NCBI RefSeq assembly: GCF_011058315.1
Contig: NZ_CP049298.1
Location: 1,550,001 to 1,614,000, forward strand
Direction: 5' to 3'
DNA: 64,000 bases
Origin: Chryseobacterium sp. POL2
GTDB lineage: Bacteria; Bacteroidota; Bacteroidia; Flavobacteriales; Weeksellaceae
Shown here: piece by piece, positions 1 through 64,000 of the stretch
Position numbering within the stretch: position 1 is the first letter of the stretch
Layout: every line of letters starts with the position of its first letter
Made by a program: the position numbers and the translations under genes
The notes under the pieces: model-generated
Seen by the model: the letters and a program-made list of their open reading frames with translations, nothing else
Told to the model about the DNA's origin: nothing
Databases searched by the model: none

Positions 1-974
1 AAATTTTTTCCTTGGTTAATAGCCACATTGGCAAGCTGTGGATGTCCTTGAGGGAATTTCGCGGTTTCCATATAGGCTATATCACCGATGGCAAAAATAT
101 TATCATAACCCAAAATACGATTATAACGATCCACTTTGTAACGGTTGCGGATAAGATTATCTTTGTTAAAATCCGAAATCACATTACCTGTTACACCAGC
201 CGCCCAGATGACATTATTACTCGGAATTTGCTTTCCACTTTCGAAGAACACAACATCGCCATCATAAGCGGTCACACGCTCCTCGGTCATGAAAGTAACA
301 CCTAATTTTAGAAGATATTCTTCGGCTTTATTCTGGGATTCCACACTCATGGCTTCCAAAGGTTTTGCGCCAGAAGAAATCAAAATTATTTTGAGTTCAT
401 CAAAATTCATGTGAGGGTAGTCTCTCGGCAAAACTTCGCGTTTCATTTCCGCAAAAGCACCTGCTAATTCTACACCAGTAGCGCCGCTTCCGACAATTAC
501 GATATTCCAGTTGCCATCATCTGTGCGGGATTTTTCGATAATCATTTTTTCAAAAGTCAACAAAATGTGATTACGAATACTAATGGCTTCTTGCGTATTC
601 TTCATTCCAAAAGTCAAATCCTCCATGACTTGATTTCCAAAAAAGTTGGTTTTACAGCCCGTTGCAATGATTAATTTATCGTACGTAAATGTACCTTCAT
701 CTGCAATAATTCTGTTTTCAGAAGGCACAATTTCTTTAATTTCGGTCATTCGGAATTGAATATTTTTTGACCTTTGAAATATTTTTCTGAATGGGAACGA
801 AATATTAGAAGGCTCTATCCTACCGCTGGCAACCTGATAGAATAAGGGTTGAAACATGTGATGATTAACTTTATCAATAACCATGACTTTTTTGTCTGCT
901 TTTCCGTTAAGCTGCTTGGCGAGTTGCAATCCCGCAAATCCGCCTCCTATTATTACAATTTTCTCCCTAATCAT
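1..974 (-). CDS. ndh: NAD(P)/FAD-dependent oxidoreductase, type II NADH dehydrogenase (partial, 3' end outside window)
   Basis: The reverse strand is open from an ATG at 972-974 to the window edge, giving the first 324 residues. The N-terminus has an FAD Rossmann motif, IIGGGFAGLQL (about residues 7-17). A second nucleotide-binding motif, IVGSGATGVELAG, lies near residues 160-175, and the visible end reads IFAIGDIAYM, the FAD-contacting GD motif of this family. This two-dinucleotide-fold layout is that of NDH-2, a membrane-peripheral single-subunit enzyme that passes electrons from NADH to quinone without pumping protons. The membrane-anchoring C-terminus is not visible, so a related quinone or sulfide oxidoreductase cannot be fully excluded. 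The terminator of the neighbouring gene lies just upstream, so this is a separate transcription unit. Confidence 0.85.
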   Translation of the reverse strand, partial: MIREKIVIIGGGFAGLQLAKQLNGKADKKVMVIDKVNHHMFQPLFYQVASGRIEPSNISFPFRKIFQRSKNIQFRMTEIKEIVPSENRIIADEGTFTYDKLIIATGCKTNFFGNQVMEDLTFGMKNTQEAISIRNHILLTFEKMIIEKSRTDDGNWNIVIVGSGATGVELAGAFAEMKREVLPRDYPHMNFDELKIILISSGAKPLEAMSVESQNKAEEYLLKLGVTFMTEERVTAYDGDVVFFESGKQIPSNNVIWAAGVTGNVISDFNKDNLIRNRYKVDRYNRILGYDNIFAIGDIAYMETAKFPQGHPQLANVAINQGKN

Positions 975-1052
975 CGTTTAAAAATTTACACAAAAATACT
1001 TCATTTTTTCTGCTTTAAAGAATAGCAAAATTCATGCTTCAAAATTTGTACA

Positions 1053-1084
1053 ATAAAAAAACGACAACCCGTAAGTCGTCGTTC
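1053..1084 (-). terminator. Rho-independent terminator of the B12-uptake operon
   Basis: The arms aacgac (1060-1065) and gtcgtt (1078-1083) form a hairpin. On the minus strand it is followed by a run of Ts (plus-strand As 1054-1060). It lies 25 bases past the stop of the lipoprotein gene. Confidence 0.7.
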
Positions 1085-1108
1085 TATTAAATTTAATTTG
1101 ACCTTAAA

Positions 1109-2143
1109 TTAGTTTTTGTAAAAACCATTAACACCAATACCTCCGTTGATTTTTCTAATTTCTGACCCAATGATTGAGTACACTGTAATTTCGCTTGGCG
1201 AGTTGAAGTCTTTAGCATTCGATGTGAAAATTTTCCCATCAATAACATTAAAACCATACAAAGTCCCATCATTCGATTGTGATGCAGAGAATAAATATTG
1301 CGGGATAACGTCGTTCAACGGAAGCGAATACACTTTGTTAGCTGAAGAAAAATAAGCAACATCATTGGCAATTTCCAAATTGCTAGCATCTGCAATCCCT
1401 TTTAATTTTATTTCTTTAGCAATGCTTGTTGCACCAGCGTTTATTCTATAAATATAAGAATCTACACCATCCGAGGTAATACTGTACACATTATCACCAT
1501 AACCAATTGTTTTTTTGATATCACCATTCGGAACACTAATTGTGGTTTGGAAAGCATTATCCGAAGTTTTGATGATGCTAATTTTGTTACCATAACCAAA
1601 ACTAGCATTTTGGACATAGACTTTATCACCAGCTACAACGACACGCTCTGCAACATCTTCAATATTAATTTTTTTAACAAAACTAAAATCACTTAACTTA
1701 TATACAGCCACATATTTCTCTCCTAAATATGCATCATTCGTGATATAAATATAATCTTTAGAAAAGGCGACATATCTCGGATTATTGATATTTGTCGAAA
1801 TTGTTGTCATTTTTTTGAAAGAATAACGATTAACAACTTCAACTTTATTGGAATTATTGACTACCAAAAAAGCTTTATCATCTTTAACAGCAATTGTCTG
1901 TAAAATATCGCCTAAAACTTGGTTGTCATTATTCAGGGCATAGATATTCTGCGCAACTTGCGACAAATCAGAAGAAATATAAGACACTTCCGCTTGATTT
2001 CTATTATACCCACCTTCTACACTTACCAAAACGCCACCTTCGTAAGCGCCGTTGTCAACGATAACTTCTTGATCATCTTTACAAGCTGTCATAAACAGCA
2101 AACTTGCGGCAAACATGCTCGCTAGCAAACTTCTGATTTTCAT
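1109..2143 (-). CDS. Surface lipoprotein beta-propeller, YncE/DUF5074-like, probable cobalamin-binding BtuG-like partner of BtuB
   Basis: This is a 344-residue lipoprotein: a signal peptide ends in the lipobox FMTAC with the lipidated Cys at residue 21. The next residues are K-D-D, which fits the lipoprotein export signal K-(D/E)2 described in Capnocytophaga, so surface exposure is predicted. The mature part is a series of short beta repeats (AVKDDKAFLVVNNSNKVEVV, YVAFSKDYIYITND and similar) typical of a YncE/DUF5074 seven-bladed propeller, and it ends in GVNGFYKN. The gene starts 11 bases after the stop of the BtuB-like receptor gene and shares its B12 riboswitch. In Bacteroides, BtuG is a surface propeller lipoprotein that caps BtuB and binds B12 very tightly. 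Assigning that role here is inference from fold, location and regulation. Confidence 0.7.
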   Translation of the reverse strand: MKIRSLLASMFAASLLFMTACKDDQEVIVDNGAYEGGVLVSVEGGYNRNQAEVSYISSDLSQVAQNIYALNNDNQVLGDILQTIAVKDDKAFLVVNNSNKVEVVNRYSFKKMTTISTNINNPRYVAFSKDYIYITNDAYLGEKYVAVYKLSDFSFVKKINIEDVAERVVVAGDKVYVQNASFGYGNKISIIKTSDNAFQTTISVPNGDIKKTIGYGDNVYSITSDGVDSYIYRINAGATSIAKEIKLKGIADASNLEIANDVAYFSSANKVYSLPLNDVIPQYLFSASQSNDGTLYGFNVIDGKIFTSNAKDFNSPSEITVYSIIGSEIRKINGGIGVNGFYKN

Positions 2144-2154
2144 AATAACTATTT

Positions 2155-3975
2155 TTAAAAATTAAAATTCATATTAACGGCATAATTGCGCTTCGGCATC
2201 CAATAGCCATAGACTGTTCTGTACACTTCTGATGTCAGATTATTAACTTTAAATCCAAGTTTCAACGATTTCAAAACGGAAATATCCAAACCAAGATTAA
2301 TAACATAAAACGACTCCATCGTGTACATCTTTGACTCATCTGCATCACTGAAAATTTTGGAATTCCAAATAGTTTGCAAATGCAATCCTATCATTTTATA
2401 ACTAAAATCCGCGCCCAAATTAATTTTATGAAAAGGCACGTATGGCAATTGTTTTTTTCGTGCCTGATCTTCCGATTTTGTATAAGCATAAGAGAAAAAA
2501 GTGCGATAACTAAAATCTTCAAATTTCTGCTCGGCGCCCAATTGTGCTTCAATCCCCAAAGATTTCACACGTTCGGTATTTTCTGCCTGAAAAATTCCGT
2601 TTGCACCAGGAATCCAACGTATCATATCTTTGATATCCATAAAATATGGCGTTACACTTGCATGTAAAAATTTCCATTTTAAATTTTGTGAAAACTCAAA
2701 TTGCATCGATGTTTCTGGTTTCAAACTTGGATTTCCTCCAGGTTCCCAATACAAATCATTGAAAGTTGGCGCTCGAAAATTCTTTGATGCACTAATTTTG
2801 ATATTATAAAAATCCGAAACTTTATAATGTCCTGCCGCGGAAAACAAAAACGGACTGCTGACATGTTCTACAAATTCCTTTTTAAGACCAACTTCCCAAT
2901 CAAAATTTTTGATATTATAATTTCTGTACAACAAAGCTGCAGAACCTTGATGGCAAGAAATATTGCTAATTCCAGTTTCAAAACCAAGCGCTTCAATTTT
3001 ACTAACTTCAGCTAAAAAATTGATTTCCGAATCAGAATTAATTTTAAAATTAAAATCGTTTTTAATTAAATATTGTTTGGTTCCGCCGCCAGATTTTGTG
3101 GAAGGGATTTTAGAATTCATAAAATACTGATAATCATCCGTGAGATAGGCCACTTTCACATCATTATTTATTTTCAAGGTTTTCAACTTCCAACCGGCAA
3201 GACTGCGGAAAGTTTGACTCAAATATTTACTTGGCGTGGAAAACTCAGACAACAAAGGATAATTTTGTTCCGCATCAAAAATCTGACTTTGTGAGTAGAT
3301 TTCGTTGTGGTGATCTAGTCGTAGCGCAAAACCGAGGTTAATTCCCGTATTTTTATATTTTGCATTTCTATTGACATAATATTGTTCTTCAACCTCAAAA
3401 TCATTATCACTTTGATTATGATTTACAGAAAACTGAACACTCAATTTATCATTGCTATAATTAGTTTTTAATAATGAATTAAATGTCCCGTAGGAAGCAT
3501 ATTCTGCAAAGATTTGATTTTTAAATCCTTTGTTATATGAAAACAAATTGTTGAGATGTATCGAGCCGCCAATCGCTCCAGAACCATACAAAATACTTCC
3601 GCCACCGTATTTAATCGCAATATTATCATAGCCTAATAGACTTATATTATTAACATCGCCTTGACCTAAAAACTGAGAATTAATATTAATGCCATTCCAG
3701 ACAAAAGCGGTTTGTTGCGCGGTAGTTCCACGAAAAGAAGGCGAAGACACCATTCCGCGCCCATTTTCTTTAATATAAACTGGCGTTTGAAAACTTAAAA
3801 ATTCTGAAAGCGATGTTGCATTCTTGAGGATCTCATCGGATTTCACAATTTGGATTTTGGAAAATTGTTCTGCTTTGGGAAGTTGCTGATCGATAAAAAC
3901 AGTGTCAATAACTGCTTCTTGCGCAAAACTTACTACCGAAAAAAAGAACGAAAAAGAAAAATATAAATGCTTCAT
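2155..3975 (-). CDS. btuB: TonB-dependent outer-membrane receptor, BtuB-like vitamin B12 transporter
   Basis: The product is 606 residues, close to the roughly 600 usual for BtuB. A signal peptide (residues 1-18, ending in FAQ) precedes a plug domain (about 40-150) that includes SPSFRGTTAQQTAFVWNGIN and the YGGGSILYGSGAIGGSI loop common to TonB receptors. A 22-strand barrel follows and ends in the aromatic NFNF of outer-membrane barrels. There is no carboxypeptidase-like N-terminal extension, so it is not a SusC-type receptor. A cobalamin riboswitch directly upstream indicates the substrate: cobalamin or another corrinoid, imported with TonB energy. The first gene of a two-gene operon with the propeller lipoprotein. 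Confidence 0.88.
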   Translation of the reverse strand: MKHLYFSFSFFFSVVSFAQEAVIDTVFIDQQLPKAEQFSKIQIVKSDEILKNATSLSEFLSFQTPVYIKENGRGMVSSPSFRGTTAQQTAFVWNGININSQFLGQGDVNNISLLGYDNIAIKYGGGSILYGSGAIGGSIHLNNLFSYNKGFKNQIFAEYASYGTFNSLLKTNYSNDKLSVQFSVNHNQSDNDFEVEEQYYVNRNAKYKNTGINLGFALRLDHHNEIYSQSQIFDAEQNYPLLSEFSTPSKYLSQTFRSLAGWKLKTLKINNDVKVAYLTDDYQYFMNSKIPSTKSGGGTKQYLIKNDFNFKINSDSEINFLAEVSKIEALGFETGISNISCHQGSAALLYRNYNIKNFDWEVGLKKEFVEHVSSPFLFSAAGHYKVSDFYNIKISASKNFRAPTFNDLYWEPGGNPSLKPETSMQFEFSQNLKWKFLHASVTPYFMDIKDMIRWIPGANGIFQAENTERVKSLGIEAQLGAEQKFEDFSYRTFFSYAYTKSEDQARKKQLPYVPFHKINLGADFSYKMIGLHLQTIWNSKIFSDADESKMYTMESFYVINLGLDISVLKSLKLGFKVNNLTSEVYRTVYGYWMPKRNYAVNMNFNF

Positions 3976-4017
3976 ACCAACCGCTTTTCTCCCGAAAGCC
4001 TTATTATTTTTTGTTAA

Positions 4018-4172
4018 TATTGGCAGGTCTCCTGACTTTCGCAGATGGCATCCCTTCTCGTGTTAACAATGGTTAATGATGACATCTTTTGTTCGCGAAT
4101 TACAGTTGCGGGGACAGTTGAAGACTCACACTTCATTCCCTTTTAATTTCGAAATATGATTTTCGAAAACCA
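4018..4172 (-). ncRNA. Cobalamin (adenosylcobalamin) riboswitch
   Basis: On the minus strand the B12 box reads AGTCAGGAGACCTGCC (plus 4022-4037), an exact fit to the family consensus. Upstream of it is the conserved core with GGGAATGAAG and CTGTCCCCGCAACTGTAA (plus 4101-4140). The 3' end is about 40 bases before the receptor start codon, so B12 binding would shut down transcription or translation of the btuB-like operon. The 5' boundary is estimated from the promoter; only the core elements are certain. Confidence 0.95.
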
Positions 4173-4178
4173 ATAATG

Positions 4179-4210
4179 CAAAAATAAATAAAGTTTTTCT
4201 TTTAAATCAA
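4179..4210 (-). promoter_or_regulatory. Promoter of the B12-uptake operon
   Basis: On the minus strand TATTTTTG (-7 element, plus 4179-4186) is preceded by TTG (plus 4208-4210) with a 21-base spacer. This matches the Bacteroidetes form TTG...TAnnTTTG and would start the transcript at the 5' edge of the riboswitch. Confidence 0.6.
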
Positions 4211-4214
4211 ATGA

Positions 4215-5252
4215 TTATGAAAAATATTTCACATAAAAATCATGAAGCGGTTTTGGAAACGATTTTTGATCGGCTTCATCTTTTGTTAAACTTAAAAAAA
4301 CAAATTCTTTTTTTAAATTTTCAAAATCAGAAAAATCTGGAATATTAATTTTAAATATTGAAATTTCTAAGTTACGATGCGTCAACTTATGCCGAATTAA
4401 TTTTTCGCTTTCAACTTCATGGGGAAAATCACTCAGATCAATATTTTTTGGGAACTCAAACAATTTTTTCCATATATCGGAAGTATCCCGTTGCTTGACC
4501 AAAAATTGATTGTCGTGATGAATAAATTGATATGTCAATGTCAAATTTTCGACTTTCGTTTTCTTCAATTTAACTGGGAATTGTTCGATTTTTCCAACCG
4601 CAAAAGCGCGACAATCGTCCTGCAAAGGACAATCACCACACATAGGATTTTTAGGCTTACATATTGCGGATCCTAGATCCATCATGGCTTGATTGAAACA
4701 ACCAGGATTATCGTCTGGCATAATCAATTCCGCCAACTGAGAAAAATATTGTGATGCTTTAGAATTAGAAATATCAAAATCGTCAGCAAATAGCCGCGAC
4801 AAAACTCTGTAAAAATTACCATCTACTGCAGGGATTTTTTCTTCAAAAGCAATGCTGGCAATTGCTGCAGCCGTATATTTCCCAACGCCTTTTAATTTTA
4901 AAAGCTGAGAATATTGATTGGGAAATTCGGAGTCATAATCATTTATAATTTGTTTTGCAGCTTTGTGAAGATTAAGCGCTCTCGAGTAATAACCTAAGCC
5001 TTTCCAATACAACATAACCTCCTCTTCATTGGCATTTGCAAGGCTTTGCACGTTGGGAAACCGCGCTACAAAATTAATATAATGCTGAAGTCCTTGTTTC
5101 ACTTGCGTCTGTTGAAGGACAATTTCGCTAATCCATATATTATACGGATTTGTATTTTTGCGCCATGGCAAGTCTCTTTTATTAGTATGATACCATATAA
5201 GTAGCTTACTGCCAATATAAAGAAAGTCAGTCTTTTGTTTGTAAGTTTTCAA
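4215..5252 (-). CDS. mutY: A/G-specific adenine DNA glycosylase MutY
   Basis: A base-excision repair enzyme that removes adenine mispaired with 8-oxoguanine. The 345 residues hold a helix-hairpin-helix domain (LKLKGVGKYTAAAIAS, about 118-133). The likely catalytic Glu43 lies in ISEIVLQQTQV and Asp144 in VDGNFYRVLSR. An iron-sulfur cluster motif C-X6-C-X2-C-X5-C is complete at Cys198, 205, 208 and 214. The remaining ~120 residues correspond to the NUDIX-like 8-oxoG-recognition domain. The length is normal for the family. The gene is divergent from the HU gene and only a few dozen bases separate the two starts. Its stop lies next to the promoter of the B12 operon. Confidence 0.96.
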   Translation of the reverse strand: MKTYKQKTDFLYIGSKLLIWYHTNKRDLPWRKNTNPYNIWISEIVLQQTQVKQGLQHYINFVARFPNVQSLANANEEEVMLYWKGLGYYSRALNLHKAAKQIINDYDSEFPNQYSQLLKLKGVGKYTAAAIASIAFEEKIPAVDGNFYRVLSRLFADDFDISNSKASQYFSQLAELIMPDDNPGCFNQAMMDLGSAICKPKNPMCGDCPLQDDCRAFAVGKIEQFPVKLKKTKVENLTLTYQFIHHDNQFLVKQRDTSDIWKKLFEFPKNIDLSDFPHEVESEKLIRHKLTHRNLEISIFKINIPDFSDFENLKKEFVFLSLTKDEADQKSFPKPLHDFYVKYFS

Positions 5253-5270
5253 AAATATGTTTTATATTTG
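5238..5270 (+). promoter_or_regulatory. Promoter of the HU gene
   Basis: TTTG at 5238-5241, a 21-base spacer and TATATTTG at 5263-5270 form a complete Bacteroidetes-type promoter. The start codon follows 28 bases after the -7 element. The promoter overlaps the 5' end of the divergent mutY gene. Confidence 0.65.
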
Positions 5271-5298
5271 CACACCAAAAATATAAACAAAAAAGGAA

Positions 5299-5592
5299 AT
5301 GACAAAGGCAGAATTGGTAAACATCATCTCAAATAAATTAGGCGTAGAAAAAAATGATACTCAGAAAGTTATCGAGGCATTTATGCAAGAGATAAGAACA
5401 TCAATGTATAACGGAGATAATGTTTATCTAAGAGGTTTTGGATCATTCGTTATTAAGACTAGAGCAGCAAAAACGGGAAGAAACATTTCTAAAAATGTTG
5501 CAATTGAAATTCCGGCACACAATATTCCGGCATTCAAACCATCGAAAACTTTTGTTGAAAAAGTAAAAACAAAAGTAGCAATAAAGAACTAA
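5299..5592 (+). CDS. HU family DNA-binding protein
   Basis: A 97-residue histone-like protein that bends and compacts DNA as a dimer. The N-terminal helices begin MTKAELVNIIS. The signature GFGSFVIKTRAAKTGRNI (residues 46-63) starts the beta-arm, whose tip has the intercalating proline in IPAHNIPAFKPSK. The length and motif order are those of HU rather than of the longer, Lys/Ala-tailed Bacteroidetes variants. The gene has its own promoter and is followed after 37 bases by a tiny basic ORF. The two could share a transcript that ends at the hairpin at 5748. Confidence 0.95.
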   Translation: MTKAELVNIISNKLGVEKNDTQKVIEAFMQEIRTSMYNGDNVYLRGFGSFVIKTRAAKTGRNISKNVAIEIPAHNIPAFKPSKTFVEKVKTKVAIKN

Positions 5593-5629
5593 TTAATTTA
5601 ATATTAACACATAATAAAATTTCTAAATT

Positions 5630-5722
5630 ATGCCAAGCGGAAAGAAAAGAAAAAGACACAAGGTTGCGACCCACAAAAGAAAGAAAAGAAGAAGACAAAA
5701 CAGACACAAGAAGAAGAAATAG
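5630..5722 (+). CDS. Tiny, extremely basic peptide (30 aa), possibly ribosome-associated
   Basis: An ATG at 5630 opens 30 codons to a TAG at 5720-5722. The peptide begins MPSGKKRKRHK and ends RHKKKK. About two thirds of its residues are Lys, Arg or His, and it has no acidic residue. I recall near-identical peptides in the same place, between HU and RNase G, in other Flavobacteriia, which argues for a real gene. The composition resembles very small ribosomal proteins such as bTHX, and a Bacteroidetes-specific ribosomal protein is possible. I cannot assign it to a named family from sequence alone. It follows the HU gene by 37 bases and precedes a terminator. Confidence 0.7.
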   Translation: MPSGKKRKRHKVATHKRKKRRRQNRHKKKK

Positions 5723-5747
5723 TCTTCTCGGAAAGTCATATACATAT

Positions 5748-5783
5748 AAATATAGTTGGTGTTTTTCGCCGACTATATTTTGT
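5748..5783 (+). terminator. Terminator after HU and the basic peptide gene
   Basis: The arms around atatagt...actatat (about 5748-5778), with an inner ggtg/cgcc, form a hairpin followed by a TTTTG tract. It separates the HU unit from the RNase G gene. Confidence 0.7.
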
Positions 5784-5873
5784 TTTCTGTATATGCCAAC
5801 AACAACGCCATAAAGATGGCATAATATTGACTATTGATGTCTTTCGTAAAAGGCAATTATTAAATAAGAATTT

Positions 5874-7430
5874 ATGAAGAAAGAATTAATCATTTCGCAT
5901 GAGAATGATTCTTCACAGATTGCCCTGTTAGAAGACGGTAGATTGTTCGAACTCCACGAGCTCGAATCAGATTCTGATTTCGTCGTTGGAGATTTATTCC
6001 TTGGAAAAATAAAAAAACTGGCTTCCAACCTTAATGCCGCTTTTGTCAACATCGGATACGGCAAAGACGCTTTTTTGCATTATCAGGATTTGGGACCACA
6101 ATTTTTATCCTATCAAAAATTTTTGAAGGATAGTATTGCAAAAAGGCAAAACACTTCTAAACTGAAGGATTTTGCGGTACAAAAAAGCATTGACAAAAAT
6201 GGCACTATTGACAAAGTTGCCACCGCTGGAGATCTTGTTCTTATCCAAATCACCAAAGAACCTATTTCAACAAAAGGGCCTCGTATATCGACACAGATAT
6301 CATTAACAGGTAGATTTTTGGTATTAATTCCATTTGATAATAAAATTTCGTTATCAAAAAAAATAAAAGATTCAGCAGAAAAAGAAAGACTTAGGACTTT
6401 AATAGAAAGCATACGCCCAGAAGGTTTCGGGGTTATTATCAGAACGGTTGCAGAAGGCAAAAAAGTTGCGGAACTGCATAATGATATGAATCAGCTGATC
6501 CAAAAATGGGAAGATTGTTTTAAAAACATTCAGAAAAATAAAGTTCCTAGCAAAGTCCTTAGCGAGGAGGACAAAGCATCATCTATACTAAGAGACAACT
6601 TTAATCAGGATTTTGTCAGCATCATCTGTGATGACGAAGCTATGGTGCGCGATATGAAAAACTATCTGGAAGTTATCTCGCCAGAAACTAAAAACATTGT
6701 TCAGTATTACGATTCTCACATTCCACTTTTAGAATATTATAATGTTGAGAAACAACTAAAGCAAAGCTTCGGGAAAAATGTCAATATCCCGAGTTCTAAA
6801 GGTGCTTATCTTGTTATAGAGCATACAGAAGCGCTTCACGTTGTAGACGTCAATTCTGGAAACAATATTTCGTCCGCTGCAACTAACAAATCGCACGCTC
6901 TTAATGTCAACAAAATGGCTGCGACAGAGATTGCACGACAACTAAGATTAAGAGATATGGGAGGCATCATCGTCATTGATTTTATTGACATGATAGACCC
7001 AGAACATCGTAAAGAATTATATGAGCATTTCCGAGAAGAGCTCAAACGTGATAAGGCAAAACATAAAGTCTTACCACCAAGTAAATTCGGGCTTATCCAG
7101 ATGACAAGACAAAGGGTACGTCCAGAAAAATATATTGAAACCAAGGAAGAAAATCCGAATAAACACGGAGAAATTGCTGCGCCAATCGTTATTGTGGAGC
7201 GCCTAGAAGAATCTATCAGAAACATTATCCAAAAGGAAAAGGGCAAAGTGTATCTCCACGTCCATCCATTCGTAGAAGCTTACCTTACCAAAGGGCTTAT
7301 GAGCATCCAAAACAGATGGTTCTTGAGATACAAAAAATGGGTAACCATTATCCCACGAGATTCATTCAAGTACTTAGAATTCAAGCTCGTCAATTCACAA
7401 AAAGAAGAATTGATGTCTTATTCCAACTAA
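5874..7430 (+). CDS. rng: Rne/Rng family ribonuclease (RNase G-like)
   Basis: An endoribonuclease for single-stranded AU-rich RNA, active in rRNA processing and mRNA decay. The N-terminus carries an S1 domain (GDLFLGKIKKL...AAFVNIGYGKDAFLH, about residues 39-70) and an AU-binding region. The DNase I-like catalytic core has the metal-binding aspartates Asp325 (HVVDVNSGNN) and Asp369 (IIVIDFIDM). The length of 518 fits RNase G, without the long RNase E scaffold. The CPxC zinc-link that joins subunits in the E. coli enzymes is absent: the segment after TRQRVRPEKY reads ETKEENPNKHGEI with no cysteine. It follows the basic peptide gene and has its own terminator. Confidence 0.93.
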   Translation: MKKELIISHENDSSQIALLEDGRLFELHELESDSDFVVGDLFLGKIKKLASNLNAAFVNIGYGKDAFLHYQDLGPQFLSYQKFLKDSIAKRQNTSKLKDFAVQKSIDKNGTIDKVATAGDLVLIQITKEPISTKGPRISTQISLTGRFLVLIPFDNKISLSKKIKDSAEKERLRTLIESIRPEGFGVIIRTVAEGKKVAELHNDMNQLIQKWEDCFKNIQKNKVPSKVLSEEDKASSILRDNFNQDFVSIICDDEAMVRDMKNYLEVISPETKNIVQYYDSHIPLLEYYNVEKQLKQSFGKNVNIPSSKGAYLVIEHTEALHVVDVNSGNNISSAATNKSHALNVNKMAATEIARQLRLRDMGGIIVIDFIDMIDPEHRKELYEHFREELKRDKAKHKVLPPSKFGLIQMTRQRVRPEKYIETKEENPNKHGEIAAPIVIVERLEESIRNIIQKEKGKVYLHVHPFVEAYLTKGLMSIQNRWFLRYKKWVTIIPRDSFKYLEFKLVNSQKEELMSYSN

Positions 7431-7457
7431 AACTCAGACCAAGTCTGAGTTTTTCTT
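7429..7457 (+). terminator. Terminator of the RNase G gene
   Basis: Perfect arms aaaactcaga (7429-7438) and tctgagtttt (7444-7453) with loop ccaag, followed by more Ts. The first arm overlaps the stop codon. Confidence 0.85.
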
Positions 7458-7564
7458 TTGCATACATTAACTTATTTTAACGATAAACAAAGGCTTTTTA
7501 ATTTAAACTTAAGAGATTTTGGTCGTAATTTTGATGTAAACCGAATACAAAATATAAACAACCT

Positions 7565-9109
7565 ATGTCAGAGAAAATTTTATGGATAGATGATGAAGTT
7601 GATTTGCTAAAACCGCACATTGTGTTTTTAGAAAGTAAAGGCTACAGCGTCACCCCAGTTAACAATGTTAATGAAGCTTTAGAACTTATAGAAAAAGAAA
7701 AATTTCAGCTGACATTATTAGACGAAAACATGCCAGGCATTTCTGGATTGGAAGCCATTCCCATGATAAAAGACAAAGATAGCAGTCTCAAAATCGTTAT
7801 GGTAACCAAGAGCGAGGAAGAACACATTATGGAACAAGCCATTGGCTCTCAAATCGCCGATTATATTCTAAAACCCGTTAATCCCAACCAAGTTTTATTA
7901 TCATTAAAAAAAAATCTGCAAAGCGAGAATCTTGTAGAACAAAGAACCATTTCTGAATATCAGCAAGAATTCCGAAACTTGAGTATGGAGCTTTCTTATC
8001 TAAGAACTTTCCAGGATTGGGCAGAGCATTACAAGAAAATATTGAATTGGGAAATCAAATTCGATAAGGTTTTTGATAGTGAATTTGCCGATCTTTTGCA
8101 ATCTCAAAAAGAAGAAGCCAACATTCAGTTTTCAAAATTTATTGAAAAAAATTACGGAGATTGGCTCTATGACCAAGACAAACCAATCATGAGTCATACG
8201 CTTTTCAAAGATAAAGTAAAGCCAGAACTTGTTAACGACAAAGTCTTGTTATTGATGGTTGACAATTTGCGTTATGACCAATGGAAAGTTATAGAACCAC
8301 TTTTCACCAAGTTTTATAACAAAACCTCGGAAGATTATTATTTCTCAATTCTTCCAACGGCAACACAATATGCGCGAAATGCCTTCTTCGCAGGACTTAT
8401 GCCATCCGAAATTGAAAAACGTTTTCCTGATAAATGGTTTAACGATAACGAAGAAGGCAATAAAAATGAGCATGAAAGAGAGTTTCTGGAAGACCAAATG
8501 AAACGTCTCGGTTTGTCATCAAAATCGATGAAGTATTTAAAAATATTAAACGCTGACTTCGAGAGAAAAATCCTTGATGATTTTAACCAACACAAAAACA
8601 ACGACCTTTTGGTAATCGTTTACAACTTTATCGACATCCTTTCCCATGCAAAAACGGATAACAATATTGTTGACCAATTAATTCGTGATGACAAAACTTT
8701 CAGGTCGCTAACTTACAATTGGTTTGAGAATTCTTCGCTTTTAAAAATTATAAAAACAGCTGCAGAAAATGGGTTCAAACTTGTTATAACAACAGATCAC
8801 GGCACTGTATATGTCAAAAAACCGAGTAAAGTTGTCGGCGACCGCGAGACATCCACCAATATCCGTTACAAAACAGGCCGTAGTTTGACCTACGATGACA
8901 GCGATGTATGGGCAGTTAATAATCCGGAAAAACTTTTCCTTCCAAAAGGAAATTTAAGTTCAAAATATATTTTTGCTAAGAATAACATTTTCTTGGCTTA
9001 TCCCAAAAATTATAATCATTTTGTTAACTATTACAAAGAAACCTATCAACATGGTGGAATTTCGTTAGAAGAAATGATTATTCCGATAAGTATTTTAGAA
9101 CCCAAATAA
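7565..9109 (+). CDS. porX: PorX-type response regulator with PglZ effector domain
   Basis: Residues 1-125 form a receiver domain: acidic pocket Asp9/Asp10, phospho-acceptor Asp53 in LTLLDENMPG, and the conserved Lys in ILKPVNP. A helical linker leads to a PglZ domain of the alkaline-phosphatase superfamily, with metal-site stretches LLLMVDNLRYDQW, ILPTATQYARNAFF (Thr nucleophile), FIDILSH and TTDHGTVYV. This architecture and length (514) are those of PorX, which with the sensor PorY controls expression and function of the type IX secretion system. The same window holds gldKLMN, the T9SS motor and ring genes, which supports the name. Its partner kinase is not visible here. A TAATTTTG -7 element lies at 7526-7533. 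Confidence 0.93.
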   Translation: MSEKILWIDDEVDLLKPHIVFLESKGYSVTPVNNVNEALELIEKEKFQLTLLDENMPGISGLEAIPMIKDKDSSLKIVMVTKSEEEHIMEQAIGSQIADYILKPVNPNQVLLSLKKNLQSENLVEQRTISEYQQEFRNLSMELSYLRTFQDWAEHYKKILNWEIKFDKVFDSEFADLLQSQKEEANIQFSKFIEKNYGDWLYDQDKPIMSHTLFKDKVKPELVNDKVLLLMVDNLRYDQWKVIEPLFTKFYNKTSEDYYFSILPTATQYARNAFFAGLMPSEIEKRFPDKWFNDNEEGNKNEHEREFLEDQMKRLGLSSKSMKYLKILNADFERKILDDFNQHKNNDLLVIVYNFIDILSHAKTDNNIVDQLIRDDKTFRSLTYNWFENSSLLKIIKTAAENGFKLVITTDHGTVYVKKPSKVVGDRETSTNIRYKTGRSLTYDDSDVWAVNNPEKLFLPKGNLSSKYIFAKNNIFLAYPKNYNHFVNYYKETYQHGGISLEEMIIPISILEPK

Positions 9110-9141
9110 TTTTTTCATAGTTTATTTAAATTTGGGTACTT

Positions 9142-9176
9142 GGCGGAAAAAATCCTTTATTTTTTCCGCCTTTTTA
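9142..9176 (+). terminator. Terminator of porX
   Basis: Perfect arms ggcggaaaaaa (9142-9152) and ttttttccgcc (9160-9170) followed by a T run. Confidence 0.88.
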
Positions 9177-9224
9177 TTTTTTTTAAAATCGAATAAAAGA
9201 TATTTTTGCCTTTAAATTGACACT

Positions 9225-9986
9225 ATGAAAATTATCTCCTATAACGTTAACGGAATACGCGCAGCTTTTACCAAAGATTTTATCGGATGGCTAACTTTGG
9301 CAAATCCAGATGTCATTTGTATCCAAGAAAGTAAAGCCGGAAATGACCAAATAGACATCGATAGTTTCGAAAAAGCAGGTTATCATAGTTATTGGCATTC
9401 TGCGGTCAAAAAAGGTTATAGCGGCGTTGGTATCGCTTCGAAAATAAAACCTAAGCATGTTGTCTATGGCTGTGGCATCGAAAGCTTTGACAACGAAGGA
9501 CGAATTATCCGTGCAGATTTTGATGATTTTTCGGTAATTTCGGTTTATGTTCCGTCTGCCTCGAATATCGACCGACTGGAGTTCAAGATGCAGTTTTGCT
9601 ATGATTTTTTAAATTATATTAAAGAATTAAAAAAAACGATTCCCAATCTTATAATTTCTGGAGATTATAATATCTGTCACGAAGCGATTGACATCCATGA
9701 TCCTATTAGACTGGCGAATGTTTCTGGATTTTTACCAATGGAGCGCGAATGGATGACCAAGTTTATGGACGAATGTGAGCTCATTGATAGTTTTAGATTT
9801 TTCAATAATCAACCCGATCAATATTCATGGTGGAGTTATAGAGCCGCTTCGCGCGAGCGAAATAAAGGTTGGCGTATCGATTATAATATGGTATCCAAAA
9901 CTTTGGAATCAAGACTATCACGCGCTTTAATTTTACCAGAAGTGAAACATTCTGACCATTGTCCTGTTGTTGTCGAACTGAAATAA
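9225..9986 (+). CDS. xth: Exodeoxyribonuclease III / AP endonuclease
   Basis: A 253-residue member of the exonuclease-endonuclease-phosphatase superfamily acting in base-excision repair at abasic sites. All the family motifs are present in order: NVNGIRAAF (7-15), IQESKAG with metal ligand Glu35, SGDYNICH (mid-protein), the DYNMVS segment and the C-terminal HSDHCPVVVE with catalytic His245. The length and spacing are normal. A TATTTTTG -7 element at 9201-9208 lies just before the start. The channel gene downstream begins 10 bases after its stop, so the two are probably co-transcribed. Confidence 0.95.
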   Translation: MKIISYNVNGIRAAFTKDFIGWLTLANPDVICIQESKAGNDQIDIDSFEKAGYHSYWHSAVKKGYSGVGIASKIKPKHVVYGCGIESFDNEGRIIRADFDDFSVISVYVPSASNIDRLEFKMQFCYDFLNYIKELKKTIPNLIISGDYNICHEAIDIHDPIRLANVSGFLPMEREWMTKFMDECELIDSFRFFNNQPDQYSWWSYRAASRERNKGWRIDYNMVSKTLESRLSRALILPEVKHSDHCPVVVELK

Positions 9987-9996
9987 TACATGTACT

Positions 9997-10629
9997 TTGC
10001 ACGAACAATTTAATTTTTTAATAGAAGTTTTAGGAACAATTGCCTTTGCGATGTCTGGAAGTTTTGCGGCCATGCAAAAGCGACTTGATCCTTTTGGCGT
10101 TCTTATTATAGCCTTTATCACATCTGTTGGCGGTGGTACCGTTCGGGATTTGTTATTGGACGTCCCTGTTTTTTGGATGCACGATTTGCGCATGTGTACA
10201 TTGATTTTGATAACCAGTATTTTTTCCATGATTTTTAAATCTCTTGAAAAAAACTTCCAGGTCACCTTATTTATATTTGATAGCTTTGGGCTCGGGCTAT
10301 TCACAATCATCGGGGTACAAAAAGGATTAACAGCAGAACTTCATCCTATGATTTGTATTATTCTAGGTACTATTACAGGCTGTTTTGGTGGAATTATTCG
10401 GGATATTTTATTGAATCGTATTCCGCTTATTTTTAGAAAAGAAATCTATGCAACCGCTTGTATTATTGGTGGCGCCGTATTTTTGATTCTTGCAATTTAC
10501 ACCAATCTTTCATATACTTTTGTACAGATATTAACCATTCTATTAATTGTAGCCATAAGAACTTTCGCTGTCAAATACCATTGGCAAATACCGAAATTCT
10601 ACGACACACCCAACAATTCTGAAATGTAA
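9997..10629 (+). CDS. Trimeric intracellular cation (TRIC) channel family / UPF0126 membrane protein
   Basis: A 210-residue integral membrane protein with two repeated glycine-rich units typical of UPF0126/TRIC proteins. The first carries GTIAFAMSGSFAAM and SVGGGTVRDLLL; the second carries GVQKGLTAEL and GTITGCFGGIIRDILL. Prokaryotic TRIC proteins form trimeric monovalent-cation channels in the inner membrane. The start is taken as TTG at 9997, because the upstream in-frame stop is at 9985 and the next ATG (10051) would remove half of the first membrane helix. An ATG at 9990 is out of frame and stops after seven codons. Probably co-transcribed with exonuclease III. Confidence 0.85.
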   Translation: MHEQFNFLIEVLGTIAFAMSGSFAAMQKRLDPFGVLIIAFITSVGGGTVRDLLLDVPVFWMHDLRMCTLILITSIFSMIFKSLEKNFQVTLFIFDSFGLGLFTIIGVQKGLTAELHPMICIILGTITGCFGGIIRDILLNRIPLIFRKEIYATACIIGGAVFLILAIYTNLSYTFVQILTILLIVAIRTFAVKYHWQIPKFYDTPNNSEM

Positions 10630-10635
10630 AATAAA

Positions 10636-10664
10636 AAAGGTTCGATATGATATCGAACCTTTAT
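10636..10664. terminator. Bidirectional terminator between the TRIC gene and the TPR membrane protein gene
   Basis: Perfect 12-bp arms aaaggttcgata (10636-10647) and tatcgaaccttt (10651-10662) with a 3-base loop, A/T-rich on both sides. The two genes converge here. Confidence 0.85.
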
Positions 10665-10667
10665 ATT

Positions 10668-11237
10668 TTAGTGAAACTTTCCTCGTTGTCTCATATTAGG
10701 ATTGTGCATATGCTTCTGCATCGAAGGCATTTTTAGTTGTTCCTTCATCATTTTTATTTGATCGGTCATCATACCTGCAGAATCTAATCTTTTTGCCTCT
10801 TCCAATAATTTCTGAGCTTCTTGTCTTTTACCTTTAGACAAAGCACCTGCAGCCAAGTTAAGCGTTGCCATTGCGCGATCGTGTTTCATATTCAAGCCAT
10901 AATCCAATGCTTTTTTCATTAAAGCTTCGGTCTTTGCAGGATTATTATCTTGCGCAGTGGTTAATCCGATTAAATAATGATAATATCCATATTGGCTTTT
11001 GTGAAGCTCTTTTTCAAAGCTTTTAATTCTTGACAAATGCTTGTAAGCGCCTTCAAAATTTTGCTTTCTTAACTGCCAAAATGCTAATAGAATGTTTTCA
11101 TTTTTAAAAAATAAAAGAATCGGAAGCGAGGACAATATAACCAAAACAATTCCCCAACCAATATTTCTATTGAACATGAGATATATTCCTAAGCCAATGA
11201 GTACAGCTGCTATTACAAATTTAATATACTTATTCAT
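10668..11237 (-). CDS. Membrane protein with TPR-like repeats, function unknown
   Basis: Of 189 residues, about the first 50 form two membrane helices with a short turn (YIKFVIAAVLIGLGIYLMF, then GWGIVLVILSSLPILLFF). A soluble part follows in which TPR-like helical pairs can be seen (FEGAYKHLSRIKSFEK; AKTEALMKKALDYGLNMK; GKRQEAQKLLEEAKRLD). The end is rich in Met, His and Gln. TPR repeats usually bind partner proteins, but nothing shows which ones. It stands alone between a terminator and the divergent LURP-one-like gene. I do not recognise a named family beyond the TPR fold. Confidence 0.75.
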   Translation of the reverse strand: MNKYIKFVIAAVLIGLGIYLMFNRNIGWGIVLVILSSLPILLFFKNENILLAFWQLRKQNFEGAYKHLSRIKSFEKELHKSQYGYYHYLIGLTTAQDNNPAKTEALMKKALDYGLNMKHDRAMATLNLAAGALSKGKRQEAQKLLEEAKRLDSAGMMTDQIKMMKEQLKMPSMQKHMHNPNMRQRGKFH

Positions 11238-11351
11238 TCTAAAATTTTACCTTGCAAAGATAAACAATGTAAAAGAAATTACAGAATGCTAACTATAGAT
11301 AAAGTGCAAATATCAAGAAATATTCTATATTTAATCCACTAAACAATCAGA

Positions 11352-11951
11352 ATGAAAAATTTACAATATCCACTCGAGTTTAAATTTAAAATAACAACTT
11401 TGTCCAGTGACTTCACAATTACAGATCAATCTGGACAAATACAAGCTTATGCAAGGCAAAAACTATTTAAGTTTAAGGAAAGTGTACAAGTCTATGAAAG
11501 CGATGCCAAACGTGACGTTTTGTATAACATCAATGCTAACCAATGGATTGATTTCAATGCGTCATATTCGATTACAGAACCTCGAACAGGAACAGAACTA
11601 GGGAAAGTTGCGCGAAAAGGCATGCGCTCTTTTTGGCGAGCAACCTACGAAATCTTTGACAACAATGGTCAAAAGTTGTTTACAATTACGGAAGAAAATC
11701 CGTGGGTGAAAATGTGGGATTCTTTCGTTGGTGAATTACCGATAATAGGCATGTTTACAGGTTATTTTCTCAATCCTGCATATATCATCAAAGATACGAA
11801 TGACCAAATAGTTTTCAGACTCAAAAAAACACCTTCTTTGTTGGGACGACGCTTTGAACTCGACAGACTCATTGATATTCCTGATGAACAAGAAACGCTT
11901 TGTGCATTGAGTCTTATGATGATGATTTTGCTGGAACGTGGGAGAGGTTAA
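11352..11951 (+). CDS. LURP-one-related / tubby-like fold protein
   Basis: A 199-residue soluble protein whose strand pattern fits the LURP-one/phospholipid-scramblase-like (tubby C-terminal) fold: YPLEFKFKIT, DFTITDQSGQIQAYARQK, LFKFKESVQVY, a middle SFWRATYEIFDNNGQKLF strand pair, then GYFLNPAYIIKD and a C-terminal helix LCALSLMMMILLERG buried in the barrel. Bacterial members have no settled biochemical role; membrane-lipid or ligand binding has been suggested for the fold. The ATG follows a TATTCTATATTT region with no clear -7 match. It is a single-gene unit ending at a hairpin shared with the convergent oxidoreductase gene. Confidence 0.75.
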   Translation: MKNLQYPLEFKFKITTLSSDFTITDQSGQIQAYARQKLFKFKESVQVYESDAKRDVLYNINANQWIDFNASYSITEPRTGTELGKVARKGMRSFWRATYEIFDNNGQKLFTITEENPWVKMWDSFVGELPIIGMFTGYFLNPAYIIKDTNDQIVFRLKKTPSLLGRRFELDRLIDIPDEQETLCALSLMMMILLERGRG

Positions 11952-11956
11952 AAATA

Positions 11957-11983
11957 AAAAGCGGCAAAAATTTGTCGCTTTTA
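11957..11983. terminator. Bidirectional terminator
   Basis: Arms aaaagcggcaaa (11957-11968) and tttgtcgctttt (11971-11982) pair with one G-U, flanked by A and T runs. It serves the converging genes on both sides. Confidence 0.75.
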
Positions 11984-11984
11984 T

Positions 11985-13013
11985 TTACTTAAATCTTTTG
12001 ATATCAACTTCTGGAAAAATAGGAGTTCCATGTTCAATATGCTCAAAGAGCTGTTTTGCAAAATAATTGGAATTCATAACGCCACGTGCACCCATTCCAT
12101 TTAAAATAAACATATTTTGGTGTTTGTGATGGGATCCAACTATCGGTCGACGATCAGGAACAACGGCACGAAATGCCACATTGACTTCTTCGATGTTATA
12201 AGATTTATCAAAAATTTCTTCTAAACCTGCTTTTAATTTGTTAACTGAATCTTGGTTGATTTCCGAGCTCGTTTCGTCCCGCTCATAAGTTCCACCAACA
12301 AAAAAATGATTTTTAAAAGTATTAAACAAGAAGAATTTCTTTTTAATAATGTAAGGATCGATGTCCGTGTCAGAAGAAATTACCATCGAATGGCCACGAT
12401 TGCCTTTCACAGGAATGTCGAAAAAATAGGGATTCTTGTTAACATGAACACCTTCACAAAAAACAATATTTTCAAATTCTAAATCTTTGTAAGTCATATT
12501 TTGCATATCAAGATCCTCAAACGCAAAACTTTCTTTAAGAATCAGATGATGTTCTTCAAAATATTCATAAAAAGCGTTGAAAAAAGATGTGACGTTAATT
12601 CTAAGGCTGTGATTTACCTTAGCTGACAAAAACTCATTTTTAACGGATTTTAATTTAATTAAATCTGTATTTAAGAATTCTTTTAAATCGTCTTTATTGG
12701 ATTTTTTCAGCCAAAGTTCTTGCTCGGTTTTATCATGAAAAATCCGAACAAGATGTTCGTTAATTACAAAATTTTCGCCGAGATAAGATTTTATTTCTTT
12801 AAAATTATCAAGGACAGCATCAATCTCATTCTGCGCATTCCAAACACTTGTAAAACGTTTTAATACAACAGGATTACAAACGCCTGCAGAGATTTCGGAT
12901 GCCGATTTTCTCCCATCTGTTATAATAACAAATGACTTCTTATGTTTAATAAGTTGGTGCGCAAACATGAGTCCTGCATAACCGCCACCAACAATGATAT
13001 AATCTAACTTCAT
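11985..13013 (-). CDS. FAD-dependent oxidoreductase, DAO family
   Basis: The 342-residue protein begins with the FAD-binding motif DYIIVGGGYAGLMFAHQL (residues 4-21). It carries the glycine-oxidase/D-amino-acid-oxidase-like segments SEISAGVCNPVV (about 39-50) and, at the C-terminus, FRAVVPDRRPIVGSH and NGMGARGVMNS, which in DAO enzymes contact the isoalloxazine ring. Related proteins oxidise amines or amino acids, and a similar domain occurs in MnmC. The substrate cannot be told from the sequence. It lies downstream of the gldN terminator in its own transcription unit. Confidence 0.82.
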   Translation of the reverse strand: MKLDYIIVGGGYAGLMFAHQLIKHKKSFVIITDGRKSASEISAGVCNPVVLKRFTSVWNAQNEIDAVLDNFKEIKSYLGENFVINEHLVRIFHDKTEQELWLKKSNKDDLKEFLNTDLIKLKSVKNEFLSAKVNHSLRINVTSFFNAFYEYFEEHHLILKESFAFEDLDMQNMTYKDLEFENIVFCEGVHVNKNPYFFDIPVKGNRGHSMVISSDTDIDPYIIKKKFFLFNTFKNHFFVGGTYERDETSSEINQDSVNKLKAGLEEIFDKSYNIEEVNVAFRAVVPDRRPIVGSHHKHQNMFILNGMGARGVMNSNYFAKQLFEHIEHGTPIFPEVDIKRFK

Positions 13014-13017
13014 AAAT

Positions 13018-13049
13018 AAAAAAACCTGAGTAAAGATACTCAGGTTTTG
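13018..13049 (-). terminator. Terminator of the gldKLMN operon
   Basis: Arms aaaacctgagta (about 13020-13031) and tactcaggtttt (13036-13047) form a strong hairpin. On the minus strand a T run follows. It lies 22 bases past the gldN stop. Confidence 0.85.
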
Positions 13050-13070
13050 TGTATAGGAACGAATATTTTT

Positions 13071-14189
13071 CTAATAATTCCAAAGGTCATTTTCCATTTG
13101 CAGGATTTGAGCCTTAATTCTGTCGCTTTCGTCTAGTTGACCATCAGCATCTTCTGGCACGTAATCGTCGATTATACCACTACCGCCTCTACCTTGACCA
13201 TTGTCTGACTTGTAAATGATTGAAGAAAATCTTCTCGCATTAAGCACGTCATCAAAAGTAATATCAGAACTTGTATTTTTAGAATTAAAAATATAATTGC
13301 TTGTTAATACTTTTCTAGCATCTGGATAGAAAATCCAAAATAAGTCGATAGAATCGGGTGTAGCAGCTTCTGGCGTAATACCACTCTCAATTTGAGAACT
13401 TGCAATAGAAGCTTGCGCTTTTGCACCATTCGGATCTGGACCCATTGCACAAAGACCCAAAAGTCTATATTTAAGCTGTGTATCACGTTTGTCGATATAC
13501 CATTGTCCCATAATTTTCAACAATTTTACATTTTCTGTACTTGTTTTAATCTGGTCAACGTTTGCCACGATATCATTTTGAGTTACTCTAAAGTGACTTC
13601 CATCTAATTTAACAATAACGTTGTCTTTGTTATCTTTATAGACATCTTGTAATCTTGCACCGTAATAACCTTTCAGCGCGTTGATACTTTTGTCCTCTTC
13701 ATTGATTACAGATTTGTAACCTTTTAAAGATTTTGTAACCGCTTTATCATCGATTTTGCCTTCGTTCATCAGTTGAACAAAATAGTTATCAACGTTAATA
13801 GCGGAAGTCGAAGCGGCAATTCCTTCTGGTGTTAATCTCGTTGTAAAATTCTCATCAGAATATACTTCTTCAATTTTACCAGAAGTCACAGCATCGATCA
13901 AAATCTGATACAAAGAATGATTTTGAGATACAAGACCATCATTATTGTGGTAGAATGGTTGGTTGATTTTATCATTCATATCAATGATTTCCCATACAAC
14001 CATACTTTTAAGAACATCTTTATCCTCTATAAAGCCATATTTAATAGGTGCAGCCACGCTGTCTTTTCTAGCTTCGCGCTCTTCACGAAACTTTTCTGGC
14101 GATGTTGCATTAAGTACATTCGTCTGTGCAAAAGCAAATCCTGAGGATAATAATAGAAAATTTAAAACTATCTTTTTCATATAAATCAT
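13071..14189 (-). CDS. gldN: Gliding motility / T9SS protein GldN
   Basis: The 372-residue periplasmic protein has a signal peptide ending FAFAQ (the ATG used here starts MIYMKK; the second Met at residue 4 is an equally good start). The mature part has the family's EKFREEREARKDS region, the segment EDKDVLKSMVVWEIIDMND and the YFVQLMNEGKIDDK domain. GldN (PorN in Porphyromonas) sits with GldK in the periplasmic ring of the type IX secretion system and is needed for secretion and gliding. It is the last gene of gldK-gldL-gldM-gldN, 46 bases after gldM. A Gly/Asp-rich, probably disordered stretch is seen near the C-terminus (GQGRGGSGIIDD). Confidence 0.95.
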   Translation of the reverse strand: MIYMKKIVLNFLLLSSGFAFAQTNVLNATSPEKFREEREARKDSVAAPIKYGFIEDKDVLKSMVVWEIIDMNDKINQPFYHNNDGLVSQNHSLYQILIDAVTSGKIEEVYSDENFTTRLTPEGIAASTSAINVDNYFVQLMNEGKIDDKAVTKSLKGYKSVINEEDKSINALKGYYGARLQDVYKDNKDNVIVKLDGSHFRVTQNDIVANVDQIKTSTENVKLLKIMGQWYIDKRDTQLKYRLLGLCAMGPDPNGAKAQASIASSQIESGITPEAATPDSIDLFWIFYPDARKVLTSNYIFNSKNTSSDITFDDVLNARRFSSIIYKSDNGQGRGGSGIIDDYVPEDADGQLDESDRIKAQILQMENDLWNY

Positions 14190-14235
14190 TAATATTGATT
14201 AAAAACCAATCAAATACTATTTTAAAATAACGTTT

Positions 14236-15810
14236 TTATTGAACATTTATTGCAATACCTGGAATGTTTTGAAGAACCTGTCCTCCTAATCCGGTTGCAG
14301 TAGCTTGGATATCGAATACAATTGCAATATCACCTGATCTAAGGCCTTTTGTTAAACCTTCGACAGCGCTAAGTGAACTACCATTAACTCTCATAGCTGC
14401 TTTTCCTGGAACTTTAAACATAAAGCTATTAACACTAAAGCTAACTGGGAAGTCGAAGTCTGGCATCGACACAGATACTGTTTGGTTAGGGATTGAACTT
14501 GCTGGCATTGCCACAACATTTTTACCTCTAATTTGTCCAACTGGTGGCGGTACATTCTTAACTCTAAATTTGAAAGGTTGAGAAATTGTTGCCCCTTTTG
14601 GATCTTTTCCAGAAATTGTTAAAGTCACTTCGTTTCCTGAAGAAGGTGTTACCGTCCATTTACCATTACCTCCACCAACAGAAGCACCAGAAGCAGAAAG
14701 TGAAATATTACCCGAAGCACCTAAAATAGATCCCGAAACAGGGTTAGGTAATCCTCTATATAAAACATTCATTTTATCAGCAGAAAGTAAAGCACCTTTT
14801 TGAGCTTTAAGTTCTTGTACGCCTGCGATTACATCATAAGTATGCTCGTATGGTAAAGAATGAACTTTTCCATTTTTATCAGTAAATTTAATTTCTCCTC
14901 TTAAAGCTTGTGGTCCAACCGCTCCAGCATTAAGGGTAGCGATACCTTGACCATTTTCTACTCTACTAACACCAGTAATTTCTAATCCTGGAATAGCACT
15001 AGCTCTTGTACCAATTGCCACTTTAACTTCTTGAGGCTGTCCTTGAAGAACTTGCTTTGGTCCTTGTACTAGAGCTTCATAAGCATCAAACTTGATATCT
15101 GCGTCCACTTTCTCTTGCAACATAGAAGAAATTGCATCAGACTGAAGATTTCTAGCTTCTGACTGGATAACTTCTAAGTTAGACAAAGCAGCAATCAACG
15201 GCTGATTATAAAACTTATACTGAATCCAATTCTTTCCGCCTTGAGCTCTTTTATCTCCTTTCGCAAAATCAGGAACTAAAGTTTTAGAAGCTCTTTTTGC
15301 GATATCAGCAAATTGTTGGTTAGAAGCGAAAGTTGTGGTGATATAATTTCTTAGATCATCCATTTTCGTTTTTAGGTCTGCTGCGGTTTTAGATGGATTT
15401 TTCTCATCTCCATCATTAAAAAATAATTTTGTTGCAGGTTCTGTGTTATTAAGTGCTGTGAAACTTTCTTCTGAAGGTAGTTCTGGGTTATACTCAGCTT
15501 CAGTACTCATTTTACTTTTTAATCCATCGATAAAACTAACAAGATCATCAGTCTTAGCTTCTAGTCCTTTGTATTGGTCTTGTAGAGGACCATACACATC
15601 TGGAGAAGCTGTGGCTTTTGCTTGTAATGTTTTTTCGAAGATTTTGTCATTCTTTTCTTCCACCATAACTCTTGTATCAGTAAGAGACTGGTTGGTATCT
15701 TTATATGACCTGATGATTTCTTGGTCAATCTGCATCGCAAGCATCGCGATGAAAACCAAATACATCAGGTTAATCATCTTCTGACGAGGCGTCTGTTTTC
15801 CTTGTGCCAT
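14236..15810 (-). CDS. gldM: T9SS/gliding motor protein GldM
   Basis: The 524-residue protein has a short cytoplasmic start, one membrane helix (LMYLVFIAMLAMQIDQEIIR, about 14-33) and a long periplasmic part. A coiled-coil-rich first domain is followed by several beta domains (QVLQGQPQEVKVAIG..., VLYRGLPNPVSGSILG..., and a C-terminal domain with MRVNGSSLS). GldM and GldL form the proton-driven rotary motor of the type IX secretion system, and GldM's periplasmic dimer transmits torque to the GldK/GldN ring. The position and length are as expected. It starts 49 bases after the gldL stop. Confidence 0.96.
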   Translation of the reverse strand: MAQGKQTPRQKMINLMYLVFIAMLAMQIDQEIIRSYKDTNQSLTDTRVMVEEKNDKIFEKTLQAKATASPDVYGPLQDQYKGLEAKTDDLVSFIDGLKSKMSTEAEYNPELPSEESFTALNNTEPATKLFFNDGDEKNPSKTAADLKTKMDDLRNYITTTFASNQQFADIAKRASKTLVPDFAKGDKRAQGGKNWIQYKFYNQPLIAALSNLEVIQSEARNLQSDAISSMLQEKVDADIKFDAYEALVQGPKQVLQGQPQEVKVAIGTRASAIPGLEITGVSRVENGQGIATLNAGAVGPQALRGEIKFTDKNGKVHSLPYEHTYDVIAGVQELKAQKGALLSADKMNVLYRGLPNPVSGSILGASGNISLSASGASVGGGNGKWTVTPSSGNEVTLTISGKDPKGATISQPFKFRVKNVPPPVGQIRGKNVVAMPASSIPNQTVSVSMPDFDFPVSFSVNSFMFKVPGKAAMRVNGSSLSAVEGLTKGLRSGDIAIVFDIQATATGLGGQVLQNIPGIAINVQ

Positions 15811-15859
15811 TCTTAAAAATTTTTAATAATTAAATAAAATAAATAAAATGTACTGGAAA

Positions 15860-16540
15860 TTAAGACTTCATAGCAGACAACATTCCGCCATATACTCTAT
15901 TAAGACTAGATAAGTTAGAAGTTAAACCTTGTAATTCTTCGTTGAATTTTTCAGATTGTGCTGCTGACTTCTGAATATCTTCAACATATTTTTTACTGAA
16001 TTCTGACTGTTTTTTTCCGTGCTCTAATTGCAAAGCATAAAGCGCATTCATACTTTCTAAATGGCTAGCAGCAAGATTCATCTGCTCGTTATATTTTTGT
16101 GTTGAAGCAGATACGTCAACAGTTTGGTTGATTTGGTCAACAGAAGTTCCGAATTTTTCGATACCGCCTCTTAGTCTTTCAAATAAGTTAACGTCAAGTT
16201 TTGCGTCAGCAAGCATTTTGTCTAATTTGTCTGACAAAGAAAGTTCTAAATCCTTGTTTTCAGCAATTTGATTAACAACTTTTCTTGATTTTCTTTCAGC
16301 AGATTCGTCTAATAATTCTGGATATACATTTTCCCAATGATAGTTTTCTTCAGTTTTTGGTGGATCAAATGCGAATACGATAAATACAATCGCTTCCATA
16401 ATAAGCCCCGCAGCTAATGCAACGTTACCAGAAATAGGACCTAGACTCCAATGTGTCATTTTAAATAATGCACCCAAGATTACGATAGCTGCGCCAATAG
16501 AATAGAAGAAATTCATCTTGGCTTCTTTAGTTTTAAACAT
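15860..16540 (-). CDS. gldL: T9SS/gliding motor protein GldL
   Basis: The 226 residues begin with two membrane helices (about 10-26 and 38-58) and continue into a cytoplasmic helical tail. The charged intramembrane residues reported as essential in the F. johnsoniae GldLM motor are at the same numbers here: Lys27 and His30 in FKMTHWS, and Glu49 in LIMEAIVF. GldL forms the pentameric stator-like ring around two GldM helices and uses the proton-motive force. It is the second gene of the operon, 47 bases downstream of gldK. Confidence 0.96.
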   Translation of the reverse strand: MFKTKEAKMNFFYSIGAAIVILGALFKMTHWSLGPISGNVALAAGLIMEAIVFIVFAFDPPKTEENYHWENVYPELLDESAERKSRKVVNQIAENKDLELSLSDKLDKMLADAKLDVNLFERLRGGIEKFGTSVDQINQTVDVSASTQKYNEQMNLAASHLESMNALYALQLEHGKKQSEFSKKYVEDIQKSAAQSEKFNEELQGLTSNLSSLNRVYGGMLSAMKS

Positions 16541-16587
16541 GCGTTTTAAAAAAATTTAAGTTAGTAATAGTTAGTTTATTTTCTTTG

Positions 16588-18015
16588 TTAGTTAGTCGCT
16601 TTCTTTTTGAATTTAGCAGAGCCAGCCGCAATATCTTGTACTGTTCTAAATCCAATATAACTTCTTGCAGAGTCTTTTCTTTCCCAGTCTCTATAACCTG
16701 TCATTAACAAATAACCTGCATCTTTCCAAGAACCACCTCTTACAGTTTTTTTAAGTTCTCTATAGGCTTGGTTTGATAAATTTGGATTTAACGTAGAAGA
16801 AAATTGATAAGTCGAATTATTAAATGGTGATTCTGTCCATTCTGAAACGTTACCCGCCATATCGTAAAGACCGTAACCATTTCTTGGGAACTTTTTAACT
16901 GGAGCTGTATATACATAATCTCCTTTTTTATCATCTTCTATATAGTTACCTCTCTTCGGTTTGAAGTTTGCTAAATAACAACCTCTATCGTCTTGAAGAT
17001 TCGGTCCTCCCCATGGATATGCTCCATTTTCGATACCTCCTTTGGCTGCAAATTCCCATTCTGCTTCAGTTGGCAGACGGAAGTTCATAGGTTTTTGCTT
17101 TTTCTTTTTCAAGCTACTGTTGAAGTCTTTTTTAATTTTAGTTTTAAAATTACAAAAAGCTCTGGCTTGATCCCAAGTCACCCCAACAACAGGATAATTT
17201 TTATAAGCTTGATGCCAAAAATATTGATCAAACAAAGGCTCATTATAAGCATAGTTGAAATCTCTTACCCATACGGTTGTATCTGGATAAACTTTAATAC
17301 TTTCTTTTTTAAGATAAGAAGCATCTCTATTTTTATCTCTCACAGCAGACGCTACATCTTCCCATTGGTAAGAATACTGAAGTTTGTTAGCATCTAATAA
17401 TCTTTCGTTATTAATCCTTTTGTCTGGAGCGATATACATCGACTCTAAAACCTCTGCGTATTGTTCATCGGGATATGCTGAAGTATTCCAATGCAGTGGA
17501 ACATTCCAATCTAATTTTTTTGCTTCGCTGTAGCCATCTCTCCCGCCTTGCGATTCCAGATAAGTTTGATATGGTGTAACATCATCTCCTCCTTTCTGCG
17601 CAGCATAGGCATAATCTGAAATGCTAGCTCCAGTAGAACTATCTGAGCCTCCTGTACCAGCAGCTTCTGCTAAAAGTGTTCTTGCGATAGAGTCTCTCAC
17701 ATAGTTGATAAACTCTCTATACTCTCCGTTGGTCACCTCCGTTTCGTCCATAAAGAATGAAGACACTGTTACAGTTTTAGGATTAGCTTTTTCGGGCATC
17801 CCTGTAAAATCCATATCTGTCATACCCATAACATAAGATCCCCCTGGAATAGGAACCATTCCATAAGGTCTTTCAGCAGTAAAGGTTTTGGCTGTTTTTG
17901 AAGGGATTAACTCTCCTTTAGTTTTAGCTCCAGGTCTACCTGCGGATTTGCCACCCCCTTTGGAACATGAGATAACAACTGCAGAAGACAATAATATTAG
18001 AAATATCCTTTTCAT
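16588..18015 (-). CDS. gldK: T9SS ring lipoprotein GldK
   Basis: The 475-residue lipoprotein has its lipobox at VISC (Cys17) followed by SKGGGK. It lacks the acidic export signal, which fits retention on the periplasmic face of the outer membrane. The body is a formylglycine-generating-enzyme-like (sulfatase-modifying factor) fold: IPGGSYVMGMTD, FFMDETEVTNGEYREF, PVVGVTWDQARAFCNF, RLPTEAEWEFAAKGG, YDMAGNVSEWTES and VRGGSWKDAG. GldK with GldN builds the large periplasmic ring of the type IX secretion system. It is the first gene of gldKLMN. No terminator is seen between glmS and gldK, so read-through from the glmS operon is possible. Confidence 0.95.
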   Translation of the reverse strand: MKRIFLILLSSAVVISCSKGGGKSAGRPGAKTKGELIPSKTAKTFTAERPYGMVPIPGGSYVMGMTDMDFTGMPEKANPKTVTVSSFFMDETEVTNGEYREFINYVRDSIARTLLAEAAGTGGSDSSTGASISDYAYAAQKGGDDVTPYQTYLESQGGRDGYSEAKKLDWNVPLHWNTSAYPDEQYAEVLESMYIAPDKRINNERLLDANKLQYSYQWEDVASAVRDKNRDASYLKKESIKVYPDTTVWVRDFNYAYNEPLFDQYFWHQAYKNYPVVGVTWDQARAFCNFKTKIKKDFNSSLKKKKQKPMNFRLPTEAEWEFAAKGGIENGAYPWGGPNLQDDRGCYLANFKPKRGNYIEDDKKGDYVYTAPVKKFPRNGYGLYDMAGNVSEWTESPFNNSTYQFSSTLNPNLSNQAYRELKKTVRGGSWKDAGYLLMTGYRDWERKDSARSYIGFRTVQDIAAGSAKFKKKATN

Positions 18016-18118
18016 TCTCTATTCAGAAATTAAGCGGTAAATATATAATTTTTTTTAAAACTACTATTACTTTTCCTTAACGTATTTTAATTATTAATAT
18101 TGTTTATGTAACGAATAT

Positions 18119-19972
18119 TTATTCAACTGTTACAGATTTTGCAAGATTTCTTGGCTGGTCAACATTTGCACCACGATAGACCGCAACATAATAGGACAAT
18201 AATTGTAATGGAATTGCCGCTACTATTGGCGAGAAACATTCTGAAGTTTCTGGCATTTCGATAACATAATCTGCCATTTCTGCAACTTGCTGATCGCCTT
18301 TGTTAACTACAGCGATAACTTTACCTTTTCTAGCTTTAATTTCTTGTACGTTGCTTACGATTTTATCATAATGTCCTTGTTTTGGCGCAATAATTACGAT
18401 AGGCATGTTCTCGTCGATCAATGCAATTGGACCGTGCTTCATCTCAGCTGCAGGATAACCTTCGGCATGGATGTAAGAAATTTCTTTAAGTTTAAGCGCC
18501 CCTTCTAATGCAGATGGGAAGTTATAGCCTCTACCTAAATATAAGAAGTTGGTCGCATCAACAAATTGTTTAGCAATATGTTTGGTAACCTCGTGAGAAG
18601 ATTGCAATACTTCTTCAACTTTAACTGGGATAGCATCTAATTCTGTAATTAAACGCATAAACTCTGCATTGCCTAAGTTGCCATTATGCTTTCCTAATTT
18701 AAGAGCGATTAAAGACAAAATTGTTAACTGAGCAGTGAAGGCTTTTGTAGAAGCCACCCCTATCTCTGGACCAGCATGCGTGTAAGATCCTGCATCTGTT
18801 ACTCTTGCAATAGAAGAATCTACAACATTACAAATACCATATACAAAAGCGCCTTTCTCTTTGGCTAATTTGATAGCCGCCATTGTATCAGCTGTTTCTC
18901 CAGATTGAGAAATCGCTATAACGACATCTTTCGGACCAATAATGGGGTTTCTATATCTAAATTCTGATGCATATTCTACCTCAACAGGAATTCTTGCAAA
19001 CTCTTCGATAAGATATTCACCAATAAGACCAGCATGCCAAGAAGTACCACAAGCAATGATGATAATTCTTTCCGCTTTATTAATACGATCAAGGTGATCC
19101 CAGATACCAGCCATTTTAATAATACCTTCGTTAACCAAAAGTCTTCCTCTCATGGTATCAAGAATTGATTTTGGTTGTTCAAAGATTTCTTTTAACATGA
19201 AATGTTCATAGCCTCCTTTTTCAATTTGCTCAAGATTTAATCTAAGTTCCTGAATAGCGGGTTCTATTTTTTCGTTGTCTTTGATAGTGTAGATATTCAC
19301 ACCTTTTTCCAATGAAATGGTTGCCATATGTCCTTCTTCAAGATATACAGCTTCTTTTGTATATTCTACAAAAGGTGAAGCATCGGACGCTATAAAGAAC
19401 TCATTTTCTCCGAGCCCTATTGCCAGTGGTGATCCCAATCTTGCAACGATTAATTCTCCTGGGAAATCTTCGTGCATCACTGTAATTGCATAAGCGCCAT
19501 AAACTTCGTTAAGTGCAGCTCTAACAGATGAAGCGAAATCAGCTGAAGGATTTTTATCTGTGAAATATTGAATTAAGTTGACTAAAACCTCAGTATCCGT
19601 TTCTGATTTAAACTCAAAACCATTTCCAACAAGCATTGTTTTGATGGTATCATAATTTTCGATGATCCCATTATGTACTAAAGCAATTTTGCCGTCGTTT
19701 GATAAATGCGGATGCGAGTTTCTATCACTAGGTACACCATGTGTTGCCCAACGGGTGTGTCCCATACCGATGTGGGAGGTTCCTTTCATTGATTCTGAAA
19801 TAGCCACCAAATCATCAACTTTTCCTTTGGTTTTTTGAACTTCAAAATCATTATTTTTATTTTCAAGTACAATTCCTGCACTATCGTAACCTCTATATTC
19901 TAAACGTCTTAGTCCACTAATTACGATATCGTAAGCATCTCTAAAACCAGTATATCCAACAATTCCGCACAT
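18119..19972 (-). CDS. glmS: Glutamine--fructose-6-phosphate aminotransferase (isomerizing)
   Basis: The enzyme makes glucosamine-6-phosphate from fructose-6-phosphate and glutamine, the first step toward peptidoglycan and LPS amino sugars. The N-terminal glutaminase begins MCGIVGYTG with catalytic Cys2 after Met removal, and holds GHTRWATHGVPS. Two SIS sugar-isomerase domains follow (CGTSWHAG, AISQSGETADT, GRGYNFPSALEGALKLKE), and the C-terminus ends LAKSVTVE as in the family. The length of 617 is standard. It is the last gene of the apparent operon glgA-like, DUF4270, glmS, with a 29-base gap before it. Confidence 0.97.
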   Translation of the reverse strand: MCGIVGYTGFRDAYDIVISGLRRLEYRGYDSAGIVLENKNNDFEVQKTKGKVDDLVAISESMKGTSHIGMGHTRWATHGVPSDRNSHPHLSNDGKIALVHNGIIENYDTIKTMLVGNGFEFKSETDTEVLVNLIQYFTDKNPSADFASSVRAALNEVYGAYAITVMHEDFPGELIVARLGSPLAIGLGENEFFIASDASPFVEYTKEAVYLEEGHMATISLEKGVNIYTIKDNEKIEPAIQELRLNLEQIEKGGYEHFMLKEIFEQPKSILDTMRGRLLVNEGIIKMAGIWDHLDRINKAERIIIIACGTSWHAGLIGEYLIEEFARIPVEVEYASEFRYRNPIIGPKDVVIAISQSGETADTMAAIKLAKEKGAFVYGICNVVDSSIARVTDAGSYTHAGPEIGVASTKAFTAQLTILSLIALKLGKHNGNLGNAEFMRLITELDAIPVKVEEVLQSSHEVTKHIAKQFVDATNFLYLGRGYNFPSALEGALKLKEISYIHAEGYPAAEMKHGPIALIDENMPIVIIAPKQGHYDKIVSNVQEIKARKGKVIAVVNKGDQQVAEMADYVIEMPETSECFSPIVAAIPLQLLSYYVAVYRGANVDQPRNLAKSVTVE

Positions 19973-20001
19973 AATTTTATATGTTTAATTTATTTGTGTT
20001 A

Positions 20002-21561
20002 TTAATTTGTTTGTTTTTTTGAATAAGCGACTTTTAATTGAACAAATTGAGAATTACTAATTTCTTTACCAATATTATCGAAATCCGTTCCTTTAAAAAT
20101 CATTCTATTAGGTGTATAAGCTCTATCTGTGTAATCAACTCCAAGAATTTCTCCTGTTGAAGCGCTATTAAGATAAGATCCTAAATCAACAACTAAATCT
20201 TTAGCTTCTTTACCCTGTTCAATAATATCTTTAAGCGTTTTGGTGATTCCGATGTCATAATAGGCCAATTCTTTATCCAAATCATAAGATTTAATAAGTA
20301 AATAATTGGTATTAGCCAATACGCTCATATCAGATAGCAATTCTGTAGAACCAGTTTCTTTCACCGTAAAATATCGTGGCTTTTCGTAAGCATTCGCCCA
20401 AATAGACGTATCGGTATATATTCTAATTTTAGCAGTAACAATGGCTGTTTTATCGTTTTTATACAAGTCACGTAATTGGGCAACAGTTTGTGCCGGTATT
20501 TTTAGTCCAAAGCTACTACCTCCCATACCTTGTGCAAACAACTGCGGCTGACCATCTTGTGAAATAGTCTCCATAGCTGCCTTATAAGGCGTTCCTAACC
20601 TATTATATTCGATTTGATTGAATTTAGCATTGGAGCCAGCCAAGCTTAACTCATAATCAAAACTTTCTCTTTTCACAGTTCCGTCAGATTGTGGAACATC
20701 TTTTTTGTAATATAATTTAATTGAATTACCTGCCGGCGTGAATTTGAAGATATAACCGTCTGTTTCATCAACCGAAATCTGAATTCCTTTAAAATAACGA
20801 ATAAAACTAGCTGCGTTTGCTAACTCTGGTTGTTTATTCTTAGCAATAATTTTAGTTTGAAAAAAATCTTTATCTAAAGGAATACGTAGGCTAACATCTC
20901 TATTAAGCAACTCTGATCCGCCATCATCTTTTGTTATCACTACAGAATTAATAGTCCCATCAAAAACCTTTGCCCCTATTACATTAGCGTTCACATTGAC
21001 CATTTTGTTAGAATTCACTTTATCTGAATAAGCTCCTAAAAAATCTTCGACCTCTCTAACTTTGATATTAAATTTAGTTTTTTCACCACCGATTTCGAGT
21101 TTGCCATATTTTGTTACTGGATAAGTTTTCACAACTTTTTTTGCAGCAACATTTCCATCTGGATAAATATAATCCTCATTGGTTGTTGTAACCAGAGAAT
21201 CTGAGTTATATAATGGCGTCATAACCAAAACTGCAGAATCCAAAACTGCATTTGTCCCGAAATCAAAATTATCGCTTGACATTCTAACTTGGCTGACATA
21301 GCTTGATTTTTGCATTCCGAAAGCAGGTTCATTAAAAGCTCCTAAAGTTGCATAGGCTAGCTGGCTAGCATCGGTACGAATGACATCACCGTTATTAATA
21401 TTGTAGGCAACAATACCAAAAGTTTTCTCAACACCTTCTGCACTATTCCCATCGAAAAGTTGCTCTCCAAGGTTATCCATTTCGGATTCGCAACTTACAG
21501 CTACTAGAGTCAAAGCTAGCACCCCACCTAATTTGATTAGGTTTTTAAATTTATTTATCAT
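20002..21561 (-). CDS. DUF4270 family lipoprotein
   Basis: A 519-residue lipoprotein with lipobox VAVSC (Cys24) followed by the acidic ESEMDN, so it may be surface exposed. The mature region, starting GEQLFDGN, matches the DUF4270 family: SYVSQVRMSSDNFDFG, LDSAVLVMTPLYNSD, then a long beta-rich part ending in NRMIFKGTDFDNIGKE. The family is common in Bacteroidetes next to glycogen-synthase-like genes and has no known biochemical role. It sits between the glgA-like gene (15 bases upstream) and glmS (29 bases downstream). Confidence 0.85.
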   Translation of the reverse strand: MINKFKNLIKLGGVLALTLVAVSCESEMDNLGEQLFDGNSAEGVEKTFGIVAYNINNGDVIRTDASQLAYATLGAFNEPAFGMQKSSYVSQVRMSSDNFDFGTNAVLDSAVLVMTPLYNSDSLVTTTNEDYIYPDGNVAAKKVVKTYPVTKYGKLEIGGEKTKFNIKVREVEDFLGAYSDKVNSNKMVNVNANVIGAKVFDGTINSVVITKDDGGSELLNRDVSLRIPLDKDFFQTKIIAKNKQPELANAASFIRYFKGIQISVDETDGYIFKFTPAGNSIKLYYKKDVPQSDGTVKRESFDYELSLAGSNAKFNQIEYNRLGTPYKAAMETISQDGQPQLFAQGMGGSSFGLKIPAQTVAQLRDLYKNDKTAIVTAKIRIYTDTSIWANAYEKPRYFTVKETGSTELLSDMSVLANTNYLLIKSYDLDKELAYYDIGITKTLKDIIEQGKEAKDLVVDLGSYLNSASTGEILGVDYTDRAYTPNRMIFKGTDFDNIGKEISNSQFVQLKVAYSKKQTN

Positions 21562-21576
21562 TCTTGTTTTTTCGAT

Positions 21577-22347
21577 TTAATATACTTGCGAAATAACATC
21601 TACACTAAGATAGTCTGATTTTTCTACTGAAGCTTCACCATAAGCCGCATCCAAAGAGTCTATTAAGAATTCATCACCTTTAACAATAGTATCAACATAA
21701 GCCATAGCATCGTTCACAAATCCTAAAAACCTTGGATTATCTAACGAAGATAACTCAGTAATATTATCAAAAGTCAAAATTTCTTTTGTGTTGCTTCCTA
21801 GCTCAGCATCCGTTTCATTATAAAGAGACAAGACCAATTTTGTATCATTAAAATAAGTATCATCTTTATAATACGTTTTTAAGTAGATTGGTATTAAAGA
21901 GGCCATCCAACCGTTGATATGAATAACGTCTGGCACCCAATTAAGTTTTTTAATTGTTTCTATAACACCTCTTGCGAAGAATACGGCTCTTTCGTTGTTA
22001 TCTTCAAAAGCTTTTTCTTCATCATCGAAGTACAATTGCTTTCTTTTGAAATACTCTTCGTTATCGATGAAATAAACTTGAAGTCTTTCTCCTGGCAAAG
22101 ACGCCACTTTAATAATTAAAGGTTGGTCTAGATCATTGATGATAATATTCATCCCTGATAGTCTGATAACTTCGTGTAATTGGAATTTTCTTTCGCTTAT
22201 TTGTCCAAACCTTGGCATGAAAACCCGCACATCGTTACCTTCTTGATGCATCTTCAACGCCATTTGGTTGACCATATTTCCCATGTTAGAACCTTCATGG
22301 TAAGGATACATCTCTGTCGTAACGTACAAAATCTTTTGATTCGGCAT
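21577..22347 (-). CDS. Short glycogen/starch synthase-like protein (GT5 N-terminal domain only)
   Basis: The 256 residues resemble the N-terminal Rossmann half of glycogen synthase: KILYVTTEMYPYHEGSN, QEGNDVRVFMPRFG, WVPDVIHINGWMASLIPIYLKTYY and VKGDEFLIDSL. Full glycogen synthases are about 480 residues; the second GT-B half is absent. The ADP-glucose-binding K-x-G-G motif is changed to E-G-S-N. Enzymatic activity as a glycogen synthase is therefore doubtful. The reading frame is clean, so it looks like a stable short family rather than a fresh truncation. It is the first gene of an operon with DUF4270 and glmS and diverges from panC. Confidence 0.8.
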   Translation of the reverse strand: MPNQKILYVTTEMYPYHEGSNMGNMVNQMALKMHQEGNDVRVFMPRFGQISERKFQLHEVIRLSGMNIIINDLDQPLIIKVASLPGERLQVYFIDNEEYFKRKQLYFDDEEKAFEDNNERAVFFARGVIETIKKLNWVPDVIHINGWMASLIPIYLKTYYKDDTYFNDTKLVLSLYNETDAELGSNTKEILTFDNITELSSLDNPRFLGFVNDAMAYVDTIVKGDEFLIDSLDAAYGEASVEKSDYLSVDVISQVY

Positions 22348-22569
22348 AATATATTTTATTGTCTAAAAAGTATAAACACTTTATTCTGCAAAATTACAAA
22401 AATTTATTGCATTTATTTTGTTTTAATAATTTTTAAGTAAATTTATGACTCGAACCGGACTATTCTTACAGAAAATCAACATTTTAACAAATTATTTTAC
22501 AAATAATTAACAAATAAAAATATTGTTATAAATACATTTTCTAACTTTACATTCTATTTTAATGTAAGT

Positions 22570-23418
22570 ATGAAAATCTTAAACAACAAGGCCGAATTGC
22601 TAGACTTTGTCGCTGACATAAAAAAGCAAAACAAAAACATCGGTTTCGCGCCAACTATGGGCGCTTTACATAACGGACATCTATCTTTATATAAAGTTGC
22701 AAGAGAAAATAATGACATTGTTATCTCTTCCATTTTTGTAAATCCCACGCAGTTCAACAATCGTGAAGATCTAGAAAAATACCCACGAACCATTGCGCAT
22801 GACATTGAAAAATTAAAAAATTCTGAATTGGTTGATGCAGTCTATATACCAACTGTTAACGACATCTACCCTAATGGGCTATCGAGCAAACAATACAACT
22901 TCAACGGCTTGGAAAACGAAATGGAAGGCGCAGCCCGCCCAGGACATTTCGATGGCGTCGGAACTGTCATCGAAGCCTTATTTGGCCAAATACAACCAGA
23001 TGATGCTTATTTTGGCGAAAAAGATTATCAACAATTAAAAATCATCGAAACTTTAGTTAAAAATTTAAAACTTTCTGTTAAAATCCATGGTGTCGCCATC
23101 CACAGACAAGAAGATGGACTTGCAATGAGCTCGCGAAACGCAAGACTTAACAACGAAGAAAAAAATGCCTCTACCATCATTTACAAAACTTTGAAACAAG
23201 TCAATGACTGGTTCCGTGTCATTAGTATTCCTGAAATTAAGGAGCGTGTTGTCGAAATTTTTGAAAAACAGGACAATATGGAATTAGAATATTTCCTTAT
23301 TGCCGACGAAGAAAACCTGAAAGAAACAGACTTTTTCTACAAGGACAAAAACTACAGAGCTTTTATCGTTGTTAACGTCGGAAAAGTAAGATTGATTGAC
23401 AATATACATCTGGAGTAA
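22570..23418 (+). CDS. panC: Pantothenate synthetase (pantoate--beta-alanine ligase)
   Basis: The enzyme joins pantoate and beta-alanine with ATP, the last step of pantothenate synthesis. The 282 residues show the expected motifs: APTMGALHNGHLSL (ATP-binding HxGH, near 27-40), FVNPTQFN, RPGHFDGVGTVI, YFGEKDYQQL and AMSSRNARL (KMSKS-like). The length is normal. It is transcribed alone, diverging from the glgA-like gene; the next visible element is a terminator, so no panD follows. Confidence 0.96.
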   Translation: MKILNNKAELLDFVADIKKQNKNIGFAPTMGALHNGHLSLYKVARENNDIVISSIFVNPTQFNNREDLEKYPRTIAHDIEKLKNSELVDAVYIPTVNDIYPNGLSSKQYNFNGLENEMEGAARPGHFDGVGTVIEALFGQIQPDDAYFGEKDYQQLKIIETLVKNLKLSVKIHGVAIHRQEDGLAMSSRNARLNNEEKNASTIIYKTLKQVNDWFRVISIPEIKERVVEIFEKQDNMELEYFLIADEENLKETDFFYKDKNYRAFIVVNVGKVRLIDNIHLE

Positions 23419-23432
23419 TCCAGATTTTTTTT
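23407..23432 (+). terminator. Terminator of panC containing the stop codon in its loop
   Basis: Arms atctgga (23408-23414) and tccagat (23419-23425) form a hairpin followed by eight Ts. The TAA stop of panC (23416-23418) is in the 4-base loop. Confidence 0.85.
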
Positions 23433-23449
23433 GGCATAATGTACAAAAA

Positions 23450-23481
23450 CATAGAAGCCTCCTTATTCAGGAGGCTTCTAA
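23450..23481 (-). terminator. Terminator of the tRNA-Lys/Leu/Lys cluster
   Basis: Perfect 11-bp arms tagaagcctcc (23452-23462) and ggaggcttcta (23470-23480) with a 7-base loop. On the minus strand TGTTTTTG follows, fitting termination of the tRNA transcript. Confidence 0.7.
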
Positions 23482-23534
23482 ACACCAAATCACAAAATAT
23501 TAATATGAAAAAAATTTACTATGAGGTAAATTTG

Positions 23535-23607
23535 TGACCCGGCTGGGATTCGAACCCAGGACCCATACATTAAAAGTGTATTGCTCTACCAGCTGAGCTA
23601 CCGAGTC
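23535..23607 (-). tRNA. tRNA-Lys (TTT), copy 2
   Basis: A 73-base cloverleaf: acceptor GACTCGG pairs with CCGGGTC, discriminator A, D-arm AGCTCAGCTGGTAGAGC, anticodon TTT in CACTTTTAATG and T-arm GGTTCGAATCC. No CCA is encoded. It is identical in sequence to the copy at 23749-23821. Confidence 0.95.
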
Positions 23608-23638
23608 TTGAATGTAACATTCAAAGTTTTTTTTGCAG

Positions 23639-23721
23639 TGCCTGCGACTGGACTCGAACCAGCACATCCTTAGGAAACCACCCCCTCAAGATGGCGTGTC
23701 TACCAATTTCACCACGCAGGC
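23639..23721 (-). tRNA. tRNA-Leu (GAG)
   Basis: An 83-base type II tRNA with a long variable arm. Acceptor GCCTGCG pairs with CGCAGGC and the discriminator is A. The anticodon stem CCATC/GGTGG encloses loop TTGAGGG, giving anticodon GAG. The T-arm reads GGTTCGAGTCC. It lies between two identical tRNA-Lys genes. Confidence 0.92.
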
Positions 23722-23748
23722 AAAAAGATCTTTCAATCTTATTGCTAG

Positions 23749-23821
23749 TGACCCGGCTGGGATTCGAACCCAGGACCCATACATTAAAAGTGTATTGCTC
23801 TACCAGCTGAGCTACCGAGTC
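23749..23821 (-). tRNA. tRNA-Lys (TTT), copy 1
   Basis: The same 73-base sequence as the tRNA-Lys at 23535-23607, anticodon TTT, no encoded CCA. It is the first gene of the tRNA transcript, downstream of the promoter at 23880-23908. Confidence 0.95.
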
Positions 23822-23879
23822 GGCCACTTTAACAAAGCTTGTTCTTATCTCTAAGTATTATCCTTTGTTTTTAGTGGTG

Positions 23880-23908
23880 CAAAGATATATCTTTTTTTTG
23901 ATTCTCAA
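23880..23908 (-). promoter_or_regulatory. Promoter of the tRNA-Lys/Leu/Lys cluster
   Basis: On the minus strand TATCTTTG (plus 23880-23887) is preceded by TTG (plus 23906-23908) with an 18-base spacer. Confidence 0.6.
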
Positions 23909-23941
23909 AATTTTTTTTCGAAATTTGTTGAAAATAAAAAC

Positions 23942-24460
23942 ATGATAATTTCCCTAATCGGCTACATGGGAAGCGGAAAATCACACATTTCCAAACTCTT
24001 AAGCCAAAAAATTAACTTCAAACTAATTGATCTAGACCATCAAATAATTTTGAAACATCAAAAAAAAATCTCCGAAATCTTCACTGAGCATGGCGAAATC
24101 TTCTTTAGGAAAGAAGAAAAATCAGTTCTGGAAGATATTTTGAAACTTGATAACGACATTGTATTGAGCCTTGGCGGCGGCACACCTGTATATTATAACA
24201 ATATGGATTTGATTAAATCGAAATCCAAAAGTGTATTTTTACAAGCATCTGTTAGCACTTTGACAGATCGTCTTTTGCGACAAAAAGCCAAACGCCCTTT
24301 AATAGCCCGCTTGCCTGATGAGGATCTACCAGAATTTATAGCTAAACATTTGTTTGAGCGAAATGCCTTTTATAACCGTGCAGAATTTATTATTAATACA
24401 AATAATAAAAGCCCAGAAGACATTGTTGATGAAATCATGTTAGCTTTAGATTTAAAATAA
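23942..24460 (+). CDS. aroK: Shikimate kinase
   Basis: Phosphorylates shikimate at the 3-hydroxyl in the chorismate pathway. The 172 residues are normal for AroK. The P-loop is GYMGSGKS (7-14). The shikimate-binding LIDLDHQI and FFRKEEKSVL follow, then LSLGGGTP (Walker B region) and the lid RLLRQKAKRPLI. The gene has its own start just past the tRNA promoter region and converges on the S4-domain gene, which ends 15 bases away. No strong hairpin is visible in that gap. Confidence 0.95.
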   Translation: MIISLIGYMGSGKSHISKLLSQKINFKLIDLDHQIILKHQKKISEIFTEHGEIFFRKEEKSVLEDILKLDNDIVLSLGGGTPVYYNNMDLIKSKSKSVFLQASVSTLTDRLLRQKAKRPLIARLPDEDLPEFIAKHLFERNAFYNRAEFIINTNNKSPEDIVDEIMLALDLK

Positions 24461-24474
24461 AAAAAGATGGGGAA

Positions 24475-24924
24475 TTAATCTTCCTCGTCTTCATTAAGTT
24501 CTTTAAAGTACAAATCCCAAGATTCCTCATCGCCCACCCCAGCGGTTTCTTTTTCCTCATCAGTATCGAGAAAACCTTCAATTTCTCGTCGGTCTTTTTT
24601 GGTTGGTCGCCCTTCTCCTCTTTGTCTATAATAGTTTTGAGAACTCTGACGCATTTTCAGGATTTCGTATTGCTCTTTATCTGTCTTGTCTGTTACGTGT
24701 AGAGAAACCAATTTGGCACCGATACGGCTTTTGGGAATTTGCAGAATTTCTATTTTATAATCGATTTGATTTTTTCTGATTTTTATAATATCTCCTACTT
24801 TAACCTCTTTTGAAGACTTTACAGTTGATGCACCTATACTAACACGATTCTTTTTTATCTCTTCTGCAGCAATGCTTCTGGTCTTATAAAATCTTACACT
24901 CCACAAAAATTTATCAATTCGCAT
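24475..24924 (-). CDS. S4-domain RNA-binding protein, HslR (Hsp15)-like
   Basis: The 149-residue protein begins with an S4 domain: MRIDKFLWSVRFYKTRSIAA, RVSIGASTVKSSKEVKVGDIIKIRK. E. coli Hsp15 binds the 50S subunit carrying a stalled nascent chain and helps recycle it. The tail is unusually charged, first basic (GRPTKKDRREIEG) and then strongly acidic, ending KELNEDEED. It diverges from the FKBP-like lipoprotein gene. Confidence 0.88.
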   Translation of the reverse strand: MRIDKFLWSVRFYKTRSIAAEEIKKNRVSIGASTVKSSKEVKVGDIIKIRKNQIDYKIEILQIPKSRIGAKLVSLHVTDKTDKEQYEILKMRQSSQNYYRQRGEGRPTKKDRREIEGFLDTDEEKETAGVGDEESWDLYFKELNEDEED

Positions 24925-24979
24925 ATTTTTTTATACTTTTGCTCCGTTAAATAATCGGCAATTTAAGATTAAATCAAAA

Positions 24980-25711
24980 ATGAAAAAAATATTATTCGGT
25001 TTTGCAGTGTTAGCACTTGCATTACAAAGTTGTAAGAAAGACAATGATGCGGAAGAAGTTTATACCGAACCAACGATAGAACTGCAAAATGAGCATGACG
25101 ATATAGCAATATCTAAATTTTTAGACACTAATTATTTTGATACACAAGGAAACATCAAAGCTTTTAGTGATAAAGATGATAGCGATGATGACAAACCAAA
25201 GCTATCTAGCTATGAAAAAGAAACTTTAGCTAACGGCACCATTATTATTAAAAGACCTGGCGCACAACCTACAGAAGGAAAAACGATCGCACCAACCGAC
25301 AGTCTAAGAATCATGAGTACAACAACTGCTTATTGGGCGACTGATGAAGAGAGCGAAGTTAAATTCCGCTATGGTTATGTATTTTCTAATGACATCTACG
25401 GAAGCGGCAATCCACAAGTTGACCCGCCTTACTATTATGTGACAGAAAAATTCATGGCCGATAATAAGAATACAAACCGTAATTATTATCAAATGGAAGG
25501 TTTCCAAGAAGCTTTGCAACATTTTAAATCTTGGGAAATAGAGGATTCTGTTACGCCAAACTTACAAGGTGTAATCATTGTACCTTCTAGAGCAGCTTTT
25601 GCCAGAGATGATTATTACCATGCTCCATCTTATCCTACATATTCTTTACGAAACAGAACTTTCGTATTTAACTTCCAAGTTTACAAAAGCATTACCAGAC
25701 CAAAGCCTTAA
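24980..25711 (+). CDS. Lipoprotein with a divergent FKBP-like C-terminal domain
   Basis: The 243 residues start with a lipoprotein signal (LALQSC, Cys18) followed by KKDND, so the lipoprotein may be exported to the surface. An acidic linker (KDDSDDDKPK) leads to a C-terminal half that resembles FKBP-type peptidyl-prolyl isomerases: GFQEALQHFKSW, then GVIIVPSRAAFARDD (compare the iPsxlAYG motif), then SLRNRTFVFNFQV. The resemblance is faint, and several active-site aromatics are not evident. It may be a non-catalytic FKBP-like fold. The gene is a single unit with its own terminator. Confidence 0.65.
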   Translation: MKKILFGFAVLALALQSCKKDNDAEEVYTEPTIELQNEHDDIAISKFLDTNYFDTQGNIKAFSDKDDSDDDKPKLSSYEKETLANGTIIIKRPGAQPTEGKTIAPTDSLRIMSTTTAYWATDEESEVKFRYGYVFSNDIYGSGNPQVDPPYYYVTEKFMADNKNTNRNYYQMEGFQEALQHFKSWEIEDSVTPNLQGVIIVPSRAAFARDDYYHAPSYPTYSLRNRTFVFNFQVYKSITRPKP

Positions 25712-25728
25712 TTTTTGGTTTCAAAATA

Positions 25729-25763
25729 TAAAAAAAGAGAATCGTATTGATTCTCTTTTTTGT
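25729..25763 (+). terminator. Terminator of the FKBP-like lipoprotein gene
   Basis: Arms aaagagaatc and gattctcttt with a 5-base loop within 25733-25760, flanked by A and T runs. It may also serve the converging mtaB gene. Confidence 0.8.
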
Positions 25764-25783
25764 TTCTAGAAGTTTAAATATCA

Positions 25784-27139
25784 TTAAATCTTAGCTAAAA
25801 AATCTTCAAAAACCGACTCAACAAACACGACGCCGTCCTCATCTATTTTATTAAGTTTTAGTAATTCTATTTGATTAACCGACTGCGCGTCAAAAACCTT
25901 TTTCACACGAACATAATTCTCTGTAAATCCGTACATGTAACCATTCTTGTCTTCATGCTCCCAAAGTACAGGCAAAGTTTTACCTAACTGGGTTTGGTAA
26001 AAAGCCATTTTCTTTTTCTCAGAAAGAATTCTCAACATTTTGTTACGCTTTTTTCGTTCTTGGATTGGCACAACGCCTTCCATATCAGCCGCCTCGGTAT
26101 TTTCTCTTTCAGAATACGTAAAAACATGCAAATACGAAATGGGTAAAGAGTTAATGTAATTATAAGTTTCCATAAAAAGTTCTTCCGTTTCTCCAGGAAA
26201 ACCAACAATAACGTCGACACCAATTGCTGCATCTGGCATAACGTCACGAATTTTTGATACCCGATCCGAGTAAATTTTGGTAAGGTAACGGCGCTTCATC
26301 AGCTTCAAAAGATCATCGCTTCCACTCTGCAACGGAATATGAAAATGCGGCACAAAACTTTGGCTTTTTGAGACTAAATCTATGCTTTCGTCTTTTAAAA
26401 GATTGGGTTCAATTGAAGAAATACGAATTCTTTCGATACCGTCAACTTTGTCCAATTCTGAAATTAAATCCAGAAAAGTATGTTCATGCTTTTTGTTTCC
26501 AAACTCTCCTTTTCCGTAATCACCAATATTGACACCCGTCAACACAATTTCTTTAATATCTTTAGCAGCAATTTCTTGTGCGTTTTTCACAACATTATCG
26601 ATGGTATCACTTCTCGAAATCCCTCTAGCTAACGGAATTGTGCAATAGGTACATTTGTAATCGCAACCATCCTGAACTTTAAGAAAAGCACGTGTGCGGT
26701 CGCCAATCGAATAAGAACCTATAAAAAAATCGGCTTCATCAATTTCACAAGAATGTATTTCTGCCGAGCTTTCTGATTTTTCTAAATCGCTGAGATAACT
26801 TAAAATATTGAATTTTTCTTTGGCACCAAGCACCAAATCCACACCTTCAATATCTGAGATTTCTTCAGGTTTTAACTGCGCATAACATCCAATAATAGCC
26901 ACTAGACCTTCTGGATTAGCTTTCATTGCACGCTTCACATGAAATTTGCATTCTTTGTCAGCATTATCAGTAACCGAGCATGTATTGATAATATAAACCT
27001 TTGCAGGTTGGTCAAAGTCCACCTTTTCGTAACCTGCATCCACCAGTTGGCGCGCAATAGTTGATGTTTCTGCAAAATTAAGCTTACAACCTAAAGTATG
27101 GAAAGCCACCGTGTTAGGCTGTTGTTGTCGTTCTGTCAT
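25784..27139 (-). CDS. mtaB: tRNA (N6-threonylcarbamoyladenosine(37)-C2)-methylthiotransferase MtaB
   Basis: A radical-SAM enzyme that adds a methylthio group to t6A37 of tRNAs reading ANN codons. The 451 residues have an N-terminal MTTase domain (FHTLGCKLNFAET, INTCSVTDNAD, IIGCYAQ, giving three cluster cysteines). The radical-SAM motif CDYKCTYC is followed by TIPLARG. A C-terminal TRAM-like segment ends the protein. The length and cysteine pattern fit MtaB rather than MiaB. A promoter is seen directly upstream. Confidence 0.93.
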   Translation of the reverse strand: MTERQQQPNTVAFHTLGCKLNFAETSTIARQLVDAGYEKVDFDQPAKVYIINTCSVTDNADKECKFHVKRAMKANPEGLVAIIGCYAQLKPEEISDIEGVDLVLGAKEKFNILSYLSDLEKSESSAEIHSCEIDEADFFIGSYSIGDRTRAFLKVQDGCDYKCTYCTIPLARGISRSDTIDNVVKNAQEIAAKDIKEIVLTGVNIGDYGKGEFGNKKHEHTFLDLISELDKVDGIERIRISSIEPNLLKDESIDLVSKSQSFVPHFHIPLQSGSDDLLKLMKRRYLTKIYSDRVSKIRDVMPDAAIGVDVIVGFPGETEELFMETYNYINSLPISYLHVFTYSERENTEAADMEGVVPIQERKKRNKMLRILSEKKKMAFYQTQLGKTLPVLWEHEDKNGYMYGFTENYVRVKKVFDAQSVNQIELLKLNKIDEDGVVFVESVFEDFLAKI

Positions 27140-27146
27140 AAGGTTG

Positions 27147-27177
27147 CAAAATTACTAATAAAATCCAATAATCTCAA
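27147..27177 (-). promoter_or_regulatory. Promoter of mtaB
   Basis: On the minus strand TAATTTTG (plus 27147-27154) with TTG (plus 27175-27177) 20 bases upstream. Confidence 0.55.
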
Positions 27178-27192
27178 AATGAGTTTAAACAC

Positions 27193-27231
27193 AAAAAAGC
27201 CAATTAAATTGACTTTTTAGTTGGCTTTTTA
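27193..27231 (-). terminator. Terminator overlapping the end of the small DUF6496-like gene
   Basis: The arms aaaaaagccaa (27193-27203) and ttggcttttt (27221-27230) pair. The 5' arm on the minus strand lies inside the last codons of the gene at 27204-27416, and the stop codon lies in the loop side of the hairpin. Confidence 0.75.
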
Positions 27232-27416
27232 TTTTCAATAGGTTCTTTTGGGACTTTCAAAGCTTTTTCTCTAGCTTCAGAAATCCCAATGGCAACCGCT
27301 TGTTTTCTATCGGTCACTTTTTTACCCGAACTGGTTTTAAGCTCACCTTCTTTATACTCATGCATTACTTCTGCAATCTTTTCCTGTGCTTTTTTAGAAT
27401 ATTTTTTTGTTGTCAT
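27204..27416 (-). CDS. Small basic protein, DUF6496-like
   Basis: A 70-residue Lys-rich protein (begins MTTKKYSKKAQEKIAEVMHE, with GELKTSSGKKVTDRKQAVAIGISEAREKA in the middle). It resembles short, predicted DNA- or nucleoid-associated proteins annotated as DUF6496 that are common in soil and plant bacteria. The function is unknown. The stop of the upstream 161-residue gene lies 4 bases before its start, so the two form a probable operon. Confidence 0.7.
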   Translation of the reverse strand: MTTKKYSKKAQEKIAEVMHEYKEGELKTSSGKKVTDRKQAVAIGISEAREKALKVPKEPIENKKPTKKSI

Positions 27417-27420
27417 TATT

Positions 27421-27906
27421 TTATGATTTTGGAATTAAAACACCAAGTTCATAAACTTTGGTATGCATCAAATAGCGGACACGCTCGCGCGAGGTTACAC
27501 TCTGGATTTCTCCTTTTTTGTCAACCACAAAAACACCGTCTTCAGAAATTAAAGCGTCAGAATCTGACATTAATTCTTCTTCGATGCTTTTCTCTTTAAT
27601 CTCAGCAGTGCGTTCTATATATTGCGCAACAAGACTTTTAAACAAAGGATTTCCAGAATGGATAATATCATAATCCAAGCTAGACTTTGCCATAAAATAT
27701 TTTTTTTTTGCAATTAGCCCCGCTGCATCATCGAACACTGGATTATCATTACCATCCAAAAAACCGACTTCTGTTAATGTACCATGATTATCTCTTGCAA
27801 ATTGTTCAGCTTCTTCAAAAGAATTAAACATGGTATAAAGCACATCGTTTTTAAATTGAAATTTTGTCAAACGACTTCTGATATCTGTATTTTTCATAGT
27901 AAACAA
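27421..27906 (-). CDS. Hypothetical protein, 161 aa
   Basis: I do not recognise this family. It is soluble with no signal peptide, of mixed alpha/beta character, starting MFTMKNTD; the Met at residue 4 (27897) is an alternative start. Notable stretches are FNSFEEAEQFARDNHG, GLIAKKKYFMAKSSLDYD and GVFVVDKKGEIQSVTSRERVRYLMHTK. It is followed 4 bases later by the small DUF6496-like gene, so the two are probably made together. Confidence 0.6.
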   Translation of the reverse strand: MFTMKNTDIRSRLTKFQFKNDVLYTMFNSFEEAEQFARDNHGTLTEVGFLDGNDNPVFDDAAGLIAKKKYFMAKSSLDYDIIHSGNPLFKSLVAQYIERTAEIKEKSIEEELMSDSDALISEDGVFVVDKKGEIQSVTSRERVRYLMHTKVYELGVLIPKS

Positions 27907-28025
27907 TTTTTGATGTTATCGTATAAATACAAGAATGTTGCCAAGCAAGTCGCAATTCTACATTCAAATCGTTAAATTAAACACAAAAAATGTATCTTTA
28001 CGAAAGTTTATTCTAATAATTTATA

Positions 28026-30155
28026 ATGAAAAAAATAATTCTATCGAGTCTATTAATGGCTACATTTTACAATGTTAGTGCACAAAACATTACTTTAGAC
28101 AAAATATATTCCGGCCACTACCGCGGAAAAGGAATTTCCGGAATTTCCTCTTTAAAAAACGGTGAAAACTATGCAGTGATAGAGCAAGGAGGAATTGCAA
28201 AATATTCTTATAAATCCTTTCAAAAAGAGGGAAATATTGTGGATGGAAACTTTGAAAGCTACCAGTTTTCAGAAGATGAATCCAAAATTTTATTACTAAA
28301 GGAAAGTCAGCCCATTTACAGACATTCTTTTTTAGGAAAATTCGATATTAAAGATTTAAAATCCGGAAAAACAACAAGTTTAAACAATGGAGATTTCGTT
28401 CAAGAGCCTACATTTTCTCCAGATGCTACAAAAGTGGCTTTCATTTCAAACAATAACTTATTTTATCAGGATTTAAATTCAGGAAAAATCACTCAAATAA
28501 CCAGTGATGGGAAGAAAAATTCCATTATTAATGGTTTAGCCGATTGGGTGTATGAAGAAGAATTCGGACATGCCAAACAATATGAATGGACCAAAAATTC
28601 CGATGCCATTGTTTTTGTAAAATCCGATGAAACCGAAGTTCCAGAGATGTATATTCCTATTTATGGGAAAAATCTTTATCCTCAGGAAATGAGATTTAAA
28701 TATCCTAAAGCTGGAGAAAAAAACGCTATTGTTTCTGCAAATTTATACCGTTTAGATAATGCTAAAACAACAGCTTTAAATTTAAAATCTTTCAAAAATT
28801 ATTATATTCCAAATGTGTACAAAACAGCAAAAGCGGACGAAATTGTACTCATAACTTCTGAAAGAACTCAAAATGCTTCAGATATTTTAAAAGTAAATAC
28901 GAAAACCGGAAACGTACAAAAACTTTTCACAGAAACAGATCCTGCTTGGATAGAAACCGATAATGTAACCTTGGAATTCTTGGAGGATAATTCATTCTTA
29001 TGGGGATCTGAAAGAGATGGAAACCGTCATTTATATTGGTATGATGAAAGCGGAAAGCTAAAAAAACAGATTACGAAAGGAAATTGGGAGATAACAGATT
29101 ATTACGGTTTCAACCCAAAATCTAAGGAAGTTTATGTACAAACTACAGAAAAAGGAAGCATTAATAAAGTAATTTCAAAAATTAATATCGACAACGGGAA
29201 GTCTAAAATTATTTCTAATCTCGAAGGGAATAATTCTGGGAATTTCAGTAAAAATTATCAATATTTCATAGAAACTTCTTCTACAGCAGCAAAACCATAC
29301 ACTTATGTTTTAAAAAACAATGACGGAAAGCAGCTTAAAGAATTACAAAACAACAACGAACAGCTGCAAAAATTAAAAGCCGATAATTTTGTTGATAAAG
29401 AATTCATCACCATTCCGAATGAAGCAGGAGACCAAATGAACGCTTGGATAATTAAGCCTAAAAACTTCGATCCTTCTAAAAAATATCCGTTATTCATGTA
29501 TCAGTATTCTGGACCTGGCTCACAATCTGTTGCCAATTCTTGGGATAACGGAAATACCATTTGGTTTGAAATGTTGGTTCAAAAAGGATATATCGTAGCT
29601 TGTGTTGACGGAAGAGGAACTGGTTTTAAAGGTTCTAAATACAAAAAAGTAACCTATTTAAATTTAGGAAAATACGAAATTGAAGACCAAATAACTGCTG
29701 CAAAATGGTTTGGAAAACAATCTTATATCGACAAATCTAGAATCGGAATTTTCGGGTGGAGTTTTGGTGGCTATATGTCATCTTTGGCTTTAACAAAAGG
29801 GGCAGACACTTTTAAAATGGGAATTGCCGTTGCACCAGTAACCAACTGGAGATATTATGACACCGTTTACACAGAACGTTTCTTAAAAACACCTCAAGAA
29901 AATCCTGACGGATATGATAAAAATTCGCCAACAGAATATGCTCAATTATTAAAAGGCAAGTTTTTATTAATCCACGGAACAGCCGATGACAATGTACATT
30001 TCCAAAATTCTATGGAGTTTTCTGAAGCTTTAATTCAAAATAAAAAACAATTTGAATTCATGGCTTATCCAGACAAAAATCATGGTATTTACGGCGGACA
30101 AACCAGACCTCAACTCTACGAAAAAATGACGAATTTTATTTTAGAGAATCTTTAA
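28026..30155 (+). CDS. Dipeptidyl peptidase IV (S9 family)
   Basis: A secreted serine exopeptidase that removes X-Pro or X-Ala dipeptides from peptide N-termini. The 709 residues carry a signal peptide (ends VSAQ), an N-terminal beta-propeller with the Glu motif DWVYEEEFG that anchors the substrate N-terminus, and a C-terminal alpha/beta-hydrolase. The nucleophile is Ser579 in GWSFGGY, the Asp is in HGTADDNVHF (Asp654/655) and the His is His686 in KNHGIYGG. This is the standard DPP-IV layout. It is followed by four POT peptide importers, suggesting a supply of dipeptides for import. Confidence 0.95.
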   Translation: MKKIILSSLLMATFYNVSAQNITLDKIYSGHYRGKGISGISSLKNGENYAVIEQGGIAKYSYKSFQKEGNIVDGNFESYQFSEDESKILLLKESQPIYRHSFLGKFDIKDLKSGKTTSLNNGDFVQEPTFSPDATKVAFISNNNLFYQDLNSGKITQITSDGKKNSIINGLADWVYEEEFGHAKQYEWTKNSDAIVFVKSDETEVPEMYIPIYGKNLYPQEMRFKYPKAGEKNAIVSANLYRLDNAKTTALNLKSFKNYYIPNVYKTAKADEIVLITSERTQNASDILKVNTKTGNVQKLFTETDPAWIETDNVTLEFLEDNSFLWGSERDGNRHLYWYDESGKLKKQITKGNWEITDYYGFNPKSKEVYVQTTEKGSINKVISKINIDNGKSKIISNLEGNNSGNFSKNYQYFIETSSTAAKPYTYVLKNNDGKQLKELQNNNEQLQKLKADNFVDKEFITIPNEAGDQMNAWIIKPKNFDPSKKYPLFMYQYSGPGSQSVANSWDNGNTIWFEMLVQKGYIVACVDGRGTGFKGSKYKKVTYLNLGKYEIEDQITAAKWFGKQSYIDKSRIGIFGWSFGGYMSSLALTKGADTFKMGIAVAPVTNWRYYDTVYTERFLKTPQENPDGYDKNSPTEYAQLLKGKFLLIHGTADDNVHFQNSMEFSEALIQNKKQFEFMAYPDKNHGIYGGQTRPQLYEKMTNFILENL

Positions 30156-30167
30156 TTAATCCATACC

Positions 30168-30201
30168 AACATCTTTCTTATCCATGAAAGGTGTTTTTTT
30201 T
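30168..30201 (+). terminator. Terminator of the DPP-IV gene
   Basis: Arms aacatcttt (30168-30176) and aaaggtgtt (30187-30195) with one G-U pair, followed by a T run. Confidence 0.75.
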
Positions 30202-30284
30202 CAAAAAAAACTAGATGCATCAATATTATTTATTTTATCTATTGAAATAAAATATTATTTTTGGAAAATTCGAAAAATAAAAAT

Positions 30285-31943
30285 ATGAAATCAAAACATC
30301 CTAAAGGACTTCCCTATCTTTTTTTCACAGAAATGTGGGAAAGATTTGGTTATTATTTAATACTTGGAATTTTCGTTCTTTACCTTATAGAACCTCAAGG
30401 AATGGGCGGCGGTTTAGGAATTACCGACAAAAATGCGGATGATATTTTCGGGACTTATATCGCATTAACTTACTTAACCCCTTTTATTGGTGGATTTTTG
30501 GCGGATAGAGTTTTAGGATATATCAAATCTATTTACCTCGGTGGAATTTTAATGGCTGCAGGATATATTGGTTTGGGACTTTTCAAAGAGATGTCTTTGT
30601 TTTATGCTTCCTTAGCGTTAATAATTGTCGGAAACGGCTTTTTTAAACCTACTATTTCTACCCTTTTAGGAAATCTATATTCAGAGGAACCTTACAAAGC
30701 CAATAAAGATTCTGGTTACAATATTTTCTATATGGGAATTAATATTGGAGCATTCATTTGTAATATTATTGCTGCTTTTATGCGTAATAAATTCGGATGG
30801 GGAGAAGCCTTTATTACCGCTGGAGTGGGAATGCTTTTAGGTTTAGTTATTTTCAGTATCGGTTTAAAACATTACAAACACGCTGCAGAAATGAAACCTG
30901 TACAAGAAGGTGATACCAAACTTTCGCAGATTTTATTAAAAGTGTTTGTTCCTGCCATTATTGCCGGAGCTATTGGTTGGTTTATCCCAGGGAATTTAAT
31001 AGGAAGTGATTCTACAGACGCCTTTATTTTTGCGTGTATTCCGGTTATTTATTTCTATGTTTCTCTTTATTTTAAATCAAAACCAGAAGAAAAACCTTCT
31101 ATTGGAGCATTACTTTCCATATTTTTAATTTCTATGTTCTTTTGGGCAGTTTTCAAACAAAATGGAACAGCTTTAACAAGATGGGCAAATTATTATACAG
31201 ATAGAAGTGTTCCTGCTGCTGCAGAAAAACCTTTAGAAAAAATCTACATGGTGGAAGGAATTGATTATGCTGATTCTAAAGAGCCAATTCCTGTTTATGA
31301 CGATCAATTTAGAGCTAAAAAAGAAAATGGAGAACCGGTAAAAGCCATTGGCAAGAATGTATATTTTAATAATATTTCTCCTGAACAAAAATCTGAAATT
31401 GAAGCAAAACCAGATTCTAAAATATTCCTTTACAACACCGAGCTTTTCCAATCGATAAATCCTTTTTGGGTAATTGTTCTTACCCCAATAATTGTAGGAG
31501 CTTGGATGTTTTTAAGAAAAAGAGGAAAAGAACCTAGCACTCCATCAAAAATTGTTTTGGGACTTTTTATTTCTGCACTTTCTTGTTTAGTAATGGTTTG
31601 GGCGGTTCAAGCAGGCGACAACGGAAGTATGAAGGTTTCGCCATGGTGGTTGGTAGCGAGTTATGGTGTAATTACAGTGGGCGAACTTTGCCTTTCACCA
31701 ATGGGATTATCTTTCGTGTCTAAACTTTCGCCAGCAAGAATTACAGCTTTAATGATGGGTGGATTTTTCTTAGCCAACTCTGTTGGGAACAAGCTTTCAG
31801 GGATTTTAGCAAGTACTTGGTACAGTTACGAAAACAAGGCCAATTACTTCTTGGTTAATTTTGCATTATTGATTTTTGCAACGCTTTTAGGTCTTTCCAT
31901 GCTGAAAAGATTGAATAAAATCATGAAAGAAAAAGGACATTAA
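30285..31943 (+). CDS. POT-family peptide/proton symporter 1
   Basis: A major-facilitator transporter of the proton-dependent oligopeptide (POT/PTR2) family for di- and tripeptides. The family motif ExxERF is present as FTEMWERFGYY near the start. Further PTR2 features are GGFLADRVLGYIKSIYLGG and GNGFFKPTISTLLGNLY. An insertion of roughly 80 residues, rich in charged and Pro residues (YMVEGIDYADSKEPIPVYDD...), lies between helices about two thirds along and probably faces outside. I chose ATG 30285 over an upstream TTG (30261) because the protein then starts MKSKHPKG like its paralogues. It is the first of four tandem copies and has its own terminator. Confidence 0.92.
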   Translation: MKSKHPKGLPYLFFTEMWERFGYYLILGIFVLYLIEPQGMGGGLGITDKNADDIFGTYIALTYLTPFIGGFLADRVLGYIKSIYLGGILMAAGYIGLGLFKEMSLFYASLALIIVGNGFFKPTISTLLGNLYSEEPYKANKDSGYNIFYMGINIGAFICNIIAAFMRNKFGWGEAFITAGVGMLLGLVIFSIGLKHYKHAAEMKPVQEGDTKLSQILLKVFVPAIIAGAIGWFIPGNLIGSDSTDAFIFACIPVIYFYVSLYFKSKPEEKPSIGALLSIFLISMFFWAVFKQNGTALTRWANYYTDRSVPAAAEKPLEKIYMVEGIDYADSKEPIPVYDDQFRAKKENGEPVKAIGKNVYFNNISPEQKSEIEAKPDSKIFLYNTELFQSINPFWVIVLTPIIVGAWMFLRKRGKEPSTPSKIVLGLFISALSCLVMVWAVQAGDNGSMKVSPWWLVASYGVITVGELCLSPMGLSFVSKLSPARITALMMGGFFLANSVGNKLSGILASTWYSYENKANYFLVNFALLIFATLLGLSMLKRLNKIMKEKGH

Positions 31944-31965
31944 TTTTAATTCCCTTTTATAAAAA

Positions 31966-32001
31966 TAAAACCTCTTCAATATTAAATTTGAAGGGGTTTT
32001 T
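31966..32001 (+). terminator. Terminator after POT 1
   Basis: 12-bp arms aaacctcttcaa (31968-31979) and ttgaaggggttt (31988-31999) with one G-U, then Ts. Confidence 0.85.
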
Positions 32002-32084
32002 AGTTTTAAACATCAAAATTTACCCCTCCAAATTGAATAATTTTGTTATCTTTCGGCTCCAAAAAAAATGTAAAATTTAAATTA

Positions 32085-33857
32085 ATGGCAACGGAAGCAA
32101 CGCAGAAAGATTTTTATAAATCCGAAATTTTAGGACAAAGATCAGGTCTATTTGTCCTTTTCTTCACAGAAATGTGGGAACGTTTTTCCTTCTACGGAAT
32201 GCGTGTACTTTTAATTCAGTTTTTAACAGCAGCAGTAATTGCAGGTGATCCAAAATCTGGCTGGGCATGGAGCGCAGAACAAGCAGGAGCTCTTTATGGA
32301 ACTTATGCCATGATGCTTTATTTAACTCCAATTTTTGGGGGAATTATCGCTGATAAATATATTGGTTCTAGAATGGCGGTAATTATTGGCGCCACAATTA
32401 TGACTATTGGACATGCTTCCATGGCGTTTGACACCCCTACCATGTTTTTTATTGGTTTGGCGTGTTTGGTAATAGGAACTGGATTTTTCAAACCTAATAT
32501 GCCTTCTATTTTAGGGGAAATGTACAAAGATCTACCCGAAAAGAAAGACGGTGCCTACACCATTTTCTATATGGGTGTAAACGCTGGAGCCTTCTTCGGA
32601 ATGATGCTTTGCGGATATATTGCAGAAACGCAAGGATGGCATTGGGGATTCGGGTTAGCTGGAATTTTCATGTTGTTGGGAACGCTGCAATTCGCTTTTG
32701 CAAAACCTTTAATGGGGAATTTAGGCGTATTGGATAAATCCAAAGAAGAGCCAGAAACTGTAGAAACCAAAGAAATAAAATCTACAGAAGACACCGACAA
32801 AAGAAATCCTTTTACGACGCTAGATTATATTCTAATCGGAATTGTTGGGGTAATTGGTTTATTGTACGCCTTCAACGATCCATTGTCTAAAAACGGAATT
32901 ATTGATATGTTCTCAAGTTTGGACACGCCTTTCCTACGTGGACAATATATCATGATTATTTTAGCTTTAATCATCTTTATTTATCTTATTGTTTCGCGTA
33001 TTCTTCGTTACGATAAAGTGGTTCGTGATAGAATGTTTGCCGTAGTTTTACTGGCATTCTTCCTTATTTTCTTCTTTATGAGTTTTGAACAAGGAGCCAC
33101 TTCTTTGGTTTTAGTAGCAAGAGATTATATTGATAGAAGTTTAACAGGTTCTAGCTTAACCATCTTCAATATGGTAAATACAGCATTTACAATAGTTCCT
33201 TTGGCTATTATTTCTTGGGTATTGGTGAAGTTAGCGGCTAACACCTGGAAGAGAATTGCATTATCTAATGTTATTCTTGTTCTTTGTTTTGTTCTTATTT
33301 GGGGAGCAGCCCTTTGGATGTTGAAAAATGAGTTTTCTAAAGAAGCTTCAGAAATTACGGTTTCTTGGTTCTCAACGCTTAACTCATTCTTTATTATCGC
33401 TTTAGCATCCACCGTTTCAAAACTTTGGGAATCTAAATACAATCCTTCTGCGGCCTTCAAATATGGTTTTGGACTTATTTTGGTAGCTATTGGTTTCTTA
33501 ATTTTAGGATTAGGATCAATGGGCATTTCAGAAGGGGTAAAAATCTCAATGATTTTCTTGGTGCTAACTTATTTATTCCACACTTTAGGAGAATTATTTA
33601 TTTCACCAGTAGGATTATCTTATGTTTCTAAACTGGTTCCCGCACGTATGTTGGCATTTATGTTTGGAATTTGGTATTTAGCCATCGCCATTGCACAAAA
33701 GTTAGCTGCCGTTTTGGGTGGACAAGTAGAAACAATCCAAGCCCAGTATTCATTAAGCCATTTCTTCTTTTTGTTCACAGCAATTCCAGTAGGAGCAGGT
33801 TTATTGGTAATGCTTTTGAATCCATTAATTAAAAAATTAATGCACGGAATTAAATAA
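32085..33857 (+). CDS. POT-family peptide/proton symporter 2
   Basis: Carries the POT motif FTEMWERFSFYGMRV, the GGIIADKYIGSRMAVIIG loop, GTGFFKPNMPSILGEMY, the FMSFEQGATSLV helix and the C-terminal LGELFISPVGLSYVSKL. About 590 residues with roughly twelve to fourteen membrane helices, the size usual for the bacterial subfamily with two extra helices. It should import di- and tripeptides with protons. ATG 32085 (MATEATQKD) is preferred over an upstream in-frame TTG at 32043, which would add a basic leader not seen in the paralogues. It is flanked by terminators on both sides, so it is transcribed alone. Confidence 0.92.
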   Translation: MATEATQKDFYKSEILGQRSGLFVLFFTEMWERFSFYGMRVLLIQFLTAAVIAGDPKSGWAWSAEQAGALYGTYAMMLYLTPIFGGIIADKYIGSRMAVIIGATIMTIGHASMAFDTPTMFFIGLACLVIGTGFFKPNMPSILGEMYKDLPEKKDGAYTIFYMGVNAGAFFGMMLCGYIAETQGWHWGFGLAGIFMLLGTLQFAFAKPLMGNLGVLDKSKEEPETVETKEIKSTEDTDKRNPFTTLDYILIGIVGVIGLLYAFNDPLSKNGIIDMFSSLDTPFLRGQYIMIILALIIFIYLIVSRILRYDKVVRDRMFAVVLLAFFLIFFFMSFEQGATSLVLVARDYIDRSLTGSSLTIFNMVNTAFTIVPLAIISWVLVKLAANTWKRIALSNVILVLCFVLIWGAALWMLKNEFSKEASEITVSWFSTLNSFFIIALASTVSKLWESKYNPSAAFKYGFGLILVAIGFLILGLGSMGISEGVKISMIFLVLTYLFHTLGELFISPVGLSYVSKLVPARMLAFMFGIWYLAIAIAQKLAAVLGGQVETIQAQYSLSHFFFLFTAIPVGAGLLVMLLNPLIKKLMHGIK

Positions 33858-33880
33858 TATTATTCGAGTTAATTATACAA

Positions 33881-33910
33881 AAGCTACATCTTAGGATGTG
33901 GCTTTTTTGC
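33881..33910 (+). terminator. Terminator after POT 2
   Basis: Arms aagctacatc (33881-33890) and gatgtggctt (33895-33904) with one G-U pair, followed by Ts. Confidence 0.85.
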
Positions 33911-33929
33911 TTTAATACAAGAAAAATAC

Positions 33930-33959
33930 TTGCGTGAACCTCAAAAAAAAGTATATTTG
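33930..33959 (+). promoter_or_regulatory. Promoter of POT 3
   Basis: TTG (33930-33932), a 19-base spacer and TATATTTG (33952-33959) form a complete Bacteroidetes promoter. It lies within the possible N-terminal extension of the POT 3 frame, which rules out the upstream GTG (33930) as start. Confidence 0.7.
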
Positions 33960-33992
33960 TTGTTTAACAAAAAATTAACATTAACAAAAAAT

Positions 33993-35699
33993 ATGAATAC
34001 AGTTCAGCCTCAATCTAAGCATCCTAAAGGATTATGGGTATTGTTTAGTACGGAAATGTGGGAACGTTTCAATTTCTATGGAATGCGAGCGATCCTTACT
34101 TTATTTATGGTAAATTCTTTAATGCTTGGCGAGTCCAATGCTTCAATTATTTACGGTGGATTTTTAGCATTATGCTATTTAACACCACTTTTAGGTGGTT
34201 TCATTGCAGATAAATATTTAGGAAATCGTTACTGCATTATTCTAGGTGGAAGTTTGATGGCTATTGGACAATTTTTATTATTCTACAGTGCTCTTACTTT
34301 TGACAGTAGCTTAGAATCTTCAAAAATGATTTTCTGGCTTGGTTTATTAGTAATAGTATTTGGTAACGGATTCTTCAAACCGAATATTTCGTCAATGGTA
34401 GGAAGTTTATATCCTGCTGAAGAAAAAACCAAACTAGATTCAGCATTTACCATTTTCTATATGGGAATTAACATTGGTGCATTATTAAGTCAGTATTTCG
34501 TTCCCCTTATTGCCGACGTGGTAGTGGATGAAAAAAGAGATGTTCACGCTTTCAAATGGGGATACCTTATTGCGGGTATTGCTATGGTATTGGGAACACT
34601 AATCTTTATGTTCTTTAAGAACAAATATGTGGTTGATCCGCAAGGAAATCCCATTGGAGGACTTCCTAAAAAATCAAAATTGGAAATTACTGATGAAGAT
34701 CAAGCAAAATTTACAACTGCTTCTTTAACTGGGATTGGAGTTTTATTCTTAGTTTTATTTTTCACATTCAGATATTTCTCAGTTGGAGAATTTGGTTTTA
34801 GTAACTTTGAAATTGGAACTTTGGTAAAAGGAATTATCTACCCAATAATTTATTCATCAGGTATTTCTTTAGCTTTATTGATTTTAATGGATAAGAAACT
34901 AACTAAAATTGAAACACAACGTATTTTAGTAATCTATATAGTTTCATTCTTTATTATTTTCTTCTGGGCAGCTTTTGAGCAAGCTGGATCTTCATTGACA
35001 TTTATTGCAGATAACCAAACAGATAGAAATATTTTCGGATGGGAAATGCCCCCTTCAATGGTACAAATTTTTAATGGGATTTTCGTGGTTATGCTTGCTG
35101 TTCCTTTTTCTATGATTTGGGATAAATTGAGAGCAAACGGAAAAGAACCAGCTTCACCACTAAAACAAGCTTTTGGTCTTTTGATTATGGCTTTAGCATA
35201 TTTCATCATTGCTCACAATGTAAAAGATTTAGGGAATAGTGGATTGCTTGCTATCAAATGGCTAATCCTTCTATATTTCTTACAGACTGTTGGTGAGTTA
35301 TGTCTTTCTCCAATTGGACTTTCTCTAGTTGGTAAACTTTCTCCAAAGCGTTTTGCTTCATTACTATATGGGGTTTTCTTTATTTCCAACGCAGCTGGAT
35401 ATGCATTAGCAGGAACTTTGGGAGCAATTCTACCAGCAACTGGAGATAAGCATAAAAAAGCTGAAGAACTGGGAGTCAATCTACAAGATGTTTTGGATAA
35501 AAAAGTAACACTGACCACACAACAAGCAGAATTGCTTTCAAAGAATCAAATTCCGTTAGAAAATCATTCCTTTGCAGGTTTTGAAATCACGAATTTGTAC
35601 GAATTTTTTATGGTTTTCGTTATTCTTTGTGGTATAGCAGGTGTAATTTTGGCTTTGATTTCTCCAAAACTTAAAAAGATGATGCACGGAGTAGGATAA
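33993..35699 (+). CDS. POT-family peptide/proton symporter 3
   Basis: A third paralogue with FSTEMWERFNFYGMRA, GGFIADKYLGNRYCIILGG, GNGFFKPNISSMVGSLY, FFWAAFEQAGSSLTF and VGELCLSPIGLSLVGKL. It differs in a C-terminal insertion of about 50 residues between the last helices (GDKHKKAEELGVNLQDVLDK...), probably a soluble loop. The ATG at 33993 follows the promoter at 33930-33959. It has its own terminator. Expected role: proton-driven import of di- and tripeptides. Confidence 0.92.
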   Translation: MNTVQPQSKHPKGLWVLFSTEMWERFNFYGMRAILTLFMVNSLMLGESNASIIYGGFLALCYLTPLLGGFIADKYLGNRYCIILGGSLMAIGQFLLFYSALTFDSSLESSKMIFWLGLLVIVFGNGFFKPNISSMVGSLYPAEEKTKLDSAFTIFYMGINIGALLSQYFVPLIADVVVDEKRDVHAFKWGYLIAGIAMVLGTLIFMFFKNKYVVDPQGNPIGGLPKKSKLEITDEDQAKFTTASLTGIGVLFLVLFFTFRYFSVGEFGFSNFEIGTLVKGIIYPIIYSSGISLALLILMDKKLTKIETQRILVIYIVSFFIIFFWAAFEQAGSSLTFIADNQTDRNIFGWEMPPSMVQIFNGIFVVMLAVPFSMIWDKLRANGKEPASPLKQAFGLLIMALAYFIIAHNVKDLGNSGLLAIKWLILLYFLQTVGELCLSPIGLSLVGKLSPKRFASLLYGVFFISNAAGYALAGTLGAILPATGDKHKKAEELGVNLQDVLDKKVTLTTQQAELLSKNQIPLENHSFAGFEITNLYEFFMVFVILCGIAGVILALISPKLKKMMHGVG

Positions 35700-35711
35700 T
35701 CTAATATTAAA

Positions 35712-35744
35712 TAAAAAAACCTCCGCTTTTCGGAGGTTTTTTTA
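35712..35744 (+). terminator. Terminator after POT 3
   Basis: Perfect arms aaaaaaacctccg (35713-35725) and cggaggttttttt (35731-35743) with a 5-base loop. Confidence 0.9.
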
Positions 35745-35789
35745 TACATTAGCGAAGCTGTTTCATTAGTAGAAGCAGCTTCTTATTTT

Positions 35790-37301
35790 ATGTACACATT
35801 AGAACAAATACAAGATTTTAAAGGAAAGTATCCCAAACAAATTTGGAGTTTATTTTTCTCTGAAATGTGGGAACGTTTTTGCTTCTACGGAATGCGTGGA
35901 ATGCTGGTGTTTTTCATGATTCATCAACTTAACTTTCAGGAAAAAGAAGCCAATTTACAATACGGCGCAACACAAGCTTTTGTGTATGCTTTTACTTTTA
36001 TTGGAGGACTTTTCGCTGATAAAATTTTAGGTTTCCGAAAATCACTTTTCTGGGGTGGATTATTAATGATTGTCGGAAGTGGCTTGTTAGCAACAGATCC
36101 GCACGATTTCTTTTATTTCGGTTTAGCCTTTATCATTATTGGAACAGGCTTTTTCAAACCTAATATTTCCACCATGGTCGGCGAGCTTTACAAAGAAGGC
36201 GATAACAGAACCGATGCTGGATTCTCTCTGTTTTATGCAGGGATTAATCTAGGAGCATTTTTAGGAGGTTACATTTGTGTTGCCATTGGTAAAGGATACA
36301 TGCTTTCTTCGGTTATTGATGAGGCACATCGTTGGAATGTCGCATTCGGGTTGGCAGCTGTGGGGATGTTGGTAAGTCTTATTAATTTTCATTTTACTAA
36401 AAAATCTTTAGGACCTATTGGCCTACAGCCTGGACATCCAGAAGCGATTGTAAAAGCCAAACCACTTCCAAAATGGGCAGAATACGCCGTGTATGCAGGC
36501 ACATTGCTTTTGATTCCGTTAATCCAAGTGATGGTTTCTAAAACAGAATACACCGATTATTTCATGTACATCATTGGTCCAGCAACTTTAGTCTATTTAT
36601 TCTACGAGATGTCAAAAGTTTCGGTTGCAGAACGTAAAAAACTGATTGCTGCTTTGGTATTCATTATTTTCTCGATTGTTTTTTGGGGAATCTATGAACA
36701 AAGTGGAGGCTCACTAAGCATCTTTGCCGCAAAGAATCTAAATGATTCTTTATTAGGATTAACAGTTGATCCCAACGGCGTCAATAACTCTGGAGGCGCA
36801 TTTTTCATTATTCTTTTAGCACCTTTATTTGGATTGTTATGGATTTGGTTAGGAAAACGAAAATTAGAACCCAATACGATTATTAAATTTGGTTTAGGAT
36901 TTATCTTTCTAGGCTTGGGTTATTATGTTTTGTTTGCAACACGATTTTTTGCAACAGACGGCGTGTCGTCTTTAGATATTTTCACAACAGCTTTGCTTGT
37001 TATCACCATTGGAGAGCTCTGCTTATCACCCATTGGTTTATCCATTATGACCAAACTTTCACCTGCAAAACTTCAAGGAATTATGATGGGAATGTGGTTT
37101 TTAGCATCTGCTTATGGACAATATGTTGCGGGACTAATTGGTGCAAATATGGCTGAAGCCAGAGAAAATGCAGATGCAGCAGAATCATTATTAACTTATA
37201 CAGATGGTTACAAACAATTGGGCGTCTATGCGTTAATTGCTGGTGTGGTATTAATTTTGATATCTCCTCTTATTAAAAAATTAATGCAAGAAGTGAAATA
37301 A
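35790..37301 (+). CDS. POT-family peptide/proton symporter 4
   Basis: The fourth and shortest copy (503 residues). The motif FSEMWERFCFYGMRG lies near residue 24, and GGLFADKILGFRKSLFWGG, GTGFFKPNISTMVGELYKEG, WGIYEQSGGSLSIFA and IGELCLSPIGLSIMTKL follow. It lacks the large insertions of copies 1 and 3. The role is again di/tripeptide import. No terminator separates it clearly from the thioredoxin-like gene 32 bases downstream, so these two may be co-transcribed. Confidence 0.92.
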   Translation: MYTLEQIQDFKGKYPKQIWSLFFSEMWERFCFYGMRGMLVFFMIHQLNFQEKEANLQYGATQAFVYAFTFIGGLFADKILGFRKSLFWGGLLMIVGSGLLATDPHDFFYFGLAFIIIGTGFFKPNISTMVGELYKEGDNRTDAGFSLFYAGINLGAFLGGYICVAIGKGYMLSSVIDEAHRWNVAFGLAAVGMLVSLINFHFTKKSLGPIGLQPGHPEAIVKAKPLPKWAEYAVYAGTLLLIPLIQVMVSKTEYTDYFMYIIGPATLVYLFYEMSKVSVAERKKLIAALVFIIFSIVFWGIYEQSGGSLSIFAAKNLNDSLLGLTVDPNGVNNSGGAFFIILLAPLFGLLWIWLGKRKLEPNTIIKFGLGFIFLGLGYYVLFATRFFATDGVSSLDIFTTALLVITIGELCLSPIGLSIMTKLSPAKLQGIMMGMWFLASAYGQYVAGLIGANMAEARENADAAESLLTYTDGYKQLGVYALIAGVVLILISPLIKKLMQEVK

Positions 37302-37333
37302 TATTTTTCTATTTCTTCATAAAACCTATACAG

Positions 37334-37858
37334 ATGATGAAGATTTTTTTCCAAGTACTTTTTATACTAATGTCTAATTTTTCCTTTGCACAAGTACATT
37401 GGATGACAATTGGCGAAGCTTTAGAAGCTCAAAAAAAAGTCCCGAAAAAAATCTTCATCTCTTTTACAGAAAGCAATTGTGATACTTGTCTAAAGATGGA
37501 AAACCAAACTTTTGAAAATCCTATTATTGCTAAAATTATTTCTGAAAACTTTTATCCTGTCAAATTTTTTACAGATAGCAAAGAAAAAGTCAACTTCCAT
37601 GGTCGTATCTTCGAATGGAAAGATAGTCTGAAATCTACCCTCCATCCTTTTGCAAAGTATATGAACATTTCTAAAGTGCCCGCATTAATATTTTTGGATG
37701 AACAATCTTCGCCAATTACCAGCCTTATGGGCGCTTTGTCTGCAAAAGATGTTGAGCCTTATTTCTCTATGATTACCTCGCAGAATTATAAAAATATAAA
37801 GACGCGTCAGCAATGGGATGATTATCAACGAAAATTCAGGTCTAAAATAAAAGATTAA
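37334..37858 (+). CDS. Secreted thioredoxin-like protein
   Basis: The 174 residues have a signal peptide ending FSFAQ, then a thioredoxin fold. The redox motif CDTC lies in TESNCDTCLKMENQTF (about residue 50) and the cis-Pro loop is SKVPALIFLDE. This looks like the DUF255/thioredoxin_7 group of periplasmic proteins. Its substrate is unknown. It ends at a hairpin before the GC-rich intergenic element. Position next to the peptide-import module may be chance or may serve folding of exported enzymes. Confidence 0.8.
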   Translation: MMKIFFQVLFILMSNFSFAQVHWMTIGEALEAQKKVPKKIFISFTESNCDTCLKMENQTFENPIIAKIISENFYPVKFFTDSKEKVNFHGRIFEWKDSLKSTLHPFAKYMNISKVPALIFLDEQSSPITSLMGALSAKDVEPYFSMITSQNYKNIKTRQQWDDYQRKFRSKIKD

Positions 37859-37866
37859 AAAATTAT

Positions 37867-37897
37867 AAAAGCTTCATGTGTGCGAGGCTTTTTTCTT
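37867..37897 (+). terminator. Terminator after the thioredoxin-like gene
   Basis: Arms aaaagcttc (37867-37875) and gaggctttt (37884-37892) with one G-U, then further Ts. Confidence 0.75.
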
Positions 37898-37920
37898 TTG
37901 ATTGTATTAATCTCTTACTA

Positions 37921-38091
37921 TATGCGTGAGGGGGAAGCGCATTGTTGGAGCTCGTTTTTTTGAGGTGTCAGCGGAGCGGAGCTCCGCTGACACCTCAAAA
38001 AAACAGCGACTGCGCGAAGACCGACGCAAGGTGACGCGTTGCGCGCGAACGAAGTGAGCGCGTTAACAAGTCTCCGTAGCGGCACGCCCAA
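37921..38091. repeat. GC-rich intergenic element with a perfect 24-bp hairpin
   Basis: Within an AT-rich background this ~170-base stretch is strikingly GC-rich. Its core is a perfect inverted repeat: arms 37954-37977 and 37981-38004 (GAGGTGTCAGCGGAGC plus flanking T7/A7) around the loop GGA. A second, imperfect palindrome with gcgcgc/gcgcg lies at about 38037-38067, and the element ends ggcacgccc. It lies between two terminators and encodes no ORF I can support. It resembles dispersed intergenic GC-rich repeats of Chryseobacterium-group genomes, but copy number cannot be seen here. Confidence 0.6.
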
Positions 38092-38094
38092 AAT

Positions 38095-38129
38095 AAAAAA
38101 GTCCTGACTCTACTAAGAGTCAGGACTTT
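38095..38129 (-). terminator. Terminator of the rpoBC-DUF3467 operon
   Basis: Arms gtcctgactc (38101-38110) and gagtcaggac (38117-38126) are perfect. On the minus strand the hairpin is followed by six Ts. Confidence 0.9.
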
Positions 38130-38148
38130 GCGTATGTTAAGAAAAATC

Positions 38149-38454
38149 TTAAGCTTGTACGTTGTTACCTCCTAATACGAAAGGCTCAACTTCTTTGATT
38201 TCTCCAAATTGTTGCTCGTAGTTAGCTACGTTTTGTTGAAGAGCAGCCAATACTCTCTTAGCGTGAAGAGGTGCAAGGATAACTCTTGATCTTACGTTAG
38301 CTTGTTGTACACCTGGCATTAATTGAATGAAGTCTACAACGAACTCTGATGGCGAATGGTTAACTAGTGCAAGGTTACAATATACGCCTGCAGCGATCAT
38401 TTCGTTCAATTGGATGTTGATGTTGTTAGGATCTTGGTTTTGATTGTTGTCCAT
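38149..38454 (-). CDS. DUF3467 domain protein
   Basis: A 101-residue protein with an Asn/Gln-rich start and the DUF3467 core: MIAAGVYCNLALVNHSPSEFVVDF, QLMPGVQQANVRSRVILAPLHAKRVLAALQQN. In Bacteroidetes it commonly follows rpoC as it does here. The function is unknown. It lies 86 bases after rpoC, with the heptad inverted repeat in the gap, and ends at the strong terminator. Confidence 0.88.
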   Translation of the reverse strand: MDNNQNQDPNNINIQLNEMIAAGVYCNLALVNHSPSEFVVDFIQLMPGVQQANVRSRVILAPLHAKRVLAALQQNVANYEQQFGEIKEVEPFVLGGNNVQA

Positions 38455-38477
38455 TTTTAATTATTTTGTTTTTAAAA

Positions 38478-38534
38478 TTTGAAATTTGAGATGGTGAAAA
38501 TAGGAAAATAATTTCGAATCTCAAATTTCAAATA
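38478..38534. repeat. 16-bp inverted repeat between rpoC and the DUF3467 gene
   Basis: Arms 38478-38493 (ATTTGAAATTTGAGAT) and 38519-38534 (ATCTCAAATTTCAAAT) are perfect reverse complements with a 25-base loop. The arms are made of 7-base units of the AAATTTG family also seen beside rpoB. There is no T run, so it is not a typical terminator. Confidence 0.8.
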
Positions 38535-38540
38535 GTGAAT

Positions 38541-41500
38541 TTAGTTAATATCTTCGAATTCTTTGGTAGAACCTACGATAACATTTTGATACTCTTTAAG
38601 ACCTGTACCAGCAGGGATTCTGTGACCAACGATAACGTTTTCTTTCAGACCGCCTAAGAAGTCTACTTTACCTGACACAGCTGCCTCGTTAAGTACCTTC
38701 GTCGTTTCCTGGAAGGATGCTGCAGACATGAAGGATTTCGTCTGTAAGGCTGCTCTTGTAATACCTTGTAATACTGGAGTTGCTGTTGCAGGAAGTGCTT
38801 CTCTAACTTGTACTAGAGCTAGGTCTTCACGCTTCAACTTAGAGTTTTCGTCACGAAGTTCTCTTGCTGTAATCATCTGACCTGGTTTCAAGTCTTTAGA
38901 ATCTCCAGCATCAACAACTACTTTAAGACCAAATACTCTGTTGTTTTCTTCTAAGAAGTCGTATTTGTGCTCAAGTGCAGCTTCTAGGAACTGTGTATCT
39001 CCACCATCTACGATTGATACTTTTGTCATCATCTGACGAACGATAATCTCGAAGTGTTTGTCATCGATTTTTACACCTTGTAAACGGTAAACTTCTTGGA
39101 TCTCGTTTACTAAGTATTCTTGTACCGCAGTTGGTCCTTTAATGTGAAGGATATCGTCTGGCGTAACAGATCCGTCTGACAACGGTGATCCTGCCGTAAC
39201 GAAGTCATTTTCCTGAACCAAAATTTGATTAGAAAGTTTCACCAAGTATTTCTTGATTTCACCAGTTTTGGCTTCTACAACCAATTCTCGGTTACCTCTC
39301 TTAATCTTACCGTAAGATACTACACCATCGATTTCTGTAACAACCGCTGGGTTGGATGGATTACGAGCTTCGAATAATTCGGTAACTCTTGGAAGACCTC
39401 CTGTGATATCCCCTGCTTTAGCAGATTTTCTTGGGATTTTAACCAAGACTTTACCAGACTTAATTTTTTCACCATCGTTAACCATAAGGTGAGCACCTAC
39501 TGGAAGGTTATATGCTTTTTGCTCAACACCTTTGGAGTCTACCACTTTAAGCGTTGGTACTGCTTTTTTGTTTCTTGATTCAGAGATAACTTTTTCTTCG
39601 AAACCAGTTTGTTCATCGATTTCCAATTGGAAAGAAACCCCTTGGACAATATCTTCGTATTCTACCTTACCTGCTGTTTCTGCAATAATAACGGCGTTAT
39701 ATGGATCCCATTTAGCGATCAATGTACCTTTAGCAACTTTCTCGCCTGGTTTCACTGCAAGAGATGAACCGTAAGGAATGTTAGCTACCATGATTGGCGT
39801 ACGCGCTTCATTATCCATTACCAAACGGAATTCTGTTGAACGTGATACAACGATGTTTGCTATATTTCCGTTTTCATCTTCCGATTGAATCGTTCTAACT
39901 TCGTCCATTTCAACAATACCGTCTCTCTTAGCTACGATAGATGGATTCTCTGAAATGTTACCTGCAGTCCCCCCTTGGTGGAAAGTTCTTAGGGTTAACT
40001 GTGTACCAGGCTCACCAATAGATTGCGCCGCAATAACACCAACAGCTTCACCCATGTGAATCATCTTACCTGTTGCTAAGTTTCTACCGTAACATTTAGC
40101 ACAGATACCTTTTTTGGCTTCACAAGTCAATGGAGAACGTACTTCTACAGACTCAATACCAGCAGTTTCGATAGCTTTTGCTAATGCTTCGTTAATCAAC
40201 TCACCAGCTTCTGCGATAACTTCATCAGTCTCTGGATCATAAATATCATGAAGAGATACTCTACCTAAAATTCTTTCAGAAATCTTTTCAACAACTTCAT
40301 CATTTTTCTTAAGTGGTGTAACTTCTGTACCTCTAAGTGTTCCACAATCTTCTTCTGTTACGATAACATCTTGTGCAACGTCTACCAAACGACGAGTTAA
40401 GTAACCCGCATCGGCCGTTTTAAGAGCGGTATCCGCAAGACCTTTACGAGCACCGTGGGTAGAGATAAAGTATTCCAAAATCGAAAGGCCTTCTTTAAAG
40501 TTCGCGATAATTGGGTTTTCAATAATCTCTGCACCAACAGAACCTGCTTTTTGTGGTTTTGCCATCAAACCTCTCATCCCTGATAGCTGACGAATCTGTT
40601 CTTTAGAACCCCTTGCACCAGAATCAAGCATCATATATACAGAGTTGAAACCACCTTGGTCGGTTTTCATTCTGCTCATAATCATTTCTGTTAAAGACGC
40701 ATTGGTATTTGTCCAAACGTCAATAACTTGGTTATAACGTTCTGTATCGGTAATAAGACCCATGTTATAGTTAGCCTTAATTTCGTCAACAGATTCGATA
40801 GCCGTAGCAATCATTGTTTTCTTCTCTTCAGGAACTACGATATCCCCTAATGAGAACGAAAGACCTCCTTTGAATGCGTTTGAATAACCTAAGTCTTTCA
40901 TATCATCCAAGAACTTAACCGTCGTCGGGAAATCTGTATCTGCAAGGATTCTACCAATAACATTTCTAAGAGATTTCTTAGTCAACAATTCATCGATATA
41001 ACCAACTTCTTTAGGAACAATTTGATTGAACAAAACTCTACCTACTGTTGTCGGGATAAGTTTTGTAACCAATTCTCCATTTTCTTTAATAGGAAGACGA
41101 CATCTTACTTTAGCATTAAGAGAAACTTGTCCTTCTGCATAAGCGATTTCTACTTCTTCTGGAGAATAGAAAGCAAGACCTTCGCCTTTTACTTTCATGG
41201 TATCTGTAGAGTCTAATTGTTTTGTCATGAAGTAAAGACCCAAAACCATGTCCTGAGAAGGTACCGTAATTGGAGAACCATTCGCAGGGTTTAGGATGTT
41301 TTGAGAACCTAGCATCAATAACTGAGCTTCCAAAATTGCTTCTGGACCTAAAGGTAAGTGTACCGCCATCTGGTCACCATCGAAATCGGCGTTGAATGCC
41401 GTTGTTACCAATGGGTGAAGTTGGATTGCTTTACCTTCGATCATCTTAGGCTGGAAAGCTTGGATACCCAAACGGTGAAGCGTAGGTGCTCTGTTCAAAA

Positions 41501-42806
41501 GAACTGGGTGACCTTTCATCACGTTTTCTAGGATATCATACACTACAGGCTCTTTTCTATCGATGATTCTTTTAGCAGATTTTACAGTTTTTACAATACC
41601 TCTTTCAATTAGTTTTCTAATAATAAATGGTTTGTAAAGTTCTGCTGCCATATCTTTTGGAAGACCACACTCGTGTAACTGAAGGCTTGGACCTACAACA
41701 ATTACCGAACGAGCTGAGTAGTCAACACGCTTACCTAATAAGTTTTGACGGAAACGACCTTGTTTACCTTTCAATGAATCTGAAAGAGATTTCAATGGTC
41801 TGTTAGATTCCGATTTAACAGCAGAAGATTTTCTTGTGTTATCGAATAATGAATCTACAGATTCTTGAAGCATACGCTTTTCGTTTCTCAAGATTACTTC
41901 AGGAGCTTTAATCTCCAATAATCTCTTAAGACGGTTGTTTCTGATGATTACACGACGGTAAAGGTCATTCAAATCTGAAGTTGCAAAACGTCCTCCATCC
42001 AACGGAACTAATGGTCTTAGTTCTGGTGGTATAACTGGAAGTACACGCATTACCATCCACTCTGGACGGTTGATCATTCTTGTATTAGCACCTCTAAGAG
42101 CTTCAACAACATTTAATCTTTTAAGAGCTTCGGTTCTTCTTTGTTTTGAACCTTCGTTGTGCGCTTTGTGACGAAGATCGAAAGACAATGCGTCAAGATC
42201 GATTCTTTTCAACAATTCTTCAACCGCTTCTGCACCCATTTTAGCAACAAATTTGTTAGGGTCAGAATCGTCAAGATATTGGTTCTCGATTGGAAGTGTT
42301 TCCAAAACATCTAGATATTCTTCTTCTGTTAGGAATTCTTTGTCGTCGAAGTCTGAACCGTCTGCTTTCTTCGCAATACCTTGTTGAATAACAACATATC
42401 TTTCATAATAGATAATCATATCTAATTTCTTAGACGGAATACCTAATAAATAACCTATTTTGTTCGGTAAAGAACGGAAATACCAAATATGAGCTACTGG
42501 AACAACTAATCCGATATGTCCGATACGCTCACGTCTTACTTTTTTCTCAGTAACTTCTACTCCACAACGGTCACAAACGATACCTTTATAACGGATACGT
42601 TTGTATTTTCCACAAGCACATTCGTAGTCTTTTACTGGACCAAAGATTTTTTCACAAAACAAACCATCTCTTTCTGGCTTATGTGTTCTGTAGTTAATAG
42701 TTTCCGGTTTTAGAACTTCTCCTCTCGATTCTTGTAGAATAGATTCTGGTGAAGCTAAACCGATGGTGATTTTATTAAATCTACTTGATTTATTTTTATT
42801 TGACAT
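38541..42806 (-). CDS. rpoC: RNA polymerase beta' subunit
   Basis: The catalytic large subunit of RNA polymerase, 1421 residues. The N-terminal zinc ribbon has four cysteines ([20 protein letters not shown]). The active-site motif [12 protein letters not shown] binds the catalytic Mg. The second zinc site (CGTLRGTEV... [13 protein letters not shown]) and the trigger-loop region are present. It starts 129 bases after rpoB, with AT-rich heptad repeats in the gap. The length is typical for Bacteroidetes. Confidence 0.99.
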
Positions 42807-42813
42807 TGTTTTT

Positions 42814-42913
42814 AAATTTGAGATTTGACATTTGAAATTTGAGATTAATACCTCATAAATTTTTGGTTTGAATTTTTAGTTTGAAATCTGCAAGCAGAAT
42901 TTCAAATTTCAAA
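42814..42913. repeat. Heptanucleotide repeats in the rpoB-rpoC gap
   Basis: Positions 42814-42846 are nearly five tandem 7-base units (AAATTTG, AGATTTG, ACATTTG, AAATTTG, AGATT). Inverse units ATTTCAA occur twice at 42899-42912, so the gap can fold on itself. The same family lies upstream of rpoB and downstream of rpoC. Confidence 0.8.
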
Positions 42914-42934
42914 TAAATTAATTTCAAATGGAAC

Positions 42935-45900
42935 TTATTCCTCAAGTCTTACGTCTAATCCAAGACCTTGCAATTCGTGAAGTAATACGTTGAAAGATTC
43001 CGGAATACCTGGTTCTGGCATTGCTTCTCCTTTCGCGATTGCTTCATACGTTTTCGCTCTACCAATCACGTCATCCGACTTAACTGTCAAGATTTCTCTA
43101 AGGATATTAGATGCACCGAATGCTTCTAATGCCCAAACCTCCATCTCTCCGAAACGCTGACCACCGAATTGCGCTTTACCTCCTAATGGCTGTTGCGTAA
43201 TTAGTGAGTATGGTCCGATAGAACGTGCGTGCATCTTGTCATCAACCATGTGTCCCAGCTTCAACATATAGATTACCCCAACTGTTGCAGGTTGTGTAAA
43301 TCTATCTCCTGTGCCACCATCATATAGGTAAGTATTACCATAAGCTGGAAGTCCTGCTTTTTCTGTGTACTCGGTAATCTGATCAAGCTCTGCACCATCG
43401 AAGATAGGCGTCGCGAATTTCAATCCTAACTTTTGACCGGCCCAACCTAATACAGTTTCATAGATTTGTCCGATGTTCATACGAGAAGGTACCCCAAGTG
43501 GATTCAATACGATATCTACTGGCGTTCCGTCTTCTAAGAACGGCATATCTTCTTCACGAACGATTCTAGATACGATACCTTTGTTACCGTGACGTCCTGC
43601 CATCTTATCACCAACATTAAGTTTACGCTTTTTAGCGATGTAAACTTTAGCCAACTTCATGATACCTGCAGGAAGCTCGTCTCCGATAGAAAGTGCGAAT
43701 TTTTCTCTGTTTTTCACACCTTGGATATCGTTGAATTTAATTTTATAGTTGTGAATTAATTGTTTGATTAATTCGTTTTTGTCAGCATCAACCGTCCAGT
43801 CCGAACCGCTAATGTTAACATAATCCTCAACACTTGTTAAAAGCTTCTGAGTGAATTTAACACCTTTACCGATGACTTCTTCTTCTAGGTCATTTTTAAC
43901 ACCTTGAGATGTTTTTCCTGATACTAAAATGTTAAGTTTTTCGATTAATGTATTTCTTAAATCATCGAATTTCGCTTTGTAAGTATTTTCGATTTCTTCA
44001 AGTTTAATTTTCTCTTCAGATCTTTTCTTTTTGTCTTTGATGTTTCTAGCGAACAACTTCTTGTTGATAACAACTCCTCTAAGAGAAGAATCTGCTTTAA
44101 GAGAAGCATCTTTAACATCCCCCGCTTTATCACCGAAGATGGCACGAAGCAGTTTTTCTTCTGGTGTAGGATCCGACTCACCTTTTGGTGTAATCTTACC
44201 GATCAAAATGTCACCAGGCTTAACTTCTGCACCAATACGGATCATACCGTTTTCGTCAAGGTCTTTAGTAGCCTCTTCAGAAACGTTAGGGATATCTGCT
44301 GTCAGTTCTTCCATACCTAATTTGGTATCACGAACCTCAAGAGAATATTCATCAACGTGGATTGACGTAAACCAGTCCTCACGAACTACTTTCTCATTAA
44401 TCACAATGGCATCCTCGAAGTTGTAACCTTTCCAAGGCATGAAGGCAACTACCAAGTTTCTACCAAGTGCTAATTCACCATTTTCAGTTGCGTAGCCTTC
44501 ACAAAGAACTTGACCTTTCTCTACGACGTCACCGACTCTTACGATTGGCTTCAAAGTAATGGTTGTACTCTGGTTGGTTTTTCTAAACTTAGTTAATTTA
44601 TATGATTTCGTTCCAGAATCGAAAGATACCAAATCTTGATCTTCGTTTCTGTCATATTTAATTGTAATCTTGTTAGCATCAACATACTCCACAGTACCTG
44701 TACCTTCCGCATTGATTAAGATTCTAGAATCTCTAGCAACTTGCTTCTCTAGACCTGTACCCACGATTGGTGCTTGGGCTCTAAGAAGTGGAACAGCCTG
44801 ACGCATCATGTTAGATCCCATCAGCGCACGGTTCGCATCATCATGTTCCAAGAATGGAATTAACGAAGCCGAAATACCAGAAATCTGGTTAGGTGCCACA
44901 TCGATTAGATCAACTTGCTGAGGCTCAACAACTGGATAGTCACCATCTAGACGAGCAATAACTCTTTCTGTAGCGATAGCACCATCATCCTTCATATCTA
45001 CGTTAGCCTGCGCAATTACTTTATCTTCTTCATCTTCAGCATTAAGATAAATTGGAGCGCTATCAAGATCCACTTTTCCGTTTTCTACTTTACGGTAAGG
45101 GGTTTCTATGAAACCTAATTGGTTAATTTTCGCATAGATCCCTAATGAAGAGATCAAACCAATGTTTGGTCCTTCTGGCGTTTCGATAGGACAAATACGA
45201 CCATAGTGCGTATGGTGAACGTCACGAACCTCGAAACCGGCTCTTTCTCTTGATAAACCACCAGGCCCTAATGCAGAAAGTCTACGCTTGTGCGTAATTT
45301 CTGAAAGTGGGTTGGTTTGGTCCATGAACTGAGAAAGCTGGTTGGTACCAAAGAATGAATTGATAACTGATGTCAATGTTTTAGCATTAACAAGATCTAG
45401 CGGTGTAAAAATTTCGTTATCACGAACGTTCATTCTTTCTTTAATTGTTCTTGCAATTCTTGAAAGACCAACACCGAATTGTCCTGACAATTGCTCACCA
45501 ACAGTTTTAATTCTTCTGTTAGATAAGTGGTCAATATCATCAACTTCAGCTTTAGAGTTAACCAACTCGATCAAGTGTTTAACGATAGAGATAATATCTT
45601 CTTTTGTTAAAACCTGAATATCTTCGGCGATGTTAAGACCTAATTTTTTGTTCAATCTGTAACGACCAACTTCACCTAGAGAATAACGTTGCTCTGAGAA
45701 GAATAATTTTTCAATAATTCCTCTTGCTGTTTCCTCATCTGGTGCATCTGCATTACGAAGTTGACGGTAGATATATTCAACCGCTTCTTTCTCTGAGTTA
45801 GTTGGGTCTTTTTGTAATGTATTCTGGATGATTGAGAATTCGTTAGAATTTTCGTTGTGGATTAAGATAGTCTTAACGCCAGATTCCAAAATAATATCAA

Positions 45901-46762
45901 GATGTTCTTTTTCTAGAACAGTCTCACGGTCTAAGATAATTTCATTTCTTTCGATAGAAACAACCTCACCTGTATCTTCGTCTACGAAATCCTCGAACCA
46001 AGTGTTCAAAACTCTCGCTGCCAAAGTTCTACCTTGTACTTTTTTAAGGTTTGCTTTGTTAACTTTAACCTCTTCTGCCAAATCAAAAATCTGAAGAATT
46101 TCTTTATCAGATTCGTAACCAATAGCTCTTAGTAAAGTTGTTAAAGGTAACTTTTTCTTACGGTCGATATACGCATACATTACGCTGTTGATATCGGTTG
46201 TAAACTCCATCCAAGATCCTTTGAAAGGGATAATTCTTGAATAATACAACTTCGTACCGTTCGCGTGATAAGTTTGACCAAAGAATACACCTGGAGATCT
46301 GTGCAATTGCGTTACAATAACACGCTCAGCACCATTAATAATGAAAGACCCTGAAGGCGTCATATAAGGTACCGGTCCAAGATAAACGTCTTGCACAACC
46401 GTTTGGAAATCCTCGTGTTCTGGATCTGTACAATATAATTTCAATCTAGCTTTTAATGGAACGCTATACGTCAAACCTCTCTCAACGCACTCGTCGATAG
46501 AATAACGTGGAGAATCCACTAAATAGTCTAAGAACTCTAAAACGAATTGGTTTCTAGAGTCTGTAATTGGGAAATTTTCCTGGAACGTACCATAAAGTGA
46601 TTCATTAAGACGTTGTTCAGGAAGCGTGTCTAGCTGGAAAAAATCCTTGAAAGACTGGATTTGGATATCCAAAAAGTCAGGCGTAACAATCTTACCTTTC
46701 GCTGAAGAAAAGTTGATTCTTTCGGTCCCTTTAATTTTTGAATTTGCCTGTGTTTTACTCAT
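42935..46762 (-). CDS. rpoB: RNA polymerase beta subunit
   Basis: The 1275-residue subunit forms the other half of the RNA polymerase cleft. The rifampicin-pocket region is intact ([34 protein letters not shown]), as are [12 protein letters not shown] and the C-terminal [15 protein letters not shown]. The start is ATG 46762 ([12 protein letters not shown]). The upstream promoter at 47093-47123 leaves an unusually long leader of about 325 bases. It is transcribed with rpoC. Confidence 0.99.
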
Positions 46763-47256
46763 AAAATTACAAGAAAAAGTGGTTAAAAAATATTTTGTTT
46801 ATCTCAAAAATATTGGAAATGAGAAGTTAAGAACAAGAAGAAAAAGAAAAAGACTCATGATTTTGGGCTATCAGAATTGGTCTCATTTCTAATTTCTAAT
46901 TTCTAATTTCAAATCCTTAAGCAACGCTGGTATATCTTTTCACAGCGTAATGCAAAATATTCTTTTCTAATTAAATTTTGGGAACTAAATAAAAACTTAT
47001 AAAAACGACAAAATCCCTTGTAGCCGAAGACACAAGAGTTTTACAAAAAATTGTCACTAAATAAATTTATTTTTTAAGCCCAAAATGAGGTGCAAAGATA
47101 CATCTTTTTGAATTGAATTGCAAGGACTTAATAGATTTAACTTTTTATTATATATGAGACGAAATAAAAAATCATTCAAATATACTTTTAATAATGAAAC
47201 ATCCAAAGACATTATATAAACAATAAACATTAATGTTTTAAATAACTCTTAAAATA
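46763..47256. other. Intergenic region upstream of rpoB: structured leader, heptad repeats, promoter
   Basis: No gene is visible. From rpoB outward: heptad units ATTTCTA x3 plus ATTTCAA (46885-46912) with an inverted match gaaatgaga at 46816-46824; a hairpin gcaacgctg/cagcgtaatgc (46921-46953); a hairpin with arms cttgt/acaag (47017-47036); then the promoter at 47093-47123. From 47124 to the end of tex nothing clear is seen apart from a short palindrome near 47225. Confidence 0.6.
47093..47123 (-). promoter_or_regulatory. Promoter of rpoBC
   Basis: On the minus strand TATCTTTG (plus 47093-47100) with TTG (plus 47121-47123) 20 bases upstream. Confidence 0.65.
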
Positions 47257-49380
47257 TTATAAAATCATGCTCAGCTGAATTCTTTTTCGTTGTTCATCTA
47301 TTTCTACCACTTTTACCTGAACGTGTTGATGCAACTTCACCACTTCATTCACATCCGAAACAAAGCCTTCTTTGAGTTGAGAAATATGAACCAGTCCACT
47401 TTCTTTAATCCCGATATCTACGAAACATCCGAAAGCCGTGATATTATTGACAATTCCAGGAAGAACCATTCCGATTTTCACATCGCTTAATTTTCGGATA
47501 TTGCTATCAAATTCAAAAACTTTTGCTGCTTTTCTAGGGTCTAAACCTGGTTTTTCTAATTCTTTTAAAATATCCTGAATCACCAAAACGCCCACATTTT
47601 CGGAAATATATTTTTCGGGTTGAATTTGAGCAATTTTGTCTTTATTGGAAATTAAATCTTCCAAAGGAATTTTTAAATCTTTAGCCATTTTTTCCACAAC
47701 AGAATAGGCTTCAGGATGAACCGAAGAATTATCCAAAGGATTTTTAGCATCACGAATTCTTAAAAAACCAGCCGCTTGCTGAAAGGCTTTTTCTCCTAAA
47801 CGAGGAACTTTTTTCAAATCTTTCCTTGATGTAAACGCTCCATTTTCGCTTCTGAAATTCACGATGTTTTCAGCCATTTTTTCACCAATTCCAGAAACAT
47901 AACTTAACAGTGATTTACTTGCCGTATTTAAGTTTACCCCAACAGAATTCACGCATTTCGCAACGGTAGAATCCAATTCTTCTTTCAATAAACTTTGATC
48001 CACATCATGCTGATATTGCCCTACTCCAATAGATTTAGCATCAATTTTCACCAATTCCGCCAAAGGATCCGACAGCCTTCTTCCAATAGAAACCGCACCA
48101 CGAACCGTAACATCGTAATTTGGGAACTCATCACGAGCAATTTTAGACGCAGAATACACCGATGCCCCCGCTTCAGAAACCACAAAAACCTGAATCGATT
48201 TATCAAAAGCTATTTTCTTGATGAAAAATTCTGTTTCGCGGGAAGCCGTTCCGTTGCCGATAGAAATCGCTTCAATATTATAAGCATTTACCATGGAACG
48301 GATTTTCTTCATCGCTATTCCAGACTCGTTTTGCGGAGCGTGAGGATAAATATTTTCATTGTGCAACAAATCTCCTTTTTCATCCAAACAAACCACTTTA
48401 CAACCCGTTTTAAAACCTGGATCGATAGCTAAAATTCGTTTTTCACCAAGTGGAGAAGCTAAAAGAAGCTGTTTAAGATTTTCAGAAAAAACATCAATGG
48501 CTTTAATGTCGGCTTTTAGTTTAGCCTCCTGCAGAACTTCATTAGACAATGCTGGTTCTAAAAGTCTTTTGAATGAATCTTTGGCAGCAACTTGAATTTG
48601 CTCAGAACACTCGTTTTTTGATTTTATAACAGATTTTTCGATAATATTTTGAGCTTCCTCTTTATCGATTTCAATTTTCACTTTTACAAACCCTTCTGTT
48701 TCCGCTCTTAACATCGCTAACAAACGGTGAGAAGGAATTTTGAACAAACTTTCTTCCCAATCAAAATACTGATTGAATTTTTGTGCCGACTCCTCTTCTT
48801 TTTTTGCTTTCAGCACTTTTGAAGTAATCACAGATTTGCGTTGGAAAAGATTTCGAAGCTGTTTCCTGATGTACAAATGCTCGTTCAACCATTCTGCAAT
48901 AATATCTCGAGCGCCTTGCAAAGCTTCTTCTTCAGAGAAAATTTCAGAATTAATATATTTTGAAGCAATAGATTCAATATCGTTGGCGTTTTGAGCCATA
49001 ATGATCTTCGCCAAAGGTTCTAAGCCTTTTTTTCTAGCCACATCAGCTTTGGTACTTTTCTTTTTCTTGAAAGGCAAATACAAATCTTCCAAATACTGCA
49101 AATCAAAAGAGTTTTCAATTTTTTCTTTCAAATCTAGACTTAAAGCGTTTTGCTCTTCAATAGATTTTAAAATACTTTCTTTTCTTTTGACCAATTCATC
49201 AAACTGCTTTGAGGTTTTAGCAATTTGCTCAATTTGAACTTCATCCAAATTTCCTGTTTTATCCTTACGATATCGCGCAATAAATGGAATGGTACAATCC
49301 TCGGAAAGCAATTGCAAAGTGGACTGAATATTTTTTTCTGAAATCTGTGAAAGTTGATGAATGTATTGCTGTTTTGTCAT
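47257..49380 (-). CDS. tex: Tex-like transcription accessory / RNA-binding protein
   Basis: The ~707-residue protein has the Tex layout: an N-terminal helical Tex domain (MTKQQYIHQLSQISEKNI...FIARYRKDKTGNLDEVQI), a YqgF/RNase H-like domain (ILAIDPGFKTGCKVVCLDEKG), paired helix-hairpin-helix motifs (LLSYVSGIGEKMAENIVN; KVPRLGEKAFQQA) and a C-terminal S1 domain (GIVNNITAFGCFVDIGI). Tex binds nucleic acid and transcription complexes. I place the start at ATG 49380; an extension to 49434 would read back into the rplL terminator. Unusually it sits between rplL and rpoB, as a separate unit. Confidence 0.93.
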   Translation of the reverse strand: MTKQQYIHQLSQISEKNIQSTLQLLSEDCTIPFIARYRKDKTGNLDEVQIEQIAKTSKQFDELVKRKESILKSIEEQNALSLDLKEKIENSFDLQYLEDLYLPFKKKKSTKADVARKKGLEPLAKIIMAQNANDIESIASKYINSEIFSEEEALQGARDIIAEWLNEHLYIRKQLRNLFQRKSVITSKVLKAKKEEESAQKFNQYFDWEESLFKIPSHRLLAMLRAETEGFVKVKIEIDKEEAQNIIEKSVIKSKNECSEQIQVAAKDSFKRLLEPALSNEVLQEAKLKADIKAIDVFSENLKQLLLASPLGEKRILAIDPGFKTGCKVVCLDEKGDLLHNENIYPHAPQNESGIAMKKIRSMVNAYNIEAISIGNGTASRETEFFIKKIAFDKSIQVFVVSEAGASVYSASKIARDEFPNYDVTVRGAVSIGRRLSDPLAELVKIDAKSIGVGQYQHDVDQSLLKEELDSTVAKCVNSVGVNLNTASKSLLSYVSGIGEKMAENIVNFRSENGAFTSRKDLKKVPRLGEKAFQQAAGFLRIRDAKNPLDNSSVHPEAYSVVEKMAKDLKIPLEDLISNKDKIAQIQPEKYISENVGVLVIQDILKELEKPGLDPRKAAKVFEFDSNIRKLSDVKIGMVLPGIVNNITAFGCFVDIGIKESGLVHISQLKEGFVSDVNEVVKLHQHVQVKVVEIDEQRKRIQLSMIL

Positions 49381-49432
49381 TTTGAAATCTAAAGAAATGC
49401 GAAGATAAAGAAATGTTATCGGAAAAATGCAC

Positions 49433-49463
49433 AAAAAAAATCCCGACCAAAAGCTCGGGATTC
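49433..49463 (-). terminator. Terminator after rplL
   Basis: Arms aatcccga (49439-49446) and tcgggatt (49455-49462) with an 8-base loop. On the minus strand a run of eight Ts follows. Confidence 0.85.
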
Positions 49464-49486
49464 ATATTATTTAGTGTAAACCAGAA

Positions 49487-49855
49487 TTATTTCAATTCTA
49501 CTTCAGCACCAGCTTCTTCAAGTTGCTTCTTAAGAGCTTCAGCTTCGTCTTTAGAAACACCTTCTTTGATTGGAGAAGGAGCACCATCTACGATGTCTTT
49601 AGCTTCTTTAAGACCAGCCCCAGTTAAATCTTTTACTAATTTAACAACTGCTAATTTAGAAGCACCAGCTGATTTCAAGATTACGTCGAATTCAGTTTTT
49701 TCTTCTGCAGCATCACCAGCACCACCAGCAGCTACAACAACTGCAGCAGCAGCAGGCTCGATACCGTACTCATCTTTAAGGATAGTTGCTAATTCGTTTA
49801 CGTCTTTTACTGTAAGGTTAACAAGCGTTTCCGCTAAATTTTTTAAATCTGACAT
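49487..49855 (-). CDS. rplL: 50S ribosomal protein bL12 (L7/L12)
   Basis: The stalk protein that recruits GTPase factors to the ribosome, 122 residues. The N-terminal dimer helices ([20 protein letters not shown]) are joined by an Ala/Gly hinge ([11 protein letters not shown]) to the factor-binding domain ([37 protein letters not shown]). Normal length. It lies 48 bases downstream of rplJ and ends in a terminator. Confidence 0.98.
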
Positions 49856-49903
49856 TGTATTAATGTTTTTTTTGTTGAACTTTATTGATTGTTTTGAGTT
49901 TAA

Positions 49904-50473
49904 TTATTCTGCGCTAGCTTCTGGCGTTTCAGTAGCTGGAGCTTCTTCCGCTTTTACTTCTTCTACTGCAGGAGCCGCTTCTTCTGTAGCAGCTTCTGCT
50001 TTGTTTTGTAATGCAGAAACCAATCTTTGGATTGGAGATTGAAGTAATCCAATGATTTCTCCGATCATCTCCTCCTTAGACTTGATGTTAGCAAGAGCAT
50101 CTAGGTTGTTATCACCAACATAGATTGTTTCTTGTAGGAATGCAGATTTAAGAGCTGGTTTTTCAGCTTTTTTTCTGAATCCTTGAATTAATTTTGCAGG
50201 AGCGTTAGCCGTCTCAGAGATCATTACTACTGAGTTACCAACAAAAGTTGGGAACATTTCAGAATAATCTACTCCTTCAATCTGCTCCATAGCTTTTTGT
50301 AAAAGTGTATTTTTAACAACTTTTACTTTGATATTTTGCTTGAAAGCCTGTCTTCTGAAATCTGAAGCCTGACCAGCATTTAATCCTTCTAGATCTGCTA
50401 CGTAAATTACTTTTGCATCTTGTAACAAATCCTTAATTTCCTGTATTACTAATACTTTTTCTTCTTTTGTCAT
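49904..50473 (-). CDS. rplJ: 50S ribosomal protein uL10
   Basis: Forms the stalk base that carries bL12 dimers. The N-terminal rRNA-binding domain is clear (MTKEEKVLVIQEIKDLLQDA, FRRQAFKQNIKVKVVKNTLL, FVGNSVVMISE). At 189 residues it is longer than most homologues owing to an Ala/Glu-rich acidic tail (AAPAVEEVKAEEAPATE) beyond the bL12-binding helix. It starts 13 bases after rplA. Confidence 0.97.
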   Translation of the reverse strand: MTKEEKVLVIQEIKDLLQDAKVIYVADLEGLNAGQASDFRRQAFKQNIKVKVVKNTLLQKAMEQIEGVDYSEMFPTFVGNSVVMISETANAPAKLIQGFRKKAEKPALKSAFLQETIYVGDNNLDALANIKSKEEMIGEIIGLLQSPIQRLVSALQNKAEAATEEAAPAVEEVKAEEAPATETPEASAE

Positions 50474-50486
50474 TGTCTTTCAGATT

Positions 50487-51179
50487 TTAGTTAACAGATT
50501 TAGTATCAATGGCAATACCAGGACTCATTGTAGAAGAAAGGTAGATAGACTTAACATAAGTACCTTTAGCCGCAGTTGGCTTTAACTTCATAAGAGTTTG
50601 GATTAATTCCTGTGCGTTTTCTTTGATTTTAGCAGCATCGAAAGACACTTTACCAATTGCAGCGTGGATAATACCATATTTATCAACTTTGAAGTCAATT
50701 TTACCAGCTTTTACTTCAGCAACCGCTTTACCAACTTCCATAGTAACAGTACCAGATTTAGGGTTTGGCATAAGGCCTCTTGGTCCTAATACACGTCCTA
50801 ATGGACCTAATTTACCCATAACTGCTGGCATCGTAACGATAACGTCAACATCTGTCCAACCATCTTTTATCTTTTGTAAATACTCGTCAAGACCTACGTA
50901 GTCTGCACCAGCTTCTTTAGCTTCTGCTTCTTTATCTGGAGTAACAAGCGCAAGAACTTTAACATCCTTACCTGTACCATGAGGAAGAGATACAACTCCT
51001 CTTACCATTTGGTTAGCTTTTCTTGGATCAACGCCTAATCTTACAGCGATATCTACAGAAGCATCAAACTTTGCAGTGTTTACTTCTTTTACTAAAGCAG
51101 AACCTTCTTCTAAAGAATAAATTTTATTCTTTTCTACTTTTGCTAAAGCTTCTTTTTGCTTTTTTGTTAATGTTGCCAT
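50487..51179 (-). CDS. rplA: 50S ribosomal protein uL1
   Basis: The 230-residue L1-stalk protein, which also represses its own operon in many bacteria. Typical segments are [53 protein letters not shown] and [19 protein letters not shown]. Five bases separate it from rplK. Confidence 0.98.
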
Positions 51180-51184
51180 AATTC

Positions 51185-51628
51185 TTACGCGTTTGTTGGT
51201 TTAGTTCCTGTTACTTTCAATCCCATAGATCTTGCAGTACCTGCAACCATACTTAAAGCTGAATCCATAGTAAAGCAGTTAAGGTCTGCCATTTTATCTT
51301 CAGCGATTTTTTTAACTTGATCCCAAGATACAGATCCTACTTTGTTTCTGTTTGGTTCTCCAGAACCCTTTTTTACCTTAGATGCTTCCATCAACTGAAT
51401 AGCTGCTGGAGGTGTTTTGATTACGAATTCGAAAGATTTGTCTTCGTAAACTGTAATCACAACTGGTAAAACTTGTCCTGGCTTGTCCTGCGTTCTTCCG
51501 TTAAATTGTTTACAAAACTCCATGATGTTCACCCCTGCAGAACCCAAAGCTGGACCTACTGGTGGAGAAGGGTTAGCAGCGCCACCTTTCACCTGAAGTT
51601 TAACCATTTTAAAGACTTTTTTAGCCAT
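51185..51628 (-). CDS. rplK: 50S ribosomal protein uL11
   Basis: A 147-residue protein of the GTPase-associated centre. It shows [19 protein letters not shown] (thiopeptide-contact proline region) and [13 protein letters not shown] near the C-terminus. It is the first gene of rplK-rplA-rplJ-rplL, with a promoter about 100 bases upstream. Confidence 0.98.
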
Positions 51629-51726
51629 TTTAAATTTGTTTTTTTTGTTGAATAATTAATGAATTTGGAAGCATTATTTATTCATACCACCTATCATCTC
51701 ACATAACAAGATGGTATTTTGGTTTG

Positions 51727-51756
51727 CAAAATTATAAAATATTTTTGAATCTACAA
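51727..51756 (-). promoter_or_regulatory. Promoter of the rplKAJL operon
   Basis: On the minus strand TAATTTTG (plus 51727-51734) with TTG (plus 51754-51756) 19 bases upstream. Confidence 0.65.
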
Positions 51757-51916
51757 ATAACAACCTATTAAAAATCAATAAGTTTTTACTGTTAATTAAA
51801 AAACACCTATTTTACATGGGTTTAATCTCAATCAAATATTTAAGTATTAAAACCAAGCTTATATTAATATGAAATAGAACTTTAGTTTTTATTAAATCGA
51901 ATACTAAAAACTAAAG

Positions 51917-51947
51917 CATAAAAAAACCACTCTAAAAAAGTGGTTTA
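51917..51947 (-). terminator. Terminator after secE-nusG
   Basis: Arms aaaccact (51924-51931) and agtggttt (51939-51946) with a 7-base loop; a T run follows on the minus strand. Confidence 0.85.
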
Positions 51948-51965
51948 ACTATAAAGAGTATTTTC

Positions 51966-52508
51966 TTATACTTTTTCAACTTGCATGAAGTTAAGTTCCA
52001 TTGGTGTTTTTCGACCAAATATCATAACTGACACTTCAAGTTTTTTCTTGTCTTCAAGAATTTTTTCTATTGTTCCATTGAAACCATTGAATGGTCCATC
52101 AATAACTTTTACGCTTTCTCCAACTACAAAAGGAATTTCAACATCTGTAGCAAATTCTGACAATTCATCCATTTTACCTAGCATTCTGTTAACTTCAGAT
52201 TTACGCATTGGCACTGGATCACCGCCTTTTGTCAAACTTAAGAACGATATAACCCCTGGGATATTTTTAATAATGTGTGGAACTTCACCGATAAGATTAG
52301 CTTCCACCATTAGATATCCAGGATAGTAAGGTCTTTCTTTCGGAACTTTCTTACCGTTTCTTATCTGGATTACTTTTTCCATAGGGATAACTACTTGCGT
52401 CACATAAGACTCCATATTAAGGCGTCTCATTTCGTTTTCAATGTAGTTTTTAACTTTGTTTTCCTGCCCACTGATCGCCTTTAGCACGTACCATTTCAAC
52501 TCACTCAT
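51966..52508 (-). CDS. nusG: Transcription termination/antitermination protein NusG
   Basis: The 180 residues hold the NGN domain that binds RNA polymerase (ELKWYVLKAISGQENKVKNYIE, YPGYLMVEANL) and a C-terminal KOW domain (VIDGPFNGFNGTIEKIL). It links transcription to the ribosome or Rho. It starts 10 bases after secE, as in most bacteria. Confidence 0.98.
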   Translation of the reverse strand: MSELKWYVLKAISGQENKVKNYIENEMRRLNMESYVTQVVIPMEKVIQIRNGKKVPKERPYYPGYLMVEANLIGEVPHIIKNIPGVISFLSLTKGGDPVPMRKSEVNRMLGKMDELSEFATDVEIPFVVGESVKVIDGPFNGFNGTIEKILEDKKKLEVSVMIFGRKTPMELNFMQVEKV

Positions 52509-52518
52509 TGCAGAAAAT

Positions 52519-52725
52519 TTAGTTAAACATATTAATTAAAGAAGACACAAAATTCTTAATTGTAACACTAAACAAAGAGTCAACACCGAATGTAAACAAA
52601 GATAAAATAACTGTTGCAATAGCAACAACAATCGTAGAAGATTGCAAGTCTGGCCACTTTGGCCATTCAACTTTATCTTTAAATTCTGTGTAAGAACCTT
52701 TTAAAAAACTGATTAGTGAACTCAT
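52519..52725 (-). CDS. secE: Preprotein translocase subunit SecE
   Basis: A 68-residue single-span membrane protein of the SecYEG channel. An amphipathic start (ISFLKGSYTEFKDKVEWPKW, with the conserved VEWP) precedes one membrane helix (IVVAIATVILSLFTFGVDSL). It lies 16 bases downstream of tRNA-Trp. Confidence 0.96.
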   Translation of the reverse strand: MSSLISFLKGSYTEFKDKVEWPKWPDLQSSTIVVAIATVILSLFTFGVDSLFSVTIKNFVSSLINMFN

Positions 52726-52741
52726 AAAATTTTCTTATTAG

Positions 52742-52812
52742 CACGGGCACAAGGATTCGAACCCTGATCAACGGTTTTGGAGACCGGTATCCTACCATTG
52801 GACGATGCCCGT
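52742..52812 (-). tRNA. tRNA-Trp (CCA)
   Basis: A 71-base cloverleaf: acceptor ACGGGCA pairs with TGCCCGT, discriminator G, anticodon CCA in the loop of CCGGTCTCCAAAACCG (one mismatch in the stem), T-arm GGTTCGAATCC. It is located between tuf and secE as in E. coli relatives and other Flavobacteriia. Confidence 0.95.
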
Positions 52813-52818
52813 AGATTA

Positions 52819-52852
52819 AAAAGTTCCGTAAGCTTCCTTACGGAACTTTTAT
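52819..52852 (-). terminator. Terminator after tuf
   Basis: Perfect 14-bp arms aaaagttccgtaag (52819-52832) and cttacggaactttt (52837-52850) with loop cttc. The tRNA-Trp lies just after it. Confidence 0.85.
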
Positions 52853-52865
52853 ATATTTTTCGATA

Positions 52866-54053
52866 TTAGTCGATAATTTCAGTTACCTGCCCAGCACCTA
52901 CTGTTCTACCACCTTCTCTAATCGCAAATCTAAGACCTACGTTAAGAGCGATTGGTTGTAACAATTCTACTGTAATTGTCAAGTTATCACCTGGCATTAC
53001 CATTTCTACACCTTCTGGCAAGAAGATCTCACCTGTAACGTCTGTTGTTCTTACGTAGAACTGAGGACGGTATTTATTATGGAATGGCGTGTGACGACCA
53101 CCTTCTTCTTTAGAAAGGATATAAACCTCTGCTTTGAATTTTTTGTGTGGTGTTACTGAATCTTTCTTAGCGATTACCATACCTCTCTTGATGTCAGTTT
53201 TTTCAATACCTCTCAACAATAAACCTACGTTATCACCAGCTTCACCTCTGTCTAGGATTTTTCTGAACATCTCAACCCCTGTAATTGTAGAAGTTAATTT
53301 TTCGTCACCCATACCTACGATATCAACTGGATCACCAGTGTTGATAACACCTGATTCAATTCTACCTGTAGCTACAGTACCACGACCTGTAATTGAGAAC
53401 ACATCTTCGATTGGCATCAAGAATGGTTTATCTTGATCTCTTACTGGTTGCTCGATCCAAGTATCAACAGCAGCCATTAATTCTTCAACAGTTGCAACCC
53501 ATTTTGGTTCACCGTTAAGTGCACCTAGAGCAGAACCTTGGATAACTGGAGAGTTATCACCATCATATTCGTAAGAAGACAATAAGTCTCTTAATTCTAA
53601 TTCAACAAGCTCTAAAAGCTCAGCATCGTCAACCATGTCAACTTTGTTCATGAATACAACGATTCTAGGAACGTTTACCTGACGACAAAGTAGGATATGC
53701 TCTCTTGTTTGAGGCATAGGACCATCTGTTGCAGCACACACCAAGATAGCACCATCCATTTGAGCAGCACCAGTTACCATGTTCTTAACATAATCGGCGT
53801 GACCTGGACAGTCTACGTGAGCGTAGTGACGGTTTTCAGTTTCGTATTCGATGTGTGAAGTATTAATAGTAATACCTCTTTCTTTTTCTTCTGGTGCAGA
53901 GTCAATCGCAGAGAAATCTCTTTTCTCAGCAAGACCTTTATCAGATAATACTTTACTGATCGCAGCAGTTAAAGTAGTTTTACCATGGTCAACGTGACCA
54001 ATAGTACCAATGTTCAAGTGTGGTTTGTTACGATTAAACGTTTCCTTTGCCAT
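52866..54053 (-). CDS. tuf: Elongation factor Tu
   Basis: Delivers aminoacyl-tRNA to the ribosome. The 395 residues carry the G motifs [24 protein letters not shown] and SALGAL, and domains 2 and 3 end in [14 protein letters not shown]. The length is normal. It normally follows the tRNA-Thr/Tyr/Gly/Thr cluster. Here a metal-efflux module separates the two, and the gene has its own promoter(s). Confidence 0.99.
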
Positions 54054-54185
54054 GACTTTAATATTTAATTATTTACAATTCAATTTTTAGGTGTGCAAAT
54101 ATAGCAATTTTTTCAATACCAAAATATTTTTTGATATTTTTTTAAAAAAATCCCTCAATATTTTTTCCTATTCATTTTTCAGATG

Positions 54186-54213
54186 CAAATTTACAAAAAA
54201 ATTCCATTTTCAA
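54186..54213 (-). promoter_or_regulatory. Promoter of tuf
   Basis: On the minus strand TAAATTTG (plus 54186-54193) with TTG (plus 54211-54213) 17 bases upstream. A second -7 element TATATTTG (plus 54096-54103) lies nearer the gene with a less well-placed TTG. Confidence 0.55.
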
Positions 54214-54238
54214 AAACTTATTATTAATTACTTCAAAA

Positions 54239-57200
54239 TTAATTAAAAGACGTTGTTTTTAGACTTTTATAAAACAACCAAAATATAATTGGAAATACCA
54301 ATAATGTTAAAAGTGTTGCGGTAATTAATCCTCCTATAATTACTATAGCCAAGGGTTTCTGAGATTCTGAACCAATACCTGTGGAAAGTGCTGCTGGCAT
54401 TAATCCTATGGAAGCCATCAAGGCTGTCATAATTACAGGTCGGGTTCTCACTTTAACTCCTTCATAAATAGAATTGTCTAAAGGCAAGCCTTTTTTAATG
54501 TTTTGATGAAATTCTGTGATAAGGATTACGCCATTCTGAATACAAATCCCCATTAAGGCGATTACCCCTACTCCTGCAGAAATACCAAAATTCGTTCTTG
54601 TGACATGCAAGGCTATGATTGCGCCGATAAGTGCAAACGGAACATTTGCAAGAACTAGCAGAGCGTCTTTCATATTACCAAAAAGGATGAATAGTAAAAA
54701 GAAAATCATTAAAACACTGATGGGAACAACCTGTGCTAAACGATGAGTGGCTCTTTCTTGATTTTCGAACTGCCCTGTCCAGCCCACGGAATATCCATCT
54801 GGCATTTTCATTTTTGCGACTTGTTTTTGAGCATCGGCAATTGTACTTCCTAAATCTCGATCTCTAACGGAAAACTTAATACCTATATATCGTTTTATAT
54901 CGTCTCTGTAAATAAAGGCAGCACCATTATCTTTTACAATATTCGAAATTTCTTTAAGCGGAATTTTCGTTCCGTCTTCTGTAGGAACCATTAAAGCGGC
55001 AATATCGTTTTCGTCTTTTCTATACTCGTGAGCATATCTTAAACGAATAGGGAATTTTCTTTCACCGTCATACATTTCTGAAGCCGTTTTTCCTCCGAAA
55101 GCCATTTCTAAAACAGCTTGTGCATCTAGGGGCATTACGCCGTAAGCTGCCATTTTATCTCGATCCAAAACTACGCTTACTTCTGGTTGACCAATATTTT
55201 TAATAATTCCGGCATCTTTTACTCCTTCTACATTTTTAATATTGGTTATTACTTTTTCTGCCAACTCATCTAGCGTTTGTAGATTATCTCCGTAGATTTT
55301 TATTCCGTTTTCTGCTTTAAAACCTGCCACAGCTTCGGCAACGTTATCGGAAATAGGTTGAGAATAATTGAACGTTATCCCCTGATAGTTTCTTAGTTTT
55401 TTGTCTATTTCCTCGATGAGTTCATCATAAGTTATCTTCCTTTTCCATTCATCGTGAGGTTGTAAAGCAACAGCAAATTGCACGAAACCAAAACCGTTGG
55501 GATCTGTACCATCATTACTTCTACCCGTTTGGGCAAGAACTCCCGTAACTTCGGGGAAACTCATAATTTCCTTTTTAAGTTCATCAGCCGTTTTCAAAGA
55601 TTCTTTTAAAGAAGTGCTCATCGGCATTTCGGCGGTTACCCAAAGTGAACCTTCATTAAGCTGTGGTAAAAATTCTGTCCCCAAAAATTTACCCGAAAAC
55701 AAGCTTAGACCTAAAGTGGAAATCGCTATAATTAAACTCGTTCTTTTATTCTTGAAGGCACTATTGAAACCTTTTAAAACAACTCTGTCCCAAAAATTCA
55801 CAAAAACGTTATGTTTTTCTTTTACATTTTTATTCAATAACAAATGTGCGAGAACAGGAACTAAAGTAAGTGTGAAAATAAGAGCACCCAACAATGCAAA
55901 GCCCAATGTAAACGCTAATGGCGAAAACATTTTACCTTCAACCTTTTGAAAAGAGAAGATGGGAATCAGGGAAGTAATGATAATAAGTTTTGAAAAGAAA
56001 ATTGATTTTCCTAATCCTGTACTGGTTTGCTTAATCCAACCGCCTTTGGCCATTTTGTTGAAGTGTTCCATACCATATTTTTTGGCTTTATGATCCAGCA
56101 TCACAAAAATACCTTCTACCATAACCACGGCACCATCGATGATAATTCCGAAATCTACAGCGCCCAAAGATAGCAAGTTAGCACTCATCCCCGTAAGCTT
56201 CAAACACAAAAATGCAAAAAGAAGTGATAGAGGAATAACGATGGACACCGTAACTGTAGTACGCCAATCTGCCATAAAAATAAGAACGATAAGGGTTACA
56301 AGAACGATACCTTCTATTAGATTATGCATCACTGTATGTGTTGTGAAATCCATTAAGGTATCTCTGTCATAGAAAGTCACCATCTTAACACCTTTTGGAA
56401 GTATTTTTTCGTTTAGTTCTCTAATTTTTGCTTTTACACCTACAAGAACTTCTCTGGGATTTTCTCCTTTTCTCATCACGACAATACCTTCCACAACATC
56501 GGATTGATTATTTAATGAAGCCTGGCCTACTCTAGGCATTGCGCTTTCTATAACATCTGCAACATTTTTTACAAGAATAGGGTTTCCGTTATCATTTTCT
56601 ATGGTAATATTACCGATGTCGCTTATCGATTTTAATAAACCAATTCCGCGAACAACATAGGCTTGTCCGTTTTTTTCGATAACATCTCCACCAACATTGA
56701 GGTTACTTTTTGTAACCGCATCATACACTTGTAGTGGCGTAAGGTTATATTTATCTAATCTTCGCGGGTCTATACTCAACTCGAAAATACGATCTTGTCC
56801 ACCAAAAACATTAATATCTGCCACACCAGGAACGCCACGCAAAGCTCGATCAACTATCCAATTCTGAATCGTTAATAGCTCTCTAGAATCTTTAGTTTTA
56901 CTTTCTAAAGTATATCTAAAAATCTCGCCTGTTGGACCATAAGGTGGTTGAACTTCTGGTTCTGCACCATCAGGTAAATTGACAGTTCGAAGTTGGTTAT
57001 TGACTTGATTTCTTGCGAAAGTATCTTCTACACCATCATCGAACAATATTTTCACGATTGAAAGTCCGAACATTGTGGTGCTTCGAACACTTGTTTTCTT
57101 CTGAACGGGACTCATCGCAAGTTCTATGGGTGTTGTTACAAAACGTTCAACTTCCTCTGCACTTCTGCCATTCCATTGGGTGATAATGACAATTTGAGTA

Positions 57201-57340
57201 TTGGTAACATCTGGAAATGCCTCAATGGGCATGTTTTTAAAACTTATGAATCCTGCAACAGCTAACAAACCCACCCAAATAAAGGTGAAGACTTTATTCT
57301 TGAGCGAAAATGCAATAATATTTTTAATAAACTTATTCAT
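54239..57340 (-). CDS. Heavy-metal RND efflux pump, CzcA-like
   Basis: The 1033-residue inner-membrane pump has twelve helices and two large periplasmic loops. In helix 4, DFGIIIDGAVVMVE carries Asp396, Asp402 and Glu409, spaced exactly like the proton-relay residues of CzcA (D402, D408, E415). This D-D-E pattern marks divalent-cation exporters (Zn, Co, Cd, Ni). The Cu/Ag pump CusA lacks it. The precise metal is not known. The gene lies 18 bases after the adaptor gene, as the third gene of C-B-A. Confidence 0.93.
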   Translation of the reverse strand: MNKFIKNIIAFSLKNKVFTFIWVGLLAVAGFISFKNMPIEAFPDVTNTQIVIITQWNGRSAEEVERFVTTPIELAMSPVQKKTSVRSTTMFGLSIVKILFDDGVEDTFARNQVNNQLRTVNLPDGAEPEVQPPYGPTGEIFRYTLESKTKDSRELLTIQNWIVDRALRGVPGVADINVFGGQDRIFELSIDPRRLDKYNLTPLQVYDAVTKSNLNVGGDVIEKNGQAYVVRGIGLLKSISDIGNITIENDNGNPILVKNVADVIESAMPRVGQASLNNQSDVVEGIVVMRKGENPREVLVGVKAKIRELNEKILPKGVKMVTFYDRDTLMDFTTHTVMHNLIEGIVLVTLIVLIFMADWRTTVTVSIVIPLSLLFAFLCLKLTGMSANLLSLGAVDFGIIIDGAVVMVEGIFVMLDHKAKKYGMEHFNKMAKGGWIKQTSTGLGKSIFFSKLIIITSLIPIFSFQKVEGKMFSPLAFTLGFALLGALIFTLTLVPVLAHLLLNKNVKEKHNVFVNFWDRVVLKGFNSAFKNKRTSLIIAISTLGLSLFSGKFLGTEFLPQLNEGSLWVTAEMPMSTSLKESLKTADELKKEIMSFPEVTGVLAQTGRSNDGTDPNGFGFVQFAVALQPHDEWKRKITYDELIEEIDKKLRNYQGITFNYSQPISDNVAEAVAGFKAENGIKIYGDNLQTLDELAEKVITNIKNVEGVKDAGIIKNIGQPEVSVVLDRDKMAAYGVMPLDAQAVLEMAFGGKTASEMYDGERKFPIRLRYAHEYRKDENDIAALMVPTEDGTKIPLKEISNIVKDNGAAFIYRDDIKRYIGIKFSVRDRDLGSTIADAQKQVAKMKMPDGYSVGWTGQFENQERATHRLAQVVPISVLMIFFLLFILFGNMKDALLVLANVPFALIGAIIALHVTRTNFGISAGVGVIALMGICIQNGVILITEFHQNIKKGLPLDNSIYEGVKVRTRPVIMTALMASIGLMPAALSTGIGSESQKPLAIVIIGGLITATLLTLLVFPIIFWLFYKSLKTTSFN

Positions 57341-57358
57341 GTCTTATTACTCAAAAAA

Positions 57359-58450
57359 TTAACTGGTTAAAGATTTATAAATTAATAATTGATTGGTGGT
57401 AATGACTTTTTCACCTTCTTGAAGGCCTTCGGAAACATAAACAACCTCTCCAACTTGCTTTAAAACTTTAATTTCTCGAACGTTTACATCTGTTCGTGAT
57501 TTAAAAACCACTACAAAATTTCTGTTGTCATCGAAAATTACCGCATTGGAAGGCACCGTAAGAGATTGATTGTTTTCTTGTCTTTTAACTTTTATGGTAG
57601 CTTTACTATCGGGAACGAGAAGTCCATTTGAGTTATCCAAAACTAGCCTCGCCTGCATGGCATTGGTGTGCGGATCTATGATTTTGAAAATTTTATCTAT
57701 TTTTCCGTAAAAAACCTTGTCGGGGTAAGTTAAGGTTGTAACTTCAGCTTCCATACCTAAACTTATTTTATCGATATCGGCTTCATTAACATTTAAAATT
57801 GCCCAAACGTTTTTAGTATTAGCAACATCGAAAATATTATCGGAGCGATCACTTCTTAGTTGCATATCTTTGTTGATATTTTTTTGAACTATATATCCGT
57901 TAATTGGAGCGAGAACACTGTACACATTTCCTTTTTTAACATTGTAAACAGTACTTACTGCTAATGCTCTCTGCAATTGATCTTCTGCTTTTGTAACTTG
58001 ACTTTGCGCTTCGATGACGTCTTTTTCGGTATTTAATTTTCCTGCATACATTTCTTTTGCCACGCGAAGGTTATTTCTGGCTACCGCTAGATCTGTTTTG
58101 GCGTTACTCACCTCCTGTTGAACTCCCGCCAACTCCGTACTTCTAATAGTTGCCAAGACCTGGCCTTTATGCACATAATCGCCGAGTTCTACATTTACGC
58201 TCAATACATTTCCGCCCACCAAAGGGTAAACATCGATATAAGAATTTTTATCGGCGCTAATTTTTCCATAAAAACTAAACTCATCCTCAACATATTTTTT
58301 CTCAACATCAGCAAAAGTCATTGTTTGAAGCATAGTATTGCTAAGTTCAAAACCTTTTGATTTGGTTTTATCGGGTTTGGCTTCTTCTTTTTGGGAACAA
58401 GAAAATATAGTTAAAAGTGCAAAGATTATATAAAAGTAATTTGATTTCAT
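57359..58450 (-). CDS. RND efflux periplasmic adaptor lipoprotein, CzcB/CusB-like
   Basis: The 363-residue membrane-fusion protein has lipobox IFSC (Cys18). The barrel-sandwich, lipoyl-like domain shows DVYPLVGGNVLSVNVELGDYV and VLAPINGYIVQK flanking a coiled-coil hairpin (AKTDLAVARNNLRVAKEM...VTKAEDQLQRAL). The beta-barrel and membrane-proximal domains follow (TNAMQARLVLDNSNGLL). It links the CzcA-like pump to the outer-membrane channel. It lies 3 bases downstream of the channel gene. Confidence 0.92.
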   Translation of the reverse strand: MKSNYFYIIFALLTIFSCSQKEEAKPDKTKSKGFELSNTMLQTMTFADVEKKYVEDEFSFYGKISADKNSYIDVYPLVGGNVLSVNVELGDYVHKGQVLATIRSTELAGVQQEVSNAKTDLAVARNNLRVAKEMYAGKLNTEKDVIEAQSQVTKAEDQLQRALAVSTVYNVKKGNVYSVLAPINGYIVQKNINKDMQLRSDRSDNIFDVANTKNVWAILNVNEADIDKISLGMEAEVTTLTYPDKVFYGKIDKIFKIIDPHTNAMQARLVLDNSNGLLVPDSKATIKVKRQENNQSLTVPSNAVIFDDNRNFVVVFKSRTDVNVREIKVLKQVGEVVYVSEGLQEGEKVITTNQLLIYKSLTS

Positions 58451-58453
58451 TTT

Positions 58454-59695
58454 TTAGTAGAATATTTGAGTTTGTACCAGTTGGTTGAGCTGTTCTTTGG
58501 AAATGATGATCTGCTTCTTCATTTCATAAACTTGGAGAATAGTTTTTCGGTAACTGTCCATAAAATCTGTAAAATCGATTAGGCTAACATTTCCATTTCT
58601 GAAATTTTTCAGCATACCGTTATACACGATGTTTAAATCATCCAAATCCTGAATACTCAACTGAAAATACTGTTGGTAGTTATTCTTCCAGGTTTGGTAA
58701 GCAGATTCTACTTGATTTTCAATAGATAATTTTTGCAATTCTGCATTTTTTTGATGTTGCTCTATGGCAAATTTTGCTTTTTCTACATTCCCTTTATTGC
58801 TTTTCCACAACGGAATTGGCATCCCAACCACCATATCAACTTCATTTTTGAAAGTTCCTCCGTTTTGACTGTACGCCATACCGAGGTTAATATCAGGTGT
58901 GTTCAATGATTTTTGCCATTGTGCGTATAACCTTCCGTTGTCTATCAATTTTAGATTATAAAGGTAGTCGACATTGTACTCAAGTGCTTTTCTTTTTAGA
59001 TCTTCAATATCGCCGATGGGTTCTACTAGTAAGGAATTTTGCGCTTCGGTTTCCGAAATTTCGGGATCTATATTTTCTGTGATGCCCGTTAAAAGTTTTA
59101 AATTTTGTTGATATTCTAAAATGGAATTGTTGCTAGAAACTTTATCACTCCTTAATTGTATGACTTCAGTTTGTAAACGAACCTCGTCTTTTAAAGAAAT
59201 ATTCCCTTTTTTAGTCTGAATTTTATAAGCCGAAAGCAAATCATTCATATAACCTAAATGCCTGGTAATATTGTCGAGTTTCAGTTTTTCGAAATAAAGA
59301 TTGTAAAAATTGGTTCGAAGTTGAGTTCTTAAATCAACTAAAAGTTGGGTAAATTGCAATTGTGCAAGCTCTTTATTGGATTTTGCAAAAGCTATTTCGT
59401 TCTTTTTCTTTCCACCGAGATATATAAGTTGAGAAATTTGCGCCTCTTTGGAACGTCCAACATCAAAAATCTTTTTATCCTCTGGATTTATAGTATTAAA
59501 CTGAACGCTAGCTTGTGGGAGTTCCCAGATTTTGGCCTGTATAATATCGGCATCGCTCATGCTAATATTATATTGTTGCGCTAACAATTGCAAATTATTC
59601 TTTTCGAAAGAAGCCTCGCAATCTCGAATTGTCATGTTTTGCTGAGCAAGCAGCGTTGTACTGACTACAAACAAAAGGTATTTTACCCGTTTCAT
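58454..59695 (-). CDS. Outer-membrane channel of the TolC family, CzcC-like
   Basis: The 413 residues have a signal peptide (VVSTTLLAQQ) and two TolC-type repeats of long helices (AQLQFTQLLVDLRTQLRTNFY; NAELQKLSIENQVESAYQTWKNN). The protein forms the outer-membrane exit duct of the tripartite metal pump. It is the first gene of the channel-adaptor-pump operon. Upstream lies a four-copy, 11-bp-spaced repeat that may bind the response regulator. Confidence 0.9.
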   Translation of the reverse strand: MKRVKYLLFVVSTTLLAQQNMTIRDCEASFEKNNLQLLAQQYNISMSDADIIQAKIWELPQASVQFNTINPEDKKIFDVGRSKEAQISQLIYLGGKKKNEIAFAKSNKELAQLQFTQLLVDLRTQLRTNFYNLYFEKLKLDNITRHLGYMNDLLSAYKIQTKKGNISLKDEVRLQTEVIQLRSDKVSSNNSILEYQQNLKLLTGITENIDPEISETEAQNSLLVEPIGDIEDLKRKALEYNVDYLYNLKLIDNGRLYAQWQKSLNTPDINLGMAYSQNGGTFKNEVDMVVGMPIPLWKSNKGNVEKAKFAIEQHQKNAELQKLSIENQVESAYQTWKNNYQQYFQLSIQDLDDLNIVYNGMLKNFRNGNVSLIDFTDFMDSYRKTILQVYEMKKQIIISKEQLNQLVQTQIFY

Positions 59696-59729
59696 TTCAT
59701 CTCATTTGAGACAAAAAAGCACTTATAAT

Positions 59730-59769
59730 CTTAAAAGCGCCTTAAAAACAAATTAAAATAAGATTAAAA
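59730..59769 (-). promoter_or_regulatory. Candidate response-regulator binding array upstream of czcC
   Basis: Four copies of (C/A)TTAAAA (plus strand) start at 59730, 59741, 59752 and 59763, exactly 11 bases apart. The 4-base spacers (gcgc, acaa, taag) differ. On the minus strand this is TTTTAA(T/G) repeated. OmpR/PhoB-family regulators bind 7-base direct repeats with 4-base spacers, that is, an 11-bp period. The array begins 35 bases before the czcC start codon, and the RR gene is adjacent. Binding is inferred. Confidence 0.5.
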
Positions 59770-59808
59770 ACAGAAAGCAGACAAAGCAAACAACTATATT
59801 ACAGCCAC

Positions 59809-61167
59809 TTAAAACATCAATCTGAATAAGTTTTCATTGTGCGATTTTACTTTATAGACAATATCCGCGTTATGGTATTCCAAAATTCGTTTGGTAATAC
59901 GCAGTCCGAGTCCAGAGCCAATGGTATTTTGAGAATTATCACCACGCATAAAAGCCTCATAAAGTCTTTGTTGTTCGTCTTTGCTGAGCGTTTTTCCTTT
60001 AGAACAAACATCAACCACCAATCTGCCCTCTATTTCTAAAATAAGAATTTCAACTTTGTGATTGATGGAATAAATGGCTGCATTTTTTAAAAGATTAATG
60101 AAAACAATTTCTAACAAAGACTTAACCCCTCTAATTTCCAGAATATCTAATTCGGAAATTGTATTAGAAATTTGAAAATCCATTTGAAGTTCAGGAAAAT
60201 TCTTTTCTACTTTTTCGAAAGATTCGAATATAACTTCATCAACTCTTATCAATTCATAAATTGAACTGATATTTTTTTTATCAAACCTGGTTAATAACAA
60301 AAGCGATTTTGTCAAATCGGACAATTGGTGTACATCTTTTTGCATCTGCTTCAGAGATTGCGTTACCTCTTGATCTTGTATGTCCTGTCGCAATAGATTT
60401 TCTAACTGAAAAGACATTCTCGTCAATGGTGTACGTATCTCGTGCGAGGCACTTGCTGTAAAATCTTTTTGAGACTGGAAAACATCATTAAGTCGCGCAA
60501 TCATGGTGTTAAAAGATTTTGTCAAAACACCGATTTCGTCTTTAGAATTTTGCTCTGGAATTTGCGTTGTTAATTTGTGTGCTGTGATATCAGAAACTTG
60601 CTCATTAAGATCTTCCAAAGGGCGCAGAAGTCGTCCAACAATATAATAGCAGAATAACCAAAGCAAAAGACAACTCAAGCAATACGAGAAAATAAGAAGG
60701 TATTTTAAAAACTGTAATTTAGAATTTCCGTTAACGTCAATTGCAGTTGTTACAATATAATAATTTTTGCTATTGATGTTGCTAAGCACCGCATAAATTT
60801 CAGGATGAGATGATTCGTCATATACCACTTTTTTTTGATCCAAATCATCGAGAAGCGATTCGTTCCATTCGACATTTTGATCTTTAATTGTACTATAAAT
60901 CAATTTTTTATTAGCATCAAAAATCAAAATTTTCTCATTGAGCAGGACATTATCAGAATTTTCATCAAAAAACAAAGGTGCTTCTTCTTCAAAATTTTTT
61001 GATTTTTCAATAAAAGTTACTGTGAAATCTAATCTTTTTCTGAATCTATCTTTGAACTCGTCTTTTCTAAAACCATTAAAAAGAATATAAATAATCACCA
61101 TTACCAATCCAAATAATATTGAAAAGGCAAAACTTAGATTAAACGCTATTTTCCTTTTTAACGTCAT
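59809..61167 (-). CDS. Sensor histidine kinase (metal-responsive, CusS/CzcS-like)
   Basis: The 452 residues include two membrane helices (about 10-30 and 158-176) enclosing a periplasmic sensor domain of ~125 residues, then HAMP (LLRPLEDLNEQVSDITAH), the phospho-acceptor His in ASASHEIRTPLTRM, and the ATP-binding N-box (FINLLKNAAIY) and G2 box (GSGLGLRITKRIL). It directly abuts the response-regulator gene. The signal is probably periplasmic metal ion, inferred from the adjoining efflux operon. Confidence 0.9.
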   Translation of the reverse strand: MTLKRKIAFNLSFAFSILFGLVMVIIYILFNGFRKDEFKDRFRKRLDFTVTFIEKSKNFEEEAPLFFDENSDNVLLNEKILIFDANKKLIYSTIKDQNVEWNESLLDDLDQKKVVYDESSHPEIYAVLSNINSKNYYIVTTAIDVNGNSKLQFLKYLLIFSYCLSCLLLWLFCYYIVGRLLRPLEDLNEQVSDITAHKLTTQIPEQNSKDEIGVLTKSFNTMIARLNDVFQSQKDFTASASHEIRTPLTRMSFQLENLLRQDIQDQEVTQSLKQMQKDVHQLSDLTKSLLLLTRFDKKNISSIYELIRVDEVIFESFEKVEKNFPELQMDFQISNTISELDILEIRGVKSLLEIVFINLLKNAAIYSINHKVEILILEIEGRLVVDVCSKGKTLSKDEQQRLYEAFMRGDNSQNTIGSGLGLRITKRILEYHNADIVYKVKSHNENLFRLMF

Positions 61168-61851
61168 CTATTGCACCAAGCTTAGGTAATACCCAAATCC
61201 AGATCTGGTATGGATAAGCTTCACAGGAAAAGCCTTATCAATCTTCTTGCGTAGGAAATTAATATACACTTCTACAGTATTGGTATTGGTACTAAAATTA
61301 TGCTCCCACACCTCTTCCGTAATTTGCTGTTTCGACACTGTACGACCTTGCGCTTCTGCAAGAAAAACCAACAATTGGAATTCTTTCACCGTTAAAATAA
61401 TTTCCTGATCTCCACGGAAAACTTTATGATCCGTCTTATTAATTTTAAGATCACCTATTGTAATAATTTCTTCCGCAGGGGTAACAGTGGCAATCTGTCG
61501 TCTCAACAAAGAATTGATCCTCATCAACAATTCCTCAAACTGAAAGGGTTTCACCAAATAATCGTCTGCTAACCTAGCATAAGCTTCCTTCTTATCAGAA
61601 AGATCACCATAAGCGGACAAAATAATTATTGGCGTTTTTATATCGGCTTTACGAATTATCTCACAAACTTCAAGACCATTAATTTTGGGAACATTAATAT
61701 CAAGCAAATACAAGTCGTAGTTTTCATTTTGAGCTTCCGCTAAAAAAGATTCGCCATCATAGACTTTGTCACAGACAAAATTATGCGACGTCAAAAATTT
61801 GCAAAGTTCTTCTGATAAAACCAAATCGTCTTCTAATATTAATACTTTCAT
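61168..61851 (-). CDS. OmpR/PhoB-family response regulator
   Basis: A receiver domain with phospho-acceptor Asp51 (LYLLDINVPKING) and conserved KPF (VKPFQFEEL) is followed by a winged-helix DNA-binding domain (LTVKEFQLLVFLAEAQGRTVSKQQITEEVW...VEVYINFLRKKID). The start is taken at ATG 61851 (MKVLILEDD), because an upstream in-frame ATG at 61869 would add six residues without family support. It should control the efflux operon. A TATTTTTG element at plus 61875-61882 (minus strand) may be its promoter; no matching TTG is evident. Confidence 0.93.
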   Translation of the reverse strand: MKVLILEDDLVLSEELCKFLTSHNFVCDKVYDGESFLAEAQNENYDLYLLDINVPKINGLEVCEIIRKADIKTPIIILSAYGDLSDKKEAYARLADDYLVKPFQFEELLMRINSLLRRQIATVTPAEEIITIGDLKINKTDHKVFRGDQEIILTVKEFQLLVFLAEAQGRTVSKQQITEEVWEHNFSTNTNTVEVYINFLRKKIDKAFPVKLIHTRSGFGYYLSLVQ

Positions 61852-61891
61852 CCAAAAAATTTTCTTCAAATTAACAAAAATAAGCGCATAA

Positions 61892-61921
61892 AAAAAATCC
61901 TAAATAAAAATTTAGGATTTT
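61892..61921 (-). terminator. Terminator of the tRNA-Thr/Tyr/Gly/Thr cluster
   Basis: Perfect 11-bp arms aaatcctaaat (61895-61905) and atttaggattt (61910-61920); seven or more Ts follow on the minus strand. Confidence 0.88.
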
Positions 61922-61924
61922 GAG

Positions 61925-61996
61925 AGCCAATATCGGGAATTGAACCCGAGACCTCTTCCTTACCAAGGAAGCGCTCTACCCCTGAGCTATATCGGC
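61925..61996 (-). tRNA. tRNA-Thr (GGT)
   Basis: A 72-base cloverleaf: acceptor GCCGATA/TATTGGC, discriminator T, anticodon loop TTGGTAA between CTTCC and GGAAG (anticodon GGT), T-arm GGTTCAATTCC. It is the last of four tRNAs and corresponds to thrT in the order thrU-tyrU-glyT-thrT. Confidence 0.95.
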
Positions 61997-62042
61997 GATT
62001 GGGTAAAAAAAAATCACATTCCTGAAAGGTTTGTGATTATGG

Positions 62043-62115
62043 AGCGGAAGACGGGGGTCGAACCCGCGACATTCAGCTTGGAAGGCTGACGCTCTACCAA
62101 CTGAGCTACTTCCGC
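62043..62115 (-). tRNA. tRNA-Gly (TCC)
   Basis: A 73-base cloverleaf: acceptor GCGGAAG/CTTCCGC, discriminator T, anticodon loop CTTCCAA (TCC), T-arm GGTTCGACCCC. Confidence 0.95.
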
Positions 62116-62190
62116 AATTTTGTTTCCAAAAATGTTGGTAACGCTGCAAATTTAAAATAAAATTTTGAATTTGCAAACTTAATAAAAATG

Positions 62191-62271
62191 TGGGGAGAGC
62201 AGGATTCGAACCTGCGAAGCCGAAGCAACTGAGTTACAGTCAGTCCCATTTGACCGCTCTGGAATCTCCCC
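62191..62271 (-). tRNA. tRNA-Tyr (GTA)
   Basis: An 81-base type II tRNA with acceptor GGGGAGA/TCTCCCC, discriminator A, anticodon GTA in GACTGTAACTC and a long variable arm, T-arm GGTTCGAATCC. Confidence 0.95.
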
Positions 62272-62287
62272 GCGTTATTTTTATTAG

Positions 62288-62361
62288 AGCCTCCAGAGGG
62301 ATTCGAACCCACGACCCCGAGATTACAAATCACGTGCTCTGGCCAACTGAGCTATGGAGGC
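62288..62361 (-). tRNA. tRNA-Thr (TGT)
   Basis: A 74-base cloverleaf: acceptor GCCTCCA/TGGAGGC, discriminator T, anticodon loop TTTGTAA (TGT; the anticodon stem has one T-T mismatch), T-arm GGTTCGAATCC. It is the first of the four-gene cluster. Confidence 0.93.
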
Positions 62362-62405
62362 ATTTTATTTTTAAGAACTCTTATCTTGCTTTGGTTAAGC
62401 GGTTG

Positions 62406-62436
62406 CAAATATAAAAACTTATTTTCTTATTTCCAA
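62406..62436 (-). promoter_or_regulatory. Promoter of the tRNA-Thr/Tyr/Gly/Thr cluster
   Basis: On the minus strand TATATTTG (plus 62406-62413) with TTG (plus 62434-62436) 20 bases upstream. Confidence 0.65.
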
Positions 62437-62536
62437 AAACTTTTTAAAGTTTTTTTATTTATTATTTTTTAGAAATCGTTCTAAAAGCTAATAAAACTGA
62501 GGATTCCAAAAGATCTTATGTTCTGTTTTGCGAGTG

Positions 62537-62568
62537 CAAATATAACATAGATTTCTTGAAATCCCCAA
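62537..62568 (-). promoter_or_regulatory. Second promoter-like site upstream of the tRNA cluster
   Basis: On the minus strand TATATTTG (plus 62537-62544) with TTG (plus 62566-62568) 21 bases upstream, just after the hpf stop. It may give a longer tRNA transcript. Confidence 0.5.
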
Positions 62569-62599
62569 ATTTTTTCTTAAGTTTTTTCAAACTTTTTTT

Positions 62600-62890
62600 C
62601 TAAGCTAATTCTTTTTTCTTGATTAACAATTTCTTAGCTGTTTCTGCACACAGGTCTAGACTCTCTTCAAAACTAGCGCAAGTCTTCTTAACAACGATAT
62701 CATCTCCTGGAACTTTTACAATAAGTTCTGTTGTTTTGTTTTCTTTGTCGGAGGTATTTTCAACTTTTAAGAACACTTGACACTCGACAATCTTGTCATA
62801 AAACGTATCTAGTTTGTTTAATTTTTTCTCAATTCTTTCTTCTAATGGTTCGTGAGGTGTCAACCCCATTGCTTGAACTGTGATTTTCAT
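62600..62890 (-). CDS. hpf: Ribosome hibernation promoting factor, short HPF/RaiA type
   Basis: A 96-residue protein with the S30EA/RaiA fold: MKITVQAMGLTPHEPLEERIEKK, then KIVECQVFLKVEN, TTELIVKVPGDDIVVKK and a C-terminal basic helix (AKKLLIKKKEL). It binds the decoding region of idle ribosomes. It lacks the C-terminal dimerisation domain of long HPF. It lies 26 bases downstream of the recombinase gene. Confidence 0.93.
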   Translation of the reverse strand: MKITVQAMGLTPHEPLEERIEKKLNKLDTFYDKIVECQVFLKVENTSDKENKTTELIVKVPGDDIVVKKTCASFEESLDLCAETAKKLLIKKKELA

Positions 62891-62916
62891 AACAACATTT
62901 GTTTTAAAAATTAATA

Positions 62917-63828
62917 TTATGGATGTGAGGGTGTATCACTTTCTCCCTGTTTTTTGAGCGCTCTTGGGTGCGCATTATTAAAGACCTTCTTCAGCTGTTC
63001 AATATTAGCATTAGTATAGACTTGTGTCGATGCTAAACTTGAGTGTCCCAAGAGTTTTTTTACTTTCGAAATCTCTGCCCCGTTATTAAGAACATGTGTA
63101 GCAAAGCTATGTCGCAAAATATGAGGACTTCTTTTCTCCTTTGTAGTAACAAGACTAAGGTACTTATTTACGACTGAATAAACAAATCTTTCTCCGAGTT
63201 TTTTGCCCTTTTTATTAACAAAAAAATAATCCTGATGTTCGGCATTTGGTCGACGAATTTGTAGATAATTTAAAAGCTCTTTTTTTAATTCTTCAGAAAT
63301 AGGAATTATGCGTTGCTTATTCCCTTTACCCGTTACTTTAAACTCTAAAGCCGTAAGATCTACATTTAAAAATAAAAGATTACACAATTCTGCCTTCCGC
63401 ATTCCTGTTTGGTACAACGTTTCTATAATTAACTTGTCTAAAAGGGAAATTGTTGTTTTATCTTCTATTTCTGTTTTTAAAGTTTGCATTTCCTCCAGAG
63501 AAAAAGGGCTTTGTTTTTCTGCATAAAACTTCAAGGATGAGATACTTTCCATAGGTGAAATATCGATCTCACCGATTCTTAATAAATAGAGATAAAAACT
63601 TCGCAATGATGACAATTTCCTATTAATGCTTCGTTTGCTGAGTTGCACTTCACTAAGCCGGACAATAAAATTTCGGATAACTTTTTTGTCAACATGCTGC
63701 AACTCTGTTGTTGCTTCTGTTTCTAAAACAAAATTGAGAAAATCCTCTAAATCTTTTTGATAAGAAGTTATGGTATGAGGCGAATATCGTTTTTCGACAC
63801 GAATGTAGTCGATAAATTTTTCTAACAT
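62917..63828 (-). CDS. xerC: Tyrosine recombinase, XerC/XerD-like
   Basis: The ~303-residue protein has an N-terminal SAM-like core-binding domain (MLEKFIDYIRVEKRYSPHTI...RSFYLYLLRIGEI) and a C-terminal catalytic domain. Catalytic residues visible: Arg in TGMRKAELCNLL, His/Arg in HILRHSFATH, His in LLGHSS and the Tyr nucleophile in TQVYTNA. In Flavobacteriia such a gene sits between rpsU and hpf, so it is most likely the housekeeping Xer recombinase for chromosome-dimer resolution. The start is set at ATG 63828 (MLEKF); an upstream ATG at 63855 would add nine residues without clear family support. Confidence 0.9.
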   Translation of the reverse strand: MLEKFIDYIRVEKRYSPHTITSYQKDLEDFLNFVLETEATTELQHVDKKVIRNFIVRLSEVQLSKRSINRKLSSLRSFYLYLLRIGEIDISPMESISSLKFYAEKQSPFSLEEMQTLKTEIEDKTTISLLDKLIIETLYQTGMRKAELCNLLFLNVDLTALEFKVTGKGNKQRIIPISEELKKELLNYLQIRRPNAEHQDYFFVNKKGKKLGERFVYSVVNKYLSLVTTKEKRSPHILRHSFATHVLNNGAEISKVKKLLGHSSLASTQVYTNANIEQLKKVFNNAHPRALKKQGESDTPSHP

Positions 63829-63851
63829 GAAAATAGGTGACGGGTATAAAT

Positions 63852-63891
63852 ACAAAAATCACTCTCAAATATACGAATTCGAGAGTGATTA
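63852..63891 (-). terminator. Terminator after rpsU
   Basis: Arms aatcactctc (63857-63866) and gagagtgatt (63881-63890), followed on the minus strand by five Ts. Confidence 0.8.
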
Positions 63892-63912
63892 ATATGCGTA
63901 GCTAAAGAAGTT

Positions 63913-64000
63913 TTAAGCTTGTTCTTCTTTGCTTTGTTCTCTTTGTTTGTGAGCTGCTTTTTGTAGAGCTTGTCTGTTCAATACAGAAGGTTTAATAAAT
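63913..64000 (-). CDS. rpsU: 30S ribosomal protein bS21 (partial, 5' end outside window)
   Basis: The last 28 codons are visible and read FIKPSVLNRQALQKAAHKQR, then EQSKEEQA and a stop at 63913-63915. This is the basic C-terminal helix of bS21. In Flavobacteria bS21 helps hide the anti-Shine-Dalgarno sequence and its gene is one of very few with a strong Shine-Dalgarno; that leader is outside the window. The order rpsU, xerC, hpf supports the call. Confidence 0.88.
   Translation of the reverse strand, partial: FIKPSVLNRQALQKAAHKQREQSKEEQA

Follow-up and report, generated by a model that had tools for sequence, protein, structure and literature searches.

A cobalamin-riboswitch operon of Chryseobacterium sp. 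POL2 that very probably encodes a BtuB-BtuG corrinoid uptake system

In Bacteroides thetaiotaomicron, corrinoids are taken up by pairs of a TonB-dependent receptor, BtuB, and a propeller lipoprotein, BtuG, and the mechanism considered below is taken from these pairs (PMC10404256, PMC6143338). The study that defined BtuG in 2018 searched human gut genomes, and the protein has been discussed as a factor in gut competition that can even take B12 from intrinsic factor (PMC6143338). The upper-ligand pocket of BtuG2 is lined by Trp194, Trp272, Tyr316, and Tyr335, the corrin is held by 13 hydrogen bonds, cobinamide is also bound by BtuG2, and the extracellular loop EL8 of Bacteroides BtuB, with its Tyr538, destabilizes B12 held in the BtuG lid (PMC10404256).

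An operon of the same layout is present in the window, the 64,000-nucleotide stretch of Chryseobacterium sp. POL2 DNA analyzed here, and all of its features lie on the minus strand. Its 5' leader holds a full-length cobalamin riboswitch aptamer (RF00174, positions 4005..4189) that scores 100.5 bits (E 5.9e-24), well above the curated gathering score of 31.5. The B12 box within it (AGTCAGGAGACCTGCC, 4022..4037) matches the consensus letters of Rfam (AGCCAGG...) at all positions but one; a sequence-only reading of this DNA had described both the riboswitch core and the box as exact, which is right for the presence of a genuine riboswitch and nearly right for the box. The riboswitch is followed by btuB (2155..3975), encoding a 606-aa B12 receptor-like protein with a signal peptide, a plug, and a β-barrel, and, after a gap of 11 nt, by btuG (1109..2143), encoding a 344-aa surface lipoprotein of the seven-bladed-propeller type; the coordinates and the description of the pair in that reading were correct. 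No B12 link is evident for the MutY-type gene (4215-5252) upstream of the riboswitch. The operon comprises these two genes without btuH, btuJ, btuL, or btuFCD; the partner genes for BtuCDF lie outside it, and the genome encodes one FecCD permease with an ATPase elsewhere, of uncertain substrate. The vitamin is used by the cell, whose genome codes for MetH, methylmalonyl-CoA mutase, and a mutase of the IcmF type. A search of the whole genome found just two cobalamin riboswitches, this one included.

The receptor contains the barrel (PF00593, 1.9e-32) and plug (PF07715, 2.6e-14) domains. Of the NCBIfam models, TIGR01779 for the B12 receptor fits it best (6.1e-34), but its 117.5 bits stay below the equivalog cut-off of 599.7, and on its sequence the protein is classified as a relative of the Bacteroidota BtuB proteins rather than as a TIGR01779 member. 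In a sequence search of the PDB, its nearest solved proteins are BtuB3 (8p98_A, 2.1e-36) and then BtuB2 (3.6e-32) of B. thetaiotaomicron, whereas E. coli BtuB is a far weaker match (2.2e-9); a profile of 22 relatives matches BtuB2 (8bmx_C) at 5e-61. The AF2 model has a barrel of moderate confidence and a poor plug (pLDDT <50, residues 61-135), and its first 16 Foldseek matches are all BtuB. A putative Ton box, IDTVFI (residues 23-28, 3892..3909), may serve the coupling to TonB; its I23-D24-T25 are invariant in the 22-row alignment. The segment W454...F462...N466 (2578..2616) aligns without gaps with EL8 of Bacteroides BtuB, placing F462 at Tyr538 of BtuB3, so that the aromatic character of the position appears to be kept; most relatives have Trp there, as in BtuB1.

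The lipoprotein is assigned to BtuG by sequence and by structure. A phmmer search of the PDB matched only structures of the BtuG1/2/3 type (best 8bmx_D, 3.9e-14), and the family profile matches BtuG3 at 3.5e-68, with a YVTN propeller next at 4.8e-29. The AF2 model is a propeller (pLDDT 92.7) whose top 16 Foldseek matches are all BtuG, with BtuG2, BtuG3, and BtuG1 first (1e-22 to 1e-19); in the VIA structural comparison, BtuG structures reach Z 34.6-35.5 over 299-305 residues and the next propeller Z 28.8. These score gaps, in the sequence profile as well as in structural Z, rule out a generic YncE/YVTN propeller. The propeller named in the sequence-only reading is thus borne out by the PDB matches and by the model, and the fold prediction that it had called for gave BtuG structures as the best matches. 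Its DUF5074 repeats did not hold up: at the gathering score, Pfam detects neither DUF5074 (PF16819) nor any other family in the window BtuG, though relatives do match. The export signal that it had read as K-D-D behind the lipidated Cys is present, the signal peptide ending in LFMTAC-KDD with Cys21 followed by KDD (2072..2083). Among related BtuGs, residue +4 (Cys being +1) is Asp or Glu in 49 of 52.

Identity to BtuG2 is 22%, and the comparison of the pockets covers the four named upper-ligand aromatics. By alignment, three of the four positions are still aromatic in the window BtuG: F182 (1598..1600) corresponds to Trp194, Y296 (1256..1258) to Tyr316, and F313 (1205..1207) to Tyr335, the latter two being conserved as Tyr in 26 of 30 sequences and as Phe or Tyr in 29 of 30, respectively. 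The fourth, Trp272, aligns with Asp252, and the position is non-aromatic in nearly all relatives; due to this replacement, the upper-ligand pocket of the window BtuG differs from that of BtuG2.

The whole unit is conserved well beyond the window. A homolog occurs in 38 of 59 relatives, and a btuB sequence lies beside btuG in 28 of the 30 loci retrieved. In the 80 closest loci from named genomes, which as best matches mostly from one genus group do not represent independent events, btuB lies directly upstream of btuG in every case and a cobalamin riboswitch is present in every case (76 by the B12 box, the remaining four by Rfam). Most of these hosts are Chryseobacterium, with Soonwooa, Elizabethkingia, Kaistella, Epilithonimonas, Cloacibacterium, and others; the nearest operon is that of Soonwooa buanensis (63% identity for BtuG, 72% for BtuB). 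Chance is excluded by the E-values together with the retention of the riboswitch-btuB-btuG unit in all 80 homologous loci. The riboswitch is also present in 13 of 13 distant loci sampled, and this comparison of other B12-riboswitch operons, proposed in the sequence-only reading, strongly supports the assignment to BtuB-BtuG. Environmental Weeksellaceae make up most of the closest named genomes, which fits the suggestion made there of a flavobacterial genome of probably non-gut origin. The rarity which that reading implied is not found, since in a sample across Bacteroidota, 208 of 395 genomes contain a homolog (match at 1e-8 or better), and these represent 114 of the 171 genera.

The operon is therefore interpreted, with high confidence, as a B12-repressed BtuB-BtuG unit for corrinoid uptake. 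One alternative is that the lipoprotein captures B12 independently of BtuB, a role that BtuK1 may have, instead of forming a lid on the receptor. BtuK1, a B12-binding propeller lipoprotein of B. thetaiotaomicron, is indeed close behind in structure (Z 28.7), but the BtuG structures are ahead of it there as well as in sequence (3.5e-68 vs 2.5e-16), and the invariable presence of btuB as the direct neighbor of the btuG homologs (80/80) is as known for BtuG; such an independent role is considered very unlikely.

It is equally improbable that the pair imports a different compound of the cobalt or tetrapyrrole type, or is confined to incomplete corrinoids, with B12 acting merely as the regulatory signal. 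The replacement of Trp272, the scores of the receptor below the equivalog cut-offs of the B12-receptor models, and the known binding of cobinamide by BtuG2 would be compatible with such a substrate. Against it, both proteins match B12 proteins above every other family, and regulation by cobalamin is kept in all 80 loci.

On the preferred reading, corrinoid uptake by BtuB-BtuG, the operon would work as follows, with B12 binding by the window BtuG, its surface exposure, its complex with BtuB, and the transfer of the ligand all modeled on B. thetaiotaomicron. At low intracellular cobalamin, the riboswitch would leave the mRNA on; BtuB would be inserted into the outer membrane, and BtuG would be lipidated, flipped to the cell surface via its C-K-D-D export signal, and placed as a lid over BtuB. 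Corrinoids would be captured in the central cavity of the propeller, closure of the lid would press loop EL8 of BtuB against the ligand and hand it to the receptor, and TonB would then drive it into the periplasm.

In many relatives, BtuG homologs of about 414-460 aa carry an ordinary signal peptide and a C-terminal T9SS type A sorting domain in place of a lipid anchor. All 20 collected match TIGR04183 and PF18962, 18 match DUF5074, and 19 adjoin btuB, the remaining one lying at a contig end; SprA, the T9SS translocon, is encoded in 19 of the 20 host genomes, and the exception is a genome that is 76% complete. These propellers lie behind a riboswitch and btuB (L161:4935-6194 (+), L163:4749-6026 (-), L144-L153, L155-L160, and L164). 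L161 has no BtuG other than the T9SS form behind riboswitch and btuB, whereas L163 has two BtuGs in tandem, one a lipoprotein and one of the T9SS form. In a tree of 60 propellers, a quick tree with support by SH-aLRT only, six changes of anchor type are required, and well-supported branches force at least three of these. Judging from this tree, the anchor of BtuG has switched at least three times. No BtuG borne by the T9SS was found in the literature searched, and its display by this route looks new; such forms could show whether an N-terminal lipid hinge is required at all in the pedal-bin model.

The second riboswitch of the POL2 genome (L003:9894-10078, corresponding to G000:C1:887893-888077, minus strand, 96.4 bits) lies directly upstream of a gene (L003:8685-9797, minus strand) for a 370-aa leucine-rich-repeat (LRR) protein that has a signal peptide as well as a T9SS sorting domain; SprA is present in the genome. 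A profile of close relatives finds the subfamily in four genera of the family and in eight of its 320 genomes, five of the eight belonging to one genus. It is linked to B12 in all eight: seven genes stand directly behind RF00174, and the eighth is the last in an array of riboswitch, btuB, btuG, lipoprotein gene, and DUF5074/T9SS gene. The link is limited to this close subfamily, as no riboswitch lies near the LRR proteins of greater distance (29-33% identity) in L237-L240. The second riboswitch is unlikely to be left over from a metE leader that was lost, because seven other genomes retain a riboswitch with the LRR gene; no synteny with the metE loci retrieved was found either. The control by a cobalamin riboswitch in all eight genomes makes the protein a candidate corrinoid-scavenging surface protein, and judged by its regulation and location alone, it would most naturally serve to capture corrinoids. 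No LRR protein of this type linked to B12 was found in the literature searched, and a B12-controlled LRR surface protein looks new.

Beyond the window operon, the analysis brought two surprises, the T9SS-anchored BtuG and the LRR family, and the latter offers a specific candidate for a B12-binding protein of a new class. The chances seem about even that corrinoid capture at the surface of Bacteroidota extends beyond lipoproteins in this way, with a BtuG lid that repeatedly swaps its lipid anchor for a T9SS domain but keeps its pairing with BtuB, and with the T9SS LRR protein as a new kind of scavenger.

Other cobalamin-riboswitch loci were encountered in the relatives. A second, larger operon of Weeksellaceae (L197, L200, L205, L210, L235) comprises btuB (~670-690 aa), btuG (~378 aa), a lipoprotein-like gene of 310-420 aa without a Pfam match, and a gene for a DUF5074 protein (464-847 aa) that in most cases bears a T9SS domain. 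In L202 (5582-6679, minus strand), a 366-aa protein in which the T9SS domain is the only one known stands directly behind a cobalamin riboswitch and is followed by cobT. In Chryseobacterium and relatives, a riboswitch, with weak scores in some loci, immediately precedes the gene for a YciA-like acyl-CoA thioesterase (L198:6422-6802 (-), L214:6373-6753 (-), and L262-L268). Riboswitches also precede prpB-prpC-prpD, the B12-independent propionate route, and metE (L207:1098-4988 (+); L196, L208, L209, L213, L215), both of which are alternatives to B12-dependent enzymes.

Among the described systems, E. coli BtuB is likewise a TonB-dependent B12 receptor from an organism with a cobalamin riboswitch; it differs in the weaker sequence match to the window receptor and in having no BtuG. 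THC0290_1776 of Flavobacterium psychrophilum is a flavobacterial TonB-dependent transporter under a cobalamin riboswitch, described as an unknown transporter with no BtuG partner reported (PMC9723704). BtuB1-BtuG1 of B. thetaiotaomicron (PDB 8blw) shares the families and the arrangement of the window operon; BtuB1 has the Trp at the EL8 position common to most Chryseobacterium relatives, and BtuG1 contains a fused BtuH domain, which is absent from the window BtuG. Shared with BtuB2-BtuG2 and BtuB3-BtuG3 (PDB 8bmx, 8p97/8p98) are a cobalamin riboswitch, adjacent btuB and btuG, a surface-lipoprotein signal, a seven-bladed-propeller fold, and, as far as the alignments indicate, aromatics at the positions of Trp194, Tyr316, and Tyr335 and probably in EL8. 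The window system differs from them in a BtuG of only ~22% identity in which Trp272 is replaced, in a two-gene operon without the btuH, btuJ, btuL, and btuFCD genes, and in a host related to free-living Weeksellaceae. As the unit is conserved and homologs occur in more than half of the Bacteroidota genomes sampled, BtuBG is no gut speciality; its occurrence in Weeksellaceae that are for the most part environmental, and in roughly half of the phylum sample, suggests that BtuG probably did not originate with life in the gut, and the protein is worth considering wherever Bacteroidota compete for corrinoids. The window operon is a well-supported addition, from outside the gut, to the known BtuB-BtuG kind.
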